NCBI RefSeq assembly: GCF_000025625.1
Contig: NC_013922.1
Coordinates: forward strand, 2,356,001-2,420,000
Length of the DNA: 64,000 nucleotides
Reading direction: 5' to 3'
Origin: Natrialba magadii ATCC 43099
GTDB lineage: Archaea > Halobacteriota > Halobacteria > Halobacteriales > Natrialbaceae
Numbering within the stretch: position 1 is the first letter of the stretch; each line of letters opens with the position of its first letter. The notes beneath the pieces were generated by a model. That model worked only from the letters and a program-made list of their open reading frames with translations, made no database searches and was not told where the DNA came from. This document shows, piece after piece, positions 1 through 64,000 of this stretch. Both the position numbers and the translations under genes were made by a program.

Positions 1-146
1 ACCGCATCGTCGTCATCGACGCCGGCGACGAACTCGAGTCGGCGCTCGGTTTCGGTTTCGTCGTAGGTGGCACGGATGCCGTTGGCGGTGGCGGTTGTCG
101 TATTCGTGCTGGCGGAAGCGGTGTCCGTGTCAGCGTCCTCGGTCAT
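1..146 (-). CDS. N-terminal fragment of an unrecognised acidic protein (truncated by window edge)
   Basis: An ATG on the minus strand at 144-146 opens a frame that runs off the left edge of the window. The visible 48 residues begin MTEDADTDTASAST and have a Thr/Ala/Asn low-complexity stretch, followed by a more ordered segment (GIRATYDETETERRLEF). The gene is divergent from the membrane metalloprotease gene to its right. No family can be named from so short a piece. The Asp/Thr/Ala leader resembles the repeat-derived leaders of other genes in this window. Confidence 0.6.
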   Translation of the reverse strand, partial: MTEDADTDTASASTNTTTATANGIRATYDETETERRLEFVAGVDDDDA

Positions 147-326
147 ACCCCTACTCGTGGGCCAGTCACCGGGAAAGTATCGGTTCGTCTGCGATGGAGT
201 CACAGGCTGGTGACACGAAAGCGGGGGAGAACTGTACGACGTCGTGACATCGTGACATCGTGGCGAACAGCGAACGTGCGACCACGAACCGATATTCCTT
301 TTTTCCCACCGGCTGACGGTTCTCGC

Positions 327-1262
327 GTGACAGGAGCCGAGTCACGGTCGTCCGCCTCGCCCTCCGGTCCTATCGCCGAGTTTCGACTAACTCGAGTCAT
401 GGCGCTCCAGTGGCTCGTCGTCTCAGTCGTCGGCTTCTTCGCGCTCGGCTACTGTCTCGCTCACCTGCATGCGCTCTTCCGGGGCGAACGGCTCGAACAG
501 GTCATCGTTCCCGCTCTTCCACCAGGGACGTTTCTGTTCTGGCTCGGGCTCGCAGCACTCGTCCTCGGATTCGTCGTTGTCCTCCACGAGGGCTGTCACG
601 GCCTCTTTATGGCCCGTTACGGCAGCGACCCGTCCTACGGGATCGGCTTCTCCTACGCGCTCTTTCCGTACGCCTACGCAGCCGTCGGCGACGAGTGCTT
701 CACGCGGAATCAACTGTTCGCCATCCTCGTCGCGCCGTTCGTCGTGATTACGGTGGGCGGTCTCGCGATCATGGCCGCCGCGCCGGAACACGTGCTCTCC
801 CTGCTACTCATCCTCGCACTCGCAGCGAACGGTGCTGGTTCGGTTGGCGACCTCTGGATGGCCGCCGTCTTGCTCCAGTACCCGAGTCGCGTCCGGGTCG
901 ACGCCCTGCCGGACAACGACGTGCAGGGGTTCGCGATTTACGATCCTGAATCAGGGCCGACTCAGGGCTCCGAAACGCGACACCTCCCCGGAATGACACA
1001 CCTTTCGCGCATCGCTACAGGAGCAGTCGCGACGCTCGCACTCCTCGGGACGACTGCCATCGCCCTCGTCCTCGTCTCGCTCGCTGCCGGTTCCGGTACC
1101 GTCGAAATAGTCACCGACCGCCTGCTTCTCTTCCGACACGAAGTCGACTCGAGTGGCGTCGCGCGATTCGAACTCGGCGAGGCGCTATTCGCGGGTGTCA
1201 GTCTCGCTGGCGGGCTCTGCTGGGCCGGCCTCGGCGCGGTTCGTGACCACGTCGTGCGGTGA
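327..1262 (+). CDS. Membrane-embedded HExxH metallopeptidase-like protein (DUF3267-type)
   Basis: The protein has several hydrophobic segments, and a zinc-binding HEGCH motif lies at about residues 87-91 just after a transmembrane helix. This layout matches DUF3267-type zincin-like membrane proteins, which are thought to be intramembrane or membrane-anchored peptidases; the substrate is unknown. The frame is open back to a GTG at 210, but residues coded there look non-conserved and Arg-rich. I prefer the GTG at 327 because a T-rich TATA-like stretch (about 290-306) lies 25-30 nt before it, as expected for a leaderless haloarchaeal message. The ATG at 399 is an alternative start. A PadR-like regulator follows within 60 nt on the same strand. 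Confidence 0.8.
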   Translation: MTGAESRSSASPSGPIAEFRLTRVMALQWLVVSVVGFFALGYCLAHLHALFRGERLEQVIVPALPPGTFLFWLGLAALVLGFVVVLHEGCHGLFMARYGSDPSYGIGFSYALFPYAYAAVGDECFTRNQLFAILVAPFVVITVGGLAIMAAAPEHVLSLLLILALAANGAGSVGDLWMAAVLLQYPSRVRVDALPDNDVQGFAIYDPESGPTQGSETRHLPGMTHLSRIATGAVATLALLGTTAIALVLVSLAAGSGTVEIVTDRLLLFRHEVDSSGVARFELGEALFAGVSLAGGLCWAGLGAVRDHVVR

Positions 1263-1315
1263 CCGGCCGCTTGTGAACCGTAACGCTCGTGCACCAATCC
1301 CGTCGAGAAGAGCAT

Positions 1316-1660
1316 ATGAGCAAGTGGCTCCAGAGCGGACGTCGGCGTGATATCTGTGTCCTTCTCGCAGCAGCGGCTCCCAGTAGCGAACCGGACGATA
1401 ACGAGGTCGACGACACTGACGGGACAGACACCCGAGGCGAACTGCGCGGCCAACAGCTCAAGTCCCAACTCGAGTCCCACTACGACGACCGAATCGAACC
1501 GAAGTCGTTCTACGGCACGCTGTCGGCACTCGTGGACGCGGGATTCGTCGAGAAGCGAACTGAAGGCCTACACGACGTGTACGCGCTCACGGAGGCGGGC
1601 GAGCGGCGGTTGTACGACCATTACGAGTGGATGGGGGCGTGTCTCGACGCCGACGACTGA
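1316..1660 (+). CDS. PadR-like winged-helix transcriptional regulator
   Basis: This 114-residue protein starts at the ATG in CATATG. It has a short N-terminal helix (KWLQSGRRRDICVLLA), an acidic linker (about residues 22-40) and a winged-helix core. The core contains the PadR-like pattern of helix (LKSQLESHYD), recognition region (KSFYGTLSALVDAGFVEKR) and wing (YALTEAGERRL). PadR-family proteins bind operators as dimers and often control membrane or export genes. The DNA target here is not visible. It sits 53 nt downstream of the metallopeptidase-like gene, so the two may be co-transcribed. Confidence 0.85.
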   Translation: MSKWLQSGRRRDICVLLAAAAPSSEPDDNEVDDTDGTDTRGELRGQQLKSQLESHYDDRIEPKSFYGTLSALVDAGFVEKRTEGLHDVYALTEAGERRLYDHYEWMGACLDADD

Positions 1661-1678
1661 TCGGGAGAGAAGCGGCGG

Positions 1679-2518
1679 TTATGTGGATCGGTCCTGACCG
1701 ATCAGGAAGCCAAGCACCCCGCCCGGCAGCGTGAACGGCCACGTGACGGCCAGCAACGCGAGGACCGAGAGGAGTTCCCCCGTCCCGCCGACGCCGGATC
1801 GCCACCGCTCGCGCCGGAAGCCAACGCCGAGAACGAACCCAACGGCCGGCAGGACCCAGACGGCTGTTCCGAGAAGGTCACCAGTGACTGTGGAGAGTTC
1901 GATGCCGACGAGTGGAATTTCGTGGACGGTCGTGAGTGAAACACCCGCGAAACTCCCGTCGTAGGCGGCCGTTGCCAGGAGAACGCCCGACCAGACGCCG
2001 ACGACCGCCCATGCGGCGCGGGTCGTCAACTGTACCGTCCCGCGGGTGGCCAGAAGCCCACCGAACGCGAGCGCCAGCGCGCCGGCGAAACCAACCGGGA
2101 TTCGGAACTGCTCGGGAAGAACGGGCGGTGAGCGCTCGACCGTAACGGTCGTCAGCAGATACTCCGTCTCCTCAACTGTAGCGGTCGGTGGACCGGTCTC
2201 GGACAGCCCAGTCATCGGGACTGCCGCCTCGCTCTCGTATCGCGGCCAGTCGTGGCCACCACCCTGATCGGCGTGGTGCCAGCCGCCGGGGAGGTCCTCA
2301 GCCGACTCGAGTGTCGCGACTGCAGACCCCACAGCCGTTCTCGTCTCTGGCGGCAGGTCCTCCACCGGAACGGCCGTCGCAGCATCCGCCGTGATCGGCG
2401 TCTCACTCGCACGCAGTTCGTGTGCGTCGCCAGCGTGGTGCGGCCAAAGGTAGAACGGGTTGCATAACAGCCCGATTCCGAAGAGAAGCAGGAGGGCAAC
2501 TCGAGTACGCGTGGACAT
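1679..2518 (-). CDS. Hypothetical membrane protein with extracytoplasmic domain
   Basis: The 279-residue protein opens with a signal-anchor (STRTRVALLLLFGIGLL). About 110 mostly polar residues follow, rich in His, Trp and Asp, and are probably outside the membrane. Four or so hydrophobic helices then occupy about residues 140-270, and a short charged tail ends the protein. It is convergent with the PadR-like gene, with 18 nt between stop codons. I do not recognise a named family; GWHHADQGGGHDWPRYE is the most distinctive segment. The gene is likely real because of its length, typical codon use and membrane topology. Confidence 0.75.
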   Translation of the reverse strand: MSTRTRVALLLLFGIGLLCNPFYLWPHHAGDAHELRASETPITADAATAVPVEDLPPETRTAVGSAVATLESAEDLPGGWHHADQGGGHDWPRYESEAAVPMTGLSETGPPTATVEETEYLLTTVTVERSPPVLPEQFRIPVGFAGALALAFGGLLATRGTVQLTTRAAWAVVGVWSGVLLATAAYDGSFAGVSLTTVHEIPLVGIELSTVTGDLLGTAVWVLPAVGFVLGVGFRRERWRSGVGGTGELLSVLALLAVTWPFTLPGGVLGFLIGQDRST

Positions 2519-2662
2519 CGCTCGTTTTCTGCAGTACGTTCGTGTAAGATAGCTGTATCGAACAGGCTGTGAGAGCGACGGTGGCGGACTCGAGTACGAA
2601 ACGGACCGGCGGAGTGGGAAAGAGAGACGACAGCCGTGAGAAAGAAGGGTTCTCGGGACCGC

Positions 2663-3808
2663 TCAGTTATCGAGTACCTGGTCGCCAATCGTGTTCCGCA
2701 GCACTTCGCTCGTGCCCTCGTAGATCTCGTTTAGCTTGGCGTCGCGGTAGAACCGCTCTGCGGGGAAGTCCTTGGTGTAGCCGTAGCCGCCGTGGATCTG
2801 GATCCCCTCGTTTGCGACCTCGCGGGAGATTTCGCTGGCGTAGAGCTTCGCCTGCGCGGCGTCCTTGATGTAGTTCTCGCCGCGGATCTTCTTGTCTGCG
2901 GCCTTGTGCATCAGCATCCGGGCCGCCTGGATCTTCGTGTCCATATCCGCGAGTTTGTGTTTGATCGACTGGAACTCGCCGATCGGCTGGCCGAACTGCT
3001 CGCGCTCGCCGGCGTAGTCGCGGGCCTCGTCGAAGGCCGCGCGAGCGATACCGATACTGCGTGCGGCGATGGTGATCCGGCCGCCGTTCAGGGTCTTCAG
3101 CGCCTGCACGAAGCCGTCGCCCTCGGCACCGAGGAGGCGGTTCTCGGGAATCCGAAGGTCGTCGAATCGGAGTTCGGCCGTCGGACAGCCCTTGTCGCCG
3201 AGTTTCTCCTCGGTATTCTCGACGATGAAGCCGTCGTCCTCCTCAGGGCGGACGACGAACGAGGAGATTCCCTTGTTGCCGGCGTCGGCGTCTGTCTTCG
3301 CGAAGACCGTGACGGTGTCCGAGACGGAACCGTTCGAGATCCAGAGCTTGCCGCCGTTGAGTACGTACTCGTCGCCGTCTTTCTCTGCAGTAGTCTCCAT
3401 CGCTGGGACATCGCTACCCGCGCCCGCCTCCGAGAGCGCGAACGCGCCGATGTCCTCTCCGGCTGCGAGCGGCGTCAGGTACTCCTCCAGCTGGGCGTCG
3501 TCGCCGAACTCGTAGAGCATGTTCCCCGCGAGCGAGGTGTGAGCCGCGACGACGGTCCCGAGACCACCGGAACCACGCGAGATCTCTTCGAGTCCGATCG
3601 CGTAGGAGTGGTAGTCCAGACCGGCTCCGCCGTACTCCTCGGGGAACGGCATCCCCATCAGCCCGAGGTCGGCCATCTCGTCGACGAGATCCTGCGGAAA
3701 CTCGTCCTCGTGGTCGATCTCGTCCGCGACGGGAACGATCTCCTCGTCGACGAACTCCGAAACCATCTCCCGAATCTGTTGCTGCTCGGCCGAGAGCGCA
3801 AAGTCCAT
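2663..3808 (-). CDS. Acyl-CoA dehydrogenase
   Basis: This FAD-dependent enzyme oxidises acyl-CoA thioesters to 2,3-enoyl-CoA in beta-oxidation or branched-chain amino-acid breakdown. From the ATG at 3808 it is 381 residues, the usual length. An all-alpha N-domain is followed by the FAD/substrate signature (FALSEAGAGSDVPAM, then LNGGKLWISNGSVSDT). The C-terminal domain has the QIHGGYGYTKDFPAERFYRD motif and a catalytic Glu in YEGTSEV. The frame is open 18 codons further upstream, but those residues are not family-like. The substrate chain length cannot be read from the sequence, and no electron-transfer flavoprotein genes are adjacent. Confidence 0.96.
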   Translation of the reverse strand: MDFALSAEQQQIREMVSEFVDEEIVPVADEIDHEDEFPQDLVDEMADLGLMGMPFPEEYGGAGLDYHSYAIGLEEISRGSGGLGTVVAAHTSLAGNMLYEFGDDAQLEEYLTPLAAGEDIGAFALSEAGAGSDVPAMETTAEKDGDEYVLNGGKLWISNGSVSDTVTVFAKTDADAGNKGISSFVVRPEEDDGFIVENTEEKLGDKGCPTAELRFDDLRIPENRLLGAEGDGFVQALKTLNGGRITIAARSIGIARAAFDEARDYAGEREQFGQPIGEFQSIKHKLADMDTKIQAARMLMHKAADKKIRGENYIKDAAQAKLYASEISREVANEGIQIHGGYGYTKDFPAERFYRDAKLNEIYEGTSEVLRNTIGDQVLDN

Positions 3809-3940
3809 ACCTGCGCTATGGCGGGTCGATTCTTTACTGTTACCTCTCGGATTCCGGTTCACGGATGGCCGATTGTTTCGCGTTTATTCGGAGTCGTACA
3901 CGAATGCCCGCCGGATTCGTGGTGACCCGTTGGAAAGTAG

Positions 3941-4636
3941 TCAGACGGCGTCCGGCCCTGCCTCGGCCAGCGATCCCAGCGCCCCATCGATCGAATCGTC
4001 ACCCGAGAGCAACTCGAACGTCTCGCCGGTCAGACGGTCGTACTCGAGTACCCTCACGAGCACGCTTGCTACGTCTTCGCGAGGAATGTCGCCGTTGCCG
4101 AGTTCGAAGTCGGTGCCGACCCGGATTTCGCCGGTTCCGGGCGCGGTCGTCAGTTCGCCGGGGCGGACGATGGTGTGTGAGAGGTCGCTCTTCCGGAGGT
4201 ACTCGTCGGCCTCGGCTTTTGCAATCAGGTAGTCCTGAAGGGGCTCTGGACCGGATTTGGGATCGTCTGTCCCCATCGAACTGAGCATGACAAAGCGACC
4301 GATTCCCTCGTCTGCTGCGGCGTCGACAAGTCGGATCGCACCGTCGCGGTCGACGCCGTAGACGTCCTCGCCGCCGGAACCCGCGGCGAAGATAATCGCG
4401 TTACAGCCGTCGACGGCGTGTTCGACGGAGTCGGTCAGGTCGGCAACGACGGCCTCGACGGCTGCTCCCATCGATTCCATCTCGTCGACCTGGCTGTCTT
4501 TACGGACCATCGCGCGAACGTGGTATCCCTCGCGTTCGCGTTCAGCGAGTTGCTTCGTTACGTGTTGGCCAACCTGTCCGTGTGAGCCGGCGACAAGGAC
4601 TGTTTCAGTCGTAGTCGGGTTGTCGGTATCTGACAT
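3941..4636 (-). CDS. NAD(P)-binding Rossmann-fold oxidoreductase (atypical SDR, NmrA/YwnB-like)
   Basis: The protein has 231 residues. Its dinucleotide-binding loop near the N-terminus reads VAGSHGQVGQH (GxxGxxG pattern). A later VMLSSMGTDDPKSG segment replaces the classical YxxxK site, as in the atypical SDR5 group. Such proteins act as NAD(P)H-dependent reductases or redox-sensing proteins. The C-terminal half (VRPGELTTAPGTGEI, then EDVASVLVRVLEYD) fits the same family. It runs convergent with the squalene/phytoene synthase side but is separated from it by about 160 nt. The substrate is unknown. Confidence 0.88.
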   Translation of the reverse strand: MSDTDNPTTTETVLVAGSHGQVGQHVTKQLAEREREGYHVRAMVRKDSQVDEMESMGAAVEAVVADLTDSVEHAVDGCNAIIFAAGSGGEDVYGVDRDGAIRLVDAAADEGIGRFVMLSSMGTDDPKSGPEPLQDYLIAKAEADEYLRKSDLSHTIVRPGELTTAPGTGEIRVGTDFELGNGDIPREDVASVLVRVLEYDRLTGETFELLSGDDSIDGALGSLAEAGPDAV

Positions 4637-4799
4637 ACGTACTCAGTTGAGACCGGGAGAGAAAGTGATGGGGGGCTGACGTGCCAGGGCGACGGTCTAG
4701 CCCGGCAGCATCGCCAAATTCCGTTCTACGACCTCCAACAGAATAGAACGGTACGACCGCGGCGTTTTTCCGGGATGGGGACGAAAGAGAATCCAGTAG

Positions 4800-5852
4800 A
4801 TGACCACGGGCCAGCACGAATTCACAACCGACGCCGACCTGGAGTGGTGTTACGACGCAGTACATGGCGTTTCGCGGACTTTCTCGATAACGATCGACCG
4901 GCTCGAAGAGCCGATGTCGAAACACATCTGCCTGGGATACCTCCTCTGTCGAATTGCAGACACGATCGAGGACGCGGGCCACATTCCACCTGCCGAACAG
5001 ACCGAGTTACTCACCGAATACGATCGGCTCCTCGACCCCGAATCGGAGCAGTCCGTCGAGGCATTTATGACGGACGTCGAGCCCTGGATTCCCGAGCCAG
5101 CGGAGCGATCGAACGACTGGGACGTCGTGGCCGAAACGCCACGCGTCCTGCGAACGTTCGAATCACTCGACGAGGAACCGCGCGAGATTATGCGCGAACC
5201 CGTCCGCGAACTCGTCGACGGGATGGCAATGTTCACTGACCGGTACGCCGACGAAGGCGGCCTTCGACTCCAGACACTCGAGGAACTCGAGGAGTACTGC
5301 TGGTACGCCGCCGGCACGGTCGGAACGCTGATCACTGGTCTCGTCGCCCGCGGCGCGTCGAAAGAGCGCGCCGCAGAGATGCGCGATAACGCCCGGTCGT
5401 TCGCGTTGCTCTTGCAACTCGTCAACATCGCCAAGGACGTCGAGTCAGACTACCACGAGGAGAACAACGTCTACCTGCCCGCAGAGTGGCTCGCGGAGGA
5501 GAACGTCGACCTCGACGCCGTCACCGACGAGGAGAACCACAACGGTGTGACGAACGTGGTCGAACGCGTTACCGGGCGCGCAGAAACGTACCTCGACGAC
5601 GCCCAGCGCTACCTCGAGGTCGTGCCGGAGCAACACGGCAACCGCCTCTCGGCGTGGGCGATTCCGTACCTTCTCGCCGTTGGGACGATGCGCGAACTCC
5701 GCGAGCGACCCGAGGACGTCGTCGAGGAGGGCGACGTGAAGGTCCCGCGCGCGGAGGTCTATGCACTGCTCCAGCAGTTCGAAGAGGACATGTCCCGCTC
5801 TCGCCTCGACGAACTGCGGGCCACGATGGCAGAACAGCCGCTTCACCAGTAG
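4800..5852 (+). CDS. Squalene/phytoene synthase family protein (head-to-head prenyl transferase)
   Basis: The 350-residue all-alpha prenyl synthase carries both Asp-rich Mg2+/diphosphate-binding motifs: DTIED at about residues 54-58 and KDVESDYHEENNVYLP at about 205-220. The family joins two farnesyl-PP to make squalene, or two geranylgeranyl-PP to make phytoene. The VSRTFSITID and CLGYLLCRIADTIEDA segments look more like squalene synthases, whose product feeds haloarchaeal squalene and menaquinone-associated lipids. A phytoene synthase role (bacterioruberin pathway) cannot be excluded. No carotenoid genes are adjacent. The start ATG is preceded by an AT-poor region, and no strong TATA box is visible. 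Confidence 0.92.
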   Translation: MTTGQHEFTTDADLEWCYDAVHGVSRTFSITIDRLEEPMSKHICLGYLLCRIADTIEDAGHIPPAEQTELLTEYDRLLDPESEQSVEAFMTDVEPWIPEPAERSNDWDVVAETPRVLRTFESLDEEPREIMREPVRELVDGMAMFTDRYADEGGLRLQTLEELEEYCWYAAGTVGTLITGLVARGASKERAAEMRDNARSFALLLQLVNIAKDVESDYHEENNVYLPAEWLAEENVDLDAVTDEENHNGVTNVVERVTGRAETYLDDAQRYLEVVPEQHGNRLSAWAIPYLLAVGTMRELRERPEDVVEEGDVKVPRAEVYALLQQFEEDMSRSRLDELRATMAEQPLHQ

Positions 5853-5901
5853 CGTCGTCGTCCGACGCGAAACAGGCGATACGGGAGATCGCTGGCGCGG
5901 C

Positions 5902-7173
5902 TCAGGGACGAGGACGTCCGTCGGCGCTGGTCTGTCTATGCTGTGTTTCTCTCTGTTTTCCGTCTCCCTCCAGTGCAATCTCCCGACCGACCAGCGACAG
6001 CGCATACCCGAGCACGGCCGTCCCTCCTGCAGTCGGAAGGAAGACGATGAGGCTGAGGACGTAAATCGTGCCAGACGTCGGAAACGGCGCTAACGCAGCG
6101 ACGGCACCAAGCGGTGCCAGTAGACAGGCCACGCCGTACAGCCAGGCACTCCGCTCTCCCCGTGCGAGTGCATGTCCGAACGGCAAGAACAGCACGACCG
6201 ACAGACCGAACGCACCGATCAGAAGCGCCTCGAACAGGAATCCAGCCAGCCAACCCGTCCCGGCAAGCAGCCCCACTGCGACCACTCCGAGCAGCGTCAG
6301 CGTTCGCCGGGAGTGATGGACACCGAGGCGGCGACAGAGCGCGACACAGCCAGTTCGTCCGACGGTTCCAACCCAGCGGCTGCGGCCAGCCAGTTCTCGT
6401 GATCGACCAGCACCGACAGTACTGGTCGCAACCGCCGCGAACCCCACAATCACCACCGGGACGACGCCAGCCAGCACGGTGTGCTCGAGTACCACCGGCC
6501 CGAACGCGACTGCTGCTGCGGTCCAGGAGGCGGCTGTGTTCGTGAGTCCCGACTGGGCGTAGGTGACGTAGGTCCGACTGGGGAAGTCGTCACCCGCTGC
6601 CTCTTCATCCTCTCCGGATCCACCGCTCACCCATGTCAGCGTTCCGTTCTCGATACTCCCCGCTGCCGGACTGTTCGTCACCGTATAGTCGTCCGGCAGA
6701 TGAATCGACACTCGCTCGGCGACGAGTTCGTACCGCACCGGGCTGTCGCCAGCGTAGAAGTACTCGAGTACCCATCCGTCGCCAACCACACCCTGTCTCG
6801 CGACGTTGGGGACGGTGTACTCGACGCGAACGGTCTGGTCGTCAATGGTTGCGGTGACGTTTTGTGCCTCGTCGTCGACGGCGCGGTACCGGTTCTGACT
6901 GTCATCGACGGTGGTCGCGAGCGCGTGCTCGTCAGTCTGGTAGTGGGCAGCAGCCGTTTCATTGACCGGGACCTGTGCGACCCACTGGGAATCACCGCTT
7001 TCGTCGACGTAGATGTCGAGCGTTCCTGGCTCGGTTGCGCCGTCGAGTGTGTCGGAGCCACAGACGCCACAGATGGGTGACGGTGGTGGCGCACCGGCAG
7101 CGAGTGCGACGACTGCGAGACAGAGGACCGAGAGGGCGACGACGGCGGTTGCGACGCGGGGAGGTGAACGCAT
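5902..7173 (-). CDS. Hypothetical membrane protein with N-terminal exported domain
   Basis: The protein (423 residues) has a cleavable-looking signal peptide (about residues 1-28), followed shortly by CGVCG. A beta-rich extracytoplasmic domain of about 180 residues follows, with several N-x-T sequons. Six or so hydrophobic helices fill the C-terminal half, and the tail is polar. The shape (exported domain plus polytopic membrane part) recalls haloarchaeal sensor or envelope proteins, but I cannot assign a family. The gene is convergent with the prenyl synthase gene and divergent from the HhH protein gene. Confidence 0.75.
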   Translation of the reverse strand: MRSPPRVATAVVALSVLCLAVVALAAGAPPPSPICGVCGSDTLDGATEPGTLDIYVDESGDSQWVAQVPVNETAAAHYQTDEHALATTVDDSQNRYRAVDDEAQNVTATIDDQTVRVEYTVPNVARQGVVGDGWVLEYFYAGDSPVRYELVAERVSIHLPDDYTVTNSPAAGSIENGTLTWVSGGSGEDEEAAGDDFPSRTYVTYAQSGLTNTAASWTAAAVAFGPVVLEHTVLAGVVPVVIVGFAAVATSTVGAGRSRELAGRSRWVGTVGRTGCVALCRRLGVHHSRRTLTLLGVVAVGLLAGTGWLAGFLFEALLIGAFGLSVVLFLPFGHALARGERSAWLYGVACLLAPLGAVAALAPFPTSGTIYVLSLIVFLPTAGGTAVLGYALSLVGREIALEGDGKQRETQHRQTSADGRPRP

Positions 7174-7275
7174 ACGAGATAGTCATTGGCAGTGATAATA
7201 GTAGTTCGGACGACAGGAAGTGCATCAACGTGAGGACAAGTTTCAAGACTCGACAGTGAGAGCTACGGACGAGCG

Positions 7276-8223
7276 GTGACTCGCGTGAGTAAGGAACAGT
7301 TCGTAACCGAACCGAACGAGGCGGGTTCGGCGAACGAGTGGGACGGGGAGCCGAGTGGGCAAACAGCGTGCGATCACGAGGAGCGCCCGCCAGCGGTGCG
7401 GACGGCAATCGAAGAGCGGGCCAGGGAACGAGAGGGTGAGCGGAAGAGTAAGAGTGAGAGTGAGAGTGAGAATAAGAGTGAGAACGAGTGCAAAAGCAAG
7501 AACGACGCCGGAGACGACACGTCGGAAATGATCAGCCTCGGCATCGGACTCGGCATCGAACTCCCCGTCATCGACGAACCAGACGAGGTGTTCGCGGTCA
7601 AGTCCACCGACCGCCCGTCGACCGACCTCCGTTCTAACTCCCGACTCGACGCAGCCCAGCGCGAGCGACTGGAAGACGCCGACCTGGATCCCGACGCCGT
7701 CGCCAACAAGGAGTACTCCTACCAGCAACTCCTCGAGACCGACATCGACGAGGCGTTCGCCGACGACCTTCGCAGACGGCTCTCCCTCCCGTGGTCGTTC
7801 CAGACCGACAGCGACCTGGATCTCGACCGTCGCTCCGACGAGGTCCGCGGCCTCGGCGCGGCCGAGCGCGCGTGGATCGCAGCCAGCGGAACGGACGACT
7901 GGCAGCGCTTCGAGCCACAGTCACTGACTGAGCGAGCGGGGGACTCGAGTACAGACGCAGAATCGCGGTCAGATGCGAACGCCGCTGGTGGGTCCGGTGC
8001 CGACGGAGAGAGCGGCGACAGCAAACGGCCGTATCCACGGCCAACCCCGATCACCGCCGTGACGGGTGTTGGACCGGAGGATGCGGCAGTGCTCGCGGAG
8101 GCAGGCGTTACCTCTGCAGAGCGTCTGGCGACGATTCGAGCGGTGACGGTCGCCCGGTTGCTGGATCTGGACGTGCTCCACGTTCGGTCGTGGCGTCATA
8201 ATGCGCGCGAATTGCTTTCGTGA
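7276..8223 (+). CDS. Helix-hairpin-helix domain protein with Ser/Glu/Lys repeat
   Basis: The 315-residue hydrophilic protein has a low-complexity N-terminal region (KSKSESESENKSENECKSK at about residues 56-74) built on an AGAGTG-type hexanucleotide repeat. A central Arg/Asp-rich region follows, with predicted helices. The C-terminal helix-hairpin-helix-like domain (ITAVTGVGPEDAAVLAEAG, then TVARLLDLDVLHV) is the kind used for non-specific DNA contact or as an assembly module. The function is unknown. Either of two close GTG codons (7276 or 7285) could be the start. The repeat lies before any recognisable domain, so the conserved portion may start later. Confidence 0.72.
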   Translation: MTRVSKEQFVTEPNEAGSANEWDGEPSGQTACDHEERPPAVRTAIEERAREREGERKSKSESESENKSENECKSKNDAGDDTSEMISLGIGLGIELPVIDEPDEVFAVKSTDRPSTDLRSNSRLDAAQRERLEDADLDPDAVANKEYSYQQLLETDIDEAFADDLRRRLSLPWSFQTDSDLDLDRRSDEVRGLGAAERAWIAASGTDDWQRFEPQSLTERAGDSSTDAESRSDANAAGGSGADGESGDSKRPYPRPTPITAVTGVGPEDAAVLAEAGVTSAERLATIRAVTVARLLDLDVLHVRSWRHNARELLS

Positions 8224-8340
8224 TTCGTGATTCGTGACTTTGGAGCTTGTACAACCTCGGCCGTTTCGTAATTATAGGCTCTCGTTCGCCAGTCCTGTCT
8301 CTGCTCAAACACGCTCGCTGTACAGTCACGCATCAATGGT

Positions 8341-8389
8341 TACTACTCAAATGAGTAATATCGATAATCCGGACCATCAGAGATTTATA
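8341..8389 (+). promoter_or_regulatory. TrmB-type operator and TATA box of the aldolase-FBPase operon
   Basis: At 8341-8357 the sequence reads TACT-N8-GAGTA, the binding pattern published for the sugar-responsive regulator TrmB of Halobacterium salinarum. It contains the perfect inverted repeat TACTCA-AA-TGAGTA (8344-8357). A TATA element (TTTATA, 8384-8389) lies 30 nt before the aldolase ATG, so the message is probably leaderless. An operator upstream of the TATA box is the position where TrmB activates gluconeogenic genes. No TrmB gene lies in this window. Confidence 0.7.
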
Positions 8390-8413
8390 GCGGCCTGTTG
8401 GACCATCTAACAG

Positions 8414-9208
8414 ATGATTCCGATCGACGATTCCCCAATCGTTCGTGACGGTAAGACACTGATCCTCGCGATGGACCACGGGCTCGAACACGGCCCGGTC
8501 GACTTCGAAGACGTCCCGGAGAAACTCGATCCGTCGACGGTCTTCGAGACGGCGACCCACGACGCCGTCACCGCGATGGCTGTCCAGAAGGGAATCGCCG
8601 AGGGCTACTACCCAAGCTACGAGGACGACGTCAACCTGCTGTTGAAGGTCAACGGCACGTCGAACCTCTGGATGGGCGAGTACGACTCGGCGGTCAACTG
8701 CTCGGTCGACTACGCGGCCGAAATCGGTGCCGACGCCATCGGCTTCACCCTCTACGGCGGCTCGAACCACGAAGTCGAGATGGCCGAAGAGTTCCGCGAC
8801 GTTCAGGAAGACGCCCGCGAGCACGACCTTCCGGTCGTCATGTGGTCGTACCCGCGCGGACAGGGACTCAAAAACGACACGAAACCCGAGGTCATCTCCT
8901 ACGCGACCCGACTCGGTCTCGAGCTCGGTGCCGACATCGCGAAGGTCAAGTACCCCGGTAGTTCCGACGCGATGGAACACGCCTGCAAGGCCGCCGGCGA
9001 CATGAAGGTCGTCATGAGCGGTGGGTCGAAGACCTCCGACTACGAGTTCCTCTCGACCGTCGAGGCAGCCGTCAACGCCGGCGCAACGGGACTTGCCGTT
9101 GGCCGCAACGTCTGGCAGCGCGAGAACCCAACCCAGATCCTCGACGCACTCGAGAAGGTTATCTACGATGAGGAAACGGCAGACGCCGCACTCGAGGCAA
9201 CCGAATAG
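8414..9208 (+). CDS. fba: Class I fructose-1,6-bisphosphate aldolase (DhnA/archaeal type)
   Basis: The enzyme is 264 residues, the typical length of archaeal-type class I aldolases, which form a Schiff base with a Lys. It has the opening [14 protein letters not shown], a central strand with MWSYPRG and the Schiff-base segment [11 protein letters not shown]. The phosphate-binding end reads VVMSGGSKT, later [16 protein letters not shown]. It interconverts fructose-1,6-bisphosphate with dihydroxyacetone phosphate and glyceraldehyde-3-phosphate. The related aldolase for aromatic amino-acid precursors (AroA'-type) shares the fold, but the coupled FBPase gene argues for sugar phosphate metabolism. 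The stop codon is one base before the fbp start, which indicates an operon. Confidence 0.94.
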
Positions 9209-9209
9209 G

Positions 9210-10082
9210 ATGACGATGTCCGACCCGGTCGTCGAGGACGTCGTCACGACGGTGAGCCACTCCGCACCGGAGATCCGACGTGGACTTGTCGGTCGCCGCG
9301 ACGCCGTCGACGAGGAGAATCCAAGCGGTGAGACGCAGGTTGAAGCCGACATCTGGGCGGACGAATTGCTCGCCGACCGACTCTCGTCGATCGACGGCGT
9401 CAGTCAGTACGCGAGCGAGGAGCGCGAAGCGATCATCGACTGTGGTAGAGACGCGGCTTCGACGGACGGCTACACCGTCGCCGTCGATCCACTCGACGGT
9501 TCCTCGAATCTCACGTCCAACAACGCGATGGGGACCATCATCGGTGTCTACGACGCGCCGCTGCCAGCCCGCGGTGAGAACCTCGTTGCGGCGGCGTACG
9601 TGCTCTACGGCCCGATCACGACGATGCTCCTCGCAACCGAGGACACCGTCTCGGAGTACGAACTGACCGACGGCAACCATCGCCGTATCCGCGAGGATAT
9701 CACACTCCCCGACGACCCGGTCGTCTACGGCTTCGGCGGCCGCGTCCCTGACTGGACCGACGAGTTCACGGAGTACGCCCGGACGATCGAGACCGAACTC
9801 AAACGCCGCTACGGTGGTGCGATGATCGGCGACGTCAACCAGGTGCTGACCTACGGCGGCATCTTCGGCTACCCGGGGCTCGAATCCCGGCCTGAAGGAA
9901 AGCTCCGCCTGCAGTTCGAGGGTAACCCGGTCGGTTACATCGTCGAGCAAGCGGGCGGACGCTCCTCGAACGGCGAGCAATCGTTGCTCACCGTCGACCC
10001 AAGCGACGATATCCACGAACGGACACCGGTGTTCGTCGGCAACGAGTCACTGATCGATCGACTCGAGATGCAGTTGTCCTGA
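9210..10082 (+). CDS. fbp: Class I fructose-1,6-bisphosphatase
   Basis: This phosphatase of the inositol-monophosphatase/FBPase superfamily hydrolyses fructose-1,6-bisphosphate to fructose-6-phosphate, the committed gluconeogenic step. The metal-binding signature DPLDGSSN is at about residue 95, the upstream acidic site is SEEREA, and substrate contacts lie in the FGGRVPDW and [16 protein letters not shown] regions. The C-terminal [15 protein letters not shown] is family-typical. The start is ATG 9210 (or 9216), overlapping the aldolase stop region. The IS1341-type element begins about 55 nt after the stop codon, but the gene itself looks intact. Confidence 0.95.
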
Positions 10083-10135
10083 GCAGGGACTGAAATCGGA
10101 ACCGGATCAAAGCCGACACTGGAACCGGAAGTGAA

Positions 10136-11395
10136 CTACCCCTGCCTACTCGCCGCCGTTGGCGGCTCCTTGAGGCAGGGGCTTCCTGCTTCCACGACGC
10201 GCTTTGCAGGAACAACCGCAGTTCCCGTAGGGAGCGCAGTCTCCACAGGCGTTAATTCGGAGTGACCGACTCCTAGTTTCGAGAGTCCGCGAGAAAGAAC
10301 GTTCCACGCTGCGTTTGCGTCTCTGTCCACCTCGAACCCACAGGCCGGACAAGAATGTTCACGCACCCAGAGCGGTTTGTCGGTTTTGACGCCACACTGG
10401 GCGCACTCTTTGGTGGTGCCGTCAGGGTCAACATCCACGAAGTGCGTGCCTTCTCGCTCGCACTTGTATTCGAGCATATCGGTGAAAGTGCTCCACGCCG
10501 CTGACGCCGTATTGCGACTGTTGCGCGGCGATTCGAGCATCCCTTTCACGTCAAGGTCTTCAACGGCCACGAGATCGTACTCCCGAGCGTAATAGTTCGA
10601 GAGTGTGTGCAGGAAGTCACGCCGCTTGCGCTTGATGTCGAGATGACACTCGGCAACTGCCTGCCGCTGTTTTTCCCAGTTGTTCGACCCGTGCTCTTTG
10701 CGCGAGAGGTTTCGTTGCTCCCGTTCAAGCCTGTCGCGGTCTTCCGAGAGGTCAAGTGAACCAACTGCCGTGCCGTCAGTGTCGTGGGCATACTTCAGAA
10801 TTCCCACGTCGATGCCAACCATCTCGTCCGCGTCAACATCCTCCAGCGACGGTTTGGCAGGTTCATCTTTATCATCAACGGTGAATGAGGCGTACCACTC
10901 TCCAGTTGGTTCTTTCTTGAGCGTGACTTCTTTGACTGTTTCATCTTCGGGGATTTGTCGGTGACACTCAATCGGTATATCCGCGAGTTTCGACAACGAG
11001 AGGACAGTCTGACCGTTCTTCTTGTCGAACTCGAAGCCAGACTGGACGTATGTGAAACTGCGGAACTCTCTCGGTGCCTTCCAGTTGAGACTCCCGACGT
11101 TGTACCCCTTTTCTTTCAGTTCAGATAGTGCCGTGATACTGTCTTCAATCCGCATGACTGCGGCCTGTGCAACCGTTGAGTACAGGTCATTCAGTTCATC
11201 CCACCAGTCTTTCAGGTCGGTGAGTTGATCGCGGACCTGTCGCACTCGTTGGTTGAGCGTTCCTGCCGAGTCGGGAATCTTGTTAAAATCCCTGAGAGCG
11301 TGGTTGTAGAGTTGCCTACAGGTATCGCGGTGATGGTCCAGCGTTTCACGCTGTTCGGCGGTTGGTTTGAGCCGGAACCTGTAGGCGTAGTGCAT
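10136..11395 (-). CDS. tnpB: RNA-guided nuclease TnpB (IS1341-type OrfB transposase-associated protein)
   Basis: This 419-residue TnpB has all catalytic parts in place. The N-terminal helix-turn-helix region begins HYAYRFRLKPTAEQRETL. The RuvC-like core holds an Asp in VGIDVGILKYA (about residue 194), a Glu in VAVEDLDVKGML (about 275) and an Asp in DRDANAAWNVL. A zinc ribbon (CAQCG and CPACG, about 335-355) sits between the last two. TnpB proteins cut DNA guided by a short RNA transcribed from the element end, and help retain the element. The last coding bases overlap the right-end hairpin, as expected when the guide RNA scaffold comes from the 3' end of the gene. No frameshift is seen. Confidence 0.93.
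   Translation of the reverse strand: MHYAYRFRLKPTAEQRETLDHHRDTCRQLYNHALRDFNKIPDSAGTLNQRVRQVRDQLTDLKDWWDELNDLYSTVAQAAVMRIEDSITALSELKEKGYNVGSLNWKAPREFRSFTYVQSGFEFDKKNGQTVLSLSKLADIPIECHRQIPEDETVKEVTLKKEPTGEWYASFTVDDKDEPAKPSLEDVDADEMVGIDVGILKYAHDTDGTAVGSLDLSEDRDRLEREQRNLSRKEHGSNNWEKQRQAVAECHLDIKRKRRDFLHTLSNYYAREYDLVAVEDLDVKGMLESPRNSRNTASAAWSTFTDMLEYKCEREGTHFVDVDPDGTTKECAQCGVKTDKPLWVREHSCPACGFEVDRDANAAWNVLSRGLSKLGVGHSELTPVETALPTGTAVVPAKRVVEAGSPCLKEPPTAASRQG
10139..10181 (-). ncRNA. Right-end hairpin, probable omega-RNA (reRNA) scaffold of TnpB
   Basis: The outer arms CCCCTGCCT (10139-10147) and AGGCAGGGG (10173-10181) pair perfectly. Inner arms GCCGCC (10152-10157) and GGCGGC (10161-10166) close a 3-nt loop. 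The structure covers the last codons of tnpB. In studied IS605-group elements the guide RNA scaffold ends at this boundary, and the adjacent flank acts as guide. Here that would be the host sequence immediately left of 10139, read on the minus strand. The RNA itself is inferred from position and structure only. Confidence 0.6.
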
Positions 11396-11398
11396 CAG

Positions 11399-11521
11399 TT
11401 ATCCCTCACGTTGTTCGATAAGCTCGTCCAGTTTCTCTTGGACGAACGAGGAGAGATTCAAGTGGTTCTCCTCGACCCACTCAGCTTGATCTTCACGGAT
11501 TGTGATGTTCTTCCGTTCCAC
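11399..11521 (-). CDS. Small companion gene of TnpB (basic/acidic helical protein, about 40 aa)
   Basis: A GTG-initiated frame encodes 40 residues beginning VERKNITIREDQAEWVEEN and ending LDELIEQREG. It stops 3 nt before the tnpB ATG, so translation is probably coupled. The ITIREDQAEWVEE...SSFVQEKLDELIE pattern resembles ribbon-helix-helix antitoxin or CopG-like proteins. Similar short genes sit before tnpB in other haloarchaeal IS1341-type elements (from memory). An upstream ATG at 11546-11548 would extend it to 49 residues. Its role, perhaps autoregulation of the element, is inference. Confidence 0.7.
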   Translation of the reverse strand: MERKNITIREDQAEWVEENHLNLSSFVQEKLDELIEQREG

Positions 11522-11616
11522 GGTGTGTATTATACGCAGTATGTGCATAACTGTATCGGTTCGTGGGCCTGTGGGCCAGCAACAGGAAGGTGAAAAAGGC
11601 GAAGACGGCGCTGTAT

Positions 11617-11660
11617 CCCCGCCCTACTCGCTCCCTTTGGTCGCTCCTTGAGGACGGGGG
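11617..11660 (-). repeat. Left-end hairpin of the IS1341-type element
   Basis: CCCCGCCCT (11617-11625) pairs with the AGGACGGGG run at 11651-11659, with one mismatch. The enclosed ACTCGC...GCTCCTTGAGG segment is nearly the same as in the right-end hairpin. Both hairpins point the same way, as in strand-specific IS200/IS605 ends. Confidence 0.7.
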
Positions 11661-11794
11661 CTTAGCGCCTGAAATTAGCTAAAACCAAACGACACTGCCC
11701 CTCTCGCTCTTCTTCATCACCCTCGGTTTTCGGCACTATCGTCGACGCGAGACGCGAGACGTGAGACACGCCCCACCAGCAACACCAAGCTGTG

Positions 11795-12013
11795 CTACCA
11801 CGGTCGCGTAATCGAAACATACCCTGCAACGCCGAGAAACAGCACCGCGTAGAACACCCAGCGCGGCCAGCCAGTCTGCAAGAACAGCAGCGTCAGCAAC
11901 AGGACGAACGCGCCGATGAGAATCGCGTCAGCGATAACTCGTCCGATCCCGCCGAGGATCGCCCTGCCGCTTGGAGTCGACCGCGTACTCGAGTGTGACG
12001 AGCCGTCGCTCAC
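11795..12013 (-). CDS. Small membrane protein (two helices)
   Basis: This 72-residue protein has a polar Ser/Thr-rich N-terminus (MSDGSSHSSTRSTPSG) and two hydrophobic helices at about residues 27-47 and 51-68. It ends in a short TRPW tail. It is expected to be an integral membrane protein of unknown role. It precedes, on the same strand, nothing obvious to its left; the exported protease-like gene lies upstream. Haloarchaeal genomes carry many such short membrane proteins. Confidence 0.65.
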   Translation of the reverse strand: MSDGSSHSSTRSTPSGRAILGGIGRVIADAILIGAFVLLLTLLFLQTGWPRWVFYAVLFLGVAGYVSITRPW

Positions 12014-12145
12014 TGTGTCCTCCGTGTGTGCAGCGGTGAGTCGTTCGAGACAGTCACTGGTAGGATGGTCAGTGCAGTCATCGCCGATGCGAGTGGTACA
12101 GTCCTCGCCGAATCGATCATTGCGATCAGTCGCCGTTCGCAGCGC

Positions 12146-13381
12146 TCAGAAGTGATAGCCATGGAGTTCAGTCAATCTGTACGCACCAACCCCCCAGACG
12201 TAGCTCTGGCCGGGCCACCAGGTACGAGCGTTGTTGAAACCAGCGATGAGGACGTCCTCATCTGTCCCCTCTGGATCGGCGTGAAAGCTCACCGATCCAC
12301 TGTCACCGTCGGTCAGATCCATCTCCCCACCCCACCGAATCTGACCGTATCGGCAGAAGTTATCCGTAAAGCAGGTCACCGCGTCGATCCCCTGAATCGA
12401 ACCCGTCGTGTGGCCGGTCATCGCGCCAACCTTCTCGAGTCGTTCACCGCGAGCCATCAGGTCCGCGAGACCGAACTTGGTGTACTGTCCGCGTACTCGC
12501 AGCGGCGGCTGCGTGTCGATCAAACTGACCGGTTCGATGTCGCCCGTCGGTTCGATGGTGGCGAAGTCTTCGACCGGGTGTGCACTCGAAACAGTGCCAA
12601 GCGAAACGTGGTCTGAATCTTGGACAGGGAGTGCGACGGATTCACCGGTCGGATCGGGGTTGCCTTCGAAGGCGTGTTCTGCGGTCACGAAGAACGCTTG
12701 CTCCTCGTCGGGGCTGTACAGTGCCGGCCCGAGCGTTGCTAAACTCGTCGGCGTCTCACACGCAACCCCGCTCGGAACGTACCCATCGTGGACCTGCTCG
12801 ACGATACGCGGCTCGAACGAGTCGTACCCGCCCTCGTTGTCATCGACGTTTTCGAGATCCTCTGCGTCCTCGATGTCACCGACGTCTTCCAGGTCGTCGA
12901 TTCCGTCGTCGTCGAAGATGGCTTCGATCTCGACCGGAATGCCGGTTGTGAGCTGGTCGAGAAGGTCACGAACGGAATCCCAGTCTCGCGAGATGCCGAC
13001 CGAGACGGTGGCGGTCTCGCTCTGATAGGTGCCAGGGACGACCGCGCTCCCAAGATAGCCGGTGAACGCGAGCTGTGCCAGTCGCTCGTTTAGCTCGATC
13101 GCGGACTCGAGTGCCGCGTACCAGCCCGCAGGGACGTAGCGTGTCCGCTCTGTCAGCGACCAGGGATCGTCCGGATTTTCCCTGACGAGCGCGGTCACGA
13201 TCGGCACATCGCCGTCGTCGGCACTCAAGAAATCCTCGACGCCGAGGAACTGTGCCATGCCGACGGCGTAGCCACCGGTCGCGAGCGTTCGGATGAACTC
13301 ACGACGATCCATTCCCGCATCGAGACGATCCCGAATCGTCGCGAGCCGCCGAACTCCGCGTTCTGTCGTATCTCCTGACAT
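12146..13381 (-). CDS. Tat-exported trypsin-like serine protease fold protein
   Basis: The 411-residue protein has a twin-arginine-type motif (DRREFIRTLATGG, about residues 25-37). Its C-terminal half resembles chymotrypsin-fold proteases: a candidate catalytic His in FFVTAEHAF, a candidate Asp in PVEDFATIEP, and the nucleophile motif GDSGS (Ser at about residue 361). About 30 residues of Asp/Glu-rich insert (around 155-185, DDDGIDDLEDVGDIEDAEDL) separate the N-terminal region from the protease part. Substrate and processing are unknown. Proteolytic activity is inferred only from the triad-like motifs and overall arrangement. Confidence 0.72.
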   Translation of the reverse strand: MSGDTTERGVRRLATIRDRLDAGMDRREFIRTLATGGYAVGMAQFLGVEDFLSADDGDVPIVTALVRENPDDPWSLTERTRYVPAGWYAALESAIELNERLAQLAFTGYLGSAVVPGTYQSETATVSVGISRDWDSVRDLLDQLTTGIPVEIEAIFDDDGIDDLEDVGDIEDAEDLENVDDNEGGYDSFEPRIVEQVHDGYVPSGVACETPTSLATLGPALYSPDEEQAFFVTAEHAFEGNPDPTGESVALPVQDSDHVSLGTVSSAHPVEDFATIEPTGDIEPVSLIDTQPPLRVRGQYTKFGLADLMARGERLEKVGAMTGHTTGSIQGIDAVTCFTDNFCRYGQIRWGGEMDLTDGDSGSVSFHADPEGTDEDVLIAGFNNARTWWPGQSYVWGVGAYRLTELHGYHF

Positions 13382-14288
13382 GTACTTGAGAGTCGGTGCC
13401 GTCTTCGATTCTATTTCCGCACGTCAAAGCTAATATTCACGTACAGAGGTTATTGCAGCACGTATCTGCAGGATAGAGAGAGTTATGAATAGCCGTTGTG
13501 CCTGCAGTTGTCGCCACGGAAATACACACTGGACTTGCAAACTGATACGAATGCAACGAGGGTGACACTCACTCGTGATATAATGACTGGACGACTGAAC
13601 GCGAACGTTCGTGTCACCATGGGGGATACTCTGAATCGTCTCCGTGCTGGTGACCGCGGAGACAACCGCCGAACCGACACACCTCCGACCGGTTCGTGAC
13701 ACCCGCCGTCGCACGTTCCTCCCCAACTCGTCCGCTCGTGGCGTGTGCCGCCCTGCCGCGTCGCCGGGTGTTCGACACCGGTGTTCCTCTTACCTCCGTT
13801 TCACATCCCTTAGTCTCCTATTCTCCTATCTCTCCATCCCTCCATCTCTCCACCCCTCCACCCTTTCATCTCTCCATCCCTCCATCTCTCCATCCCTCCA
13901 TCTCTCCACCCCTCCACCCTTTCATCTCTCCATCCCTCCACCCCCGGACCCCCTGCCCCTCTCGATCATCTCGGCCCTCTCGACCACACATGTTACGTTC
14001 CTCACTGGTACTCGAGTCACACTGGTACTCGAGTACCCACGAGTTCCATTCATGCACACCCCGAGGCAGTCGTCGCATTTGGCACTCATTACTGGAGTGT
14101 AATCACTGATGGGGGAGACGATACGGCTCTCATAACAATACCCGTTATCGGGGACACATCGACTGGAAGCCGGTTGCTCCCGGTGGGAGACGGCGAACGG
14201 TCGGTGTTATGTAACGGGTACAGCGACCAACACAGTCGTTCGCTACCAGTGGTCCACGCCCATCCGGTTCGATTCCGGGCGGGAGCGT
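13382..14288. other. Long intergenic region, no convincing gene
   Basis: About 900 nt without a reading frame I trust. It holds a pyrimidine-rich 56-bp tandem duplication (13828-13940) and two close copies of CTGGTACTCGAGT (about 14007-14035). A tRNA-like T-arm occurs near 14263-14287 but does not complete a tRNA. Open frames across the pyrimidine tract encode only Ser/Pro/His/Leu repeats. The region may be the remnant of a lost gene. Confidence 0.6.
13828..13940. repeat. Perfect 56-bp tandem duplication in a pyrimidine tract
   Basis: Two consecutive exact 56-bp copies (13828-13883 and 13884-13939) consist of CTCCATC/CCTCCAT submotifs on the + strand, with almost no G. The mirror-like polypyrimidine composition could form triplex (H-form) DNA. 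It lies between genes. Confidence 0.85.
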
Positions 14289-14639
14289 ATGCAATCCGAC
14301 GCCGTCTACTCGGTACCGCGGCTGACCGCTACCGTTACGACGAGCGATCTCGACCGCTTCCTCTGGGTGCTCGTCGGTGTGTCGCTCGTGGGAGATGTCG
14401 TGACGACGTTTCTCGGTCTGCATCTTGGCCTCTCCGAGTCGAATCCGATCGCACGAAGCGCTATCGACGGCTACGGCCTCGTTGGGATGCTCGTGCTGAA
14501 AGCTGCGGCTGTCGGCGTCGGACTGTGTTGTCGGCCGCTCTTGCCCAGAGTGTATCAGCCGATCGTTCCTGCTGGACTGGCGCTTCCGTGGCTCATCGCG
14601 AGCGGGATCAACATCTATATGATTTCGACGGTGGTCTGA
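14289..14639 (+). CDS. Small integral membrane protein (DUF5658-like)
   Basis: This 116-residue protein has a first helix at about residues 22-44 (LDRFLWVLVGVSLVGDVVTT) and then the segment LGLSESNPIARSAIDGYG. Two further hydrophobic helices follow. The GDVVTTFLGL...ESNPIA arrangement resembles DUF5658-type membrane proteins. The function is unknown. The start ATG immediately follows a tRNA-like T-arm sequence that I consider accidental. Confidence 0.75.
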   Translation: MQSDAVYSVPRLTATVTTSDLDRFLWVLVGVSLVGDVVTTFLGLHLGLSESNPIARSAIDGYGLVGMLVLKAAAVGVGLCCRPLLPRVYQPIVPAGLALPWLIASGINIYMISTVV

Positions 14640-14692
14640 GCTGGGTTCGAGTCGACAGTTGTTAGCCGGTGTGCTCGCCGTTCGAGAGGTGA

Positions 14693-15151
14693 CTACTCGT
14701 CGACGGATTCGCGTTTCAGCGAGAGCGCGGTCCGGTCGAACTCACAGACCAGGTCGTCGTCCTGATTGAACACTTCAACGTGCATGGTGACGACGCCGCG
14801 TTCGCCGTCGCTCGTTTCGTGTTTGTCCGTAACAGTCGACTGGACACGGAGGGTATCGCCGTGGAACACGGGATGGGGGTGTTCGACGTTGTCGTACGAG
14901 AGGTTCGCAACGATGGTTCCATCGGTCGTCTCGGGGATCGAGATACCGACGGCGAGACTCATCGTGTAGAGCCCGTTGACCAGTCGCTCGCCGAAGTCGG
15001 TGTCGGCTGCGAACTCGTCGTCCAGGTGCAGCGGCTGCTGGTTCATCGTCATATCACAGAACCGCTGGTTGTCGCTCTCGGAGACAGTTCGTCGTCGCTC
15101 GTGTTCGATCGTTTCGCCGACCGTGAACTCCTCGTAGTACAGCCCGGTCAT
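14693..15151 (-). CDS. MaoC-family (hot-dog fold) dehydratase/hydratase
   Basis: This single-domain MaoC-like protein (152 residues from the ATG at 15149-15151) has YYEEFTVGETIEHERR at the start. The hydratase signature region reads FCDMTMNQQPLHLDDEFA, followed by FGERLVNGLYTMSLAVG. Such enzymes hydrate enoyl-CoA or mesaconyl-CoA-type substrates. An earlier ATG would add 30 codons across a promoter-like stretch and is not needed. Three direct repeats lie upstream of its likely promoter. The substrate is unknown; a link to the lyase and glutamate dehydrogenases several kilobases away is possible but unproven. Confidence 0.9.
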   Translation of the reverse strand: MTGLYYEEFTVGETIEHERRRTVSESDNQRFCDMTMNQQPLHLDDEFAADTDFGERLVNGLYTMSLAVGISIPETTDGTIVANLSYDNVEHPHPVFHGDTLRVQSTVTDKHETSDGERGVVTMHVEVFNQDDDLVCEFDRTALSLKRESVDE

Positions 15152-15196
15152 ACGTTCGACGTGGAGGGGTTGGATCAAAAAGATAGTGTAGCGTCC

Positions 15197-15263
15197 CGGA
15201 AGTTGTACAGCATCCGATAGTTGGAGGGAGTTGTGCAGCATCCCGGGAGTTGTGCAGCACCCC
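15197..15263 (-). repeat. Three imperfect direct repeats upstream of the MaoC gene
   Basis: Read on the minus strand, three copies of GCTG(C/T)ACAACT(C/T)CC occur within 67 nt, spaced 20 and 28 nt apart. They lie upstream of a TATA-like CTATCTTTTT element about 30 nt before the MaoC start. The position suggests binding sites for a regulator. Confidence 0.6.
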
Positions 15264-15375
15264 GGTAGCTATGGATCGCGATCGGATTAGGCCTCAGTTC
15301 TGTCCAACCCACCCATAGCGCTCCGCTGCTCGCGTTCGCCGTAGACCTCCGGCTCTCACGCCACCAGCCCCAGCC

Positions 15376-16776
15376 TCACTCCACCAGGTCTGTCTCCTCG
15401 CCAGCGTCCTGTTGTACCCAGATCGTCTTCGTGTTCACGAACTCCCGGATACCGTCCCGGGCGAGTTCGCGACCGTACCCCGAATCCTTCACACCGCCGA
15501 AGGGCAGCCGCGGATCGGACTTGACGAGTTCGTTCACGAACGCAAGTCCCGACTCGAACTCACGGGCGACACGCTCGCCGCGTTCCAGGTCATCGGTCCA
15601 GACGCTCGCGCCCAGCCCGAATCGAGTGTCGTTAGCCTTCTCGATCGCAGCCGCCTCGTCTGGAACCCGGAACACCGTTGCGACCGGTCCGAACAGTTCC
15701 TCCTGGTCTGCGGGTGCGTCTTCAGGAACGTCGGTCACCACCGTCGGCGGGTAAAATGCCCCCTCGCGGTCCACCGGCTCGCCGCCCAGTCGGATCTCGC
15801 CACCCTGTTCGACGGTTTCCTGTACCTGTTCGTGCAGTTGGTCGAGCAGATCCGGTCGCGCCTGCGGTCCGATATCCGTCTCCTCGTCGAGCGGATCGCC
15901 AACGACCTGGGCGTCCATCTCCTCCGTAAAGCGGTCGACAAACTCGTCGTAGACGTCCTCGACGACGATGAACCGCTTCGCCGCGATACAGGACTGCCCC
16001 GAGTTCAGGAGCCGAGCCTGGACTGCCGTCTCGACTGTTTCCTCCATCGGGGCGTCCTCGAGTACCACGAACGGATCGCTGCCGCCGAGTTCGAGGACGG
16101 TCTTTTTGAGTTCGCTGCCGGCAGTTTCGGCGACCGCACGGCCTGCGCCGTCGCTTCCGGTGAGCGTCACACCCTGAATGCGGTCGTCCTCGATCACCGC
16201 CTCGATTTCACTGGAGTCGATCAGCAGTGTCGTAAAGACGTCCTCCGGAAAGCCAGCCTCGTGGAAGATATCCGCAATCGCACGTGCGCAACCGGGAACG
16301 TTCGAGGCGTGTTTCAACAGGCCAACGTTCCCCGCAGCGAGGTTCGGAGCAGCGAATCGAAAGACCTGCCAGAACGGGAAGTTCCACGGCATGATCGCGA
16401 GGATTGGTCCGAGGGGCTGGTGTGCGACGACGGTTCTGGCGTTCGGATCACTCGCGACTACCTCGTCCTGGAGAAACTCGGCTGCGTGCTCGCCGTAGTA
16501 GTCACAGACCCACGCACACTTCTCGACCTCGGCGCGCGCCTGCTCGATCGGCTTCCCCATCTCTCGTGTCATCAGTTCGGCGTACTCCTCGGTGTTCTCT
16601 CGAAGCACGTCGCCAGCGTTCACGAGCAACCGCTGGCGCGTCTCAATTGGCACGTCGCGCCACTCCTCGAAGGCGGTCTGTGCGCGTTCGAGCCGCTCAC
16701 TGCGTTCGCTCGCGTTCGTTTCGTCGTACGTCTCGATCACGTCGCCGGTCGCCGGATTCGTGCTCTCGATCGACAT
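15376..16776 (-). CDS. NAD(P)-dependent aldehyde dehydrogenase (succinate-semialdehyde type)
   Basis: This 466-residue ALDH-superfamily enzyme starts at the ATG 16774-16776 ([17 protein letters not shown]). It has the general-base Glu in [11 protein letters not shown], the catalytic Cys in [14 protein letters not shown], and the NAD-binding [11 protein letters not shown] region. The C-terminal motif reads [17 protein letters not shown]. The shorter form with this C-terminus resembles succinate-semialdehyde or related dehydrogenases, so the product would be succinate or a similar acid. It lies upstream of the MaoC gene on the same strand, but 224 nt apart, so the two may be transcribed separately. 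Confidence 0.93.
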
Positions 16777-17069
16777 AGAGAACGCGACCACAGACAACGG
16801 CTTTAAATGAACGGGCACCTGCGACTCGTACATCTGTCACTGCCACCGTACAAGGAACCGACAAGCGAGCGTTTCAGTAGCACAGTGCAAAGCAAGTATT
16901 GCACGAATTACGGTGGAGTAACAAGGGTTATGATGGTGGGTCGGAAACGCACACATCTACACCCGCCGGCGGTCTCAGCGCACCCAACGACAGCGTGATC
17001 CACCCACGCACTCGCTGATACGCTGTTCGATCGTCTCCTCACGCGGGTACAGCCACTTTCACCATCACT

Positions 17070-18347
17070 ATGACCGCAGCCGAACCGACAACGGAACCCG
17101 AAGAAGAGGAAAGCGCAGTCGAAACAGCCCGTCGCCAACTCGAGCGCGCGGCCGCACACCTGGATGTCGACGAGGGCATCGTCGAGCGGCTTCGCCACCC
17201 GACCAGCGTCTATCGAGTCACGATCCCACTCGAGCGCGACGACGGCACCCGCGAGATGTTCACCGGCTATCGCGCCCATCACGACAGCGTTCGCGGCCCC
17301 TACAAGGGCGGACTGCGCTATCACCCTGCCGTCAACGAGGAGGAGTGTGTCGGCCTCTCGATGTGGATGACCTGGAAATGTGCCGTTATGGATCTCCCCT
17401 TTGGCGGCGCGAAAGGGGGTGTTGTCGTCGACCCGAAGGATCTCAGTACGGACGAAAAAGAGCGACTCACCCGTCGCTTCGCAGAGGAGCTCCGACCCGT
17501 TATCGGTCCGATGAAAGACATCCCGGCACCGGACATGGGAACCGACCCCGAGACGATGGCCTGGTTCATGGACGCCTATTCGATGCAGGAAGGCGAAACC
17601 ACGCCGGGCGTCGTGACCGGCAAACCGCCAGTTATCGGTGGCTCCCAGGGCCGTGAGAAGTCGCCTGGCCGGAGTGTCGGAATCATCACCGCGGAGGCGG
17701 TCGACTACTACGACTGGGAACTCGACGAGACAACTGTTGCCGTGCAAGGGTTCGGTAGCGTTGGCGCGAACGCCGCCCGCTACCTGGACGAACGCGGCGC
17801 TTCCATCGTCGCTGTTTCCGACATCGACGGTGCCATCTACGACCCTGATGGCCTCGACACGAACGACGTCGAAGACCACGACGAAACTCCAGGGATGGTC
17901 TCGGGCTACGATGCCCCACAGTCGCTTACCAACGAGGAACTGCTCGAACTCGACGTCGACGTGCTCATCCCCGCCGCAATCGGGAACGTGCTCACTGGCG
18001 ACAACGCACGCAACATCAACGCCGAGATGATCGTCGAGGGCGCGAACGGCCCGACGACCTCGACGGCCGATCAGATCTTCGAAAATCGGGATATTCCGGT
18101 CATTCCAGACATTCTGGCGAACGCGGGCGGCGTCACCGTCTCCTACTTCGAGTGGCTTCAGGACATCAACCGCCGCGCCTGGAGTCTGGAGCGCGTCCAC
18201 GAGGAACTCGAAACCGAGATGCTCCGCGCCTGGGGCGCGGTCTGTGAGGAGTACGAACGCAACGACGTGACCTGGCGCGACGCGGCGTACATCGTTGCAC
18301 TTCAGCGCATCGCCGAGGCACACGAGGCGCGCGGTCTCTGGCCGTAG
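17070..18347 (+). CDS. gdhA: Glutamate dehydrogenase (paralog 1)
   Basis: This hexameric-type glutamate dehydrogenase (425 residues) interconverts glutamate and 2-oxoglutarate plus ammonia. The substrate-binding [11 protein letters not shown], the catalytic Lys region [11 protein letters not shown], the Asp in PAPDMGT and the dinucleotide loop QGFGSVG are intact. The C-terminus has [15 protein letters not shown] short acidic N-terminal extension ([11 protein letters not shown]) precedes the core. A second glutamate dehydrogenase lies about 4 kb downstream. NAD versus NADP use cannot be decided by eye. Confidence 0.96.
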
Positions 18348-18454
18348 ACGCTCGCTGTCTCTGTATCCGCATCCGAATCCACATCTGACCGGACCCCTTT
18401 CTGGACCTGAAACAGATCTGAAGCGGAGCTATAGTAGCCACTGCAAGTCACTGC

Positions 18455-18487
18455 ACACCTGATCGCCAGATGACTCGGCGATCAGTG
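18455..18487. repeat. Strong stem-loop (9 bp plus bulged extension)
   Basis: CTGATCGCC pairs perfectly with GGCGATCAG around a 9-nt loop (AGATGACTC). With one bulged T the stem extends by four more pairs (ACAC/GTGT). It may be a shared terminator between two converging genes or part of the origin. Confidence 0.7.
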
Positions 18488-18537
18488 TGTAACTAGTTGC
18501 AGTTGTTACTATAAAACCCACACCCGAACCACAGACA

Positions 18538-18562
18538 CAGTCCCCCTATTCAGACTGTAAGT
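18538..18562 (-). other. ORB-like element E
   Basis: On the minus strand it reads ACAGTCTGAATAGGGGGACTG: a CTGAA core followed by a G-run, as in the other boxes around orc1/cdc6. Confidence 0.6.
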
Positions 18563-18634
18563 GTCGTTCCAGTTCGACCTGTGCTGGCACGTGACCGAAC
18601 TCGGCGCGACGATTTCTGTCGACTCGCTCGCGGG

Positions 18635-18660
18635 GACCCACCCCCGTCGTTCAGACTGTA
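18635..18660 (-). other. ORB-like element F
   Basis: On the minus strand it reads TACAGTCTGAACGACGGGGG: the same CTGAA core plus a G-string. It has the same orientation as element E. Confidence 0.6.
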
Positions 18661-18802
18661 CTCGAGTAGCACCCATACCGGCACTCGAGTCGCAACGCGA
18701 ACCCACGTACCGACGCAACGACGATCGGGAACAGTAACGAGTGTCAGCCGGCGTGGGGTGTCAGTCGGCGTGAACGGAGTTACGACGGGAACGAATCACT
18801 AG

Positions 18803-20095
18803 TTACGAAAACGACGACAGATCCGTCTCAACATCACGACCTCGTGATGAATCGCCACCGTTCGCAAGCTGGTCGTAGGAGGGAAGTTCCTCGAGTGAGG
18901 CGTCACGTCGGACCGCCTTGACGATGTGTTTTGGATCCGTCACCAGTCGGTGCAGAAGATAACTCCCTTGCGAGCGACCGCCACCGGTCTTTTCGGACTC
19001 GATCACGCCGAGGAATGCCTGTTCCTTGAGCTGCCGGTAGAGTCCGTTCTCCGTAATCGGATCGTTCGCGACCAGCTCACAGATACCGACGTAGCGCTGG
19101 TAGATTTCCCGCGTCTTGTACGTCTCGCGATCACCGGTGATGATGCGACTCGCGAGCGAGTACAGCGCGAGTTTGGCGTGCACCGTCGCACCGCTGGTCA
19201 GTTCCTCGATGCGGTTGATCTCGGCGACCTCTTGAGCCTGCTGGATATGGTCCTCGGAAACCGTTTCCGACCCGGTGCGGCGGGCCAACTCGCCAGCTTC
19301 CTTCAGAATCTCGATTGCCTTGCGCGCGTCTCCGTGTTTCTTCGCCGCGAGTGCAGCACAGAGTTCGATCGTCCCGTCCTCGAGTACGTCCGGCTGGAAG
19401 GCATCCTCGCGGTTGCGCATAATTTCGCGAAGCTGGGAGGCGTCATAGGGGTGGAAGAACAGTTCGCGGTGACCGAAGCTGCTGTCGATGCGCTCGTCTA
19501 AGGTTTCGCGGTACTGAACCTTGTTACTGATGCCGATCACGCCGATGTAGGCGTCCGTCTTGCGCGCTTCGCGAGCGCGAGAGAGTTGCATCAGGATGTT
19601 GCTGTTGTCGAGTTTGTCAATCTCGTCTAAAATGACGATGACAGCGTCGAAGAAGGACTCCAGAATACGCCAGATGTGCTGGTAGTACTCCATCGTGCCA
19701 ACACCGCGAAGCGGGATGTGGTCCTGGTAGCCGGTCTGTTCTTTGAGACTCAGGGCGAGCTGGCGGGTCGCTCGCGTCTCGGTATTCGCTTCGGAGCAGT
19801 CGACGTAGAGGACGCCACAGTCGATTTCGTTGCTGCTGGCGGCGTCCTGCGCTCGCGTGGCGACGTGGCGAGAGATGAGACTTTTCCCGGTCCCGGTTTT
19901 GCCGTAGATCATCACGTTGTTCGGTGGATCGCCGCGCGTGATCGCGCCGACTTCGGCGGCAACTGACTGAATCTCGTTGTCCCGACCGACGATCCGGTCT
20001 TCGTCGGGCACGTGTCCAACGTGCAGGAGTTCCTTCCGATTAAAAATCGGATCGTGAGATTGAAAGAGCGGGTCCCCACCGGCCGTATCAGCCAT
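18803..20095 (-). CDS. cdc6: Orc1/Cdc6 family replication initiator
   Basis: This AAA+ initiator (430 residues) binds origin recognition boxes and helps load the MCM helicase. The Walker A loop is IYGKTGTGKSLISRH (about residue 65), Walker B is VILDEIDKLDN, and sensor 1 is IGVIGISNKVQYRE. Sensor 2 lies in the GDARKAIEILKEAGE helix, and a C-terminal winged-helix DNA-binding domain follows (about residues 330-400). A TTTTATAA promoter element lies about 35 nt before the ATG. ORB-like boxes are found on both sides of the gene, so this is an origin-linked copy. Confidence 0.96.
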   Translation of the reverse strand: MADTAGGDPLFQSHDPIFNRKELLHVGHVPDEDRIVGRDNEIQSVAAEVGAITRGDPPNNVMIYGKTGTGKSLISRHVATRAQDAASSNEIDCGVLYVDCSEANTETRATRQLALSLKEQTGYQDHIPLRGVGTMEYYQHIWRILESFFDAVIVILDEIDKLDNSNILMQLSRAREARKTDAYIGVIGISNKVQYRETLDERIDSSFGHRELFFHPYDASQLREIMRNREDAFQPDVLEDGTIELCAALAAKKHGDARKAIEILKEAGELARRTGSETVSEDHIQQAQEVAEINRIEELTSGATVHAKLALYSLASRIITGDRETYKTREIYQRYVGICELVANDPITENGLYRQLKEQAFLGVIESEKTGGGRSQGSYLLHRLVTDPKHIVKAVRRDASLEELPSYDQLANGGDSSRGRDVETDLSSFS

Positions 20096-20166
20096 GCTTC
20101 CATTCTGGGAGACAGGCGTTATAAAACCACGGGAAAGAATTCAGACTGATAACGACCCGGAGACCG

Positions 20167-20211
20167 TTCCAATTCGGACGTAATTCCGCTGTAAGCGGCA
20201 GTCCGTTGGAA
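20167..20211. repeat. Nested inverted repeat (cruciform) upstream of orc1/cdc6
   Basis: The outer arms TTCCAA and CGGAC (separated by two bases) pair with GTCCG-TTGGAA. An inner hairpin CCGCT-GTA-AGCGG sits inside. It lies between the orc1/cdc6 promoter and ORB-like element A. Confidence 0.7.
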
Positions 20212-20240
20212 TTCGTGTGATCAACGCCCGATCGGACAGG

Positions 20241-20263
20241 CCCACCCCCGATTCAGAGTGAAA
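20241..20263 (-). other. ORB-like element A
   Basis: On the minus strand it reads TTTCACTCTGAATCGGGGG followed by TGGG. It is one of the two best matches (with B) to the shared pattern TTTCACTYTGAA-N3-GGGG. Confidence 0.75.
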
Positions 20264-20402
20264 GTGCGTGAAAGACGAGGGTGAGAAAAGAGCTGTGTCG
20301 GTACCGAGGTCCCGACAAAATGTAGGCGGGGCTGGGGTTCTGTCTCAGGTCTGTAGTTCTGTATCGTATTCTCCATCTCTGTTTCGTCTCGATAGAGTAA
20401 CT

Positions 20403-20527
20403 AGTATAGAAATAGTCTATAAACAGTCTAGAAGCAGTCTAGAAGCAGTCTATAAACAGTCTAGAAGCAGTCTAGAAGCAGTCTATAAACAGTCTATAAA
20501 AATAGTATAGAAAACTAGTCTAGAAAG
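20403..20527. repeat. AT-rich 11-bp tandem array (candidate DNA-unwinding element)
   Basis: Eight contiguous 11-bp units (20414-20501) alternate between AGTCTATAAAC and AGTCTAGAAGC in the order T-G-G-T-G-G-T-T, where T is the TATAAAC type and G the TAGAAGC type. Degenerate units extend the array on both sides. The 11-bp period is close to one helical turn. Confidence 0.9.
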
Positions 20528-20737
20528 AGTTCTAGCTATAGTTTGAATGTTATGGTGGCGGCATGTATTTCTGGGAAGAGGGGAAGAAAAACCAGGTCAC
20601 TACTACCGCTGGACACCCCTCTCTGACCTCGTTGGACCTCAGAAAGGCCGTTGCTCTCACACTTTGTACTGATTCTCGGTTTTCCGCGGACCGTTTCCCG
20701 CCTCCAGCGTCTCTCCCCCACCCCACACCACTGGGCA

Positions 20738-20762
20738 GATACACTCTGAACAAGGGGGGTCC
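20738..20762 (+). other. ORB-like element D
   Basis: It reads ATACACTCTGAACAAGGGGG followed by GTCC: CACTCTGAA core plus G-run. Confidence 0.7.
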
Positions 20763-20881
20763 CTGGGTGTCTCAACCCCACTCAAACCGACTTCCCACTT
20801 GTAGCCACTCTACAGCCTGCTACGGGGAGTTTCAAACACATCCACTACGTTCCTGGAGCAATCTGTGTGGAACCCACACAG

Positions 20882-20906
20882 CACCACCCCGTATTCAGAG
20901 TGAAAA
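20882..20906 (-). other. ORB-like element B
   Basis: On the minus strand it reads TTTTCACTCTGAATACGGGG followed by TGGTG. It nearly matches element A. Confidence 0.75.
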
Positions 20907-20940
20907 TCTCGTTCCTGTTTTCCGCGTCTATGCATGTCAC

Positions 20941-20964
20941 TTTTCACTTTGAACGAGGGGTGTC
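20941..20964 (+). other. ORB-like element C
   Basis: It reads TTTTCACTTTGAACGAGGGG followed by TGTC. It has opposite orientation to element B, 35 nt away. Confidence 0.75.
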
Positions 20965-21087
20965 TACCTTCGTCCTGGACCATCGACTTTCGGTGGTGGC
21001 GTGACGCCAGTTTCTGCCGAATCGTTTCCAGTCCGACCTCGTGGCCAGTCCCATACCTTGACATAATCGGTACGCACACAGGTGGAT

Positions 21088-22185
21088 ATGGTACCAATGG
21101 TACGACGCAGTATTCTCTTCACTCCCGGTGATCAACCGGAAATGCTCCGCAAAGCACCCGATGCAGGTGCCGACACTATCGTCTTCGATCTCGAAGACGC
21201 GGTCGCACCAACCGAAAAAGAGTCTGCCCGGGAAACGGTTCGAGCGGTTCTAACCGATCCAGCATTCGATCCTGAATGCGAGGTCTGTGTACGGGTAAAC
21301 GCTCCCGTCGATGAACTGACGGCCGACCTCGAAGCCATCGTTGGGGATCTCGACACAGACATCGATACAGCTACAGACGCCGATACAGCCACAGACACCG
21401 ATACAGCTACAGACGCCGATACAGCCACAGACACCGATACAGCTACAGACGCCGATACAGCCACAGACACCGATACAGCCACAGACGCCGATACCGACAC
21501 GCACACCGGCACAGGCACCGATACAGCCACAGCCGCCGATACAGCCACAGACACCCACTCCGGCACAGACACCACCAACCCACCGACCGACCTCCGTCTC
21601 GATAGCGTTATGCTCCCCAAGGCCGACTCCGCCGACGACATCCGCACGCTCGCCGCGGAACTCGAGTCCCACGGCCTCGACCTTCCTATCCTGGCACTGA
21701 TCGAAAACGCCCAGGGCGTCCTCGAAGCGCCGGGAATCGCGGCCGTCCCCGAAACTGCCGCCCTCCTGTTCGGTGCCGAGGACCTCTCGGCCGATCTCGG
21801 TGCGACACGAACCGACGAGGGCACGGAAGTACTCTATGCACGTGAACGAGTCGTCGTCGCAGCCGCTGCACACGACTGCCAGGCGATCGATACAGTCTTC
21901 ACCGATTTCGGCGACGAGGACGGACTCATCGAGGAAACCGAGTTCGCGATTCAACTCGGCTACGACGGCAAGCTGGCGATCCACCCCGCGCAGGTCGAGC
22001 CGATCAACGAGGCGTTCACGCCGACAGCAGAGGCACTCGAGTGGGCCACGGCGGTACTCGAGGCCAAACAGGAGGCGGACGCCGAGGGGCGAGGCGTCTT
22101 CGAGGTCGACGGTGAGATGATCGATGCGCCATTGATCGCGCAGGCAGAGCGGATTCGTGAACGAGCGGACGCGGCTGACTCCTGA
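21088..22185 (+). CDS. HpcH/HpaI-CitE family CoA-ester lyase with repeat insertion
   Basis: This TIM-barrel lyase of the citrate-lyase-beta/malyl-CoA-lyase family has RRSILFTPGDQPEML, VFDLEDAVAP, the metal-binding Glu in ALIENAQGV, and FGAEDLSADLG. The C-terminal GYDGKLAIHPAQV is also present. Haloarchaeal members act on malyl- or beta-methylmalyl-CoA (lyase or thioesterase). Between the VRVNAPVDELTADLEAI strand and LDSVMLPKAD, about 75 residues (roughly 88-163) of D-T-A-T-D repeat are inserted in a surface loop. ATG 21088 fits a TATA-like element near 21060; ATG 21097 is possible. It lies between the origin and the second glutamate dehydrogenase. Confidence 0.93.
   Translation: MVPMVRRSILFTPGDQPEMLRKAPDAGADTIVFDLEDAVAPTEKESARETVRAVLTDPAFDPECEVCVRVNAPVDELTADLEAIVGDLDTDIDTATDADTATDTDTATDADTATDTDTATDADTATDTDTATDADTDTHTGTGTDTATAADTATDTHSGTDTTNPPTDLRLDSVMLPKADSADDIRTLAAELESHGLDLPILALIENAQGVLEAPGIAAVPETAALLFGAEDLSADLGATRTDEGTEVLYARERVVVAAAAHDCQAIDTVFTDFGDEDGLIEETEFAIQLGYDGKLAIHPAQVEPINEAFTPTAEALEWATAVLEAKQEADAEGRGVFEVDGEMIDAPLIAQAERIRERADAADS
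21351..21577. repeat. In-frame 36-bp tandem repeat inside the CoA-ester lyase gene
   Basis: Three exact 36-bp copies (21364-21399, 21400-21435, 21436-21471) are flanked by degenerate 18-bp half units (GATACAGCYACAGACRCC). They encode DTATDADTATDT repeats. The length is a multiple of three, so the reading frame is kept. Confidence 0.92.
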
Positions 22186-22321
22186 CCCCTGACCCCTGAC
22201 TCGTCTCGCAGGCCTGAGACTTGCAAGAGATATTAAGACCACTATAATCCTTATATTGTGTTTTACTTACTATGGATGATGTTCGTCACGCTTATTTTCG
22301 GTTCTGCGGAATAGCCGTCTA

Positions 22322-23578
22322 ATGGCAGCAGACACGAATCCGTTCGAGAGTCTGCAGTCGCAAATCGACGATGCGGCGGCACACCTCGATATCGGCGACG
22401 GCGTGATCGAGCGGCTCAAGCACCCTGAGCGCGTGCTTGAGACGAACCTCACGGTCGAACTCGACAACGGCGACCTCGAACGGTTCAAAGCCTTTCGCTC
22501 GCAGTTCAACGGCGACCGCGGGCCATACAAGGGAGGTATCCGCTATCACCCAGCGGTCTCTCGGGACGAGGTCAAGGCACTCTCGGGCTGGATGGTTTAT
22601 AAGTGTGCAACGGTCGGCATTCCCTACGGTGGCGGGAAGGGGGGAATCGTCGTCGACCCAACCGAGTACTCCGAGAGCGAACTCGAACGTCTCACCCGCG
22701 CGTTCGCGACCGAACTGCGCCCGCTGATCGGTGTCGATCGAGACATTCCTGCACCTGACGTCAACACCGGCCAGCGGGAGATGAACTGGATCAAAGACAC
22801 CTACGAAACGCTCGAGAATACCACCGAACCGGGCGTCATCACGGGCAAGAATATTACCAGTGGCGGCAGCAAGGGTCGCGTCGAGGCAACCGGCCGTTCG
22901 ACCGTTCTCGCCGCCCGTGAAGCGTTCGATTACCTTGCGAAGGATCTCGGGGGGGCAACCGTCGCCGTGCAGGGGTACGGCAACGCCGGCTGGATCGCGG
23001 CCAAACTCATCGACGAGATGGGTGCCACTGTCGTCGCCGCGAGCGACTCGAGTGGCGGTATCTACAATCCGGATGGCTTCGACCCGGTCGCTGCGAAAAA
23101 ACACAAGAACGAGACCGGAAGTATCGTCGGCTACGAGGAGAGTGAGGAGGAAATCACGAACGAAGACGTGCTTACGATGGACGTCGATCTGCTCATTCCC
23201 GCCGCACTGGAGAACGCAATCGACGGAGAACTCGCCGAGGAGGTCTCTGCTGACGTCATTTCGGAGGCCGCGAACGGACCGCTGACGCCCGAAGCCGACG
23301 CGGTGATGGAGGAGAAGGATGTCTTCGTGATTCCGGATATTCTCGCGAACGCGGGTGGCGTCACCGTTTCCTACTTCGAGTGGATCCAGAATCGCCAGCG
23401 CTTTGCCTGGTCAGAAGAGCGTGTGAACGACGAACTCGAGACGATCATCGTCGACGCGTTCGACGCACTCGTCGAAACGTACGAGGAACACGATCTGAAT
23501 AACCCACGGACTGCCGCGTACGTTGTTGCGTTGCAACGCGTTGCTGACGCGTACAACGAAGCCGGCACGTTCCCATAA
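22322..23578 (+). CDS. gdhA: Glutamate dehydrogenase (paralog 2)
   Basis: The second glutamate dehydrogenase (418 residues) has all key segments: [22 protein letters not shown] with the catalytic Lys, PAPDVNT, the nucleotide loop QGYGNAG and the C-terminal [14 protein letters not shown]. It is clearly diverged from paralog 1; for example the metal-free loop is PYGGGKGG, not PFGGAKGG. One copy may be NAD-linked and catabolic, the other NADP-linked. A TATA-like CTTATTTTC element lies about 30 nt before the ATG. Confidence 0.96.
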
Positions 23579-23739
23579 CGAGCGTCCGACACCGCTGTTC
23601 TCGTGCACCTCGACTGTTGTTGCTGCGGTGTTGCAACTGTTCGGAACCGCGTTCGAATCTGACGCTGACTCGATCTCTGTTACTGACTCTCGATACCTTT
23701 TTCGACGTTGGGTCGAACGAGGGAGACGGACAGATATAC

Positions 23740-24243
23740 GTGGGTCTCGGGGATCGGCTGGGCCGCTATCGCGACAGTGCTCGCGCAAAGCTTCGGCAGG
23801 CATTCGAAGAAGAGCACACGCCACACCAGGTCGCCGCCAGTTTCGCACTCGGAATCTTCGTCACGGCCATGCCGACTGGTGGACTGGGACTCGGGCTCTT
23901 CGTCGTCTTTGGACGCCTCTGGCCGTGGGTTTCGACACCGGCGCTGTTCGCCTCTGCGGCGGTGCTCAATCCGTTCGTTAAATCGGCGGTGTACGTCTCG
24001 AGTATCACGCTCGGTGGACTCGTCCTCGGAACGGATCCAGTCGTCTCTTACGAGACGGCAGCTGAATCGGCCAGCGTGGCTGTTCGTCAGTTACTCGTCG
24101 GAAACACGATCATCGCAGTGGGTCTCGCTGTGGTGAGTTACGTCGTTATCCGATGGTTGACGGTTGCCGAGCGTGCACGCCAGGCCCGCCCGACGACTGT
24201 GTCAATGAGAGCGGTCGTTCTTCGCGCGTTCAGGCGGAAGTAG
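23740..24243 (+). CDS. DUF2062 membrane protein
   Basis: From the GTG at 23740 this is a 167-residue protein. A short amphipathic N-terminus (LGRYRDSARAKLRQAFEEE) leads into the DUF2062 core: HTPHQVAASFALGIFVTAMP, then GLGLGLFVVFGRLWPW and NPFVKSAVYVSS. Four hydrophobic helices are visible. Family members are small inner-membrane proteins of unknown role, sometimes fused to glycosyltransferases. The frame is open further upstream, but those residues are not family-like. Confidence 0.85.
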   Translation: MGLGDRLGRYRDSARAKLRQAFEEEHTPHQVAASFALGIFVTAMPTGGLGLGLFVVFGRLWPWVSTPALFASAAVLNPFVKSAVYVSSITLGGLVLGTDPVVSYETAAESASVAVRQLLVGNTIIAVGLAVVSYVVIRWLTVAERARQARPTTVSMRAVVLRAFRRK

Positions 24244-24357
24244 CTCGGCCCGCGACTTGTCAGACCCAGCGGAGACCGTAGTCGACAGCCGTATTGATTG
24301 GTTTGGTGACAGTCCCCAATCCAATAAACACTTATGAACCAACGTGAGATTCTCCCC

Positions 24358-25239
24358 ATGGACCTGAATCGTCGAACCATGCTGGGTGGTATCGGTACCG
24401 CCAGCCTCACCGGACTCGCTGGGTGTCTCAATCTCGTTGGACTCGCGACTCACGAGGCAGCACCAGCAGGTGTCGACGAATCCGTCCGGTCGGAAACTGG
24501 ATACGAACAGACACGGATCGACGACCTCGTCGTCCGTGAGGAAGTCGGTGCCAGCATCGCGACCGAAGAGGTCGTCGTGACGAACTACATGACCGAACAC
24601 GAGAAAGCGGTCGATATGGGCCCACTTGGCCGTCAGCGCGGTGCCGTCTTCACCGTGCTCTCGACACCACAGGTTTCCGTCCTGGGCCAGCAAGTCAACC
24701 CGATCTCTGAGATGTCTACGGGCGAACTCGTCGAACTGGTTGCGAGCAACTACGACGATCTCAGCAGCGTCGAACTCGAGGAGGAAACCACAGTGACTGT
24801 CGTCGATCAGTCCACCACACAGTCTCGTTTTTCGGCGGCGGCATCCTTCAACGGAGCCGACGTCGATGTTGCACTCCATCTCACCGAGGCGGTCGAAGCG
24901 GGTGAGGACCTGCTCGTGACTATCGGCGTCTATCCACGGGATCTAGACTGGCAAGAAGAGGAGAACATTTTCGCGCTCATGGACGGCGTCGTTCCTGCGA
25001 TCGACGAGGGGACGGGCGAAGCTGATGGGAGTGATGACAGAAACGACGATGGCGATGGTGACGGCGGCGCAGACGACGGTGACAGCCAGGACGATACTGA
25101 TGGCGACAACGACGAGGCTAGTGACGGTGATGACGAGGCTGGTGGCGGTGATGACGAGGCTGGTGGCGGTGATGACGAGGCTGGTGACGATGGCGACGAT
25201 AACGAGGGTGACGACGGCATCCTCTCCACGATCAGCTAG
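24358..25239 (+). CDS. DUF6517-type lipoprotein with acidic repeat tail
   Basis: A Tat-type signal (LNRRTMLGGIGTASLTG) is followed by the lipobox LAGC, so the mature protein is probably an externally anchored lipoprotein. The 200-residue beta-rich body (TEEVVVTNYMTEHEKAV, FTVLSTPQVSVLGQQVNP) resembles haloarchaeal DUF6517 proteins. The last 80 residues are almost only Asp, Gly, Glu and Ala. They include three GDDEAGG units built on a 21-bp repeat (about 25127-25192). ATG 24358 fits the AATAAA element 33 nt upstream better than ATG 24334. Confidence 0.85.
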   Translation: MDLNRRTMLGGIGTASLTGLAGCLNLVGLATHEAAPAGVDESVRSETGYEQTRIDDLVVREEVGASIATEEVVVTNYMTEHEKAVDMGPLGRQRGAVFTVLSTPQVSVLGQQVNPISEMSTGELVELVASNYDDLSSVELEEETTVTVVDQSTTQSRFSAAASFNGADVDVALHLTEAVEAGEDLLVTIGVYPRDLDWQEEENIFALMDGVVPAIDEGTGEADGSDDRNDDGDGDGGADDGDSQDDTDGDNDEASDGDDEAGGGDDEAGGGDDEAGDDGDDNEGDDGILSTIS

Positions 25240-25343
25240 TAACGCTCCTCAGACGACTCTCGCTTGCGTACGGGCGATTGCCGGCGCGTACCGGACGCCG
25301 ACGACCCGACGACACCGAGCAACGTGAGAGTTCTGAGGAAGGA

Positions 25344-26651
25344 TTACCAGCCGCGATCGTCGTCGGTCTCGTCGTCGTTCCTACTGGTATCGCTCTCATC
25401 ACTCTCGTTACTCTCGTCACTCTCGTCACCGTCCTTACTGCCTGATCTATCAGTCCAATCGGACTCACTAGAGTCGGTGACATCCCAGTTGCTCGTGGAT
25501 GCAGTGTCACCCCAGAAGCCGGCGTCGTCGGCAGAGCATCGGTCTTCGGGCGTCGTACTGCTCTCCCGGTTCATGTCTGCGTTCGTACCGTCTCCGCTTT
25601 CTGTCTCGCTCGCCTGACTGTCCGTTTGTCCGGTCAAGTTCCAGCCCTCGCTCGCGTCGACGGTTTCCCCGGCACCACCAACGCCGTTTTTCCCTTCGCG
25701 AGCGATTCGGCGTTGTTCGGGAATCAGATCGAGGTCGGCGTTGGTATCGCCCAGAACGAGCAGTGCGTAGTACTGGAAGTAGGTTCGGATTGGCATCTGA
25801 ACGAGCGCGAACACTGCGATCACAGACACGACTCCGACGAGACCGATTACGACGGCGAGATACACTCCGATGCCACCCATTACGTATGCGAGCACACCGA
25901 GGATCACGAACGGAATCGCGACGGCAAGCGCGCCAATCGCGACAACGAAGCCGACGACAATATTGAGAACGAACTGGAGGATCCACACTAACGCCAGATA
26001 GACGGCGTAATTTCCCCAGTTCGAGGTAACAGTCGGCCAGAATCGCCGCCAGCCGCTCAGTACACCTCGTTCCTCGAGAAGCATGACGGGCGCGACGAAC
26101 TCCGAAGTAAAGCGCATCACGAGCGCGTAGGCGAGGTACAGTGGGATCGCGAAGACGCCCGCGAGTGCAAGTGAACTTACGTCCGGAATTCCATCGAACA
26201 CAGCCAACACCGCGAGTCCGAAGACCCCACCTAGAAGGAGCAATGCGACCGCTCTGAAGCCGAACAGCCGCAGTCCGCGGCCGAGATTCGCTCGGGTGTA
26301 GCGCCGGATGTGGACCGAATTCGACCGAAGCGATTCGATGAAGACGAACTCCATGATCGCACCGACGATCGCAAACGCGATCCAGAGGAGGAAGCCGGCT
26401 ACGATCAACAGTCCGAGAGCAGCGATCACTTCGTCAGGAACGGTGTCGACGCCAACGTCGGTCTCGACTCCCGGCGTCGGCTGGTCGAGCAACGGTTCGA
26501 CGTCGCCAACCGGCACGCCGCCGCCCGCACCGAGGCCGCCACCGACGAAGAGGACGACGAGCGCCAGCTTGAGCCACCGACCGACCCGGACCGGCACCAG
26601 CAACTCTCGCGTCACGTCGATCGCATCACCGAGATCGTCTACAGCGTCCAT
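25344..26651 (-). CDS. Polytopic membrane protein with acidic C-terminal tail (DUF7544-like)
   Basis: The 435-residue protein from the ATG at 26649-26651 begins MDAVDDLGDAIDVTRELLVP. It has a first helix (LKLALVVLFVGGGLGAGGG) and a loop with a PTPGVETDVGVD stretch, followed by about six further helices with PVMLLEERGVLSGWRRFWP. The C-terminal 100 residues are polar, ending in Asp/Glu/Ser repeats (DESDESNESDESDT). This layout matches haloarchaeal membrane proteins of the DUF7544 type. The function is unknown. A 93-nt upstream extension is open but lacks family-like residues. Confidence 0.8.
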   Translation of the reverse strand: MDAVDDLGDAIDVTRELLVPVRVGRWLKLALVVLFVGGGLGAGGGVPVGDVEPLLDQPTPGVETDVGVDTVPDEVIAALGLLIVAGFLLWIAFAIVGAIMEFVFIESLRSNSVHIRRYTRANLGRGLRLFGFRAVALLLLGGVFGLAVLAVFDGIPDVSSLALAGVFAIPLYLAYALVMRFTSEFVAPVMLLEERGVLSGWRRFWPTVTSNWGNYAVYLALVWILQFVLNIVVGFVVAIGALAVAIPFVILGVLAYVMGGIGVYLAVVIGLVGVVSVIAVFALVQMPIRTYFQYYALLVLGDTNADLDLIPEQRRIAREGKNGVGGAGETVDASEGWNLTGQTDSQASETESGDGTNADMNRESSTTPEDRCSADDAGFWGDTASTSNWDVTDSSESDWTDRSGSKDGDESDESNESDESDTSRNDDETDDDRGW

Positions 26652-26852
26652 GCTAGGTCTAGGTCGTACTCTCAGAGCAACGATGAAAACAGTACTGCTT
26701 AGATGCGCCCGCACGGTACTGCATGGACCAATATAGTCGTCCACACCTCTGTTTCCGTGACGATCGAACGGCCGAACAAGTGTTGTGGGTGATACGTCTC
26801 GGTAGAGACACTTCGAGACGCATTTAACTCCGAGCCCACACCATCTCTAGTA

Positions 26853-27662
26853 ATGGATCTCCGCCAGCTCGCACGCGGCACGGTCGAGTGGGGACGCATC
26901 GAGCGCGTCATCCGCACGCTGGCGGAACGACACGACCGCGAGGCCGTCCGCGTCGAGTTCCTCGAAGCCGACAACTGGCTCTCGACTCCCTGTGTTATCG
27001 ACGAGGAGTGGTTCGTCAAGATCGTCACCCGCCAGAACGCGCTCGTTCACGCCCTTCTGACGACCGGCCGCAACGTCGGTGCCGTCTCCTCCGGCACTGA
27101 GGGCTTCTTCGACCGCTTCGACACCCCTCGCGAAATGGTCGAACACGAGTACGACGCCACCCAGCGCATGCGCGCTATCGGTATCAACGCCCCTCAACCG
27201 ATCGAGGCCTTCGAAGTCAACGGTCTCGGTGTACTGGTACTCGAGTACCTCCCCGAGTTCGAATCGCTGCGGACGGTTTCGGACCGAGAAGTTGCCGCGC
27301 GCGCGCCGGAACTGTTCGAGATGCTCGCAACGCTGCACGAACACGGACTGGCCCACGGCGACCTCCGCGACGAGAACATCCTGCTGTGTGACGACGACCT
27401 GTACTTTATCGATGCGACCAGCGTCCACGGGGATCGTGTTGCGGAGACGACGGCTTACGACCTCGCCTGTGCGCTCGCGATTCTGGAACCCCGAATTGGC
27501 GCTCGTAAGGCCGTCCTCGCCGCCTCGTCGGTCTATGGACCGTCGGAACTGCTCTCGGCGCGTCGCTTCCTCGACTTCGTCCGACTCCGACCGGATCACG
27601 AGTTCGACTCGACCTTGCTCCGGAGTGAACTCGAGAAGGCGGCGGATCTAAGCGATCAGTAA
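26853..27662 (+). CDS. RIO1-type serine/threonine protein kinase-like protein
   Basis: The 269-residue protein has the RIO/ABC1-type kinase layout. An N-terminal lobe (EWFVKIVTRQNALVHALLTT) carries the ATP-binding Lys. The hinge includes GVLVLEYLPE, the catalytic loop is HGDLRDENILL (about residues 165-175), and the metal-binding Asp is in FIDATSVHG. The activation loop of classical kinases is missing, as in other RIO kinases. Such proteins act in ribosome maturation or unknown regulation. The start is preceded by a TATA-like ATTTAAC element about 30 nt upstream. Confidence 0.9.
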   Translation: MDLRQLARGTVEWGRIERVIRTLAERHDREAVRVEFLEADNWLSTPCVIDEEWFVKIVTRQNALVHALLTTGRNVGAVSSGTEGFFDRFDTPREMVEHEYDATQRMRAIGINAPQPIEAFEVNGLGVLVLEYLPEFESLRTVSDREVAARAPELFEMLATLHEHGLAHGDLRDENILLCDDDLYFIDATSVHGDRVAETTAYDLACALAILEPRIGARKAVLAASSVYGPSELLSARRFLDFVRLRPDHEFDSTLLRSELEKAADLSDQ

Positions 27663-27750
27663 GGCCAGTTCGAACGTACCACGATCCACGGCCACTCTCT
27701 CTCTCTCTTCCGTCGGAAGTCTTTCACGTTCACCACTCAAAGCACGACTA

Positions 27751-28194
27751 ATGGACAACGGGACGGCAGCCGCCCTCCTCGCACTCGTTCTTGGATTCCC
27801 GCTGGTCGTCGTGGCTGCGTTCACTGCAGGAATTCCAAGCTCACTCGCCGTGTTCGGCCTCCTTGGTTCCCTCGCTCTCGCGTTCGTCGTCGCCGGGCAG
27901 GTTGCCGACGACAACACACAGCCGGCGGCCGCGTCAACTGCTGCCGATACGCTCGACACCACTGCCAGCGAGGCAACCGATGCGTCGAGCGACACCGAAC
28001 TCGAACTCGAGTCCCTTCGCGAGCAGTACGCCCGTGGCGAGCTCACCGAGCGTGAATTGGATCACGAACTCGAGCGCGTGTTCGAGCCGACCCCTCCGAG
28101 GCTGCTGGTTCCAGCGGGAGTGACCGGTCTGACTCGCCAGAGTCAGACCGACAATCAACGACGCCACAGTCTCGCCACAACGACGACGCGGTGA
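27751..28194 (+). CDS. Membrane protein with SHOCT domain
   Basis: Two adjacent N-terminal helices (about residues 5-25 and 29-48) precede an acidic linker and a SHOCT-type C-terminal motif (LESLREQYARGELTERELDHELERVFE). SHOCT modules are short oligomerisation segments at the ends of membrane proteins. The last 30 residues are polar and poorly conserved in appearance. The gene follows the RIO-like kinase by about 90 nt on the same strand. Confidence 0.88.
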   Translation: MDNGTAAALLALVLGFPLVVVAAFTAGIPSSLAVFGLLGSLALAFVVAGQVADDNTQPAAASTAADTLDTTASEATDASSDTELELESLREQYARGELTERELDHELERVFEPTPPRLLVPAGVTGLTRQSQTDNQRRHSLATTTTR

Positions 28195-28269
28195 GAGAAC
28201 TCGATCAGAACGGAGTGGCGTCCGAATCGGAACTCGATCTTGGATGCTTGAACCCAGACTGGAACCCGA

Positions 28270-28383
28270 ATCTGGTGCCGATACCGATGTCGATGCTGAT
28301 ACCGACGCCGATGCCGCTACCGATGTCGATGCTGATACCGACGCCGATGCCGCTACCGATGTCGATGCCGATGCCGATGCAAA
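28270..28383. repeat. 36-bp tandem repeat upstream of the aldehyde dehydrogenase
   Basis: About three copies of a 36-bp unit (CTACCGATGTCGATGCTGAT, then ACCGACGCCGATGCCG) lie 70-185 nt before the ATG 28454. The unit encodes D-T-D-V-D-A repeats in frame with the dehydrogenase, so a longer protein is formally possible. Confidence 0.88.
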
Positions 28384-28453
28384 CCTGGGCACCCACCAGC
28401 TTCGAGATGCTGCCACCAGCAGCGTTTTTACGTCGCTCGTTGTCCACTCGAGT

Positions 28454-29989
28454 ATGAGCCAGCAAGCAACAGAGCAGGTGAACCAACACTACATCGGTGG
28501 TGAGTGGACCGACGGCAGCGGCTCGGAAACGTTCGAAAGCGAGAACCCGGCGACAGGGGAGGCGCTGGCAGTGTTCCAGCGCGGTACGGAAGACGATGTC
28601 GACGCTGCGTTGGCTGCAGCGAACGACGCGTTCGAGGAGTGGCGAGAACTCTCCCACATCGACCGCGCGGAGTACCTCTGGGACATCTACCACGAACTGC
28701 GCGAGCGCCACGACGAGTTGGGTGAGATCATCTCCAAGGAGTGTGGCAAGGAGATCTCCGAAGGGAAAGCAGACGTCGCTGAGGCCTGGCACATGGTCGA
28801 GTGGGCGGCAGGCAACGCGCGCCACCCACACGGGGACGTGGTACCGAGCGAAGTCGGCTCGAAAGATGCGTACATGCGCCGGAAACCTCGTGGCGTTATC
28901 GGCTGCATCACGCCGTGGAACTTCCCGGTTGCAATTCCGTTCTGGCACATGGCCATTGCCCTCGTCGAGGGCAACACGGTCGTCTGGAAGCCAGCCGAAC
29001 AAACGCCATGGTGTGGCCAGATCATCGCCGAGATGTTCGAGGACGCCGGCATTCCGGACGGTGTCTTCAACATGGTTCAGGGCTTCGGTGACGCCGGTGC
29101 GGCCATCACGGACGACGAGCGCGTCAACACAGTCCTGTTCACCGGCTCTGCCGAGGTTGGCCAGGAAATCGCCAGCAAGGTCGGCGGCGAACCCGGCAAG
29201 CTCGCAGCCTGTGAGATGGGCGGCAAGAACGGCATCATCGTCACCGAGGAAGCCGACCTCGACATCGCCGTTCACTCGGCGATCATGTCAAGCTTCAAGA
29301 CGACCGGCCAGCGCTGTGTCTCGAGCGAGCGCCTGATCGTCCACACCGACGTCTACGACGAGTTCAAGGAGCGCTACGTCGACATTGCCAAGGATGTCGC
29401 CGTCGGCGACCCACTGCAGGAAAACACCTTCATGGGGCCGGCCATCGAGCCAGAGCACGTCGAGAAGATCAAGAAGCACAACGAGTTGGCAGAACAGGAA
29501 GGCGCAGACGTGCTCGTCGACCGCTTCGAACTCGAGGACGACGAGATTCCTGAGGGCCACGAGGACGGCAACTGGGTCGGCCCGTTCGTCTACGAAATCG
29601 AGTACGATACCGACCTGCGCTGTCTGAAAGAGGAGTGTTTCGGCCCACACGTCGCACTACTCGAGTACGACGGCGACATCGAGGACGCAGTCGAAATCCA
29701 CAACGACACGCCGTACGGGCTTGCCGGCGCCATTATCTCCGAGGACTACCGCCAGATCAACTACTTCCGCGACCGCGCGGAGATCGGGCTTGCGTACGCG
29801 AATCTACCGTGTATCGGCGCAGAGGTCCAGCTTCCGTTCGGCGGCGTGAAGAAGTCCGGAAACGGCTACCCGTCCGCGCGTGAGGCCATCGAGGCCGTTA
29901 CCGAGCGGACTGCGTGGACGATGAACAACTCCAAAGAAATCGAGATGGCACAGGGCCTCTCGGCTGACATCGTCACTCGAGACGACTGA
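28454..29989 (+). CDS. Aldehyde dehydrogenase superfamily enzyme
   Basis: This 511-residue enzyme starts at ATG 28454 (MSQQATEQVNQHYIGGEW). It has an ALDH core with NAD-binding GSAEVGQEIA, the general-base Glu in ACEMGGKNGII, and the catalytic Cys in KTTGQRCVSSERL. The C-terminal region reads QLPFGGVKKSGNGYPS. Compared with the shorter ALDH earlier in the window it carries extra loops, and its substrate is unclear (semialdehyde or glycolaldehyde-type). The open frame extends through the 36-bp repeat to 28244, but the ordinary N-terminus at 28454 is favoured. A T6 run follows the stop codon. Confidence 0.93.
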   Translation: MSQQATEQVNQHYIGGEWTDGSGSETFESENPATGEALAVFQRGTEDDVDAALAAANDAFEEWRELSHIDRAEYLWDIYHELRERHDELGEIISKECGKEISEGKADVAEAWHMVEWAAGNARHPHGDVVPSEVGSKDAYMRRKPRGVIGCITPWNFPVAIPFWHMAIALVEGNTVVWKPAEQTPWCGQIIAEMFEDAGIPDGVFNMVQGFGDAGAAITDDERVNTVLFTGSAEVGQEIASKVGGEPGKLAACEMGGKNGIIVTEEADLDIAVHSAIMSSFKTTGQRCVSSERLIVHTDVYDEFKERYVDIAKDVAVGDPLQENTFMGPAIEPEHVEKIKKHNELAEQEGADVLVDRFELEDDEIPEGHEDGNWVGPFVYEIEYDTDLRCLKEECFGPHVALLEYDGDIEDAVEIHNDTPYGLAGAIISEDYRQINYFRDRAEIGLAYANLPCIGAEVQLPFGGVKKSGNGYPSAREAIEAVTERTAWTMNNSKEIEMAQGLSADIVTRDD

Positions 29990-30000
29990 GTCGAGCGCTG

Positions 30001-30006
30001 TTTTTT
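30001..30006 (+). terminator. T-run terminator after the aldehyde dehydrogenase
   Basis: TTTTTT lies 12 nt after the stop codon. Haloarchaeal transcripts commonly end at T-runs. Confidence 0.45.
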
Positions 30007-30435
30007 GGCTGTATGGGGTTGCTCGCGAGCCGATCGTACTCGAGAAGGTGGACCTGTCCCGTTCGTTGGAGAGGCAGTGGCCGTCTACGGAGAAGGGAAA
30101 GGGCGAAAGGGCGAAAGGGAGGATGCGGACGAGGAGACGGAGTGGACTGCTCGTCCCGGGCACGAGCAGTCCCGGACCGGAGACGCGCTTGCCGGGCGTG
30201 ACGTGAAAAGCGTCAATACCGGCACCAATGCTTTGGGTCGACGGAACAAAAAGTCAGCGGTCGCCCCCTCGGAACTATGTTAGTGTCTCACTCGCGTGGC
30301 ATGTTGAGGTGGGGCTGTTGTCGGTGAGCTGTGGCAGAGAACGGCCTTTAGCGTCGGTCGCGGCAACTAAAATAGTAGGAAATGTATCACGAACTCGGGC
30401 TCGTGTCTAGGCGCTGTCTATCCCCGGAGCCAGCG
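30007..30435. other. Intergenic region without recognised features
   Basis: About 430 nt between two converging genes. A short GGGCGAAA tandem (about 30098-30118) is the only structure I notice. The open frames in it have no family-like sequence. Confidence 0.5.
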
Positions 30436-30870
30436 TCACTGTGTCGTCTGGAGATCTCGTTCGAGTTCGTATCGAAGGTTCTCGAGTTCGTCGTCGAGAT
30501 TGCGTTTGAAGAACTGTTCGACGCCGGGCAGTTTGCCGTCGACGACGAAGTGGTTGTCCAGACGCGTTCCAGTTTCGGTTTCGACGATTTCGTGCTCCCC
30601 AGTGACGTTCAGGACGGTAGACTTACCGACGAACTTGACGTATTCAGGCGGCTTGCGGGTGACGTCTTCAGTTTCGACGGTGACAGTGCGACGAACCAGT
30701 GGAATCGGGAGTTTGAGGTGCCAGGTGACGTGGCGTCCGGTGCTGTCGGTCACCGTGTACTCGTCGACGACGCTGATCGATCGAGCGCGATTCGCCGGGT
30801 CGGCGATAAAGTCCCAGACGCGCTCGGGGGGAGCAGCAACTTCGAACGACCGATCGACCCGTACAGTCAT
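30436..30870 (-). CDS. SRPBCC/START-like protein (polyketide cyclase type)
   Basis: The 144-residue protein fits the helix-grip SRPBCC fold. It begins with VDRSFEVAAPPERVWDFIAD and ends with a long helix (PGVEQFFKRNLDDELENLRYELE). A strand-rich middle (VTDSTGRHVTWHLKLPIPLV) lies between. Members bind hydrophobic ligands in a deep cavity, and their ligands vary. The start is the ATG at 30868-30870; an extension to 30942 lacks family features. A second, unrelated SRPBCC protein occurs at 47757. Confidence 0.9.
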   Translation of the reverse strand: MTVRVDRSFEVAAPPERVWDFIADPANRARSISVVDEYTVTDSTGRHVTWHLKLPIPLVRRTVTVETEDVTRKPPEYVKFVGKSTVLNVTGEHEIVETETGTRLDNHFVVDGKLPGVEQFFKRNLDDELENLRYELERDLQTTQ

Positions 30871-31108
30871 GCCACTATCTGCGTGCGTTGTGGGTAAAAA
30901 GACCGTGGACGGGCGTTGTCGGTTCGAGATCGAAGGTAGCACAACACAGAGTCACTGTTGTGTTGCAACCTGTTGCTCGGTTCGAACCAGTGAGCGGATC
31001 GTTGTAGCGTGTTCCCGGTGGGCGCTCCGACAGGGCAGCGATAACCGGGAACGAACTACAACGGACCGTCTGACAGGCCCAGAGGCGGATACGGCGTGTT
31101 GAACTGGC

Positions 31109-31345
31109 TCAGGCTGTCGAGGAGCGAACCGTTACTTTCCACGTGGTCGACCGTGCTCGCCCCCACTTTTCGATATCGACGTCGTCGGATTTCTCCGCGA
31201 GGTGTGGAAGGCGTGCGCCGACCTGTTTCGACGAAAGTCCGATCGCATCAGCGATGTTTTTCGCCCGGAAATACCGTTCGCCACGGGCAGCGCTCTCGCG
31301 TAGATACGAGATGATCCGCTGTTCTTCGTCGGAGTAATCGGTCAT
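31109..31345 (-). CDS. DUF7123-like winged-helix protein
   Basis: The 78-residue protein has the pattern of a small winged helix (QRIISYLRESAARGERYFRA, then AKNIADAIGLSSKQVGARLP, ending KWGRARSTTWKV). Haloarchaeal genomes contain many such short regulators of unknown target (DUF7123 type). It starts at ATG 31343-31345. Confidence 0.83.
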   Translation of the reverse strand: MTDYSDEEQRIISYLRESAARGERYFRAKNIADAIGLSSKQVGARLPHLAEKSDDVDIEKWGRARSTTWKVTVRSSTA

Positions 31346-31480
31346 CGTCCGTGTAACCACTAGGCGGTCGGCGCTCTTAACTCTTGACGGCCGAACCGGC
31401 GAATTAGTCCGCTACTGTCCCAGAACAGCACCATTGATCAGGATAATTCAGTCGAGCGATTCGTCTGAGTTGCCGACCGA

Positions 31481-31660
31481 TCAGTCCCAGTACAGGTGGA
31501 TCGCAACAACCGCGAGCGCGCTAAAGAGGACGGCACCGGCAAACCCCCAGGCTGCTTCGATATCCGTGACCATCAACAGTGCGCCAAGCACCGCGACCGC
31601 GCTGAGTGCGAGCGCCAGTCCAACGCCCTTGTCTGTCGTCGACTCCGTGTGCGTAGCCAT
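31481..31660 (-). CDS. Small two-helix membrane protein (DUF7525-like)
   Basis: The 59-residue protein has a short polar N-terminus (MATHTESTTDKG) and two hydrophobic helices (VGLALALSAVAVLGALLMV and WGFAGAVLFSALAVVAIHLY). Haloarchaeal DUF7525-type proteins have this shape. The function is unknown. The start is ATG 31658-31660. Confidence 0.75.
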   Translation of the reverse strand: MATHTESTTDKGVGLALALSAVAVLGALLMVTDIEAAWGFAGAVLFSALAVVAIHLYWD

Positions 31661-31765
31661 GCTCGACAGGTTGTCGATGGGGTCTCTTAATTGCACTTAT
31701 TCCGGCCAGCGGGAACGAGTGACACGGACGGGGAGGAACTCGCGAGGCGCGTGCCGTTATCGCTC

Positions 31766-32797
31766 TCAGTTGATTGTCGTGTGCTCGGACTCCTCGTTCA
31801 GCGCGAGGTTCGCGGCAATTTCGGCGTTTCGCATCGCGTACTGGGCCGTTTGCTGGAGGCTGACGAGCACCTCGCGGACGCGCAGCAGTTCCTCGTTCGA
31901 CATCTCCGGCAAGTCGTCGAGAATTTCCTGCTCTCGGTCTGCGATCTCGTGGAACAGCGCTCGAACCTCGTTCGACTTGTCGTAATCCCGTTCGACCGCT
32001 GACTCGACCGCCAGCGAGGTAATCTCGTCGACCAGTTCGTTCAGTTCGCGGATATCCCGCATGACCGAGCCGTCGACGTCGAGCGTGTGGCCGTTCGTCT
32101 CGATGACAATCTCCGCGATGTCCTCGCCGTTGTCCGCCGTCAGTTCGAGGTTCTTCGCGATCGAGCGGTAGCCAATCAGCGGGAAGCCGCTGTTGAGACC
32201 GACCGCACGCGCGAGGTTTGGATTCTGGTAGGCAGTAAAGATCAATCGCAGGAGAAGGACGAAGATCTTGTTCGCCTGGCGCTCTCGGTTGAGCGCCCGC
32301 TGGGCGAGATCCGGGTTCCCGTGGGCAAGCGCCTTGATGCCCTCGCCGCGCATCGTCTGTCCGGTCCGCTCGAGTCGCTCGAGGAGATTGTCGAGCGTGA
32401 AGTCCTCCGGATCGACCGAACACCGAATCGAGATACTCTCCGGTGTCTCCTCGATCACACCCAGCCCCATCAGCTGGGTTTCGGCCTGATAGACCGCGTT
32501 GATGTGGGCCGACTCGAGTGCACCCTCCTCGCGCTCGATGCGGATCACGCGCCGACCGAGGACGTACTGGGCGACGATGGCGCGCTCGACGGCCCCGGCA
32601 TCGAGGTTGTCGGCGTGGATGATCGCCTCTGTCTCTTCAGAGCTTGCGGACTCGGGCATCACCGTCAGCGTGCCCTTCCCGCTGGTCCGCAGCGACACCT
32701 CGTCGCCCTTTTCGACGCCGTGTTCGGACGCCCACTCGGCGGGGAGCGTCATCGCCAGCGTGGACGGCCCAAGCCGTTGTACTTTCCGCGTTTCCAT
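31766..32797 (-). CDS. AbrB-PhoU fusion regulator (paralog 1)
   Basis: This 343-residue protein joins an N-terminal SpoVT/AbrB-like swapped-hairpin domain (METRKVQRLGPSTLAMTLPA, residues 1-50) to two PhoU-like three-helix repeats. PhoU proteins sense phosphate status with the Pst importer, and the AbrB part could bind DNA. Two further copies occur at 48397 and 54779. The TATA element lies directly next to an ACTATACA box (32833-32840), one base different from the element at the pst promoter. Confidence 0.9.
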   Translation of the reverse strand: METRKVQRLGPSTLAMTLPAEWASEHGVEKGDEVSLRTSGKGTLTVMPESASSEETEAIIHADNLDAGAVERAIVAQYVLGRRVIRIEREEGALESAHINAVYQAETQLMGLGVIEETPESISIRCSVDPEDFTLDNLLERLERTGQTMRGEGIKALAHGNPDLAQRALNRERQANKIFVLLLRLIFTAYQNPNLARAVGLNSGFPLIGYRSIAKNLELTADNGEDIAEIVIETNGHTLDVDGSVMRDIRELNELVDEITSLAVESAVERDYDKSNEVRALFHEIADREQEILDDLPEMSNEELLRVREVLVSLQQTAQYAMRNAEIAANLALNEESEHTTIN

Positions 32798-32832
32798 GCG
32801 CAGTCCGTAGGACCGAGCCGACCTTAATATTG

Positions 32833-32840
32833 ACTATACA
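32833..32840 (-). promoter_or_regulatory. ACTATA-type box upstream of AbrB-PhoU paralog 1
   Basis: ACTATACA lies directly upstream of an ATATTAA TATA element of the minus-strand regulator gene. It is one base different from the ACTATATA copies at 49442, 50109 and 62321. Confidence 0.4.
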
Positions 32841-32920
32841 CCCATTATGTGTGACGGCCGTCGTTATATGAGTCTGATTTTGACCCCGCTTTGCCGCCAC
32901 TCCTTAAACACGGCTCCGCC

Positions 32921-34153
32921 TCAAACAACCTTCACGAGCCGAGTGGTGAACCGCCCTGTCCGCACGCGCTGCCAGCCCCGAAGTTCCTCGTTGACCGCTT
33001 CGTCGTCCGTATCGACGCGCAGTGTGGCTATCTCGGCCAGTTTCTCCTCGTCGGCGACGACGACGATGTCGTCGGCCCGCTCGAGTACGGCCGGCGAGAG
33101 CTGGTGGTTACCCCGACCAAAGATGACCCCCTGGCCGCCGATCGGCGAGACGACGACGGTGGCGGGTAACTCGAGTACGTCGAGGATGTCGGCTTCGGCG
33201 GCGTCGCTTGCGAGGAGGTGGCCGTCGGTGTCTCCGTCACCCTCGACCTCGCTGTCCGTACTCCCAGCCCGCCAGACATCCACCCCGAGCGGCGACGGTT
33301 CGATTCCGAGTTCGGACTCGATCTCCCCGACCGTGCCACCGGGTCCGAAGACGTACGTCCGCCCCGGTTCGACCTCGCGCGCGAAGCCTGCTGCCAGCGC
33401 GTCGACGGAGCCACTCGAGAGCTGCTTGCTTGACTGAACATCTGGCGCGACGGGGACCGGGACGACGGCCTTCAGTTCCGAGCGCACCTCGCCTGCGCGG
33501 TAGGCGTCCTCGTCGATGTCGTTGACCTCGCGGGACTCGACGCGGTCGAATTCGGCCGCGATTCGGCCGGCGTCTCGCGGCGTGACCGCGAAGACGGAGG
33601 AGTAGATCTTGACGCCGGCGGGGACGCCGAGCATTGGTGTCTGTTCCTGTTCCTGTTCCTGTGCCTGTGCCTGTTCCTGTTCCTGTGCCTGTGCCTGTGC
33701 CTGCTCTTGCTCCTCGAGCACCCCCGCCACATCGACGGCCGTCCCATCCCCACCGACGAACAGCACGAGATCCACGCCGGCCTCGAGGAGCGCGCGGACG
33801 GCGCGTCGCGTATCGGCTGCGGTGGTCTCGGCGTCGGCTGGGTCGACGGTTGGGTCGGGCGGCGTGTCGACTGACTTCCCAACGCGTTCGGGCTCGTCTC
33901 TGGGGTCATAGACGACCCGTGGCTCGAGACCAGCATCGCGCGCAGCGAACTCACCCATAATCCCCGCGGCGGTGTAGACCGGGATGTCCGGCGCGTGCCG
34001 AGAGAAGGTTGTGAGCGCGTCTCTCGCTCGCTCAGGGGCGCGTGGCTCGGCACCGCGCTCGCGAGCCTCGGTGAGTTTGCCGTCGGTGCCCTTGAGTCCG
34101 ACCCGTCCGCCCATTCCCGCGATGGGGTTGACGACGACGCCGAGTGCGTCCAT
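32921..34153 (-). CDS. ATP-NAD kinase-like protein with Gln/Glu/Ala repeat insertion
   Basis: The 410-residue protein has the NAD-kinase/diacylglycerol-kinase-like fold: VVNPIAGMGGRVGLKG at the N-terminus, LFVGGDGTAVDV with the GGDGT motif (about residue 150) and GVPAGVKIYSSVFAVTP. The family includes ATP-NAD kinases related to AcoX. Between GGDGTAVDVAGVL and MLGVPAGVK lie about 30 residues of QEQAQAQ-type repeat built on CTGTTCCTGTGC-type hexanucleotides (about 33640-33715). The catalytic motifs are intact, so activity may be retained. The substrate is unknown. Confidence 0.85.
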   Translation of the reverse strand: MDALGVVVNPIAGMGGRVGLKGTDGKLTEARERGAEPRAPERARDALTTFSRHAPDIPVYTAAGIMGEFAARDAGLEPRVVYDPRDEPERVGKSVDTPPDPTVDPADAETTAADTRRAVRALLEAGVDLVLFVGGDGTAVDVAGVLEEQEQAQAQAQEQEQAQAQEQEQEQTPMLGVPAGVKIYSSVFAVTPRDAGRIAAEFDRVESREVNDIDEDAYRAGEVRSELKAVVPVPVAPDVQSSKQLSSGSVDALAAGFAREVEPGRTYVFGPGGTVGEIESELGIEPSPLGVDVWRAGSTDSEVEGDGDTDGHLLASDAAEADILDVLELPATVVVSPIGGQGVIFGRGNHQLSPAVLERADDIVVVADEEKLAEIATLRVDTDDEAVNEELRGWQRVRTGRFTTRLVKVV

Positions 34154-34318
34154 ACGCGAACTACGGCGGGTCGTTCAAAAAGCCGTCCGATCGGTACCCT
34201 GCAAGCAGCCACTGGGGTATCATCCCGCTCGCTTTGCTAGCCATCACAGCAACCGGCAAAACCAGCGTCGCTGCGTCGTTTCTCAAAAATTAAGAGGGAT
34301 CGGGATAGAACGCCGTCT

Positions 34319-34435
34319 ATGAACGAACTGACCTACGTCCTCGACGCCGAACCAGCGATGCCGATGAGCGGCTGGGTGGCCCTGATTTTGAGCCTCCTGA
34401 TCACCGTCGGCTGGATCGTCTACTTCTACCGATAA
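34319..34435 (+). CDS. 38-residue single-helix membrane protein
   Basis: This short frame begins MNELTYVLDAEPAMPMSGW and continues as one hydrophobic helix (VALILSLLITVGWIVYFY) ending in Arg. It has normal codon use, and an AATTAAGA TATA-like stretch lies about 30 nt upstream. Positively charged ends and a single helix suggest a small membrane peptide. It lies between the NAD-kinase-like gene and the CinA-like gene, convergent with the latter. Confidence 0.7.
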   Translation: MNELTYVLDAEPAMPMSGWVALILSLLITVGWIVYFYR

Positions 34436-34514
34436 CCGAGTCTGGTCGACACAGGCCCGGTTGCAGACGTTCGTATCCGTAGTCCTGCTACTCGGTATCC
34501 GAGAGCTACGCGCC

Positions 34515-35201
34515 CTACTCTCGGCTCTCGACCCGATCGCGGAGCCACGCCGCCGCCTCCCGGACAACGTCCTCGTCAGTACTCTCGATCGCAACCCGAA
34601 CCGACTCGCCCGGATAACTCCCCACCGACACGTCGAAGGTCGCCCGAAGCTCCTCGATCCGGTCGAGCAGGGCACTCTCCGGTTCGTCAGCCACGACGAC
34701 CTCACGATACGTCGGTGTGCCCGAAAACTCGTCGGCCACCGTCTCGAACATCGCCTTCATCTCCGTAGGGACACCAGGGAACACGTAGACGGACTCGAGT
34801 ACCGCGCCGGGCGCGACGCCGACCTCGTTGTGCAGGGCACGCGCGCCAGCGGGGAGGTCGGTGGTCCCGTCGGTGAGGTCGTCCCGGGAGTAGCCCTCGT
34901 CTGCGAGCCAGGTGCGGGCTTGCTCGTGGTCGGTGAGGTCTCGTCCGAGCGCGGCGGCGACGCCGGCCATCGTCACGTCGTCGTGTGTCGGACCGAGGCC
35001 GCCGGTGACGATCACAGCGTCGTAGGCTGCCCGGTACTCGTTGACAACGCGGGCGATGTCGGAGATGCGGTCTGGGAGCGTCGTTATGCGCTCGACGGTG
35101 ACGCCGCGCTCGGCGAGTTGTGCACAGAGCCAGGCGGCGTTCGAGTTGATCGTTCGTCCGGCAAGCAATTCGTCACCGACCGTGACGACCGCGACGTTCA
35201 T
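34515..35201 (-). CDS. CinA/MoaB-type molybdopterin-binding domain protein
   Basis: The 228-residue protein has the MPT-binding fold of CinA N-domains: VAVVTVGDELLAGRTINSNA at the start, then VIVTGGLGPTHDDVTMAGVA and VFPGVPTEMKAMF. Homologues act as competence/damage-inducible CinA or NMN-deamidase-linked proteins, or in molybdenum cofactor synthesis. Without the C-terminal NMN deamidase domain its role is uncertain. Confidence 0.9.
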   Translation of the reverse strand: MNVAVVTVGDELLAGRTINSNAAWLCAQLAERGVTVERITTLPDRISDIARVVNEYRAAYDAVIVTGGLGPTHDDVTMAGVAAALGRDLTDHEQARTWLADEGYSRDDLTDGTTDLPAGARALHNEVGVAPGAVLESVYVFPGVPTEMKAMFETVADEFSGTPTYREVVVADEPESALLDRIEELRATFDVSVGSYPGESVRVAIESTDEDVVREAAAWLRDRVESRE

Positions 35202-35341
35202 GTCGTGGGGTTAGGGGTGATAACTGAAATGCGTCCCGTAACCTATTACCCATAAGTCATATCTATTAGGCGACTAATCAGTTTCTCGGTCACTCAAGAT
35301 AACCACAAGATTCAATTCTGATAATTAGCAATGGAGGGACA

Positions 35342-35695
35342 ATGTCTCGTCGGACGGAACGAACGGATACAAACTCGACTGCGGTTCTTTCGGCACTCGG
35401 GAGCAAGTACAGTGCCGAAATTCTCTGCGCGGCGGGGACCCCAAAGTCGGCACAGGCGTTGAGCGAAGATATCGAAATTCCGATTGCTACCTGCTATCGG
35501 CGCATCGAGGAACTCGTCGATGCAGGCCTACTTACCTGTGAGGGACGACAGCTCTCGGAGGAGGGACGGCGCACGAACATCTATCGGCGAACGGTCGACG
35601 AACTCGAGGTCGACTTCTCCGATGAGCAGCCGTCGTTCTCCCAGAAGCGACGGACCGAGGCGAAAAACAGGTTGCAGGATAAACTCGAGAACTGA
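35342..35695 (+). CDS. ArsR-like winged-helix transcriptional regulator
   Basis: This 117-residue protein has a helix-turn-helix domain (SALGSKYSAEILCAAGTPKS, IPIATCYRRIEELVDAGLL), then a wing and a dimerisation helix. It lies about 145 nt upstream of the queD gene on the same strand, so it could regulate the archaeosine cluster. An AT-rich stretch with ATAACC and TTAGCAATGG lies before the ATG. Confidence 0.85.
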   Translation: MSRRTERTDTNSTAVLSALGSKYSAEILCAAGTPKSAQALSEDIEIPIATCYRRIEELVDAGLLTCEGRQLSEEGRRTNIYRRTVDELEVDFSDEQPSFSQKRRTEAKNRLQDKLEN

Positions 35696-35840
35696 CGAGG
35701 GTACGGTTCTCAGCTGTTCACAGTGCCGTCGTCGGAGTTGTGACACTGGTTCTGGTTGAGCGGCTGTCACACTATCCACGGCCATCCCGACCAGCCGCTC
35801 GTTCGACCAGACTTAAGTATTCTCTCGAGAATACCCAAAT

Positions 35841-36320
35841 ATGATTGAACGCACACTGGAAGACGACCGTGATGGGGCGGCTGCCGAGACACACGACATC
35901 GTCGGCCGCACGCGCACGCTCCACGTCGGTCGTGATCGTCCGATCAGAATCAGCACAGGCCATCGCATCCTCCATCACGACGGCAAGTGCGCACGACCCC
36001 ACGGTCACAACTATGAGGTGTCGGTGACCGTCGAGGGAACGCTCACCGAGGAGGGCTGGGTCGCGGACAAGGGTGATATTACTGCAGTAATAGACGAGTG
36101 GGACCACAAGTTCCTGCTGCAGGCGGGCGACCCCCTCGTCGAGGCCTTCGAAACCGCCGGTGACGAAGACGGACTCGTCGTCCTCGAACACCCGCCGACC
36201 GCCGAAGTGATGAGCGTCCTTCTCGAGGAGAAACTGCTCACCGAACTCGGCGAGAACGTCACCGATGTCGCCGTTCGGGTGAACGAAACGCACGAACTCT
36301 GTGGCGGGAGCCACCTCTGA
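35841..36320 (+). CDS. queD: 6-carboxytetrahydropterin synthase QueD
   Basis: The enzyme makes 6-carboxytetrahydropterin from dihydroneopterin triphosphate in the preQ0 pathway. The 159-residue protein has the metal-binding His in STGHRIL and then CARPHGHNYEVSVTVEG with the catalytic Cys and zinc His residues. The DHKFLLQAGDPL and HPPTAEVMSVLL segments are also family-typical. The N-terminal 30 residues are an extension (ERTLEDDRDGAAAETHD). It stops 5 nt before queE, so the genes are co-transcribed. Confidence 0.93.
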   Translation: MIERTLEDDRDGAAAETHDIVGRTRTLHVGRDRPIRISTGHRILHHDGKCARPHGHNYEVSVTVEGTLTEEGWVADKGDITAVIDEWDHKFLLQAGDPLVEAFETAGDEDGLVVLEHPPTAEVMSVLLEEKLLTELGENVTDVAVRVNETHELCGGSHL

Positions 36321-36325
36321 TCGCG

Positions 36326-37168
36326 ATGCCGGTCTCCAACACAGTCGATCGAGAGACGCCCGCTGACACGGACGCCGAGTCAGCAGTCGACGGCCTCCCC
36401 ATCAACGAACTGTTCTACTCGCTGCAGGGCGAGGGCGTCCTCGCGGGCGTCCCGTCGGTCTTCGTCCGCACCAGCGGCTGTAACCTCCGCTGCTGGTTCT
36501 GTGACTCCTATCATACCTCCTGGGAACCCACGCACGCCTGGATGGAACTCGATGCGATTCTCGACGAAATCGAGTCCCACGATGCCGACCACGTCGTCCT
36601 CACCGGCGGGGAGCCGTTGCTGCACGACGCCAGCGTTGCGCTTCTCGAGGCACTCGACGAACGGGGCTACCACACAACTGTCGAGACGAACGGGACGATC
36701 TACCGCGACGCGCCGATCGACCTCGCCTCGATTAGCCCGAAACTCGCGAGCAGTACGCCGACGCCCGAACGAGATCCGCGAAGCGAGGTTCCAACGGACT
36801 CTCAGAACGGTGAGCCCCAATCGCCAGGAGCCGCAAATCAGGGCGACGGCGAGTGGGAGGACCGCCACGAGGCAAACCGCATCGACATGGCTGCGCTCGC
36901 CGCACTCGTCGAAGAGTACGGATTCCAGTTGAAGTTCGTCGTCACCGACGCGGACGACATGCCCGAAATCCTCGACCTGCTCGCCGACCTGCGAGAGGCA
37001 GCCGACGTTCCGATTCGCGACGACGACGTGCTCTTGATGCCCGAGGGTGCGACTCGCGACCGCCTCGCCGAAACCCGAACACGCGTCGCCGACCTCGCGA
37101 TGGAGTACGGCTTTCGATACACACCACGACTGCACGTCGACCTCTGGAACGACGCCCCCGAGACGTGA
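36326..37168 (+). CDS. queE: 7-carboxy-7-deazaguanine synthase QueE (radical SAM)
   Basis: The radical-SAM enzyme converts 6-carboxytetrahydropterin to 7-carboxy-7-deazaguanine. The iron-sulfur motif is TSGCNLRCWFCDSYHTSW (Cx3Cx2C), followed by LTGGEPLLH and TVETNGTI. An unusual Pro/Gly/Glu-rich insert (about 150-190, STPTPERDPRSEV and onward) interrupts the C-terminal half. The insert is probably a haloarchaeal expansion of a loop. The gene ends 31 nt before queC. Confidence 0.93.
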   Translation: MPVSNTVDRETPADTDAESAVDGLPINELFYSLQGEGVLAGVPSVFVRTSGCNLRCWFCDSYHTSWEPTHAWMELDAILDEIESHDADHVVLTGGEPLLHDASVALLEALDERGYHTTVETNGTIYRDAPIDLASISPKLASSTPTPERDPRSEVPTDSQNGEPQSPGAANQGDGEWEDRHEANRIDMAALAALVEEYGFQLKFVVTDADDMPEILDLLADLREAADVPIRDDDVLLMPEGATRDRLAETRTRVADLAMEYGFRYTPRLHVDLWNDAPET

Positions 37169-37199
37169 GTGTAATGACTGAGATGAGTGAGAGTGACAG

Positions 37200-37955
37200 A
37201 TGACCACTGAAACACCACAAACTGACGCACACAACGGAACCGAGACCGACGCGACAGACACGAACAACCGCGCCGTCGTCCTCCTCTCCGGTGGCATGGA
37301 CAGCGCCACCGCCGCCGCCGAGGCGCGCAGCCAGGGCTACGACATCTACGCCCTCCACACCTCCTACGGACAGCGCACCGAAACGCGGGAACTCGAGTGC
37401 GCCCGCCAATTGGCCGACGAGTTCGAGGCGAACGATTTCCTCCAGATCGAGACCGGCCACCTCTCGGCAATCGGGGCCTCGAGTCTGACCGACGACGAGA
37501 TGGCTGTCGCGGACGCAGACATGGACAGCGACGAGATTCCCTCCTCGTACGTTCCCTTCCGGAACGCGAACCTGCTCGCGATGGCGGTCTCCTACGCGGA
37601 GGCAAACGACTGCGAGGCGGTTTTCATCGGCGCGCACAGCGAGGATTTCTCGGGGTATCCCGACTGCCGACCCGAGTTCTTCGAGGCGTTCGAGCGGGTC
37701 GCCGACGTGGGGACGAAACCGGAAACCGAGATTTCGATCGAAGCGCCGTTCGTCGAGTGGTCGAAGACGGATATCGCGGCCCACGGCACCGAACTCGGGG
37801 TTCCCTACGAACACACCTGGAGCTGTTACCGGGACGACCAGCCAGCTTGTGGAACCTGTGACGCCTGTGCGTACCGGCTGCAGGCGTTCCAGCGGATCGG
37901 CGTTCGCGATCCGATCGAGTACGCCGAGCGGCCATCGTACGTCGAGGAAGCCTGA
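37200..37955 (+). CDS. queC: 7-cyano-7-deazaguanine (preQ0) synthase QueC
   Basis: The ATP-dependent enzyme forms preQ0, the precursor of archaeosine in tRNA. The 251-residue protein has the PP-loop VVLLSGGMDSATAAAEA, the substrate segment PFRNANLLAMAVSYAEAND and the C-terminal zinc motif CYRDDQPACGTCDACAYR. It closes the queD-queE-queC cluster. Downstream TGT-type transglycosylase genes are not in this window. Confidence 0.96.
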   Translation: MTTETPQTDAHNGTETDATDTNNRAVVLLSGGMDSATAAAEARSQGYDIYALHTSYGQRTETRELECARQLADEFEANDFLQIETGHLSAIGASSLTDDEMAVADADMDSDEIPSSYVPFRNANLLAMAVSYAEANDCEAVFIGAHSEDFSGYPDCRPEFFEAFERVADVGTKPETEISIEAPFVEWSKTDIAAHGTELGVPYEHTWSCYRDDQPACGTCDACAYRLQAFQRIGVRDPIEYAERPSYVEEA

Positions 37956-38015
37956 ACGCTCGCTGTCAGAACACAAACATTCTTTCTCCGGTCGGTCGTA
38001 TCCTCGTTCCACTGT

Positions 38016-38576
38016 ATGACTTCGGCCCTCCCGGTTATCGAGTGGTTTCGCGATGACGACGCCACTGGTAACGGAGACGGCAACGATGACCGGGACGGAA
38101 ACGGCAGTTGGAACGGAAACGGCAGCGGGGACAGAAACGGCAACAGTAGCGGGGACGGCAACAACGGCTGGACACTCCCCGAGGGCCGCCGCCGCGAGTT
38201 CGTCGCCCTCGCAATCGGACTCCCGGTGTTCGCCTGGCTCGTCTCGAGTGACACCGGCTCGCTCGCACCGACGGCACACTGGCTTCCCGTTCTGATCGGC
38301 ATCTGCTGTGGCTTTCTCTACGCCGTTCACGTCCGAGATGTAGTGATCGACGCGATTCCCGATGGCCTCAGCGGTTGGACCGCGCTGTCGCTATTCGGCG
38401 GTGGCGCTGGCCTCTCGCTGCTCGACGTGTTTCACATCGCGACGCCGACAGTGGTGTTCATCCTCGTGGCCGGCGGAACGATTCTCGCGATCTATTCACT
38501 ACGGCTCGTCTCACCACTTCACGAGGGACTGCAGCCGGCGCGCCGCGGCGTCGATCCACCGCCTGCACTGGAGTGA
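38016..38576 (+). CDS. Membrane protein with Asn/Gly/Asp repeat near the N-terminus
   Basis: The 186-residue protein has a polar N-terminus with GNGDGNDDRDGNGSWNGNGS-type repeats (about residues 16-50), followed by four hydrophobic helices. These include FVALAIGLPVFAWLVSS and LPVLIGICCGFLYAVHV. The function is unknown. The repeat lies in the soluble part and probably varies in length between strains. Confidence 0.72.
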   Translation: MTSALPVIEWFRDDDATGNGDGNDDRDGNGSWNGNGSGDRNGNSSGDGNNGWTLPEGRRREFVALAIGLPVFAWLVSSDTGSLAPTAHWLPVLIGICCGFLYAVHVRDVVIDAIPDGLSGWTALSLFGGGAGLSLLDVFHIATPTVVFILVAGGTILAIYSLRLVSPLHEGLQPARRGVDPPPALE

Positions 38577-38727
38577 GGTGCGGTTGGGACTCGAGTACGT
38601 CCCACTGACACGTACTGCTGTTCGCCTGTCTCTCACGTCCGTTTTCCCTCACCCACACAGCCAATCATATACGAATCAGAACAGTCTGCCAGTATGAACA
38701 GAGCTGGGAGAGAGTGACGAACCGTGA

Positions 38728-40026
38728 TTACCACGCCGACTCGAGTACCCCCACGATCTCATCACCAGAGGGCTCGAGTCCCGGCGGAGCGTTCGCCATG
38801 AAGCGATCCGCGAGAACCGTCTCCGCGACGGCCTCGAACTCGTCGGATTCGGGGCCGTCCACGTCCCGCAGACGGGTCGGCAGCGAGAGCGCATCCCGAA
38901 CCTCGCGCACCCGCTCGACCACTGCCGCACCCGGGTCCGCGGCGTCACCCACGCTGAGTGCGTCCCCCAACTGCCGCGCCCGCGCGTCGACCCCGTCCTG
39001 TTCGAACAGGTACTCGAGTACGTGCGGGACGACGACGGCGTGGGCCGCCCCCTGCTGGACGGGGTAGGTGCGCGTCAGCCCGTGGCCGAAGGCGTGAACG
39101 ATCGAGAGCGTCGTCCCCTCGGGCCGCGAGATGCCGTACTGCACCAGCAGGATGCCCTCGAGAATCCGCTCGAACGTTTCGGTGTCGCGCTCGCCCTGAC
39201 CGTACGCGCGCAGGCCGGACTCGAGTGCGCCGAGACCGCGGGCGGCCGTCGCGTCGGTGACCGGCGTCGCGTTGGCAGCGTAGATCGTTTCCAGGCCCTT
39301 GTCGAAGCCGTTCATGGCGGAGCCGGCGAGTACGGATTCTGGCGTGGTTGCGACGATATCGGGGTCGTAGACCGCCGTCGCGGGCATCAGTTCGGGTGCG
39401 GAGATGCCACCGCCGATTTCTTCGTCAATACGTCCAGTGTCGTCGGTGTCCGGGGCTGCGGTCACGCCGGCGACCTGCGAGAGCTCCGCCCCGGCGAGCG
39501 TCGTCGGAATCGTGACGACTGGGACCAGTCCCGACTCGGGGACGGTGATCGTTCCTGACTCGGCGAACTCGCCGGCGATTTCCTCGTGCGAACGGTCATC
39601 CGCCGCGAGCGCCCCGATTACTGTCGCAACGTCGAGACTACTGCCGCCGCCCAGCGCGACGAGTGCGTCACCCTCGACTTCTCGTAGGCGCTTGAGTCCG
39701 TCAAACGCCGTCGAGAGTCGCTTCTCCGGTGTCGTCTCGTCGAAAATACCGGCGAGCCTGTCTCCGATGCCGTCTTGGACCGGGTCGATCACCTCAAGCG
39801 TGCTCCCGACTGTCGAACCGCAGACGACCAGCCCCCGCTCACAGCCGAGGGACTCGAGTTCGCTCGCCAGTTCGCCCACACTTCCCTGACCGAAGCGGAT
39901 AGTCGGCGGGGAGTAGTCGAAGCGGAATGGGGTGGGTGCTGGTACTGGTACTGGTACTGATGCTGGTGCGTGCGTGTTTGAACTACCAGTCTCCGAGCCG
40001 TCACCGGCAGTCGGGCGCTCACTCAT
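38728..40026 (-). CDS. Iron-containing alcohol dehydrogenase-like protein
   Basis: The 432-residue enzyme belongs to the Fe-ADH/dehydroquinate-synthase fold. It has the nucleotide-binding GDALVALGGGSSLDVA, the conserved STGR-like segment replaced by the family-typical VTIPTTLAGAELSQVAG, and metal ligand positions in SIVHAFGHGLTR (His). The product and direction of reaction cannot be read. The N-terminal 35 residues carry a Pro/Val repeat (SVPVPVPAPTPF) derived from a tandem hexanucleotide at about 39940. Confidence 0.9.
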   Translation of the reverse strand: MSERPTAGDGSETGSSNTHAPASVPVPVPAPTPFRFDYSPPTIRFGQGSVGELASELESLGCERGLVVCGSTVGSTLEVIDPVQDGIGDRLAGIFDETTPEKRLSTAFDGLKRLREVEGDALVALGGGSSLDVATVIGALAADDRSHEEIAGEFAESGTITVPESGLVPVVTIPTTLAGAELSQVAGVTAAPDTDDTGRIDEEIGGGISAPELMPATAVYDPDIVATTPESVLAGSAMNGFDKGLETIYAANATPVTDATAARGLGALESGLRAYGQGERDTETFERILEGILLVQYGISRPEGTTLSIVHAFGHGLTRTYPVQQGAAHAVVVPHVLEYLFEQDGVDARARQLGDALSVGDAADPGAAVVERVREVRDALSLPTRLRDVDGPESDEFEAVAETVLADRFMANAPPGLEPSGDEIVGVLESAW

Positions 40027-40355
40027 CGGTCGACTCCATTTTGGGGCTGTCGAACGGTGGTAGTCGTGATTCGGCCGCGTTCGTCCCTGGCTCGTGCAGT
40101 ACGAGCGAGGGTTCCGTTTCTTGTGGTCTTCGGGGTCTTCGCGACTCTCTTGGTTCTCGTCGGACGTGAAGTCCCATCCGGTGGTTGAGGCTGGATAAAG
40201 TCGGTGGCATAGTAACTGTAGGATTTCGCCCTTTGAGACGTTTGTCCACGGTCGTGCTACCTGGTTACGCCGGTGTTACCGGCGCTTTCGTCCGTCTCGT
40301 CACTTTGCTGAAAGTAGTGCGAATAGTTAACATCCCGTGTCCGAAACAGCGTGGC
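40027..40355. other. Divergent intergenic region
   Basis: About 330 nt between the Fe-ADH-like gene (minus) and the small Cys protein gene (plus). The only structures seen are promoter-like AT stretches (AATAGTTAACATC at about 40322). No gene is convincing. Confidence 0.5.
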
Positions 40356-40586
40356 ATGACCTGTCCGTTTCTGGAGTATCGGAGTGAGGCAAACGACCGC
40401 CAGTTCGACGAATCGCGCGCCTACTGCGGGGCCGCAGAACGGTTCGTTCAGCCGATGCGCGCCGATATCTGCAACGACCGCTACGAGCTGTCACACGACC
40501 AGCACTGCGAAATCTACCTCGAGCACGCAGACGAGGCACCGACTGGGAACGAGAACACAGGGCACGCTGCCGGTGATGATGCATGA
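40356..40586 (+). CDS. Small Cys-containing protein coupled to the BKACE gene
   Basis: The 76-residue protein begins MTCPFLEYRSEANDRQFD. Four Cys residues (CP, YCG, ICN, HCE) could bind zinc or an iron-sulfur cluster. The C-terminus is acidic (THADEAPTG-like). It overlaps the following gene by 4 nt (ATGA), a sign of translational coupling. It resembles conserved haloarchaeal small proteins of unknown role. Confidence 0.8.
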   Translation: MTCPFLEYRSEANDRQFDESRAYCGAAERFVQPMRADICNDRYELSHDQHCEIYLEHADEAPTGNENTGHAAGDDA

Positions 40587-41425
40587 GCTACGAGAACTAT
40601 CTCGCCGGCGACCCGGTCATCATCACCGCCGCGCTTACCGGTGGCGTGCAAGGCAAGGAGGCGACGCCACACCTCCCCGAGACGCCCGAGGAAATCGGAA
40701 CGGCAGCAGCCGAGGCCGAGGAGGCCGGTGCATCCGTCGTTCACGTCCACGCGCGAAAAGACAACGGTGAGCGCACGTTCGCGACCGAGCGTTTCCAGGA
40801 AATCGACGACGAAATTCGACGACAGGCGGACGACGTGATCATCCAGCACTCGACGGGCGGCACCGGTGCGTCTGACGAGGACCGCCACCTCCCGCTTCGG
40901 ACCGATCCCGCGCCGGAGATGGCCTCGCTCGATATGGGACCGATGAACCGGTACGACCACCTGACCAGCGAGAACACCCGCGGCCTCGTCGACTCGCTCC
41001 ACGAGGAAATGGTCGAGCGCGGCATCAAACCCGAACTCGAGATTTTCAACGACGGTCACATGAACGAGACCTACGGGCTACTCGACCGGCGCGACCTGGC
41101 TGACCCCGTTTACGGAACGCTCATCTTCGGTCCCGGGACGCTCACGCCCCCAAAACCGCGAAACTTCATCAATGCGATCGATAACCTCCCCGAGGGCGCA
41201 CAGTTCAACACGCTCGGCTTCGGCCGCCACCAGCTTCCGTTCGTGACGATGGGCATCCTCTTTGGCGGTCACGTTCGGGTCGGTTTGGAGGACAACATCT
41301 ACTACGAACGCGGCGAACTCGCGACGAGCAACGCACAGCTCGTCGAGCGGGTCGCCCGGATTGCCGACGAACTCGGCCGTGAGGTCGCAACGCCGTCACA
41401 GGCGCGTGAAATTCTGAACCTCTGA
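40583..41425 (+). CDS. Beta-keto acid cleavage enzyme (BKACE, DUF849)
   Basis: The zinc-dependent TIM-barrel enzyme cleaves beta-keto acids with acetyl-CoA. The 280-residue protein has PVIITAALTGGVQGKEATPH, SVVHVHARKDNGERTF, FNDGHMNETYGLLD and GHVRVGLEDNIYYERGEL. These match the BKACE family, whose natural substrates include 3-keto-5-aminohexanoate. The preceding small Cys protein overlaps it by 4 nt. Confidence 0.94.
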   Translation: MSYENYLAGDPVIITAALTGGVQGKEATPHLPETPEEIGTAAAEAEEAGASVVHVHARKDNGERTFATERFQEIDDEIRRQADDVIIQHSTGGTGASDEDRHLPLRTDPAPEMASLDMGPMNRYDHLTSENTRGLVDSLHEEMVERGIKPELEIFNDGHMNETYGLLDRRDLADPVYGTLIFGPGTLTPPKPRNFINAIDNLPEGAQFNTLGFGRHQLPFVTMGILFGGHVRVGLEDNIYYERGELATSNAQLVERVARIADELGREVATPSQAREILNL

Positions 41426-41511
41426 GTGAGTATGGGGGATGGGCTACTGGCCGTAGCAACACGTATCCCATCAGAAACCGGAACAAGAGACGAACCGAGA
41501 CGACACCACCG

Positions 41512-41943
41512 ATGAACGTAGCACTACTCGACACCGAACTCGAGTTCGACGAGTCCGTCGTCGCCGAATCGCCCGCAGAGATCCGCGACCAGGTCCAAGA
41601 GTACGAGCGCGGCGACCGGCGCACGTTCGACCTCGACGTGACGTATCTCGACGGACTCACCGGCGACGTGATGGCCGCGATGGTGGCGATTCCCTACGGC
41701 GAGACGCGGACGTACGGCGATCTCGCAGCCGATCTCGACACGAGTCCCGTCGCCGTCGGGCAGGCCTGTGGCCGCAACCCCGCCCCGATTGTCGTCCCCT
41801 GCCACCGTGTCGTCGGTAGCGACGGCGCGCTCACCGGCTACTCGGCGGCCGATGGTGTTGTGACGAAACGGCGGCTACTCGAGTTCGAGGCGCGCGAGAG
41901 TGGGCGGGCGGTGCAGACTGAACTGCCGGTCGAGTTCGAGTGA
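41512..41943 (+). CDS. ogt: Methylated-DNA-protein-cysteine methyltransferase
   Basis: The 143-residue protein repairs O6-alkylguanine by transferring the alkyl group to its own Cys. It has AIPYGETRTYGDLAADL and the active-site segment VVPCHRVVGSDGALTGYS. The N-terminal 50 residues form the usual small extra domain. The start is ATG 41512. Confidence 0.94.
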   Translation: MNVALLDTELEFDESVVAESPAEIRDQVQEYERGDRRTFDLDVTYLDGLTGDVMAAMVAIPYGETRTYGDLAADLDTSPVAVGQACGRNPAPIVVPCHRVVGSDGALTGYSAADGVVTKRRLLEFEARESGRAVQTELPVEFE

Positions 41944-41952
41944 TCTCGTGGA

Positions 41953-42381
41953 CTACTCCACGTCGTCGTGCGTGAGCAGCGGCCGCTCGCGCTCGCCCGC
42001 TGGCGACTCGTCGGTGATCACCTCGAGTAAGTTCCCGTCCGGATCGAGGAAGTAGAACCCCTCGAACTCGTCCCAGTCGTAGGGACCCTGCTTCGGGAAC
42101 TGCGTGCCGAGTTTACCCATTATCCGCTCGTACTCCTCGCGGTCGGTCTCGAAGGCAATGTGTGCCTTGTCGAGCGGGTGGTCCAGTCCGCGCTCGCCCC
42201 AGCCGTCGGCGCGGCCGGTTTCGGCCAGCGTGACGACGGTGTCACCGACCTGGAACATGGCGTGGTCGCCTGTGAAGTCCGAGGGCGGGCGGCGAACCTC
42301 GAGTCCGAGTTCGTCACGGTAGAACTCGTAACAGGGGGTGAGATCGTCGACGTCGATGTTGATGTGGTCGACTGCATCCAT
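41953..42381 (-). CDS. Glyoxalase/VOC-fold protein
   Basis: This 142-residue protein contains the paired beta-alpha-beta-beta-beta VOC fold, with DAVDHINIDVDDLTPCYEF, ELGLEVRRPPSDFTGDHAM and ISFETDREEYER-like parts (here AHIAFETDREEYERIMG). It ends with GFYFLDPDGNLLEVITDE. The metal ligand pattern (His, Glu) fits a lactoylglutathione-lyase-like or dioxygenase-like enzyme. It is convergent with ogt and lies next to, on the same strand as, the SBP-like genes. Confidence 0.9.
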   Translation of the reverse strand: MDAVDHINIDVDDLTPCYEFYRDELGLEVRRPPSDFTGDHAMFQVGDTVVTLAETGRADGWGERGLDHPLDKAHIAFETDREEYERIMGKLGTQFPKQGPYDWDEFEGFYFLDPDGNLLEVITDESPAGERERPLLTHDDVE

Positions 42382-42389
42382 AGGTGTAG

Positions 42390-43391
42390 TCAGGTCCGCG
42401 GTTCTGCTTCCGTCTCCGCTGACTCGCCGACACGTTCTGCGTAGTTTCCGATCACGTCGTCCTCGGTGTCGATGAACTCGTTCGTCCAGACCGCGTCGGG
42501 ATCAATCTCGCCCTCGAGGAGGTCCGTCTCCGTGAGCGTCTGCCCAAGCGTCTGCCAGCGCTCGCCGTCGTGCAGTCCCCAGCCCTCCGATCGAGTACGG
42601 TCAGTGAACTGGAGGTCGGTCGCCGCCGTCTCGAACTTGCGCTGCTCGACCGGGCGATTCCGCTCGAGTGTCGCGTTTCGCTCGACGAGCACGTCGATCG
42701 CCGCGTCGGGATCGGTCGTCGCGGCTTCCCAGCCACGGGCCGTCGCTCGCAGGAACGAGCGGACCGTCTCGGGCTCCTCGCTGGCGAATTCGGGACTCGT
42801 GACGAGCATCATGCCGTAGACGCCGAGGTGGTCCCCGATCGGGAGTTCGTCGGCCTGTCGGTCGTGCTCGGCCTCGAGTTCGTAGCCGTTCGTCACGACG
42901 CCGACGGCGGCGTCGACGCGCCCGTCGAGCAGTTTGTGCTGGACGCGGTGGTGGGTGTGGTCGTCGACGCCGAGCAGGTCGACTTCGTCGCTGATGCCCT
43001 CGTCCTCGAGTAGCTGCGCCGTCAGAATCCTCGTCTTGGTCGCCGACGGCGCGATGGTGCAGCCCCGAAGTTGGTCGGGGTCGGTCAGCGCCTCGCCGAA
43101 CTCGTCCCGGAAGGTGTAGATCGCGGCTGGCGTCTTCCCGGTGACGGCGGCGACGGCGAGCGGGTCGAGGCCGCGGCTCTGGATCGAGAGCACGGCGCTC
43201 GCGCCCGCGAGAGCGAACTCGGCACGTCCCTTCGCGGCCTGCTCGGCAGCGAAGGGCGAGCCGTGGCCTTCGACGAACCGTACGTCGAGGCCTTCGTCCT
43301 CGTAGAAGCCGCGGTCACGTGCGAGGAAGTAGGGAGCCTGAAAGCCGTTAGGTTCCCAGTTGAGCTGGAAGTCCACAGTCGCGTTCGTCAT
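42390..43391 (-). CDS. NMT1/ThiY-like protein, cytoplasmic-looking (first of three)
   Basis: This 333-residue protein resembles NMT1/THI5/ThiY substrate-binding proteins. It has VDFQLNWEPNGFQAPYFLAR, GFYEDEGLDVRFVEGHGSP and a type II periplasmic-binding fold. No signal peptide, lipobox or membrane helix is visible, so it seems to act inside the cell. It lacks the CCCFC iron motif of THI5-type HMP-P synthases. It overlaps the next gene by 4 nt. Its ligand is unknown; no permease or ATPase is adjacent. Confidence 0.82.
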   Translation of the reverse strand: MTNATVDFQLNWEPNGFQAPYFLARDRGFYEDEGLDVRFVEGHGSPFAAEQAAKGRAEFALAGASAVLSIQSRGLDPLAVAAVTGKTPAAIYTFRDEFGEALTDPDQLRGCTIAPSATKTRILTAQLLEDEGISDEVDLLGVDDHTHHRVQHKLLDGRVDAAVGVVTNGYELEAEHDRQADELPIGDHLGVYGMMLVTSPEFASEEPETVRSFLRATARGWEAATTDPDAAIDVLVERNATLERNRPVEQRKFETAATDLQFTDRTRSEGWGLHDGERWQTLGQTLTETDLLEGEIDPDAVWTNEFIDTEDDVIGNYAERVGESAETEAEPRT

Positions 43392-44491
43392 CGCGAGGAC
43401 ACCTCCAGTCGGAACAGGTCGTCCGGAATGTGATCGACGCCGAGCGTCTCGGGGCCGGCGACGTCGAGCAGGTGGTCGAACAGCCGCTCCATCGCGTCGA
43501 CTGTCTCTCCGTCCCAGTCGGTGACGACCATCTCGCGCCAGTGGTCGCGAATGCCGTGGACGACGGTCGGGTCGTTCTCGTACATCAACTGGTCGCCGAG
43601 TTCGTCCCAGAGCCCGTCGTCCGTCTGTAACTGCTCGACGGCGTCCGCGTAGGCGCGTTTGAACCCGCTGACGGCGTTGGGATTTTCGGCGAGGTAGTCC
43701 TCACTCGTGAGGAACGTCGAGATCGGCAGCGTCTGCTCGACGCCCGAAAGCTGCTGGACGAGGTCGGCCATCGGCACTGCCTCACGGTAGGGACCAGTCT
43801 CGACGATTTCGGGGATGATCTGCCAGAACTGGAGGGCGGCGTCGATATCGCCGTCGCGCAGCATTCGGGTCAGCCCGACCTTCGATCCCGCCTCGACCGA
43901 CGTAGCCTCGTCCTCGGGATCGAAGCCGTGGAACTCGCGGCAGGCGGCCCGGGTGAGAATCCAGTTCTTGTCAAGCCGGCGGACGACACCAACCCGATGG
44001 CCGGGGAGGTCCGAAATGTCCTCGATCGGCGACTCCTCGGGGACGACGAGGCCGCCGACGGTCCGCCCGTAGGGGTGGAACGCGACGATCGGCGCGCCGT
44101 TCGCTCGCTCGCGTGCCGTCGAGATGTAGTCGATGTCGATCAGGTCCGCGTCGCCACCGTGCAGTTTGGCCTCGACGGTTTCCAGGCCGTCCTCCAGTTC
44201 GTCCGAGACGAGTTCGACGTCGAGGTGGAAGCCGTGGTCGTGGTCGAAGCCGAACCGCTTGATGGTGTAGAGCATGTAGCGGGGGCTTCCGTTGTGCTCG
44301 AAGCGGGCGCGGAGGACGGGACGGTCGCCGTCACGGTCACCGCCGGTATCTGCACGGTCTGTGCGCTCCGAACTATCGTGCAACTCGTCCAGTGCCGCTT
44401 GCTGGGTCTCGATGTCCATTGCTGTGCCTGCGTCGGTGCCTGTCTCGGTCTCGGTCTCGGTATCGGTCTCGGTATCGGTATCAGAACTCAT
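43388..44491 (-). CDS. NMT1/SBP-like protein with Thr/Asp/Glu repeat leader (second of three)
   Basis: The 367-residue protein starts MSSDTDTETDTETETETGT, an acidic repeat of DNA hexanucleotides (about 44415-44480). The body begins PVLRARFEHNGSPRYMLYT and continues with DADLIDIDYISTARER, GHRVGVVRRLDKNWI and AALQFWQIIPEIVETG. This is a type II periplasmic-binding-fold (ABC/NMT1-like) protein without a signal peptide. It overlaps its neighbours by 4 nt on each side, so the three genes form one unit. Confidence 0.82.
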   Translation of the reverse strand: MSSDTDTETDTETETETGTDAGTAMDIETQQAALDELHDSSERTDRADTGGDRDGDRPVLRARFEHNGSPRYMLYTIKRFGFDHDHGFHLDVELVSDELEDGLETVEAKLHGGDADLIDIDYISTARERANGAPIVAFHPYGRTVGGLVVPEESPIEDISDLPGHRVGVVRRLDKNWILTRAACREFHGFDPEDEATSVEAGSKVGLTRMLRDGDIDAALQFWQIIPEIVETGPYREAVPMADLVQQLSGVEQTLPISTFLTSEDYLAENPNAVSGFKRAYADAVEQLQTDDGLWDELGDQLMYENDPTVVHGIRDHWREMVVTDWDGETVDAMERLFDHLLDVAGPETLGVDHIPDDLFRLEVSSR

Positions 44492-45396
44492 TGTTTCGAC
44501 GGTGCCACGATCGTTCCAATCTCCGCCTCGCTGTCGATCAACTCCCGATCCTTCATCCACTCGAGTTCCCCGTCCAGTTCGGACGGCTCTGCGAACTCGG
44601 GTACCTCGTACTCGGGTACCCGCACCGATTCGCGGATCGCCTCGAGGTCGACGTCCGCGAAGAGGTCCGGCGCGACCTCGGCGTCGGACTCGAGCATCGC
44701 GAGATACTCGTCGCGAAACGACTGTGGGTCGTCGTTGATCGCATCCACGGCGCGCTCGTAGGCGCGCATGAACGCGTCGAGGTCGTCTTCGGCGAGGCTA
44801 TCGCCCGCCACGACGCCGATGTGATTCTCGAACTCGAGTAGCCGCTGGAAGCCGAGGTGCTCGGCGAGGGTGCTGTGGGGGTCGAGCAGCGTTACAGCGT
44901 CGACCTCGCCATCCCGAAGTGCCTGCAGGCGGTCGGTCGGCATCCCGTGATGGGCGAGTTCGATTTCCTCTGGCTCGAGGTGCTCCTCGAGTGCTTTGAC
45001 GGCGGTGTACTCCTGGCCGGTGCGGCGGTTGACGCCGACGGGCACGCCGGCGAGATCGGTCGGCGACTCGATGTCCGTTTCTGGTCGCGTATAGAGCGTA
45101 TAGGGCAGGTCGGCGAACGCCCCGTGTGCGACGATCGTTCCATCGTCGAGCGACCAGGTTCGGCGGAGGCTCTCCCACTTGCAGACCGGGTAGAGGTCGA
45201 CGTCGTCGTCGCCGGTCAGTGTCCAGTCTGCCGGCACGTACTTCCAGTCGACCTGCCGCCGGTCTCGTTCGAAGAGGTCGACCGTGAGCCCTTCCGCCTC
45301 GAAGTAGCCCCACTCGGCTGCCACCCGCTGTGGCAGCATGAACGAAAAGGGAAGGTGAAAGACTCGGATCTCGTCACGTGTGTCACTCTGTGCCAT
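44488..45396 (-). CDS. NMT1/SBP-like protein (third of three)
   Basis: Read from ATG 45394-45396, the 302-residue protein begins MAQSDTRDEIRVFHLPFSFM. It has DLAGVPVGVNRRTGQEYTAV and EVDAVTLLDPHSTLAEHLG. It is again a type II binding-fold protein lacking an export signal. The frame is open further upstream (to 45795), but the residues there are unlike the family and a palindrome overlaps the start. It is the promoter-proximal gene of the trio. Confidence 0.83.
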   Translation of the reverse strand: MAQSDTRDEIRVFHLPFSFMLPQRVAAEWGYFEAEGLTVDLFERDRRQVDWKYVPADWTLTGDDDVDLYPVCKWESLRRTWSLDDGTIVAHGAFADLPYTLYTRPETDIESPTDLAGVPVGVNRRTGQEYTAVKALEEHLEPEEIELAHHGMPTDRLQALRDGEVDAVTLLDPHSTLAEHLGFQRLLEFENHIGVVAGDSLAEDDLDAFMRAYERAVDAINDDPQSFRDEYLAMLESDAEVAPDLFADVDLEAIRESVRVPEYEVPEFAEPSELDGELEWMKDRELIDSEAEIGTIVAPSKQ

Positions 45397-45409
45397 GCAG
45401 TACACTGCA
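45396..45409. promoter_or_regulatory. Palindrome at the start of the SBP-like trio
   Basis: TGCAGTACACTGCA: TGCAGT and ACTGCA are exact inverted halves separated by two bases. It abuts the start codon, with a TATA-like TTTTAT about 34 nt before the ATG. It is a candidate operator for a repressor. Confidence 0.5.
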
Positions 45410-45540
45410 CGATAACGGTCGGCATAAAACGTTTCTAGGAATCCTTTATACGCTCGTTGGCGGCGAATACAGTCATCGGATCCTGAACCAAGATTCACGT
45501 AGTAGACGGGTGGAGGCAACAGTGGTTGGTGACTGGTGAC

Positions 45541-45882
45541 ATGGACCACAGACAGACGGCCGATGTCGTCACCGAGGAGGTCGCAGACGGCGTCTTTCTC
45601 GGGACGCTCTCGATGGGCGAGCGGGCGAGCATGAAGTACTGGCAAATCGACCCAGGGGCGTCGCTGCCGACGCACGAACACGAGCACGAACAGATCGGCT
45701 ACGTTCTCTCGGGAACACTGACGGCGATCCTCGAGGACGAGGAAGTACTCCTCGAGGAAGGCGACGCCTACAGGTTCCCGAGCAACGAGTATCACGGGGC
45801 TGAAAATCGAAGTGGCGAGCCAGCGGTGGGGTTGGGAGTGCTCGCACCGCCGCGGAATCGGCCGGAGTGGCGAGATCGATAG
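45541..45882 (+). CDS. Cupin domain protein
   Basis: The 113-residue single cupin barrel has a Gly-rich motif with metal ligands in HEHEHEQIGYVLSG and in FPSNEYHGAENRSG. Cupins bind small molecules or metals and may be enzymes or sensors. The start is ATG 45541. It is divergent from the SBP-like trio. Confidence 0.9.
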   Translation: MDHRQTADVVTEEVADGVFLGTLSMGERASMKYWQIDPGASLPTHEHEHEQIGYVLSGTLTAILEDEEVLLEEGDAYRFPSNEYHGAENRSGEPAVGLGVLAPPRNRPEWRDR

Positions 45883-45910
45883 GAGCAGGCGGGGTCTGCG
45901 GTGTGCACCC

Positions 45911-46819
45911 TCAGTCGGTCTCCGGCCGTCGCCGTCGCTCGCGCTCGATCGTCGTCACGTAGATCCCCGCGAGCACGATCAGACCGCCGAGGACCGTAAT
46001 CGCATCCGGCACCTCTGCCAGTAGCCCCAGCGCGAGCAGCGTCGCCCCGACGGGTTCGCCGAGCCAGGCCACGCTGACGACGACCGACTCGAGATGCTTG
46101 AGCACCCAGTTGACGATCGTGTGCCCGAAGATGCCGGGACCGATCGCCATCCCGAGGAAGAGCAGCCACTCCCGCGGCGGGTAGGCGACGATATCGTGCC
46201 CTTGCGCGCCGACGAGAAGCAAGAGCGTCACCGCGCAGGCGGTGTAGACCACGGTGACGTAGGGAAACAGCGAGACGCGCTGGCGGATCGATCGACCGGC
46301 GAGCACGTAGCCCGCGACGGTGATCGCACCCAGAATGGCGAGTGCGTTGCCGTACATCGTCGCGTCCGAAATTGGGGCCTCGCCGGCGTCGCCGAGTGAC
46401 ATCGCGGTCGCACCGATCATCGCGATGGCGATTCCGATCACCGTCTCCCGGTTGACTCGTTCACCGAGGACGAGCGCCGCGCCGATAGCGACGAAGATTG
46501 GCTGAGTCTGGACGAGAGTCACGCTCGCGGCGACGCTCGTGTGATTCAGGCTCTCGAACCAGGCTGCAAAGTGGATTGCGAGCGCGATGCCGGCGACGAT
46601 TGCGAAGCCGAGGTCGTTCCGTGAGAGGCGGCCGAACTCGTCGCGGTACCAGTAGAGAGCGATCGGTGCGACGATCACCGTGGTAAACAACACGCGGTAG
46701 AAGGCGGCGACCGAACTCGGGGCGTGACTCCAGCGGACCAGAATGGCGCTGGTACTCGCGGCGAAGATGGCGAACGCGAGCGCGGCGTACGGCGTTACCT
46801 CGAGGTCCGACCTGTTCAC
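45911..46819 (-). CDS. EamA/DMT-family transporter
   Basis: The 302-residue protein carries about ten hydrophobic helices in two EamA repeats (AFAIFAASTSAILVRWSHAP and AILGAITVAGYVLAGRSIR). Such transporters export metabolites or sugars; direction and substrate are unknown. The C-terminal tail is basic (RERRRRPETD). The 24-bp tandem array lies directly upstream of its start. Confidence 0.9.
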   Translation of the reverse strand: MNRSDLEVTPYAALAFAIFAASTSAILVRWSHAPSSVAAFYRVLFTTVIVAPIALYWYRDEFGRLSRNDLGFAIVAGIALAIHFAAWFESLNHTSVAASVTLVQTQPIFVAIGAALVLGERVNRETVIGIAIAMIGATAMSLGDAGEAPISDATMYGNALAILGAITVAGYVLAGRSIRQRVSLFPYVTVVYTACAVTLLLLVGAQGHDIVAYPPREWLLFLGMAIGPGIFGHTIVNWVLKHLESVVVSVAWLGEPVGATLLALGLLAEVPDAITVLGGLIVLAGIYVTTIERERRRRPETD

Positions 46820-46859
46820 GTCGTCCTGACTCGACTGTGAGAGTAAACCTGTTCCGAAA

Positions 46860-47045
46860 GCCGAACATTACAGACTATCCGCAGCCGAACATTACAGACT
46901 ATCCACAGCCGAACGTCACAGGCAGTCCACAGCCGAACGTCACAGGCAGTCCACAGCCGAACGTCACAGGCAGTCCACAGCCGAACGTCACAGGCAGTCC
47001 ACAGCCGAACGTCACAGGCAGTCCACAGCCGAACATCACATATTG
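46860..47045. repeat. 24-bp tandem array between two genes
   Basis: Five exact copies of GCCGAACGTCACAGGCAGTC plus CACA (46908-47027) are preceded by two diverged copies (46860-46907) and followed by a partial one. Units touch each other, so there are no spacers and this is not a CRISPR array. It fills nearly the whole interval between the EamA and NosL-like genes. Confidence 0.93.
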
Positions 47046-47046
47046 T

Positions 47047-47664
47047 TTACTCGGCCGGCATCCGGTTGCCGCGATAGATCTCCGCAATCTCGCGGCTGAC
47101 ATCCGACAGCCCGATGATGTCGTCTTCCGTCAACTCCTCGCCGTCCCACTCGTCGAGGTAGGAAACGGCATCCTCGCGGTCCGCAAATGGCCGTGGGTTA
47201 ATCCCCATCGTTTCGCCGCTCACCGCATCCTCGTTGGTGACGATGACGAAGTACGCCTCTGTCGCATCGATGAGTTCACCGGTTTCGAAGTCCGTGACCC
47301 AGGCGTCCGTGATCGAGTCGTCGACCGGAGGCACGACATAATAGGCGAACAGGCATCCTGGCGTGTCGAACACCGCCCCCTCACCGTTCTCGTGTGCAAG
47401 CTGGCCCTTCCAGGCCGGATAACCCGCCGGCGTCATATTGCACACCGCACAGGCCTGATCGTCCGTGAACTCGATCGGCTCGCCGCCGTCGTGCTCTACC
47501 ATCCGCGCCTCGTATGGATGACGATCGTTGCCGTTTTCGTCCTCGTCGTCATCACCGAAGCCGCCGAGACAGCCGGCAAGCCCGACAGCCGTTCCCGCAC
47601 CCAGCGATCCGAGCACTGCCCGCCGAGCGAACGACTCGTCTGCACGGTCCGCGCGATCAGTCAT
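47047..47664 (-). CDS. NosL-like lipoprotein (copper chaperone family)
   Basis: From ATG 47664 the 205-residue protein has a Tat-type leader (ESFARRAVLGSLGAGTA) and lipobox GLAGC, so it is anchored outside the membrane. The conserved ACAVCNMTPAGYP region carries the metal-binding Cys and Met. The rest (AYYVVPPVDDS, GINPRPFADREDA) fits the NosL family. NosL proteins help assemble the copper centre of nitrous oxide reductase, but no nos genes lie nearby. Copper delivery to another enzyme is possible. Confidence 0.87.
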   Translation of the reverse strand: MTDRADRADESFARRAVLGSLGAGTAVGLAGCLGGFGDDDEDENGNDRHPYEARMVEHDGGEPIEFTDDQACAVCNMTPAGYPAWKGQLAHENGEGAVFDTPGCLFAYYVVPPVDDSITDAWVTDFETGELIDATEAYFVIVTNEDAVSGETMGINPRPFADREDAVSYLDEWDGEELTEDDIIGLSDVSREIAEIYRGNRMPAE

Positions 47665-47756
47665 AGATAGCCCTACTCGTGGGGCGCTCAAAACGGCCGT
47701 GGTTCAATTCTCGATTATTACCGCTCTCAGACGACTCACGCACCGACCACACGGGC

Positions 47757-48287
47757 TCAGACTCGCGTCCGTCCACGCGTTTCGTTTCCTTGTCCGGTCT
47801 CGAGTACCCGCCTCGTCTCACGATGTCGCTGACGAAACATTCCTTCGAAGCCAACGACCGAAAACGGTGTTGCAAGCGTGCCGAGCGGGCCGAACGGGAG
47901 CCGATAGTCCACTCGGTCGATGATCGTCGTCTGCTCGTCGTCGCCGGCGAACGTGTGGCTGTGCTCCCAGTGCTCGAACGGGCCATCGTCCATCGTATCC
48001 CGGAATCGTGCGATGCCGTCCCCGCGCGTTCGCTCGGTGATCCGCGAGGTCCAGTGCTGGCGCGGTCCCTGTCCAAACGGCTGGAGCGACAGCGAAATCT
48101 CGGTGCCGGCCTCGAGAGTCACTGACTGTGGGTCTCCCCGCCGTTCGCCGTCGGGACCGATCACTGCCTCGACGCGCAGCCCGAGCCAGTCGGGTGTCAG
48201 CGCCTCGAGTCCCGCAACGGTGCTGTGAAATTCCCAGACGGACTCGAGTGGTGCCCGGATGGTTGTTCGCCGTTCGTAGGTGGCCAT
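47757..48287 (-). CDS. SRPBCC-fold protein (cyclase/dehydrase type)
   Basis: The 176-residue protein starts at the ATG 48285-48287 (MATYERRTTIRAPLESVWEF). It contains LGTLATPFSVVGFEGMFRQR near the C-terminus. Hydrophobic-cavity SRPBCC proteins of this size are often annotated as cyclase/dehydrases or membrane-associated. It is not closely related to the 30436 SRPBCC protein. The frame extends upstream to 48359 without family features. Confidence 0.85.
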   Translation of the reverse strand: MATYERRTTIRAPLESVWEFHSTVAGLEALTPDWLGLRVEAVIGPDGERRGDPQSVTLEAGTEISLSLQPFGQGPRQHWTSRITERTRGDGIARFRDTMDDGPFEHWEHSHTFAGDDEQTTIIDRVDYRLPFGPLGTLATPFSVVGFEGMFRQRHRETRRVLETGQGNETRGRTRV

Positions 48288-48396
48288 GACAGTCGGTACG
48301 TCGTCCAGCACAAAATCCGTGTGGGCGACCGGTCGTCCTGCAGTGCTAGCTGCAAACACGCCCTATACCAGCGAACAGCCTACAGCCACGAACACC

Positions 48397-49401
48397 CTAC
48401 ACCCGCGACGGCCGCGGCGCCGCCTTCTGCAACGCCGTCTCCGCAATATTCCCACCGTAATCCGCACTCCGCGAGAGCGAATCCAAAATCAACCCCAGCG
48501 ACTGCGCCTGCACCGGCTCGAGTTCCCGCAGCAGATCGTCAATCTGGCGTGTATGCTCGTCGATTGCCAGCACCGACTCGAGTGCAGCGTGGCCCAGTTC
48601 GGTCGCCGACTCGCTGTCTTCGGCAAACAGTGCGTCCAGCGCCTGCTCGAGAATCGTCGCTGCATCCTCGTGGAGCGCACACAGGCCATCCGCCACGTCA
48701 GCCGGAATCTCCTCGAGCTTGCGTGCGAGCTGGGCGATTTTCACCGCGTGGTCGGCTACCCGCTCGAGCTGGCGGGCACTCGAGTGGAAGTCGAAGCAGT
48801 CCTCGCGGGAGACGCCGAGGCCTTCGGCGGCGCGAGGAGAGCGAAGCGTCGCACGGAAGATGCGCGAGACGACGAGAAAGAGACGGTCGACGTCGTCGTC
48901 GCGTTCGATCACGTCGGTGGCTATGTCGTCGTCGTTCTCGACGAGGGCGGTGACCGAATCCTCGAGCATCGACGTGGCGATCAGGCGCATGCGCGTGACA
49001 GCGTTGACGATCGAGAGCTCCGCGGAGTCGAGCAAGTCCTGCACCACGACGTGGTCGGTTCCCTCCTCGACGACTTCGACGCCGACGAGCCCCTGAACGG
49101 CGCTGCGGATCGCTCGCCGCTGGTCGGTCGTGATGCGGTTTGCCTCGAGGCGAATAACATCGAACCCCCTGACGTACATCGTGAAGACCGCTCGGACGAG
49201 CTCTGTGCCCTCAAGGGTCGCTACGTCCAGCGTCCCTTCCTGATGGTCGACGTCGGTTTGGGGTGTCACGAGGAGTGTCTCGTCGTCGGCGTACAGTTCG
49301 ACTGTGTCGCCGCTGCTGACGTCGTTTTCGGTCGCCCACGTCTTCGGAAGCGAGACAGTGTACGTCGAGCCGCCAGTCACCTGGACTTTTCGCGTCTCCA
49401 T
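48397..49401 (-). CDS. AbrB-PhoU fusion regulator (paralog 2)
   Basis: The 334-residue protein has the same layout as the 31766 protein: METRKVQVTGGSTYTVSLPK (AbrB-like swapped hairpin), then two PhoU-like helical repeats (VLAIDEHTRQIDDLLRELEP and others). The start ATG is 49399-49401. A TATA-like ATTTATGG lies about 30 nt upstream, and an ACTATATA box (49442-49449) lies directly behind it. It is divergent from the 49611 gene and close to the pst operon, so it probably regulates phosphate uptake. Confidence 0.9.
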   Translation of the reverse strand: METRKVQVTGGSTYTVSLPKTWATENDVSSGDTVELYADDETLLVTPQTDVDHQEGTLDVATLEGTELVRAVFTMYVRGFDVIRLEANRITTDQRRAIRSAVQGLVGVEVVEEGTDHVVVQDLLDSAELSIVNAVTRMRLIATSMLEDSVTALVENDDDIATDVIERDDDVDRLFLVVSRIFRATLRSPRAAEGLGVSREDCFDFHSSARQLERVADHAVKIAQLARKLEEIPADVADGLCALHEDAATILEQALDALFAEDSESATELGHAALESVLAIDEHTRQIDDLLRELEPVQAQSLGLILDSLSRSADYGGNIAETALQKAAPRPSRV

Positions 49402-49441
49402 GGGAGGAGTTGCCGATAGAGAGACCATAAATCTGTCTGTG

Positions 49442-49449
49442 ACTATATA
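49442..49449. promoter_or_regulatory. ACTATATA box in the promoter of AbrB-PhoU paralog 2
   Basis: ACTATATA is directly upstream (on the gene's strand) of the TATA element. An exact 9-mer CTCAGATAT (49476-49484) follows and is shared with the pst promoter. Confidence 0.45.
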
Positions 49450-49610
49450 GATAGACAAAATATGGCTTTAGTGGGCTCAGATATCGACTATAGTGGTGAG
49501 TATTGGACCCTATTACACCCTAGTTCTATCGAACTCTATTGTGAACTCTATATTTCTATATACACTGGCGAAATAGGAACCGTTTTACTCAGTCGACCGG
49601 ATGCTGACGT

Positions 49611-49964
49611 ATGGCCGACGAGTCTTCGACCGGGCCGATGCGGCTACGAATGTCGGGCGTGGGAGTTGTCGGTGGCGGCGTCCTCTTAGTCGGGACGGCC
49701 GCAATCGCCCCGTTCTGGTTCGCTGCATCCATCGTGGTCATCACTGGCGTCATCTGGATGGCGTTCGGCGATGGAACCGATGCGTTCCAGGGCTCGGTCG
49801 GTATTCTCGCCGTCGGCGGTATCGGGTTCTTGGAGGCGCTTCCCGGGATCGGTCTGGGGCTCGATCCTGTGGCGCTCTCGGGACTCGCAATCGCGTTCGG
49901 GTGTTTCGACGTGATTGCGGGACTCGTGCTCGGCCGCTTCTCGAGTGCTAACGATCCCTCGTGA
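49611..49964 (+). CDS. Small membrane protein (four helices)
   Basis: This 117-residue hydrophobic protein is divergent from the AbrB-PhoU gene. It has helices around VGVVGGGVLLVGTAAIAPF, FAASIVVITGVIWMAFG and GILAVGGIGFLEALPGIGL, followed by LSGLAIAFGCFDVIAGLVL. A Cys and several Asp residues lie in loops. The function is unknown. CGTTTTACT lies about 30 nt before the ATG and can serve as TATA box. Confidence 0.78.
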   Translation: MADESSTGPMRLRMSGVGVVGGGVLLVGTAAIAPFWFAASIVVITGVIWMAFGDGTDAFQGSVGILAVGGIGFLEALPGIGLGLDPVALSGLAIAFGCFDVIAGLVLGRFSSANDPS

Positions 49965-50108
49965 GCCCTCCCGTACAGGCGACTTCCGGTGTAGCCTCGA
50001 GATGCCGCTCGGATTTTCCACGCTGGATTCACCCTGGCTGGCCCTTGTACTCGTGGTCTACGTTCGGCTATAGGGGCGTTCATATCGCTCCAAACGGCTC
50101 GTGAGGAG

Positions 50109-50157
50109 ACTATATAATCAAGTACTCAGATATATAGTTATTAGCATGGTTTTTATA
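50109..50157 (+). promoter_or_regulatory. Promoter of the pst operon with ACTATATA inverted repeat
   Basis: ACTATATA (50109-50116) and TATATAGT (50131-50138) form an exact 8-bp inverted repeat with a 14-nt spacer that contains CTCAG. A TATA element (TTTTTATA, about 50150-50157) follows 12 nt downstream, and the pstS ATG is at 50181, so the message is close to leaderless. CTCAGATAT (50125-50133) also occurs at 49476. Confidence 0.6.
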
Positions 50158-50180
50158 TCCACCATTGGAACCACCGGTCG

Positions 50181-51209
50181 ATGGCACCAAGCCAGAACTT
50201 GCGTGGACGCGGACTGAGTCGACGATCGGCAATCGCGACGATCGGAAGTATCGGCGCACTGTCGCTAGCTGGCTGTCTCGGTGGAGACGAGGACGGACTC
50301 TCCGGGACGATTCAAGCCTCTGGCTCTAACACGGTAGCACCGATTACGCAGATTGCCGCCGAGGACTTCGAGGCCGAGTACTCAGGCGTCGGTGTCAACG
50401 TCGAACCAGAGGGGACCGGGGCTGGATTCCAGGAGTTCTGCCGCGCGAACTCCGCGTTCCAGAGCGCGAGCCGAGAGATTACCGAGGAGGAGATCGATCT
50501 CTGTGGCGAGAACGACGTCGAGTACACTCACTACACCGTCGGACAGGATACACTCGCAGTCGGTGTCAATGAGGACAACGACTGGTGTGAACAGATCACG
50601 CTCGACGAACTCAACCAGATCTGGGAGTTCGAATCAGATGTCCAGCAGTGGAGCGACGTTCGCGACGAGTGGCCGGACGAGGATATCGCACTGCATGCAC
50701 GAGACTCCGCATCGGGGACGTTCGACTACTTCACTGAGAATATTAACGGCGAAATGGGGAACATCCGCGACGACTACTCCGCAACGAGCCAGACTGACGA
50801 AATCTGGGACGCTGTCGCCGATAACGAGTACGCCCTCGGCTGGGGTGGTGTCGGCCACCTTCGGAGTCTCCAGGAACAGGACGGCACCCTGAAAACCGTC
50901 GCGGTAGAGAGCGAGCTGGATGGGGACTTCTACCCACCGGAAGAGCAGTACATCGAAGGCGGGGAATACTCGCCGCTCGCCCGTCCACTCTTCTTCTACT
51001 TCAATCACGCCGAACTCGAGGAGAACCCGGACCTGATCGCCTCGTTCGCGCGGTTCTACATCAACAACCAGCACGAGTTCGCGACGACCGTCGACTTTTA
51101 CCGAGCGACCGACCAGGACATCGTCGACAACCACGATCAGCTCGATTCGGTGATCGAATCGATCGGCGAGGATCCCGACGAGATCACGGTCGAACGCCAG
51201 GATCCCTGA
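50181..51209 (+). CDS. pstS: Phosphate ABC transporter substrate-binding protein PstS
   Basis: The 342-residue lipoprotein has a Tat-type leader (LSRRSAIATIGSIG) and the lipobox LAGC (about residue 32). The phosphate-binding loop IQASGSNTVAPIT and DSASGTFDYFTEN are typical of PstS. It is the first gene of a seven-gene operon (S-C-A-B-phoU-AbrB/PhoU-arsC-like). PstS binds phosphate outside the cell and hands it to PstC/PstA. Confidence 0.96.
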   Translation: MAPSQNLRGRGLSRRSAIATIGSIGALSLAGCLGGDEDGLSGTIQASGSNTVAPITQIAAEDFEAEYSGVGVNVEPEGTGAGFQEFCRANSAFQSASREITEEEIDLCGENDVEYTHYTVGQDTLAVGVNEDNDWCEQITLDELNQIWEFESDVQQWSDVRDEWPDEDIALHARDSASGTFDYFTENINGEMGNIRDDYSATSQTDEIWDAVADNEYALGWGGVGHLRSLQEQDGTLKTVAVESELDGDFYPPEEQYIEGGEYSPLARPLFFYFNHAELEENPDLIASFARFYINNQHEFATTVDFYRATDQDIVDNHDQLDSVIESIGEDPDEITVERQDP

Positions 51210-51243
51210 ACTGACTGATTGACGATCGCTTTTCACTGCACCC

Positions 51244-52320
51244 ATGAGTACAGAGACACCATCCGGGCCGGGTATTTCGGGCGATGACAGCCTCGAGGCC
51301 GCCCACGAGAAGAACAGGCGTGTTCGACGAGTGCTGTTCGGCTGTGCGGCGGTTACCGTCGTGACCACGGTCGCCATCTTCCTGGTCCTGTTCGACAACG
51401 CGGCCAGTTACTTCTTCGGCGCACGAATCAGCGAGGTGTTGTTCGGCGGCGACTCGATCGTCCGAACGGTCACGTTCACCGAATTCTTTACCGGGACTCG
51501 GTGGGCACCCGATCACGCCACGCCCGCACACGGCGTACTGCCGATCGTCGCCGGAACGCTTACAATCACCGTCGGTGCCGGATTGGTCTCCATTCCGATC
51601 GGCACCGCTACGGCGCTGTACCTCTCGGAGTATGCGACGACAGGCACCCGAAATCGGCTCAAACCGGTGCTGGAGGTCCTCGCTGGCATCCCTACTATCG
51701 TATACGGGTACTTCGCGGTCTCGTTCGTGACGCCGGTCATCGTGAGCGGAATCGCCACGTACGTCGTCAATCCGACTGGTTCGTGGTTCGACTCGATCAG
51801 CTACCTCGCTCCGTTCGTCCTCGACCCTGTGGCCGAGTGGATGATGGGCGTGAGCGTCGGCCGTTACAGCCTTCTTGGGGGGATCCTCGTCGTCGGCACG
51901 ATGACGATTCCAATGGTGTCCTCGATCAGTGAGGACGCCATGCAGGCGGTTCCTGACGACCTCAGAAACGGCGCGTACGCGCTCGGTGCAACGAAGTACC
52001 AGGTTGCGACACGTATCGTTCTCCCCGCTGCCGTGTCAGGCATTTTCGCCTCGTACATCCTCGCGCTCTCGCGGGCGATCGGTGAGACGATGGCCGTTAC
52101 GCTGGCGGCCGGATTTAACGCGAATCTGACGGCGAACCCCTTCGCCGAGATCATGACGATGACCGCCTATCTGGTCTCGATAGCTCGCGGCACGTCCGCG
52201 GTCGGCACCGTCGAGTACCAGAGTCTGTTCGCAGTCGGCCTGCTGTTGTTCCTGATGACCCTATCGATGAACCTGCTCAACGACCGGTTGAAACGCCGAT
52301 TCCAGGAGGAGTACCGATGA
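51244..52320 (+). CDS. pstC: Phosphate ABC transporter permease PstC
   Basis: This 358-residue permease has six or more helices. The ABC permease coupling segment (DLRNGAYALGATKYQVATRI) is followed by YILALSRAIGETMAVTLAAG. It forms the channel with PstA. It starts 34 nt after pstS. The stop codon overlaps the pstA start by 4 nt. Confidence 0.96.
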   Translation: MSTETPSGPGISGDDSLEAAHEKNRRVRRVLFGCAAVTVVTTVAIFLVLFDNAASYFFGARISEVLFGGDSIVRTVTFTEFFTGTRWAPDHATPAHGVLPIVAGTLTITVGAGLVSIPIGTATALYLSEYATTGTRNRLKPVLEVLAGIPTIVYGYFAVSFVTPVIVSGIATYVVNPTGSWFDSISYLAPFVLDPVAEWMMGVSVGRYSLLGGILVVGTMTIPMVSSISEDAMQAVPDDLRNGAYALGATKYQVATRIVLPAAVSGIFASYILALSRAIGETMAVTLAAGFNANLTANPFAEIMTMTAYLVSIARGTSAVGTVEYQSLFAVGLLLFLMTLSMNLLNDRLKRRFQEEYR

Positions 52321-53237
52321 GCACGAAACGAGAGACCGACTTCCTCGAGGATGTCGATCTTAGCCGGGAGAAACTGCTGAACCGCGTCTTCTACGGCACG
52401 CTCGTCGTTGCCTCGCTGTTCGGACTCGTGATGCTACTCCTGCTGATCGCCGACGTGGTCTGGGAGTCCTATCAGGCGTTCGTGACCTTCGATATCGACC
52501 TCGGCAACTACCTCACCGCCACTTCTTCATCGCGCGCCGAGCGTGCCGGTTTCGGGGCGTCGATACTCGCCTCGCTCTGGTTGATGGCGCTGACGGCCGT
52601 CCTGGCCTTTTTCATCGCTGTCGGCTGTGCGATCTACCTGGTCGAGTACGCCCCGGAGAACCGCGTCACCCGGCTGATCGAGGCAAACCTCGCGAACCTC
52701 GCAGGCGTCCCCTCGATCGTCTACGGGCTGCTTGTTCTGGCGCTGATCGTCAACGACGCCGGACTCGGATCGGTTATCCTGGCAGGTGCTATCGCCCTGG
52801 CGTTGCTCATCGTGCCGATCATTATCGTTGCCTCGATCGAGTCAATCCGTGCGGTGCCGAGCAGCGTCCGCGACGGCTCATATGCCATGGGCGCGACGAA
52901 GTGGCAGACGATCCGTCAGGTGGTGCTCCCGAAAGCGATGCCCGGCATCCTCACTGGAACCATTTTGGCGCTCGCCCGCGCCATTGGCGAGACGGCGCCG
53001 TTGATCATGGTCGGCACGATGCTGCACGCGACGCGCTACCCGTCGGGGCCGCTCTCGTCGTTCAGCGCGATGCCGACGCAGATCTACAACTGGACGTACC
53101 AGGCCGACCGGATGTTTAACGGGCTGGCGGCACTCGGAATCGTCGTCTTGCTGTTGTTCCTGGTCGCGATGTACGCCCTCGCGGGCTACCTGCGGAAACG
53201 ATACGAAACCGACGGCGGCTCGATTAGCAATGTCTAG
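52317..53237 (+). CDS. pstA: Phosphate ABC transporter permease PstA
   Basis: The 306-residue permease has the coupling loop [20 protein letters not shown] and the conserved [18 protein letters not shown]. It overlaps pstC by 4 nt and pstB by 8 nt. The N-terminus is polar and then enters the first helix ([20 protein letters not shown]). Confidence 0.96.
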
Positions 53238-54117
53238 CAACACGTCAAACGAACGGCTGACTGACGAATCGACGACCGAAACGGATAGCACGCCGAACGA
53301 CGCGATCATCGAAACCGAGATCAGCGTTGATCGCGGCGCGAGTCGCGCCACCGGAGGCGCCGAAACGATCGTTCGGGCGGAAGGGCTTGATGTCTACTAT
53401 GGTGACGATCAGGCGCTCGACAACGTTACGATCGAGATTCCCGAACACCGCGTGACGGCCATGATCGGTCCCTCGGGCTGTGGCAAATCGACGTTCCTGC
53501 GGTCGATCAATCGGATGAACGATCGAATTCCGGCCGCACGCGTCGATGGCGACCTCTACTTCCGCGGGAAGAACGTCTACGACGACGACGTCGACCCCGT
53601 CGCCCTTCGCCGAACGATCGGCCAGGTGTTCCAGTCGCCGAATCCGTTCCCGAAGTCGATCTACGACAACGTCGCCTACGGCCTGCGCGTCCAGGGAAAA
53701 GCCGCCGAGGTGGACCTCAATGCGGCAGTCGAACGCGCACTTCGCGGAGCCGCGCTGTGGGACGAAGTCGAGGACCAGCTCGACGAGTCGGGCCTCGACC
53801 TCTCGGGGGGCCAGCAACAACGGCTCTGCATCGCTCGGGCGATCGCAACCGATCCCGAGGTCATCCTGATGGACGAGCCAACATCGGCGCTCGACCCTGT
53901 CGCCGCCTCGAAAATCGAGGACCTCATCGACGAACTGGTCGACGAGTACACAGTCATCATCGTCACCCACAACATGCAGCAGGCGGCACGCATCTCCGAC
54001 AAGACGGCCGTCTTCCTCACCGGCGGTGAACTCGTCGAGTTCGGCGACACTGCGACGATTTTCGAGGACCCCGACGACGACCGTGTCGAGGACTACATCA
54101 CCGGTAAGTTCGGATAA
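53230..54117 (+). CDS. pstB: Phosphate ABC transporter ATPase PstB
   Basis: The 295-residue ATPase has Walker A ([20 protein letters not shown]), the ABC signature [16 protein letters not shown], Walker B ([15 protein letters not shown]) and the H-loop ([14 protein letters not shown]). About 50 residues of poorly ordered, Thr/Ser-rich N-terminus precede the core. It powers the PstSCA importer. It ends 2 nt before phoU. Confidence 0.97.
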
Positions 54118-54119
54118 CT

Positions 54120-54779
54120 ATGTCACGAGACGCCTACCAGCAACAACTGTACGAACTGCGTGAGAACATTCTCGAGATGAGTGACGTTGTCTGTCAACGG
54201 GTTCGGCGTGCGCTCGAAGCCTACGAGACAGGTGACGACACGCTCGCCGGGCGAGTGATCGAGGGCGACCACGAAATCAATCAGCTGTATCTCGACCTCG
54301 AGAGTGACTGCGTTGAATTGCTCGCCCTCCAGCAGCCGGTCGCGGGCGACCTGCGCTTCATCGCCTCGTCGTTCAAGATTATCACCGACCTCGAACGAGT
54401 CGGCGATCTCGCCGTGAACTTAGCGGAGTACGCGACCCAGTCAACCCACGAGCGCTACCCGGACGTCGACGTCAGCCATATCGGCACCGAGACGGTTCTG
54501 CTGCTCGAGGATGCGATACAGGCGTATGCGACAGACGATTCGGCAGCGACTCACGAGATCGCTGCGACAGATGACGAGATCGATGCGCTTTGCGAACGAG
54601 CCAGCCGGACCGTCGTTCAGGAGTTACTGACAGCTGACCCGTCGGACGAGAAGCTCCTCGAGGATGTCTCGCGGATACTGCTTACGATCCGCGATCTGGA
54701 ACGGGTTGGCGATCACGCCGTCAACATTGCCGCGCGAACGCTGTACATGGTCGACAACGACGAGACGCTACTCTACTGA
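54120..54779 (+). CDS. phoU: Phosphate signalling protein PhoU
   Basis: The 219-residue protein consists of two three-helix PhoU repeats, with the typical LERVGDLAVNLAEYA (first repeat) and LERVGDHAVNIAARTLYMVD (second repeat) motifs. In bacteria PhoU with PstB reports phosphate status; the archaeal partner is unknown. The start is two bases after pstB stop. Its stop codon (TGA) overlaps the next start (ATG) by one base. Confidence 0.95.
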   Translation: MSRDAYQQQLYELRENILEMSDVVCQRVRRALEAYETGDDTLAGRVIEGDHEINQLYLDLESDCVELLALQQPVAGDLRFIASSFKIITDLERVGDLAVNLAEYATQSTHERYPDVDVSHIGTETVLLLEDAIQAYATDDSAATHEIAATDDEIDALCERASRTVVQELLTADPSDEKLLEDVSRILLTIRDLERVGDHAVNIAARTLYMVDNDETLLY

Positions 54780-55813
54780 TGAAACACGAAGAGCTGACAC
54801 TCGGTCTGGCCGATCCCGTCGAACGGAAGATCCAGATGGCCGGTAACTCGACGTTCGTCGTCTCACTGCCGAAGTCGTGGGCAGTCGAACAGGACCTCGA
54901 ACCCGGCATGTCGATGTACCTCTATCCCCACGCAGACCGACTGGTCGCTGCACCTGAGACTGCCTCCGTTCAGGATCGAACCGTGACGATCGACGCGGAC
55001 ACCGCCGCTGGTGACATCGCGTTGCGCCGCGTCGAGGTTGCGTACAAGACCGGCTTCGACCGGATCACGGTCACCAATCTCGAGGAGACTGACTCGCGGC
55101 TCCGTCGGATGATCGAACGTTCCACAAGTCGGCTTATTGGTCTCACCATCCAGGAGGATACCGGTGACAGCCTGACGATCACGAACGTGCTCGATGCCAG
55201 CGACGTGTCTCTCCCCCAGACGATCACCCAGGCACAGCAACTCGTCACCGAAATGTATACCGACGCGATCACAGCACTCGTCACCGGCGACGAAGACCTC
55301 GCTAACCGTGTGCTCACCCGTGACGACGATATCAATCGTCTGTTTGCGTTCGTCTGCCGGGGGTTTCACCGTGGCCTCGAGGACGTCCACGAGGTAGAAC
55401 AACTCGGCACCGACCGGGTCGCAGCGTTCCGCGAATACCGAGTTGCTCGCAGTCTGGAGCGTATCGCTGCCCACGCGGAACGTATCGCGGCGGTTGCGAC
55501 ACAGCAAGCAGCACCGCCCGAGGAGTCGTTCGCTGAGCAACTCGAGTTGGTCGCCGCTGACGTCCGTGCTGTTCTCGAGTTGGCGCTCGAGGGAGACGCC
55601 GAGTCAGCGTACGAAACGGCAACTGCCGTCGAACCGAAGCTAGACGACCTCGATCAGTCCCTCTACAGCGGAACGGTCCCAAATGCGTATCTGTACGGTG
55701 CAGTCATCAGGCGACTCCGGCAAACGACGACGAACGGTCGTTTCATCGCCGACACGATGACTGAATCGACACTACTGGACCGTGGTCTTGCCGAAAGAGG
55801 ATCACACTCATGA
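54779..55813 (+). CDS. AbrB-PhoU fusion regulator (paralog 3)
   Basis: The 344-residue protein has the N-terminal segment ERKIQMAGNSTFVVSLPKSW (AbrB-like) and PhoU-like helices (VARSLERIAAHAERIAAVAT). It is the third copy in this window and sits in the pst operon. As in its paralogs the AbrB part could bind DNA while the PhoU part responds to the transporter. It overlaps phoU by one base and the next gene by 4 nt. Confidence 0.9.
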   Translation: MKHEELTLGLADPVERKIQMAGNSTFVVSLPKSWAVEQDLEPGMSMYLYPHADRLVAAPETASVQDRTVTIDADTAAGDIALRRVEVAYKTGFDRITVTNLEETDSRLRRMIERSTSRLIGLTIQEDTGDSLTITNVLDASDVSLPQTITQAQQLVTEMYTDAITALVTGDEDLANRVLTRDDDINRLFAFVCRGFHRGLEDVHEVEQLGTDRVAAFREYRVARSLERIAAHAERIAAVATQQAAPPEESFAEQLELVAADVRAVLELALEGDAESAYETATAVEPKLDDLDQSLYSGTVPNAYLYGAVIRRLRQTTTNGRFIADTMTESTLLDRGLAERGSHS

Positions 55814-56241
55814 ACCCAACGACACTCGGTTTCGTCTGCGTACAGAACGCTGGCCGGAGCCAGATGGCGACTGCGTTCGCTGAACGGGAACAGCGGGCGC
55901 GAGGACTCGAAGACCACGTTCGTATCCGTACCGGCGGAACTGATCCCGCTGGCAGCGTTCACGATGTCGTACTGACGGTCATGGACGAGGTCGGAATTGA
56001 CATGTCCGATCGGCAGCCACGAGAAATCACTCCTGGGGCGATCGAAACCTGCGATATCGTCATCACGATGGGCTGTTCTGCAGACGGGGTCTGTCCTGCT
56101 ACCTGGCGCGGTGACGCTCGAGACTGGGACCTGACTGACCCACACGGGCGAGCACTCGAGGACGTCCGCGAAATACGCGAGGCAATCAGAACTCGCGTTG
56201 AAGCGTTGTTCGACGAACTCGAACGGCAGACACAGGATTGA
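55810..56241 (+). CDS. Low-molecular-weight phosphatase/arsenate reductase-like protein
   Basis: The 143-residue protein has the CX5R phosphate loop (FVCVQNAGRSQMATAF), general-acid Asp region (DLTDPHGRAL), and a C-terminal helix. This family includes thioredoxin-dependent arsenate reductases and tyrosine phosphatases. The position in the pst operon fits an arsenate-detoxifying role, because Pst importers also take up arsenate. A signalling phosphatase is equally possible. It overlaps the previous gene by 4 nt. Confidence 0.9.
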   Translation: MNPTTLGFVCVQNAGRSQMATAFAEREQRARGLEDHVRIRTGGTDPAGSVHDVVLTVMDEVGIDMSDRQPREITPGAIETCDIVITMGCSADGVCPATWRGDARDWDLTDPHGRALEDVREIREAIRTRVEALFDELERQTQD

Positions 56242-56389
56242 GTTCCCCGAGCGGTGTGAGTGGTCTTCTCCACAAAGTACTGTCCAGCCTTCGACGTCAC
56301 AGCGGGCTTGTCATCACTGGATCGCACTCGTTTTGACAGCTGGAATACGTGCCCTATGCCCGTCAGCTGGCGCTAACGACTCTCTTACG

Positions 56390-57076
56390 TCAGGGCCGAA
56401 GTATCCCGAGTGCTGATTCGACGCGGTCCGTGAGAGGCCGCGATGCCCAGTACCGATCGCTTCCCCAGACAACGTCGGCATCGGCATCGAATCCCACGTA
56501 TGGGTCGGTCGTCGCCCGGACGCCGACGTACAGGTAGCCATCGTCACCGTGGAACCCGAGTATCTGTGGCGTCCGGCCACGAACTGGATACGAACCGATG
56601 TCGTCGGTTGTCCGGCTATCGATCAAGTAAACGGTCGACAACGGTGGCCGTGCGGCGACCGCAACGAGCTCACCCGTCGCCCGGATCGCTGGTTGATCCA
56701 ACGTTGCGTCGAACTGTCTACTGAGCCGACCGCCATCTGATTCGAGCACGAGGAGTGTACTCCCGATTGTCGTCGAACGAGTGTCACAGACAAGTGCTGC
56801 CGTTCCATCGTTTGCGATTGTGCCGTTGACTGGCCGGGAGACACGTTGTTTGGTGACGATTGTTCCGTCGTCGATTACGAACGCATACGAATCCGAGCCA
56901 TCGATCACTCGTCCGAACACCAGTCGCCACTTTTCGTCCGGTGACTCGACAGCGCGGCAGTGGAACTCTTGACCACCGATATCACGAATCTCGGTAGTTG
57001 GCGATGCTGGTACGGCTGCGGGGTCGAAGTCTGGCGGTTCGGTCGATCCGCGACGAAACAGCCGTTTTCGGAGCAT
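56390..57076 (-). CDS. Unrecognised beta-rich protein
   Basis: The 228-residue protein is rich in beta-strand pattern (KWRLVFGRVIDGSDSYAFVI, STVYLIDSRTTDDIGSYPVR, GDDGYLYVGVRATTDPYVG), suggestive of a propeller or similar sheet-rich fold. No motif is recognised. The gene is divergent from phnD and convergent with the arsenate-reductase-like gene. The arrangement next to the phosphonate operon may be accidental. Confidence 0.65.
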   Translation of the reverse strand: MLRKRLFRRGSTEPPDFDPAAVPASPTTEIRDIGGQEFHCRAVESPDEKWRLVFGRVIDGSDSYAFVIDDGTIVTKQRVSRPVNGTIANDGTAALVCDTRSTTIGSTLLVLESDGGRLSRQFDATLDQPAIRATGELVAVAARPPLSTVYLIDSRTTDDIGSYPVRGRTPQILGFHGDDGYLYVGVRATTDPYVGFDADADVVWGSDRYWASRPLTDRVESALGILRP

Positions 57077-57230
57077 ACGATCGATCGAACGGGCAACAGG
57101 GAGTGTTTCACTATGTTCGTTACGTTCGAGTCGATACCCCGATAGAGTACTCTATAGTAGCACAGCAACACACGCCTCACTCATTGACAACCAGATAGCT
57201 GTGTTCCGGCACGTCCGTTTCCCTCCCAAG

Positions 57231-57247
57231 TTATATAAAAAATATAA
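57231..57247. promoter_or_regulatory. AT-rich inverted repeat and promoter of the phn operon
   Basis: TTATAT and ATATAA form an exact inverted repeat with a 5-nt A spacer. A TATA-like TATTTAGG (57252-57259) lies 23-30 nt before the phnD ATG at 57282. Confidence 0.5.
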
Positions 57248-57281
57248 GAGGTATTTAGGAAGGCATGCGGACTGACTGGTG

Positions 57282-58466
57282 ATGACAAAACGACAGTCAC
57301 GTTCCGGTGGATGGTCCTCGAGACGAACATTCGTACTGGCGACCGGCGCGATCGGCACGTCGGTCCTCGCGGGCTGTCTTGACGGAGACGACAGTGACAG
57401 TCAAGCGGGTGCAGGATTGGGTGGCGGTGGAGGCAACGGCGACAGTGAACCCGAGGACGAAATGCTCTCTGACTCGTTCGACCCGCAAAACCCCGACTGG
57501 GAGAACAACAACTATCTCGGCAGTCAGATGGTCGAACACGACTTCATTCGGGGATCGGAGTTCGACCTCGAGCAGATGGCAGACCGCGGCCGGACCGAGG
57601 CAGTGTACGGGCGGGAACCGGTCGAGCATCCTGACGATCCATCGGAGTGGATCGATCCCGATCCGATTGTGTACGCCGACTTACCCCGGGAGGATAGCGA
57701 ACAGGCCTATGCTGACCAGCTGGAACCGATGATCGAAAAGCTCGAGGCAGAGACGGGCCGGGACGTCGAATTCCAGACCATCGAGAGTTACGCGGCGGTC
57801 GTTGAGGGGATGCGCTCGGAGCGGATCCATATCGCGAACTTCGCGACCGGCAACACGCCGTTCGGTGTGAACATGGCCGGCATGGTGCCGCTGGCGATGG
57901 GGGTCGCGGGGGACGGCGAGTTCGGGTACCGGCTCCTGGCGATCACTCGCGCGGACATGGACGAGATCCAGAGCGTCTCGGACTTTACCGACTTCCGAGC
58001 GACACACACCGAAGAATCGTCGAATTCCGGGAATCAGGCGCCGTCTGCGCTGTTCGACGAACACTTTGGGCTCACGGTCGGGGAGAACTACGATCCCGAG
58101 ATGTCCGGAGGACACGAACAATCTACTCGAGGAATTGCCTACGGGGACTACGACTGCGGCCCAATCTGTAGTACCTGTATGGAGCAAACAGTCGACGCCG
58201 TCGACAACATCGACTGGGACGACTTCAAGGTCGTCTCGGCGGCTGATCCGTTCCCGCCCGGACCGGTCGGCTACCGGTACAACCTTCACGAGGATATCAT
58301 CCAGGGCGCCCGTGAGACCTTCCTGAACACGGACTGGTCGGGAACCGTGTTCGGCGAAGAGGCAGGCTACCCGACCTATGAGGAGGTTGACTACGTGAAC
58401 CATTGGCACGACGTAATGGTCAATCAGCAGTACAACGGCGTCGAGTACGACGAAGCGAACCTCTAA
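57282..58466 (+). CDS. phnD: Phosphonate ABC transporter substrate-binding protein PhnD
   Basis: The 394-residue lipoprotein has an Arg-pair leader (GGWSSRRTFVLATGAIG) and the lipobox LAGC. The binding fold shows VYADLPREDSEQAYADQLEP, later RYNLHEDIIQGARETF. It belongs to the PhnD type II binding family; ligands include alkylphosphonates or phosphite. It is the first gene of phnD-C-E-E. Either the GTG at 57279 or the ATG at 57282 is possible as start. Confidence 0.95.
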   Translation: MTKRQSRSGGWSSRRTFVLATGAIGTSVLAGCLDGDDSDSQAGAGLGGGGGNGDSEPEDEMLSDSFDPQNPDWENNNYLGSQMVEHDFIRGSEFDLEQMADRGRTEAVYGREPVEHPDDPSEWIDPDPIVYADLPREDSEQAYADQLEPMIEKLEAETGRDVEFQTIESYAAVVEGMRSERIHIANFATGNTPFGVNMAGMVPLAMGVAGDGEFGYRLLAITRADMDEIQSVSDFTDFRATHTEESSNSGNQAPSALFDEHFGLTVGENYDPEMSGGHEQSTRGIAYGDYDCGPICSTCMEQTVDAVDNIDWDDFKVVSAADPFPPGPVGYRYNLHEDIIQGARETFLNTDWSGTVFGEEAGYPTYEEVDYVNHWHDVMVNQQYNGVEYDEANL

Positions 58467-58487
58467 ACCATACCCACCCAGTTATCA

Positions 58488-59321
58488 ATGCTCGAAGTTA
58501 CGAACTTGCGAAAAGTGTACCTGACCGGTGACGAAGCGTTGACCGGCGTCTCGACCGCGATCGAGGGGAACGAGATCGTCGCGATGATCGGGCCGAGCGG
58601 TGCCGGAAAGTCGACGTTCATTCGGTGTATCAATCAATTGACCGAGCCGACCGACGGTGAGGTCACCCTCGACGGAACCGAACTCACCGCACTCGACAGC
58701 CGGGAGATGAAAGCGGCACGCCGGAACATCGGAATGGTGTTCCAGGAGTACAACCTCGTCGAACGGCTCACCGTCATGGAGAACGTTCTCTCCGGCCGGC
58801 TCGGCTACGTTTCGAACTGGGCGGCCTTGCACCGGAAGTTCCCACAGGAAGATGTCGAACTGGCCTACGACATCCTCGAGACGGTCGGACTCGGTGGGAT
58901 GGAGAACAAACGGGCAGACGAACTCTCTGGTGGCCAGCGCCAGCGCGTCGGCATCGCCCGCGCCGTCGTCCAGGAGCCGACGATTTTGCTCGCCGACGAA
59001 CCGACCAGCAGCCTCGACCCGGAAACCTCACACGCCGTGATGGAACTACTCACAGAGATCGCAGCCGAACAGGACATTCCCGTCCTGATCAACATCCACG
59101 AGGTCCACCTGGCCGTCGAGTACGCCGATCGAATCCTCGGCTTACACGACGGCACGCTCGTCTTCGATGGCCCGACCACGGATCTCGACGAGAACGCGAA
59201 AGACGTCATCTATCGCGGCGAAGCCATCGCAGGCGAGTCCTCGAGCAACTTCGTCGACGAGTCCGACACCGTCACTGACGACGCAGAGCACACCGAACGA
59301 TCCGCGATCACGGGGGACTGA
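58488..59321 (+). CDS. phnC: Phosphonate ABC transporter ATPase PhnC
   Basis: The 277-residue ATPase shows Walker A ([20 protein letters not shown]), signature [16 protein letters not shown], Walker B ([15 protein letters not shown]) and the H-loop (ININ-like, here [15 protein letters not shown]). It drives phosphonate uptake with PhnE. It follows phnD by 21 nt, and the next gene starts 1 nt after the stop. Confidence 0.97.
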
Positions 59322-59322
59322 G

Positions 59323-60156
59323 ATGGCGACCGGAGACGGACACGCCGACGTCGGATCGACGGACCAGACGTGGCGACGACCGACTGCGTTCGGCAGTCAC
59401 CGGCTGAAGTGGGCTGTCTACATCGGAGCGACGCTGTTCGTTCTGTGGTCACTCGTCTCCCTGCTGTCGGGCGTCAGTCTCGGCCGAGTGCTGACTGGCG
59501 TGAACAACGGCGTCTTGCTCCTCGAGGCGATGGTACCGCCGAACACCGCGAGCGAAAACGTCGACCGAGTCGTCGGATATATGGGCGAAACGATCGCGAT
59601 GGCGTTCGTCGCGACGTTTACTGGCGTCCTCATTTCGGTTCCGATCGCGTTTGGGGCGGCAGAGAACATTGCACCTCGGCCGATCTACTACCTGAATCGG
59701 GGGATCATCAGCATCACGCGGGCGATCGACGAACTCATCATCGCCATCATCGCCGTGAAAGCCGTCGGTGTCGGGCCGCTGGCAGGTATTATCGCCATCA
59801 GCTACCTGACGATCGGCTTCTTCTCGAAGCTGTTCGCCGAGGATATCGAGGATATCGACATGGGGGCAAAAGAGGCCATCGACGCTACCGGTGCCTCGCG
59901 CTTCCAAACGCTCGTCTACGCTGTCATCCCGCAGGTTGCGCCGCGGTTCATCGGTCTCACAGTTTACCGCTGGGATATCAACATCCGTTCCTCGACGATC
60001 ATCGGAATCGTCGGCGCGGGTGGCATCGGGACGTTGCTCCTGCGGGCGTTCGAGCGCTACGAGTTCGACTTCGCCGCGTTGATTCTCCTCTCGATCATCG
60101 CCGTCGTTCTCGCCGGTGAACTCTTCAGCGCGTACATCCGACGGAGGGTCCAGTAA
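59323..60156 (+). CDS. phnE: Phosphonate ABC transporter permease PhnE (first)
   Basis: The 277-residue permease begins MATGDGHADVGSTDQTWRRP. It has six helices and the coupling segment KEAIDATGASRFQTLVYAVI, followed by INIRSSTIIGIVGAGGIGTL. Two PhnE paralogs in a row form a heterodimeric channel. It shares one base with the second phnE. Confidence 0.95.
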   Translation: MATGDGHADVGSTDQTWRRPTAFGSHRLKWAVYIGATLFVLWSLVSLLSGVSLGRVLTGVNNGVLLLEAMVPPNTASENVDRVVGYMGETIAMAFVATFTGVLISVPIAFGAAENIAPRPIYYLNRGIISITRAIDELIIAIIAVKAVGVGPLAGIIAISYLTIGFFSKLFAEDIEDIDMGAKEAIDATGASRFQTLVYAVIPQVAPRFIGLTVYRWDINIRSSTIIGIVGAGGIGTLLLRAFERYEFDFAALILLSIIAVVLAGELFSAYIRRRVQ

Positions 60157-60953
60157 TGGGCGCTGAATCGAGTCGCCGCTGGCAACGTTTCGAACCGCGA
60201 CAGCGCGTCACGCGGATCGCCGCGTTTCTCGTCGCGATGGGAACAGTCGTCGGCTCGTGGCTCTACATGGGGCTCGACACACAGTACATCCGGACAGCAC
60301 CCGCTGAACTGATGGACCTCGCAGTCCGGATGTTCCCGCCGGCGTGGGCCTACACCCCGGAGACCGTGATGCCGCTGCTCGAGACGGTTCACATCGCCGT
60401 CGTTGGGACGATCATCGCCGTCACCGCGTCGCTCCCTGTTGCCTTCCTAGCGGCCGAAAATACGACCCCCAACCGGGTGACGTACGCGATTGGCAAGCTG
60501 ATCGTCACCGTCACGCGGTCAGTTCACGTCATTATCTGGGCAATGCTGTTCGTCGTCATGCTCGGTCCCGGCGCGTTCGCCGGGATGGTCGCGATCGCCG
60601 TCCGATCGATCGGCTTCGTCGCTAAACTGCTGGGCGAAGAGATCGAGGAGATCGAACTCGACCAGGTCGAGGCGATCCGCGCGACCGGTGCCTCCTCGGT
60701 TCAGGTCCTGCTCTACAGCGTTCTCCCCCAGATTAAGCCCGCGCTGGTCGGCATCGGCGTCTATCGCTGGGACATCAACGTCCGCAGCGCGACGATCCTC
60801 GGCGCGGTCGGTGCCGGCGGGATCGGCGTCCAGCTGTTTAACGCCGTCGACGCCTTCCAGTGGTCGTCCGTCCTGATGATACTGATTGCCATTCTCGGTA
60901 TCGTCCTCGTGAGCGAAACGATCTCGGCACGGGCCCGGGCGGTGGTCCGCTAA
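60156..60953 (+). CDS. phnE: Phosphonate ABC transporter permease PhnE (second)
   Basis: The 265-residue permease is a paralog of the gene before it, with matching VEAIRATGASSVQVLLYSVL and INVRSATILGAVGAGGIGVQ segments. It pairs with the first PhnE. The ATG overlaps the previous stop (TAATG). Confidence 0.95.
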   Translation: MGAESSRRWQRFEPRQRVTRIAAFLVAMGTVVGSWLYMGLDTQYIRTAPAELMDLAVRMFPPAWAYTPETVMPLLETVHIAVVGTIIAVTASLPVAFLAAENTTPNRVTYAIGKLIVTVTRSVHVIIWAMLFVVMLGPGAFAGMVAIAVRSIGFVAKLLGEEIEEIELDQVEAIRATGASSVQVLLYSVLPQIKPALVGIGVYRWDINVRSATILGAVGAGGIGVQLFNAVDAFQWSSVLMILIAILGIVLVSETISARARAVVR

Positions 60954-60955
60954 CG

Positions 60956-61246
60956 ATGGCGTCGATCGACCGGCTTCGATCGAGGCGATCGGTGATTGGG
61001 ACGATCGGTGCTGCACTCACGCTCGGGGCGGCAGGGTACGGCAGCGCCCGCTCAACCGATCGCGCTGAGGAACCAGCCACGGAATCCGCTCGAACGGCGA
61101 CGCCAGACGAGCGAGACGGTACAGTGCCCACCGACGAACCGAGCGACATCGCCACGACCGGGGTCGACCCCGAGGCAACGAGTGATCCCGACGCGACGAA
61201 CGAAGCCGCAGAGACAACAGCCGACGCTTGCGACTGTCCAGGCTGA
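60956..61246 (+). CDS. Small exported-looking protein with twin-Arg start
   Basis: The 96-residue protein starts 2 nt after the second phnE stop (MASIDRLRSRRSVIGTIG). It has an Arg-pair signal and hydrophobic stretch, then only polar Thr/Asp/Glu/Ala residues, and ends CDCPG. It may be a small exported, metal-binding or surface peptide of unknown role. Translation is probably coupled to phnE. Confidence 0.65.
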   Translation: MASIDRLRSRRSVIGTIGAALTLGAAGYGSARSTDRAEEPATESARTATPDERDGTVPTDEPSDIATTGVDPEATSDPDATNEAAETTADACDCPG

Positions 61247-61285
61247 ACCCACGATTGCGACTACAACAACGGACACAATTTCACA

Positions 61286-61996
61286 ATGACCACACGATCC
61301 ACACAAAAGACAACGAATGAACCGACGATCGAACCGGATGGAGAACAGGCACTGCTGTTCGACATGGACGGCGTCATCCTCGAGGGATACGGAACCGATC
61401 CCGACGTACACACCCGCGCACTCCACGACGCAGTCGTCGACCTCGGTCTCGAGGCACCCCTCGAGTCGCTGTCGGCTCTCGAGACGTACGAGTACACTGA
61501 GGCGTTCCAGACGACCTGTGAAGACCTGGACCTCGACCCGGCCGACTTCTACGCACTCCGCGAAGAGTACAGCTCGAAACGGGCAACCGAGCGTATCCGT
61601 GACGGCGCTCGCGGTCTCTACACCGATGTCGACGCCCTCGAGGAACTCGAGTGCACGCACTCAGTCGGGTTGGTGAGCAACAACTACGATCCGACGGTCT
61701 CGTTCGTCGTCGAGTACTTCGGCCTGGAGGCGTTTTCGTTCGTCCGCGGCCGGGATCTCGGTGTCGAAGGATTCCGGCGACGGAAACCAGAGCCGTACTA
61801 TATCGAGACGGCACTCGAGGCTCTCGGGCTCGACAACGGGATCTACGTCGGCGACCGCGAAACAGACCTGCTCGCCGCACAGAACGCAGGGCTCGTCCCG
61901 GTTCTGATCCGGCGACCACACAACGAGGCGCTCGAGCCCTCGGTCGACAGCTACCTCGAGATCGACTCGATCGAGGAGTTACTCGAGTTGCTCTGA
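61286..61996 (+). CDS. HAD-superfamily hydrolase
   Basis: The 236-residue protein has the nucleophile motif LLFDMDGVILEG (about residues 23-34), motif II in VGLVSNNYDPTVS, motif III Lys in FRRRKPEPYYIETA and motif IV in YVGDRETDLLAAQNAG. Phosphoglycolate-phosphatase-like enzymes have this form. At the end of the phn operon it may process an organophosphate. It lacks the Lys/AGTT features of phosphonoacetaldehyde hydrolase. The first 20 residues are Thr/Glu-rich. Confidence 0.93.
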   Translation: MTTRSTQKTTNEPTIEPDGEQALLFDMDGVILEGYGTDPDVHTRALHDAVVDLGLEAPLESLSALETYEYTEAFQTTCEDLDLDPADFYALREEYSSKRATERIRDGARGLYTDVDALEELECTHSVGLVSNNYDPTVSFVVEYFGLEAFSFVRGRDLGVEGFRRRKPEPYYIETALEALGLDNGIYVGDRETDLLAAQNAGLVPVLIRRPHNEALEPSVDSYLEIDSIEELLELL

Positions 61997-62412
61997 CTTT
62001 CACGCCGATCAGATCGGGCATCCTGATAGACCGGCGACCGAAGCTGATCTGTTTTTACCGGTCCACGTTCGTGCGCTCGATCGAGCGGTTGATTTGGGTA
62101 TGTACTGGTCAATCCGTCCCGTCGGTGCCGACGAATCCAATCGGAACGTATCGAAGCCGTGAACAGCGACGAGTAGTCCCAAGCAGGTTTGTGAGCCGAT
62201 CTCTCGAAGCGATCGTTCTATCATAACTGGTGCTACCGACGAGACGAACTGCGGTCGCTCACGTGTCGGTCGTGGCATAATTCAGTCGGTTCTACGGATG
62301 TCATGGCAATCTATGACCGGTATATAGTGAACGATACCAGTGCATATGACACCTCAAACATATATGCTAAAATTATAATTTTATTTGTAACTCGACTTGT
62401 CCAATACTTTCG
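61997..62412. other. Intergenic region with AT-rich promoter
   Basis: 416 nt between the HAD hydrolase and the next importer gene. The right half is AT-rich and carries TATATAGT (62321-62328) and several CATATAT-type stretches before the ATG 62413. No gene is seen. Confidence 0.6.
62321..62328. promoter_or_regulatory. TATATAGT box upstream of the second importer
   Basis: TATATAGT is the reverse of the ACTATATA element of the pst and AbrB-PhoU promoters. It lies about 85 nt before the ATG 62413. Confidence 0.35.
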
Positions 62413-63603
62413 ATGGCAAAATTCACACGACCGGTATCCAGGAGAGGGGTTTTAACGAGTGGTGCAACTGCAGTCGGAGTGGCGGTTGCTGGTTGTATAA
62501 GTGACGATACAGACGGAGCCGGCCAGAGCGGCGAGTCTGGGGGTGGATCGGGCAATGGATCCAGCGAAGAAACGTACGAGGTTGGATACGGAGACTATCG
62601 AACGACAGTAAACGCGTCGGCGTTTCCGGACGAACTACGAATTTACGCGGTCCAAACCGGTTGGTCGAATTGGGACGCCGTAATGGAGAACTTCGAAAGC
62701 GAGTACGGTGTTCCCCTCTACGACGCACAGGGATCGTCTGGCGAGGCACTCACCGACGCACGGTCAAACGCCGGTAATCAGACACATTCAGCGTTTAACG
62801 GCGGCTACTCGTTCGCTCTCGAGGCGATGAACGATGGCCTGACGACGGATTATAAGCCCGCCAACTGGGACGTGGTCCCTGACGAACTCAAAACCGACAA
62901 TGGTCACGTCGTTTCGACTCGACAGATGACGACAGCGGTCACCTACCGTGTTGACATTTATGAGGAACGCGGTCTCGACGCACCCGAGACCTGGGAAGAC
63001 CTCAAACACCCAGACATCGCACAAGATCTGGCCTTCACGCCACCTCATACAGCTAATGGACTTGCGTCGGCACTGTCGGTCAATAGAGCCTACGGCGGTT
63101 CGATGGCGAATCTAGATCCTGTTATCGAGTATCACGAGGAAATCGCCGACCACGGCGCAGACATTCGTCGAAACATCGAGGGAGACGTTACCAGCGGCGA
63201 GATATCGACCGTCATTGAGTACGATTACTCGGGACTGAACATGAAGTACAACATGGATGAGATCGACGAGGAACAACTCGAGGTCGCAATATTGACCGGT
63301 CCGAGCGGCAGGGAGGGGGCGATGAACGTTCCGTACGGGTTTGGACTGCTCGAGGGGGCACCAAATCCCGAGGCGGCGAAGTTGTTCATGGACTACGTGC
63401 TCTCGCTAGAGGGTCAGGAGCTGTTCTTCGACGCGTTCGTCCGCCCGATTCGGGCCGACGAACTCGAGCAACCCGAGGAATTCCCCGATCAGTCCGACTA
63501 CGACGCAGCCGAGTTCGCCCTCGATCAGGAGGAACTGGTCGCAAACCAGGAGTCGATCCAGCAGGAACTCACCGAACGAACCCCGCTACCGGGCGCACAG
63601 TAG
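62413..63603 (+). CDS. ABC transporter substrate-binding lipoprotein (family 1/6-like)
   Basis: The 396-residue protein has a Tat-type leader (VSRRGVLTSGATAVGVAVAG) with the lipobox VAGC, then a Gly/Ser/Glu-rich linker. The binding domain (ELRIYAVQTGWSNWDAVMEN, DRQM-like STRQMTTAVTYRVDIYEERG) resembles proteins that bind thiamine, iron or 2-aminoethylphosphonate. The phosphorus context favours a phosphorus-containing ligand, but that is inference. The permease gene follows 3 nt after its stop. Confidence 0.88.
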   Translation: MAKFTRPVSRRGVLTSGATAVGVAVAGCISDDTDGAGQSGESGGGSGNGSSEETYEVGYGDYRTTVNASAFPDELRIYAVQTGWSNWDAVMENFESEYGVPLYDAQGSSGEALTDARSNAGNQTHSAFNGGYSFALEAMNDGLTTDYKPANWDVVPDELKTDNGHVVSTRQMTTAVTYRVDIYEERGLDAPETWEDLKHPDIAQDLAFTPPHTANGLASALSVNRAYGGSMANLDPVIEYHEEIADHGADIRRNIEGDVTSGEISTVIEYDYSGLNMKYNMDEIDEEQLEVAILTGPSGREGAMNVPYGFGLLEGAPNPEAAKLFMDYVLSLEGQELFFDAFVRPIRADELEQPEEFPDQSDYDAAEFALDQEELVANQESIQQELTERTPLPGAQ

Positions 63604-63606
63604 GCG

Positions 63607-64000
63607 ATGTCGAGACAATTTCCGAGCCGCGACCAACTTCGTCAATCGATCGGGCGGACGCGATCGATGGCGTTTCCGACGACAGAGCGCGACCGTGAAC
63701 GGCGTCGGATAATCATCATGTGCCTTCCATTTTTCGTGCTCGCGACGTTCGCTGGATTCGTCCCGCTGATCGTGATGGCTCGAATGAGCCTCTCGGCGGA
63801 GAACTTGGAGAACGCCGGCTGGAGTCTCGCCGCGTGGGAGACGCTACTCACGGAGCCGGTGTACCGTGAAATTGCCTGGAACACCCTCTGGTTCGCGACC
63901 GTTGCTACCGTGGTGAGCGTTGCGCTCGGGGTAGTGATCTCACATGTCCTCGAGAAGTACTCGCTACCCTTGGAGAACGTCCTCGTGGCGGCAGTGTCGT
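63607..64000 (+). CDS. ABC transporter permease, N-terminal part (window ends inside)
   Basis: The open frame from ATG 63607 runs to the window end. It begins MSRQFPSRDQLRQSIGRTRS and shows a first helix (IIIMCLPFFVLATFAGFVPL). The BPD-type permease segment NTLWFATVATVVSVALGVVI follows. It is the partner permease of the preceding substrate-binding gene. Only about one fifth to one quarter of the usual length is visible if it is a fused double permease. Confidence 0.88.
   Translation, partial: MSRQFPSRDQLRQSIGRTRSMAFPTTERDRERRRIIIMCLPFFVLATFAGFVPLIVMARMSLSAENLENAGWSLAAWETLLTEPVYREIAWNTLWFATVATVVSVALGVVISHVLEKYSLPLENVLVAAVS

Follow-up and report, generated by a model that had tools for sequence, protein, structure and literature searches.

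Replication origins of haloarchaea, including those of Natrialba magadii, have been described as gaps next to an orc/cdc6 gene that hold inverted ORBs with a G-string and an AT-rich stretch, and in the account of Wu et al. 2012 (PMC3528665) ORBs occasionally occupy both gaps that flank the gene. The same account gives five predicted origins for the seven chromosomal orc genes of N. magadii. In Haloarcula hispanica, the origin at oriC2-cdc6E is located upstream of its initiator gene and is accompanied by extra ORBs downstream, where oriC2D comprises 11 ORBs in 722 bp and was shown to have a negative effect (PMC3936714). Furthermore, CTAG clusters upstream of orc1/cdc6, linked to an orphan methylase, have been published for haloarchaea (PMC4752239, in which the running text prints CATG and the figure legend CTAG), and oriC1 of N. 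magadii, with its orc gene at C1:1962657-1964132, is also orc-linked (PMC3403918). For oriC5/oriC6 of Natrinema sp. J7, five ORBs upstream and one downstream are reported (PMC5350488).

We analyzed a 64-kb stretch of the N. magadii genome (C1:2356001-2420000; hereafter the window, to which all positions given without a contig refer). The genome comprises 4,443,643 bases in four contigs (C1, 3,751,858; C2, 378,348; C3, 254,950). The orc1/cdc6 locus of the window shows the orc/cdc6 gap, inverted G-string ORBs, AT-rich stretch and boxes in both flanking gaps, and does not differ in principle from the origins that Wu et al. describe. Like oriC2-cdc6E, the locus has extra boxes downstream of the initiator gene, but only two in 455 bp. 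A CTAG cluster lies in the gap upstream of orc, as in the published haloarchaeal clusters, with the difference that much of the N. magadii cluster is made up by a tandem array and that its placement between inverted boxes could be measured over 38 loci. The locus is distinct from oriC1, which all haloarchaea share as a conserved origin: the oriC1 Orc is only 35% identical to the window Orc, and none of the window boxes is found there at up to one mismatch. As an origin, the locus is of a kind already described, an ordinary haloarchaeal one, and it very probably belongs to the five that earlier work predicted on the chromosome of this strain.

The original prediction, made from the sequence, had placed six ORB-like boxes around the gene. 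Scanning the window and the whole genome for CCCCNNNTTCARASTGW with up to one mismatch recovered all six as the only matches in the window, whereas 100 dinucleotide shuffles of the window yielded a mean of 0.09 matches and a maximum of 1. Two boxes are located in the downstream gap (18348-18802), at 18542-18558 (exact) and 18643-18659 (one mismatch), both on the plus strand and both within blocks that are conserved when the downstream gaps from four Natrialba are aligned. The other four are located in the upstream gap (20096-21081), about 160-860 bp from the orc start: a proximal box at 20245-20261 (+), its inverted partner across the AT-rich stretch at 20741-20757 (-), and an outer pair at 20887-20903 (+) and 20944-20960 (-). 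The predicted use of both strands holds for the upstream gap, which has two boxes per strand including inverted pairs, but not downstream, where both boxes share one strand. Genome-wide, five of the six exact matches and six of the 15 matches with up to one mismatch were at the orc locus, while a reversed control pattern gave four matches, and no box at up to one mismatch was present at any of the other 11 orc-match loci of the genome. Because the pattern was derived from these same boxes, the independent evidence consists of their genome-wide specificity and their conservation in relatives. The sole exact box elsewhere is located at C1:3363479-3363495, with one-mismatch matches at 3379067 and 3391995; none of the orc matches of the genome is near it.

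The initiator gene (18803-20095, minus strand) is intact, as had been predicted, and encodes 430 amino acids with Pfam matches to AAA, Cdc6_lid and the winged-helix Cdc6_C and a match to TIGR02928. The protein is longer than the 300 amino acids, and contains both the AAA+ and winged-helix domains, looked for in an origin-associated initiator; its best solved structural relatives are the archaeal Orc1 structures 2v1u and 2qby. Between the inverted boxes, a nearest-neighbour stability scan identified 20391-20540 as the 150-bp segment of lowest stability in the window, a probable unwinding element that is AT-rich and flanked by ORBs. In the surrounding 400 kb, this segment ranked only second in instability at 150 bp and the array within it only sixth at 100 bp, which counts against an origin; by AT content over 300 bp, the region also ranked sixth. 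The gap directly adjoining orc/cdc6 holds two or more inverted ORB-like repeats bearing a G-string, as the criteria of Wu et al. 2012 (PMC3528665) ask of an origin, and this agreement supports the origin reading. We consider it highly likely, judging from sequence features, that the locus is a chromosomal origin of replication with its own Orc1/Cdc6 as the initiator. The predicted origin is supported by the conservation of the boxes, their inverted layout, the position of the least stable window DNA between inverted boxes and the intact cognate initiator.

In such an origin, Orc1/Cdc6 would bind the G-tailed boxes that face each other in inverted orientation at 20245 and 20741 as well as the outer pair at 20887/20944, the bound protein would open the AT-rich, CTAG-dense stretch at 20391-20540, and the opened stretch would allow MCM loading. 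Less certainly, and by analogy with oriC2D of Haloarcula hispanica, the downstream boxes may bind Orc without forming an origin and serve to titrate or control it on a small scale.

The comparison with relatives covered 125 genomes of the family. An orc match at E <= 1e-120 was present in 71 of them, in 11 cases as paralogues only (49-56%), and an orthologue at 84-100% identity was found in 60, one of which (G043) was partial. Of 56 named loci, 38 at at least 73% identity were combined with the window into 39 compared loci, and 18 at 46-55% identity (L089-L106) were set apart as a second Orc family. An inverted upstream box pair was present at 38 of the 39 orthologous loci, the exception being L107, which has no upstream box; 36 carried one to three boxes within 600 bp downstream of orc, and 35 had boxes on both sides, although many of the loci come from close relatives and the counts are not independent. 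At three loci (L070, L076 and L086) a downstream box was located 1.4-2.6 kb away and none within 600 bp. The original prediction regarded it as unusual that boxes flank the initiator gene on either side, a view that this frequency, together with the earlier description in other haloarchaea (PMC3528665), overturns: they are a family trait rather than an oddity. Among the 39 loci, gdhA was found upstream in 30, citE upstream in 20 and gdhB downstream in 24, and in much of Natrialbaceae the origin is passed on jointly with gdhA and gdhB. The large, very conserved and easily compared family makes this origin a useful one.

Several individual relatives deserve mention. In Natronorubrum bangense (L064, L066) the origin is found both on the chromosome and on an 828-kb plasmid with boxes at the same places, perhaps by segmental duplication. 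The Natrialba asiatica orthologue (L057 5001-6365) measures 1365 bp compared to 1290, and of the G043 orthologue residues 1-286 alone match in one piece, which in both cases points to inserted sequence or an interruption towards the C-terminus. Natrinema gari (L080) resembles Natrinema sp. J7 oriC5/oriC6 as reported in PMC5350488, also with five boxes upstream and one downstream and with GC contents of 58.5% upstream and 67.1% downstream versus 59.4% and 66.7%; the lengths do not match exactly, and the two are not equated, the likeness serving as a lead only. A literature search for a marker-frequency paper on Natrinema replication origins found none.

The orc promoter contains a further conserved element, which the original prediction had not noted, any more than the one-base box difference and the 85-bp palindrome described below. 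A half-box, ATCAGTCTG, which is half of the full box with the G-run absent, is located at 20142-20150 on the minus strand, 55 bases before the orc start and ahead of a TATA-like block, TTTTATAA (20119-20126, minus strand), that forms a conserved block at about -30. Of 36 Natrialbaceae loci, all have the half-box between -62 and -41 and 33 have it at exactly -55, and a looser form was present within 90 bases of the orc start at 38 of the 39 loci. From this fixed position we infer, with less certainty, that Orc1/Cdc6 may regulate its own promoter through the half-box; in the text available from PMC3936714, autoregulation is mentioned for bacterial DnaA only. The fixed half-box, the identical orientation of all 47 downstream boxes counted, which alone form no inverted pair, and the existence of archaeal Orc paralogues that regulate transcription (Orc1-2, PMC9738581) would also fit a locus at which Orc acts purely as a transcription regulator, the boxes being operators or titration sites and no origin being present. 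The four upstream boxes, however, lie about 160-860 bp away from the gene start, include pairs in inverted orientation and stand on either side of the window's least stable DNA, and we consider a purely regulatory site quite improbable. Autoregulation as part of an Orc-driven origin can be addressed directly at this locus by way of the fixed half-box.

We also examined the 11-bp tandem array that had been noted within the AT-rich stretch. The array is real: Tandem Repeats Finder (TRF) reported it at 20403-20535 with a period of 11 bp, 11.6 copies and 78% matches, and within it a higher-order 33-bp repeat (20403-20496, 2.8 copies, 95%), which suggests recent duplication. The array is specific to N. 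magadii. A scan of 1.5 kb upstream (0.6 kb in L084) detected no comparable 11-bp array at any of the other 38 loci; the 11-bp unit present in 2.8 copies at L052 is GC-rich and unrelated, and at L055, L057 and L086 there is faint 11-bp autocorrelation (0.35-0.40 versus 0.68 in the window) and no array. The helical repeat of DNA is 10.5 bp and differs from the 11 bp of the array. A conserved helical-phase device is ruled out, as the N. magadii locus alone among the 39 has such an array, and the helical period that the original prediction singled out as unusual is not common to the other loci, which keep CTAG and AT-richness instead. The array arose recently and locally, by tandem expansion of sequence in an unwinding region whose richness in CTAG is conserved.

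This region is marked by a cluster of eight CTAG sites within 135 bp (20401-20535) upstream of orc1/cdc6, out of 32 in the window, where 107 would be expected from shuffles. We scored CTAG in the widest interval between adjacent inverted boxes at 38 of the 39 loci, L107 being omitted because it has no pair. Density was 6.3 per kb between the inverted boxes compared to 0.29 outside, and at least one CTAG was present in 33 of the 38 intervals and none in five, a count that is lowered by the scoring rule having picked an outer interval without CTAG at L087. Relative to the base composition of the intervals themselves, only 123 sites were observed where 73 were expected, which counts against an origin, and relative to AT-matched windows the excess was 6.9-fold, the next highest of the 16 palindromic tetramers reaching 1.4. 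Given the avoidance of CTAG elsewhere and its excess over both own-composition and AT-matched expectations, the signal is partly missing avoidance and partly a true excess. Nine CTAG sites also occur within about 345 bp beside the reported oriC1 point of the N. magadii genome (L010).

A candidate methylase is encoded in the same genome, in which full-length matches to PF01555 occur at two chromosomal loci, the remaining matches being partial or on C4. The protein at C1:48390-49478 was found in 121 of the 125 family genomes, the four genomes without it being 53-70% complete, and N4-cytosine methylases are among its best phage matches; the second locus is represented in 6 of 125. The former fits a putative near-universal orphan CTAG methylase, a specificity suggested by its distribution. 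Such an enzyme might mark the array and gate re-initiation through the methylated or hemimethylated state of the array, a role comparable to that of Dam at E. coli oriC. We know of no SeqA-like reader. CTAG being the only enriched palindromic tetramer, the density of the cluster, the near-universal methylase and the published link between the two in haloarchaea (PMC4752239) favor methylation gating, but five of the 38 loci have no CTAG in the scored interval and the N. magadii enzyme is only a putative CTAG methylase. Furthermore, later work questions the role of CTAG methylation or leaves it open: in Haloferax volcanii CTAG is dense at a single origin and growth is not impaired when the methylase is lost (PMC5867850), and PMC6471742 calls the role open. 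We therefore regard a methylation-gated origin as unlikely, although the locus permits a direct test of CTAG methylation at archaeal origins.

The second Orc family (46-55% identity) uses nearly the same G-tailed box, also in inverted pairs. To compare the two, we scanned without any constraint on the two letters that precede the core. Before CAG, 221 of 222 boxes of the window's own family, found across all 39 loci, have T (206) or G (15), whereas in the second family, with boxes at 16 of 18 loci, the base before CAG/AAG was C in 88 of 93; second-family boxes also allow A as the next base, unlike those of the own family, and are otherwise nearly identical. Five genomes hold both families, and in these C was found in none of 31 hits at own-family loci, one of which is a stray hit, and in all 50 hits at six second-family loci. 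Since the two Orc families are two clades, this difference may reflect a single evolutionary change. In two of the five genomes (G046 and G100) the second-family orc has an in-frame stop, and at the corresponding loci (L136 and L141; G046:C34 and G100:C3) the stop-bearing gene lies beside intact-looking box arrays, possibly as decaying origins. A more far-reaching reading would hold both that the array arose by recent amplification of CTAG methylation sites inside the unwinding element, so that methylation state in addition to AT-richness gates melting and re-initiation, and that one base, T/G versus C, lets the two initiator families tell their boxes apart; taken as a whole it is speculative and more probably wrong than right by a wide measure. 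If true, T/G versus C before the CAG/AAG core would be a minimal specificity switch in archaeal origin recognition, and the locus allows one-base discrimination between initiator families sharing a cell to be tested directly. Of the features of this origin, the array with its CTAG sites, the half-box at its fixed position and the single-base difference between the families are worth following.

Cumulative GC skew, proposed earlier as a check around 20.4 kb, showed no minimum, bend or inflection over 400 kb around the locus. GC skew is often weak in haloarchaea, and the missing inflection is therefore neutral to slightly negative for an origin. For AT skew, calculations over 20-100 kb gave opposite signs on the two sides of the locus (at 100 kb, -0.014 to the left and +0.021 to the right), but no such change was seen over 190 kb, and we draw no inference from it. 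The lack of a GC-skew inflection would suit an origin that is built and conserved, silent in normal growth and used only if oriC1 or others fail. Some predicted haloarchaeal origins lack ARS activity or replication peaks (PMC3528665, PMC4595724), which also weighs against the origin reading: ARS activity was absent in two of seven predicted H. hispanica origins (PMC3528665), and dormant orc-associated origins were shown in Haloferax mediterranei (PMC4595724). The latter are proposed to be recently acquired, however, whereas the N. magadii locus has long been conserved with its gene neighbourhood, and we consider dormancy possible but doubtful.

The original prediction further proposed a cruciform at 20167-20211. 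As DNA, this segment folds better than any of 200 shuffles (-12 versus -6.3 +/- 1.8 kcal/mol, z -3.2), but its arms are weak: the outer arms match exactly over 6 bases only, a scan for 11-base arms with up to one mismatch found nothing there, and no such repeat was seen by eye in the aligned relatives. The weak inverted repeat is probably not functional, and relatives lend no support to it as a working part of the origin. An Rfam scan of 17500-22500 gave one match, inside gdhB and with a sub-gathering score. The CitE-like gene beside the origin contains an in-frame array of an 18-bp repeat (21354-21573, 12.6 copies) that gives rise to an Asp/Thr/Ala-rich stretch in the enzyme, and in most relatives this gene aligns only in two pieces. 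Finally, the downstream gap harbors an 85-bp palindromic element (18429-18513) that is absent from the matching place in three other Natrialba and for which a literature search found no published description. Its DNA fold has a z of -6.1, and it occurs in at least 40 places in the genome at 92-100% identity, the window copy included (40 of 117 candidates were scored). The element looks like a MITE or REP-like element and is an insertion in the downstream gap rather than a part of the origin.

Follow-up and report, generated by a model that had tools for sequence, protein, structure and literature searches.

What are three overlapping genes for proteins with the fold of substrate-binding proteins (SBPs), lacking export signals and transporter partners alike, doing in the cytoplasm of a haloarchaeon? 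The question is raised by a locus in the window, that is, the whole stretch of 64,000 nucleotides from Natrialba magadii that was analysed here. The genes concerned, designated A, B and C and referred to together as the trio, are listed with their neighbors in Table 1. Below, we consider the conservation of the locus, the relatives of each protein and the company that the trio keeps in other genomes, before weighing the functions that have been entertained for it.

The locus

An earlier note on this DNA, made from the sequence, had described three overlapping, signal-less, SBP-like genes followed by a gene of the VOC fold, and this observation was confirmed. The A-B and B-C junctions each consist of a 4-nt overlap, ATGA in both cases, and the VOC gene starts 8 nt past C on the same strand. 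The NMT1/SBP fold is supported for all three proteins by scores beyond the Pfam NMT1 cut-off (1.6e-31 for C, 1.1e-10 for B, and 1.3e-9 for A), and inspection of the translations bears out the report that A does not contain the CCCFC motif of THI5 enzymes, which is also not found in B or C. One qualification concerns the start of B. Its residues 1-24 form a low-complexity TDTETDTE repeat that is missing from many orthologues, in which B begins at the equivalent of M25 (44419). B may therefore begin at M25, in which case the A-B overlap would be merely apparent in the window.

Table 1. Genes of the conserved locus and their positions in the window
Feature	Position	Strand	Remarks
Gene A, NMT1-family SBP-fold	44488-45396	minus	302 aa; predicted cytoplasmic
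Gene B, signal-less PqqT-family	43388-44491	minus	367 aa; assigned by PDB sequence match and structure model
Gene C, ThiY-like SBP-fold	42390-43391	minus	333 aa; predicted cytoplasmic
VOC-fold gene	41953-42381	minus	142 aa; Pfam Glyoxalase 1.3e-8; small, metalloenzyme-like
Cupin gene	45541-45882	plus	Cupin_2 1.4e-19; divergent from A

A cupin gene, overlooked in the earlier note, matches the trio itself in its degree of conservation. In the window it and A point apart across ~145 bp, and the TTG start listed for it (45526) is probably not used. The BKACE, Ogt and Fe-ADH genes that also adjoin the trio in the window were rejected as members of the unit because they are shared with close relatives only. 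That the trio has no transporter nearby holds true locally, no permease or ATPase being found among the open reading frames at 38-50 kb, but it does not extend to the system as a whole, which elsewhere includes an ABC importer (see below).

Conservation of the unit across haloarchaea

Among 391 haloarchaeal genomes sampled, 54 have an orthologue of A (57-97% identity), and these are scattered unevenly across 16 genera belonging to 6 families. Gene order was compared at 59 loci, which are not fully independent because a small number of species are represented twice, by a plasmid record as well as by a genome. The set cupin-A-B is present at all 59, with B after A every time and the cupin gene always divergent from A across a gap of about 70-150 bp. 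C is encoded at 57 loci and is missing from two genomes within one genus; the VOC gene is found at 56, positioned either upstream or downstream; and one genus has the arrangement A-B-B'-C. Retention of the trio's order in other haloarchaea, proposed earlier as a check, is thus evident across the genera and families sampled.

The lack of a signal peptide or lipobox in A, B and C of the window is mirrored by their orthologues: no hydrophobic leader or lipobox was seen among 59 sequences of A, 47 of B and 55 of C. Upstream starts that would yield export signals had been named as an observation that would refute the proposal, and a lipobox screen of the upstream starts of the orthologues found none. 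Each of the three proteins has strongly conserved motifs, which probably face a ligand. In the VOC protein H6, H68, H74 and E120 are invariant (57 sequences), as are H50, H52, Q56 and H90 in the cupin. Within the data examined, A and C occur as members of a trio only in haloarchaea.

Gene B and the periplasmic PQQ-binding protein PqqT

The clearest indication of function comes from B. By sequence, its only strong matches in the PDB are the three structures of PqqT (9b1u, 9b1v and 9ooz). The closest is 9b1u (phmmer, E 3.4e-31), residues 17-297 of whose chain align with residues 72-360 of B, and a profile search returns E 5.7e-31. The AlphaFold model of B (pLDDT 87) leads to the same family, with PqqT occupying ranks 1-3 of the Foldseek matches (TM 0.88-0.89, E 5e-24 to 2e-23; for 9b1v, TM 0.89 and E 4.9e-24) and the next-best fold, at E 2e-13, ten orders of magnitude behind. 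PqqT binds PQQ in the periplasm with a Kd of 50 nM (PMC12124388), and the PDB titles describe it in complex with PQQ (9b1u), with PQQ and Gd3+ (9b1v), and as the Y161W variant (9ooz).

The motifs LDK-W, PY..xG and FW/YW are common to B and PqqT. Among the positions kept in B, PqqT and all periplasmic relatives examined are D121, P140-Y141, G146, D174-K175, W177 and W223, and F222 of B aligns with Y161, the PqqT residue mutated in 9ooz. We therefore assign B, on sequence and structure model together, to the PqqT family as a signal-less member, and its kinship suggests that it would bind PQQ. Identity between the two proteins is about 30%, a level at which a change of ligand is possible.

What sets B apart is its predicted location. 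A hydrophobic leader is present in 48 of 49 bacterial PqqT-type relatives drawn from a genome collection, a count that includes L170 (1.76), scored by eye, versus none of 31 haloarchaeal B proteins; a signal-less relative at ~41% identity does occur in one proteobacterial MAG (L141). The bacterial relatives adjoin PQQ dehydrogenases in Azospirillum, Alloyangia and Sinorhizobium, such an enzyme being encoded inside the 8-kb flank at 18 of the 49 loci, and are also found beside xox/lut-type genes. B thus resembles PqqT of Methylorubrum (Methylobacterium) extorquens in family, fold, motifs and a genomic tie to PQQ dehydrogenases, but it has no export leader, and the proteins encoded with it are A and C, both of the SBP fold, a cupin and a VOC protein rather than an ABC permease and ATPase. 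A similar comparison can be made with the lut lanthanide uptake cluster (PMC7391723): bacterial relatives of B lie in xox/lut-like clusters, whereas the trio is accompanied by neither a TonB receptor nor an ABC pair.

Genes A and C and the thiamin lead

The AlphaFold model of A (pLDDT 91) has the SBP fold, its nearest folds being ThiY, Thi5, SsuA and TauA, with PqqT lower in the list. C is ThiY-like in sequence and aligns with Thi5 at the family level only; neither A nor C has any affinity to PqqT beyond the common fold. C resembles ThiY and other SBPs for N-formyl-aminopyrimidine and thiamin (3ix1, 4nmy), as well as Thi5 (4h65), in fold and in the region of the N-terminal NW-PNG motif, but it differs from them in its predicted cytoplasmic location, in the lack of CCCFC and in having no thiamin gene among the neighbors read. 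In the C-Thi5 alignment, GLKAMIH of Thi5 faces the Ala/Gly/Ser stretch LALAGASA of C, with no Lys or His, and the catalytic Lys62 and His66 of Thi5 (PLP and His donor) were not found in C.

A THI5/ThiY role was dropped, despite the ThiY-like sequence of C, because of the missing CCCFC motif and the association with quinoproteins described below. The thiamin-pathway lead that had been attached to the locus loses its footing in the same way, given that B is a relative of PqqT and that quinoprotein dehydrogenases are what the trio is associated with in genomes. The accompanying proposal of a cytoplasmic three-gene unit survives, on the strength of the conserved gene order and the absence of export signals. 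C also has paralogues (~40% identity) in an exported SBP with a Tat-lipobox leader and in a winged-helix/NMT1 fusion protein; the fusion is encoded in the importer-quinoprotein locus described in the next section, and the genome of the window has one as well.

Co-occurrence with quinoproteins and an importer

In other genomes, a quinoprotein belonging to the family of PQQ methanol/ethanol dehydrogenases and a constant small partner, c6, are encoded near the trio. Across the 391 haloarchaeal genomes, such a quinoprotein (E<1e-30) is present in 53 of 54 trio genomes, G036 being the exception, versus 16 of 337 others, giving a Fisher p of 7e-50 in which kinship among genomes is ignored. The 16 genomes that have a quinoprotein and are without A are also without B. 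Close orthologues of the quinoprotein are found in 44 of the 54 trio genomes versus 11 of the 337 others, and in 26 of these 44 trio and quinoprotein are no more than 16 kb apart. Three genera (g2, g3 and g69) each include genomes with both and genomes with neither.

In many trio genomes, the quinoprotein locus further encodes a C-like lipobox SBP with an ABC permease and ATPase. This importer lies within 16 kb of the quinoprotein in 44 of 45 genomes, and it occurs in 29 of 54 trio genomes versus 18 of 337 others. The exported C-like SBPs have clear Tat and lipobox leaders, and it is in the lack of a signal peptide or lipobox, and of permease and ATPase partners, that the trio departs from these related importer proteins and from classical ABC SBPs in general. 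The earlier note had named, as a refuting observation, a transporter operon located elsewhere and conserved along with the trio. Such an operon can be recognized in part, insofar as importer and trio co-occur, but it is missing from the genome of the window.

That genome is where the main weakness lies as far as the window is concerned. The trio is intact and the winged-helix/NMT1 protein is present, but neither an orthologous quinoprotein nor the importer was found. There is only a quinoprotein homologue at 42-45% identity, encoded at 737.8-739.7 kb of the chromosome, 1.66 Mb from the trio.

Genes for AOR, XDH-family proteins, ALDH and formate dehydrogenase are also neighbors of the trio in other genomes. 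With homologues in 241 of 351 haloarchaeal genomes, AOR is not a specific partner, and the aldehyde oxidizers AOR, XDH and ALDH were rejected as the defining link on account of how widespread AOR is.

The partner quinoproteins and the source of their cofactor

The quinoproteins, all encoded outside the window, resemble XoxF and the PQQ methanol and ethanol dehydrogenases (TIGR03075) in their metal ligands and in an additional Asp of the lanthanide type. The sequence HDxWDYD, which contains this extra Asp, is found in every quinoprotein that covers the site, and alignment to Sinorhizobium XoxF shows that the Glu and Asn that bind the metal are kept, as is the catalytic Asp. They differ from that group in three respects: a signal peptide is absent from all 32, the Arg of methanol dehydrogenase that contacts PQQ is replaced by Lys, and the TIGR03075 scores, at 358 and 281 bits, are under the curated cut-off of 480. 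The score against TIGR04528, the empty-quinoprotein family, is 275 bits, compared with 358 for TIGR03075. A vicinal Cys-Cys pair is kept in the orthologue-type quinoproteins, and the homologue in the genome of the window does not have it.

No Pfam or NCBIfam model matches the small partner c6 above cut-off. In the genome of the window it bears a Tat-like leader, which c6 in the orthologue loci does not, and the quinoprotein homologue there may thus leave the cell folded by hitch-hiking on its partner. Tat export of a folded protein would need the cofactor to be loaded inside the cell, as would fit a cytoplasmic loader.

PqqC was detected in none of the 28 trio genomes tested, the positive control (S. 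meliloti pSymB) scoring 429 bits, and PqqE in none of the 28 above its curated cut-off. PqqE-like radical SAM proteins were matched far below the cut-off, likewise in control genomes, and with all such matches sub-cut-off the possibility of PQQ biosynthesis nearby was rejected. If the quinoproteins are PQQ users, the cofactor would have to be taken up from outside or else produced by an unrecognized route.

Possible functions of the trio

We consider it rather probable, though well short of assured, that the trio binds a quinone cofactor in the cytoplasm, imported PQQ being the likeliest, and that this module serves quinoproteins of the PQQ dehydrogenase family. The cofactor, probably PQQ, would enter from outside, supplied by the C-like importer where this is present, and B would bind it, or a PQQ-like cofactor, inside the cell. 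A and C would probably hold further ligands or partners, for example the cofactor in a second or a metal-bound form. Acting as a complex, the trio would hold on to the imported cofactor, which would be scarce, and hand it to the apo-quinoprotein before any Tat export, with the cupin and VOC proteins perhaps taking part in its processing. More tentatively, we can envisage a haloarchaeal oxidation of alcohols that depends on salvaged PQQ and possibly on lanthanides, in which the quinoprotein would be loaded intracellularly by a complex of three SBP-fold chaperones.

The SBP fold is also that of enzymes such as Thi5, DszB, MqnD and 4,5-dihydroxyphthalate decarboxylase, and the trio might be a multi-subunit enzyme that, with the cupin and VOC proteins, makes or modifies a quinone-type cofactor or an intermediate of an alcohol-aldehyde-formate pathway whose genes lie close by. 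Its cytoplasmic placement, the nearly constant presence of two metalloenzyme-like partners, the appearance of SBP-fold enzymes among the structural matches and the oxidoreductase genes (AOR, XDH-family, ALDH and formate dehydrogenase) that neighbor the trio in other genomes are all consistent with this, as is the absence of PqqC and PqqE, which calls for another source of cofactor. However, B is much closer to PqqT, a binding protein, than to any SBP-fold enzyme, the likeness of C to Thi5 stops at the family level and lacks the CCCFC signature, and no conserved catalytic set can be assigned; we regard an enzyme as unlikely. Somewhat poorer prospects attach to a module that supplies the metal of the lanthanide-type quinoprotein, its ligand being a lanthanide or calcium chelate or PQQ-metal instead of PQQ by itself. 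The extra Asp of HDxWDYD, the PqqT structure with PQQ and Gd (9b1v), the binding of La by engineered PqqT-PQQ (PMC12828617) and the xox/lut-type genes adjoining bacterial relatives of B point in this direction, but PqqT, the closest characterized relative, binds an organic cofactor, and an unsystematic look at the loci read noticed no lanthanide-uptake or lanmodulin-like gene.

The winged-helix fusion to a C-like NMT1 domain implies that these cells use the fold for cytoplasmic sensing, and the trio could accordingly be a complex that acts as a ligand-responsive sensor or regulator of the quinoprotein system. We find this doubtful: the trio has no DNA-binding or signaling domain, three co-encoded binding proteins exceed what a sensor needs, and a separate regulator exists. 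Lastly, the fold and the NMT1 family would suit conventional substrate-binding proteins of ABC transporters whose export route escapes the signal rules. To this we attach hardly any credence, as a leader is absent from every orthologue, even with upstream starts screened for lipoboxes, the related exported SBPs of the same genomes have clear Tat and lipobox leaders, and no permease is conserved alongside the trio.

Concluding remarks

Most of what is known about PQQ enzymes and the proteins that bind PQQ comes from Gram-negative bacteria, where both are described as periplasmic (PMC12124388), and no description of PQQ handling in haloarchaea was found in the open-access literature. Binding by the PqqT family is already established; what is new is a signal-less, three-protein archaeal form tied to signal-less quinoproteins of the lanthanide type. 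The presence of the trio and quinoproteins in genomes without PqqC suggests an unrecognized cofactor economy in hypersaline habitats. If the trio is indeed a cytoplasmic cofactor-binding module, it would represent a cytoplasmic loading route of a kind not known for PQQ enzymes. Three genes annotated 'ABC transporter substrate-binding protein' thereby become a directly testable hypothesis of PQQ handling, and their products would offer new scaffolds for the binding of PQQ and rare earths.

Partner and regulator of the quinoprotein

Nearly all of the sampled haloarchaea that carry the trio, the three adjoining genes A, B and C for signal-less substrate-binding (NMT1) proteins, also encode a PQQ-dehydrogenase-family quinoprotein, whose constant neighbour, c6, has no match above the cut-off in Pfam or NCBIfam. 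HLW and GG-LLW motifs are invariant in c6 and its orthologues, and we regard the protein as an undescribed partner of the quinoprotein. In the genome of the window, the pair is adjoined by a Tat-exported protein, and this arrangement, together with the Tat-like leader of c6, suggests that the quinoprotein could hitch-hike through the Tat pathway. The winged-helix/NMT1 fusions are probably ligand-sensing transcription regulators of the quinoprotein and its ABC importer locus.

Features at loci from other genomes and from the genome of the window (L190, L191)
Feature	Locus	Coordinates	Remark
c6	L049	12205-13137	~310 aa; orthologues elsewhere
Quinoprotein	L190 (G000:C1:731000-746000)	6769-8694	
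c6	L190	8691-9656	Tat-like leader (RREFLKALG...)
Glucose/sorbosone-dehydrogenase-like protein	L190	4250-6547	Tat-exported; plastocyanin domain
Winged-helix domain fused to cytoplasmic NMT1/C-like domain	L073	15907-17181	
Same fusion	L191	8591-10069	
Formate dehydrogenase alpha	L063	13826-15994	above NCBIfam cut-off
SAMP1/MoaD-like gene	L087	18369-18656	

Relatives and neighbours of the trio

The annotated start of B, a PqqT-family protein, is a low-complexity TDTETDTE repeat (window 44419-44491) missing from many orthologues, and the true start may lie at 44419. One haloarchaeal genus has the order A-B-B'-C, with a duplicated PqqT-like gene (L059, L063-L065, L069-L071). A proteobacterial MAG encodes a signal-less PqqT-family protein 41% identical to B, followed directly by a peptidase U32 family gene (L141:5260-7219). 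Relatives of A, ~30% identical, occur without B or C alongside in other haloarchaea and alphaproteobacteria (L099-L104, L041-L043), one of them within an ABC transporter operon (L041). In the window, the ORF at 47047-47691, with its twin-arginine lipobox leader and CNM motif, resembles by eye a NosL copper lipoprotein.

Formate dehydrogenase alpha and SAMP1/MoaD-like genes lie near the trio in several genomes, which suggests an island for the oxidation of alcohol to CO2.
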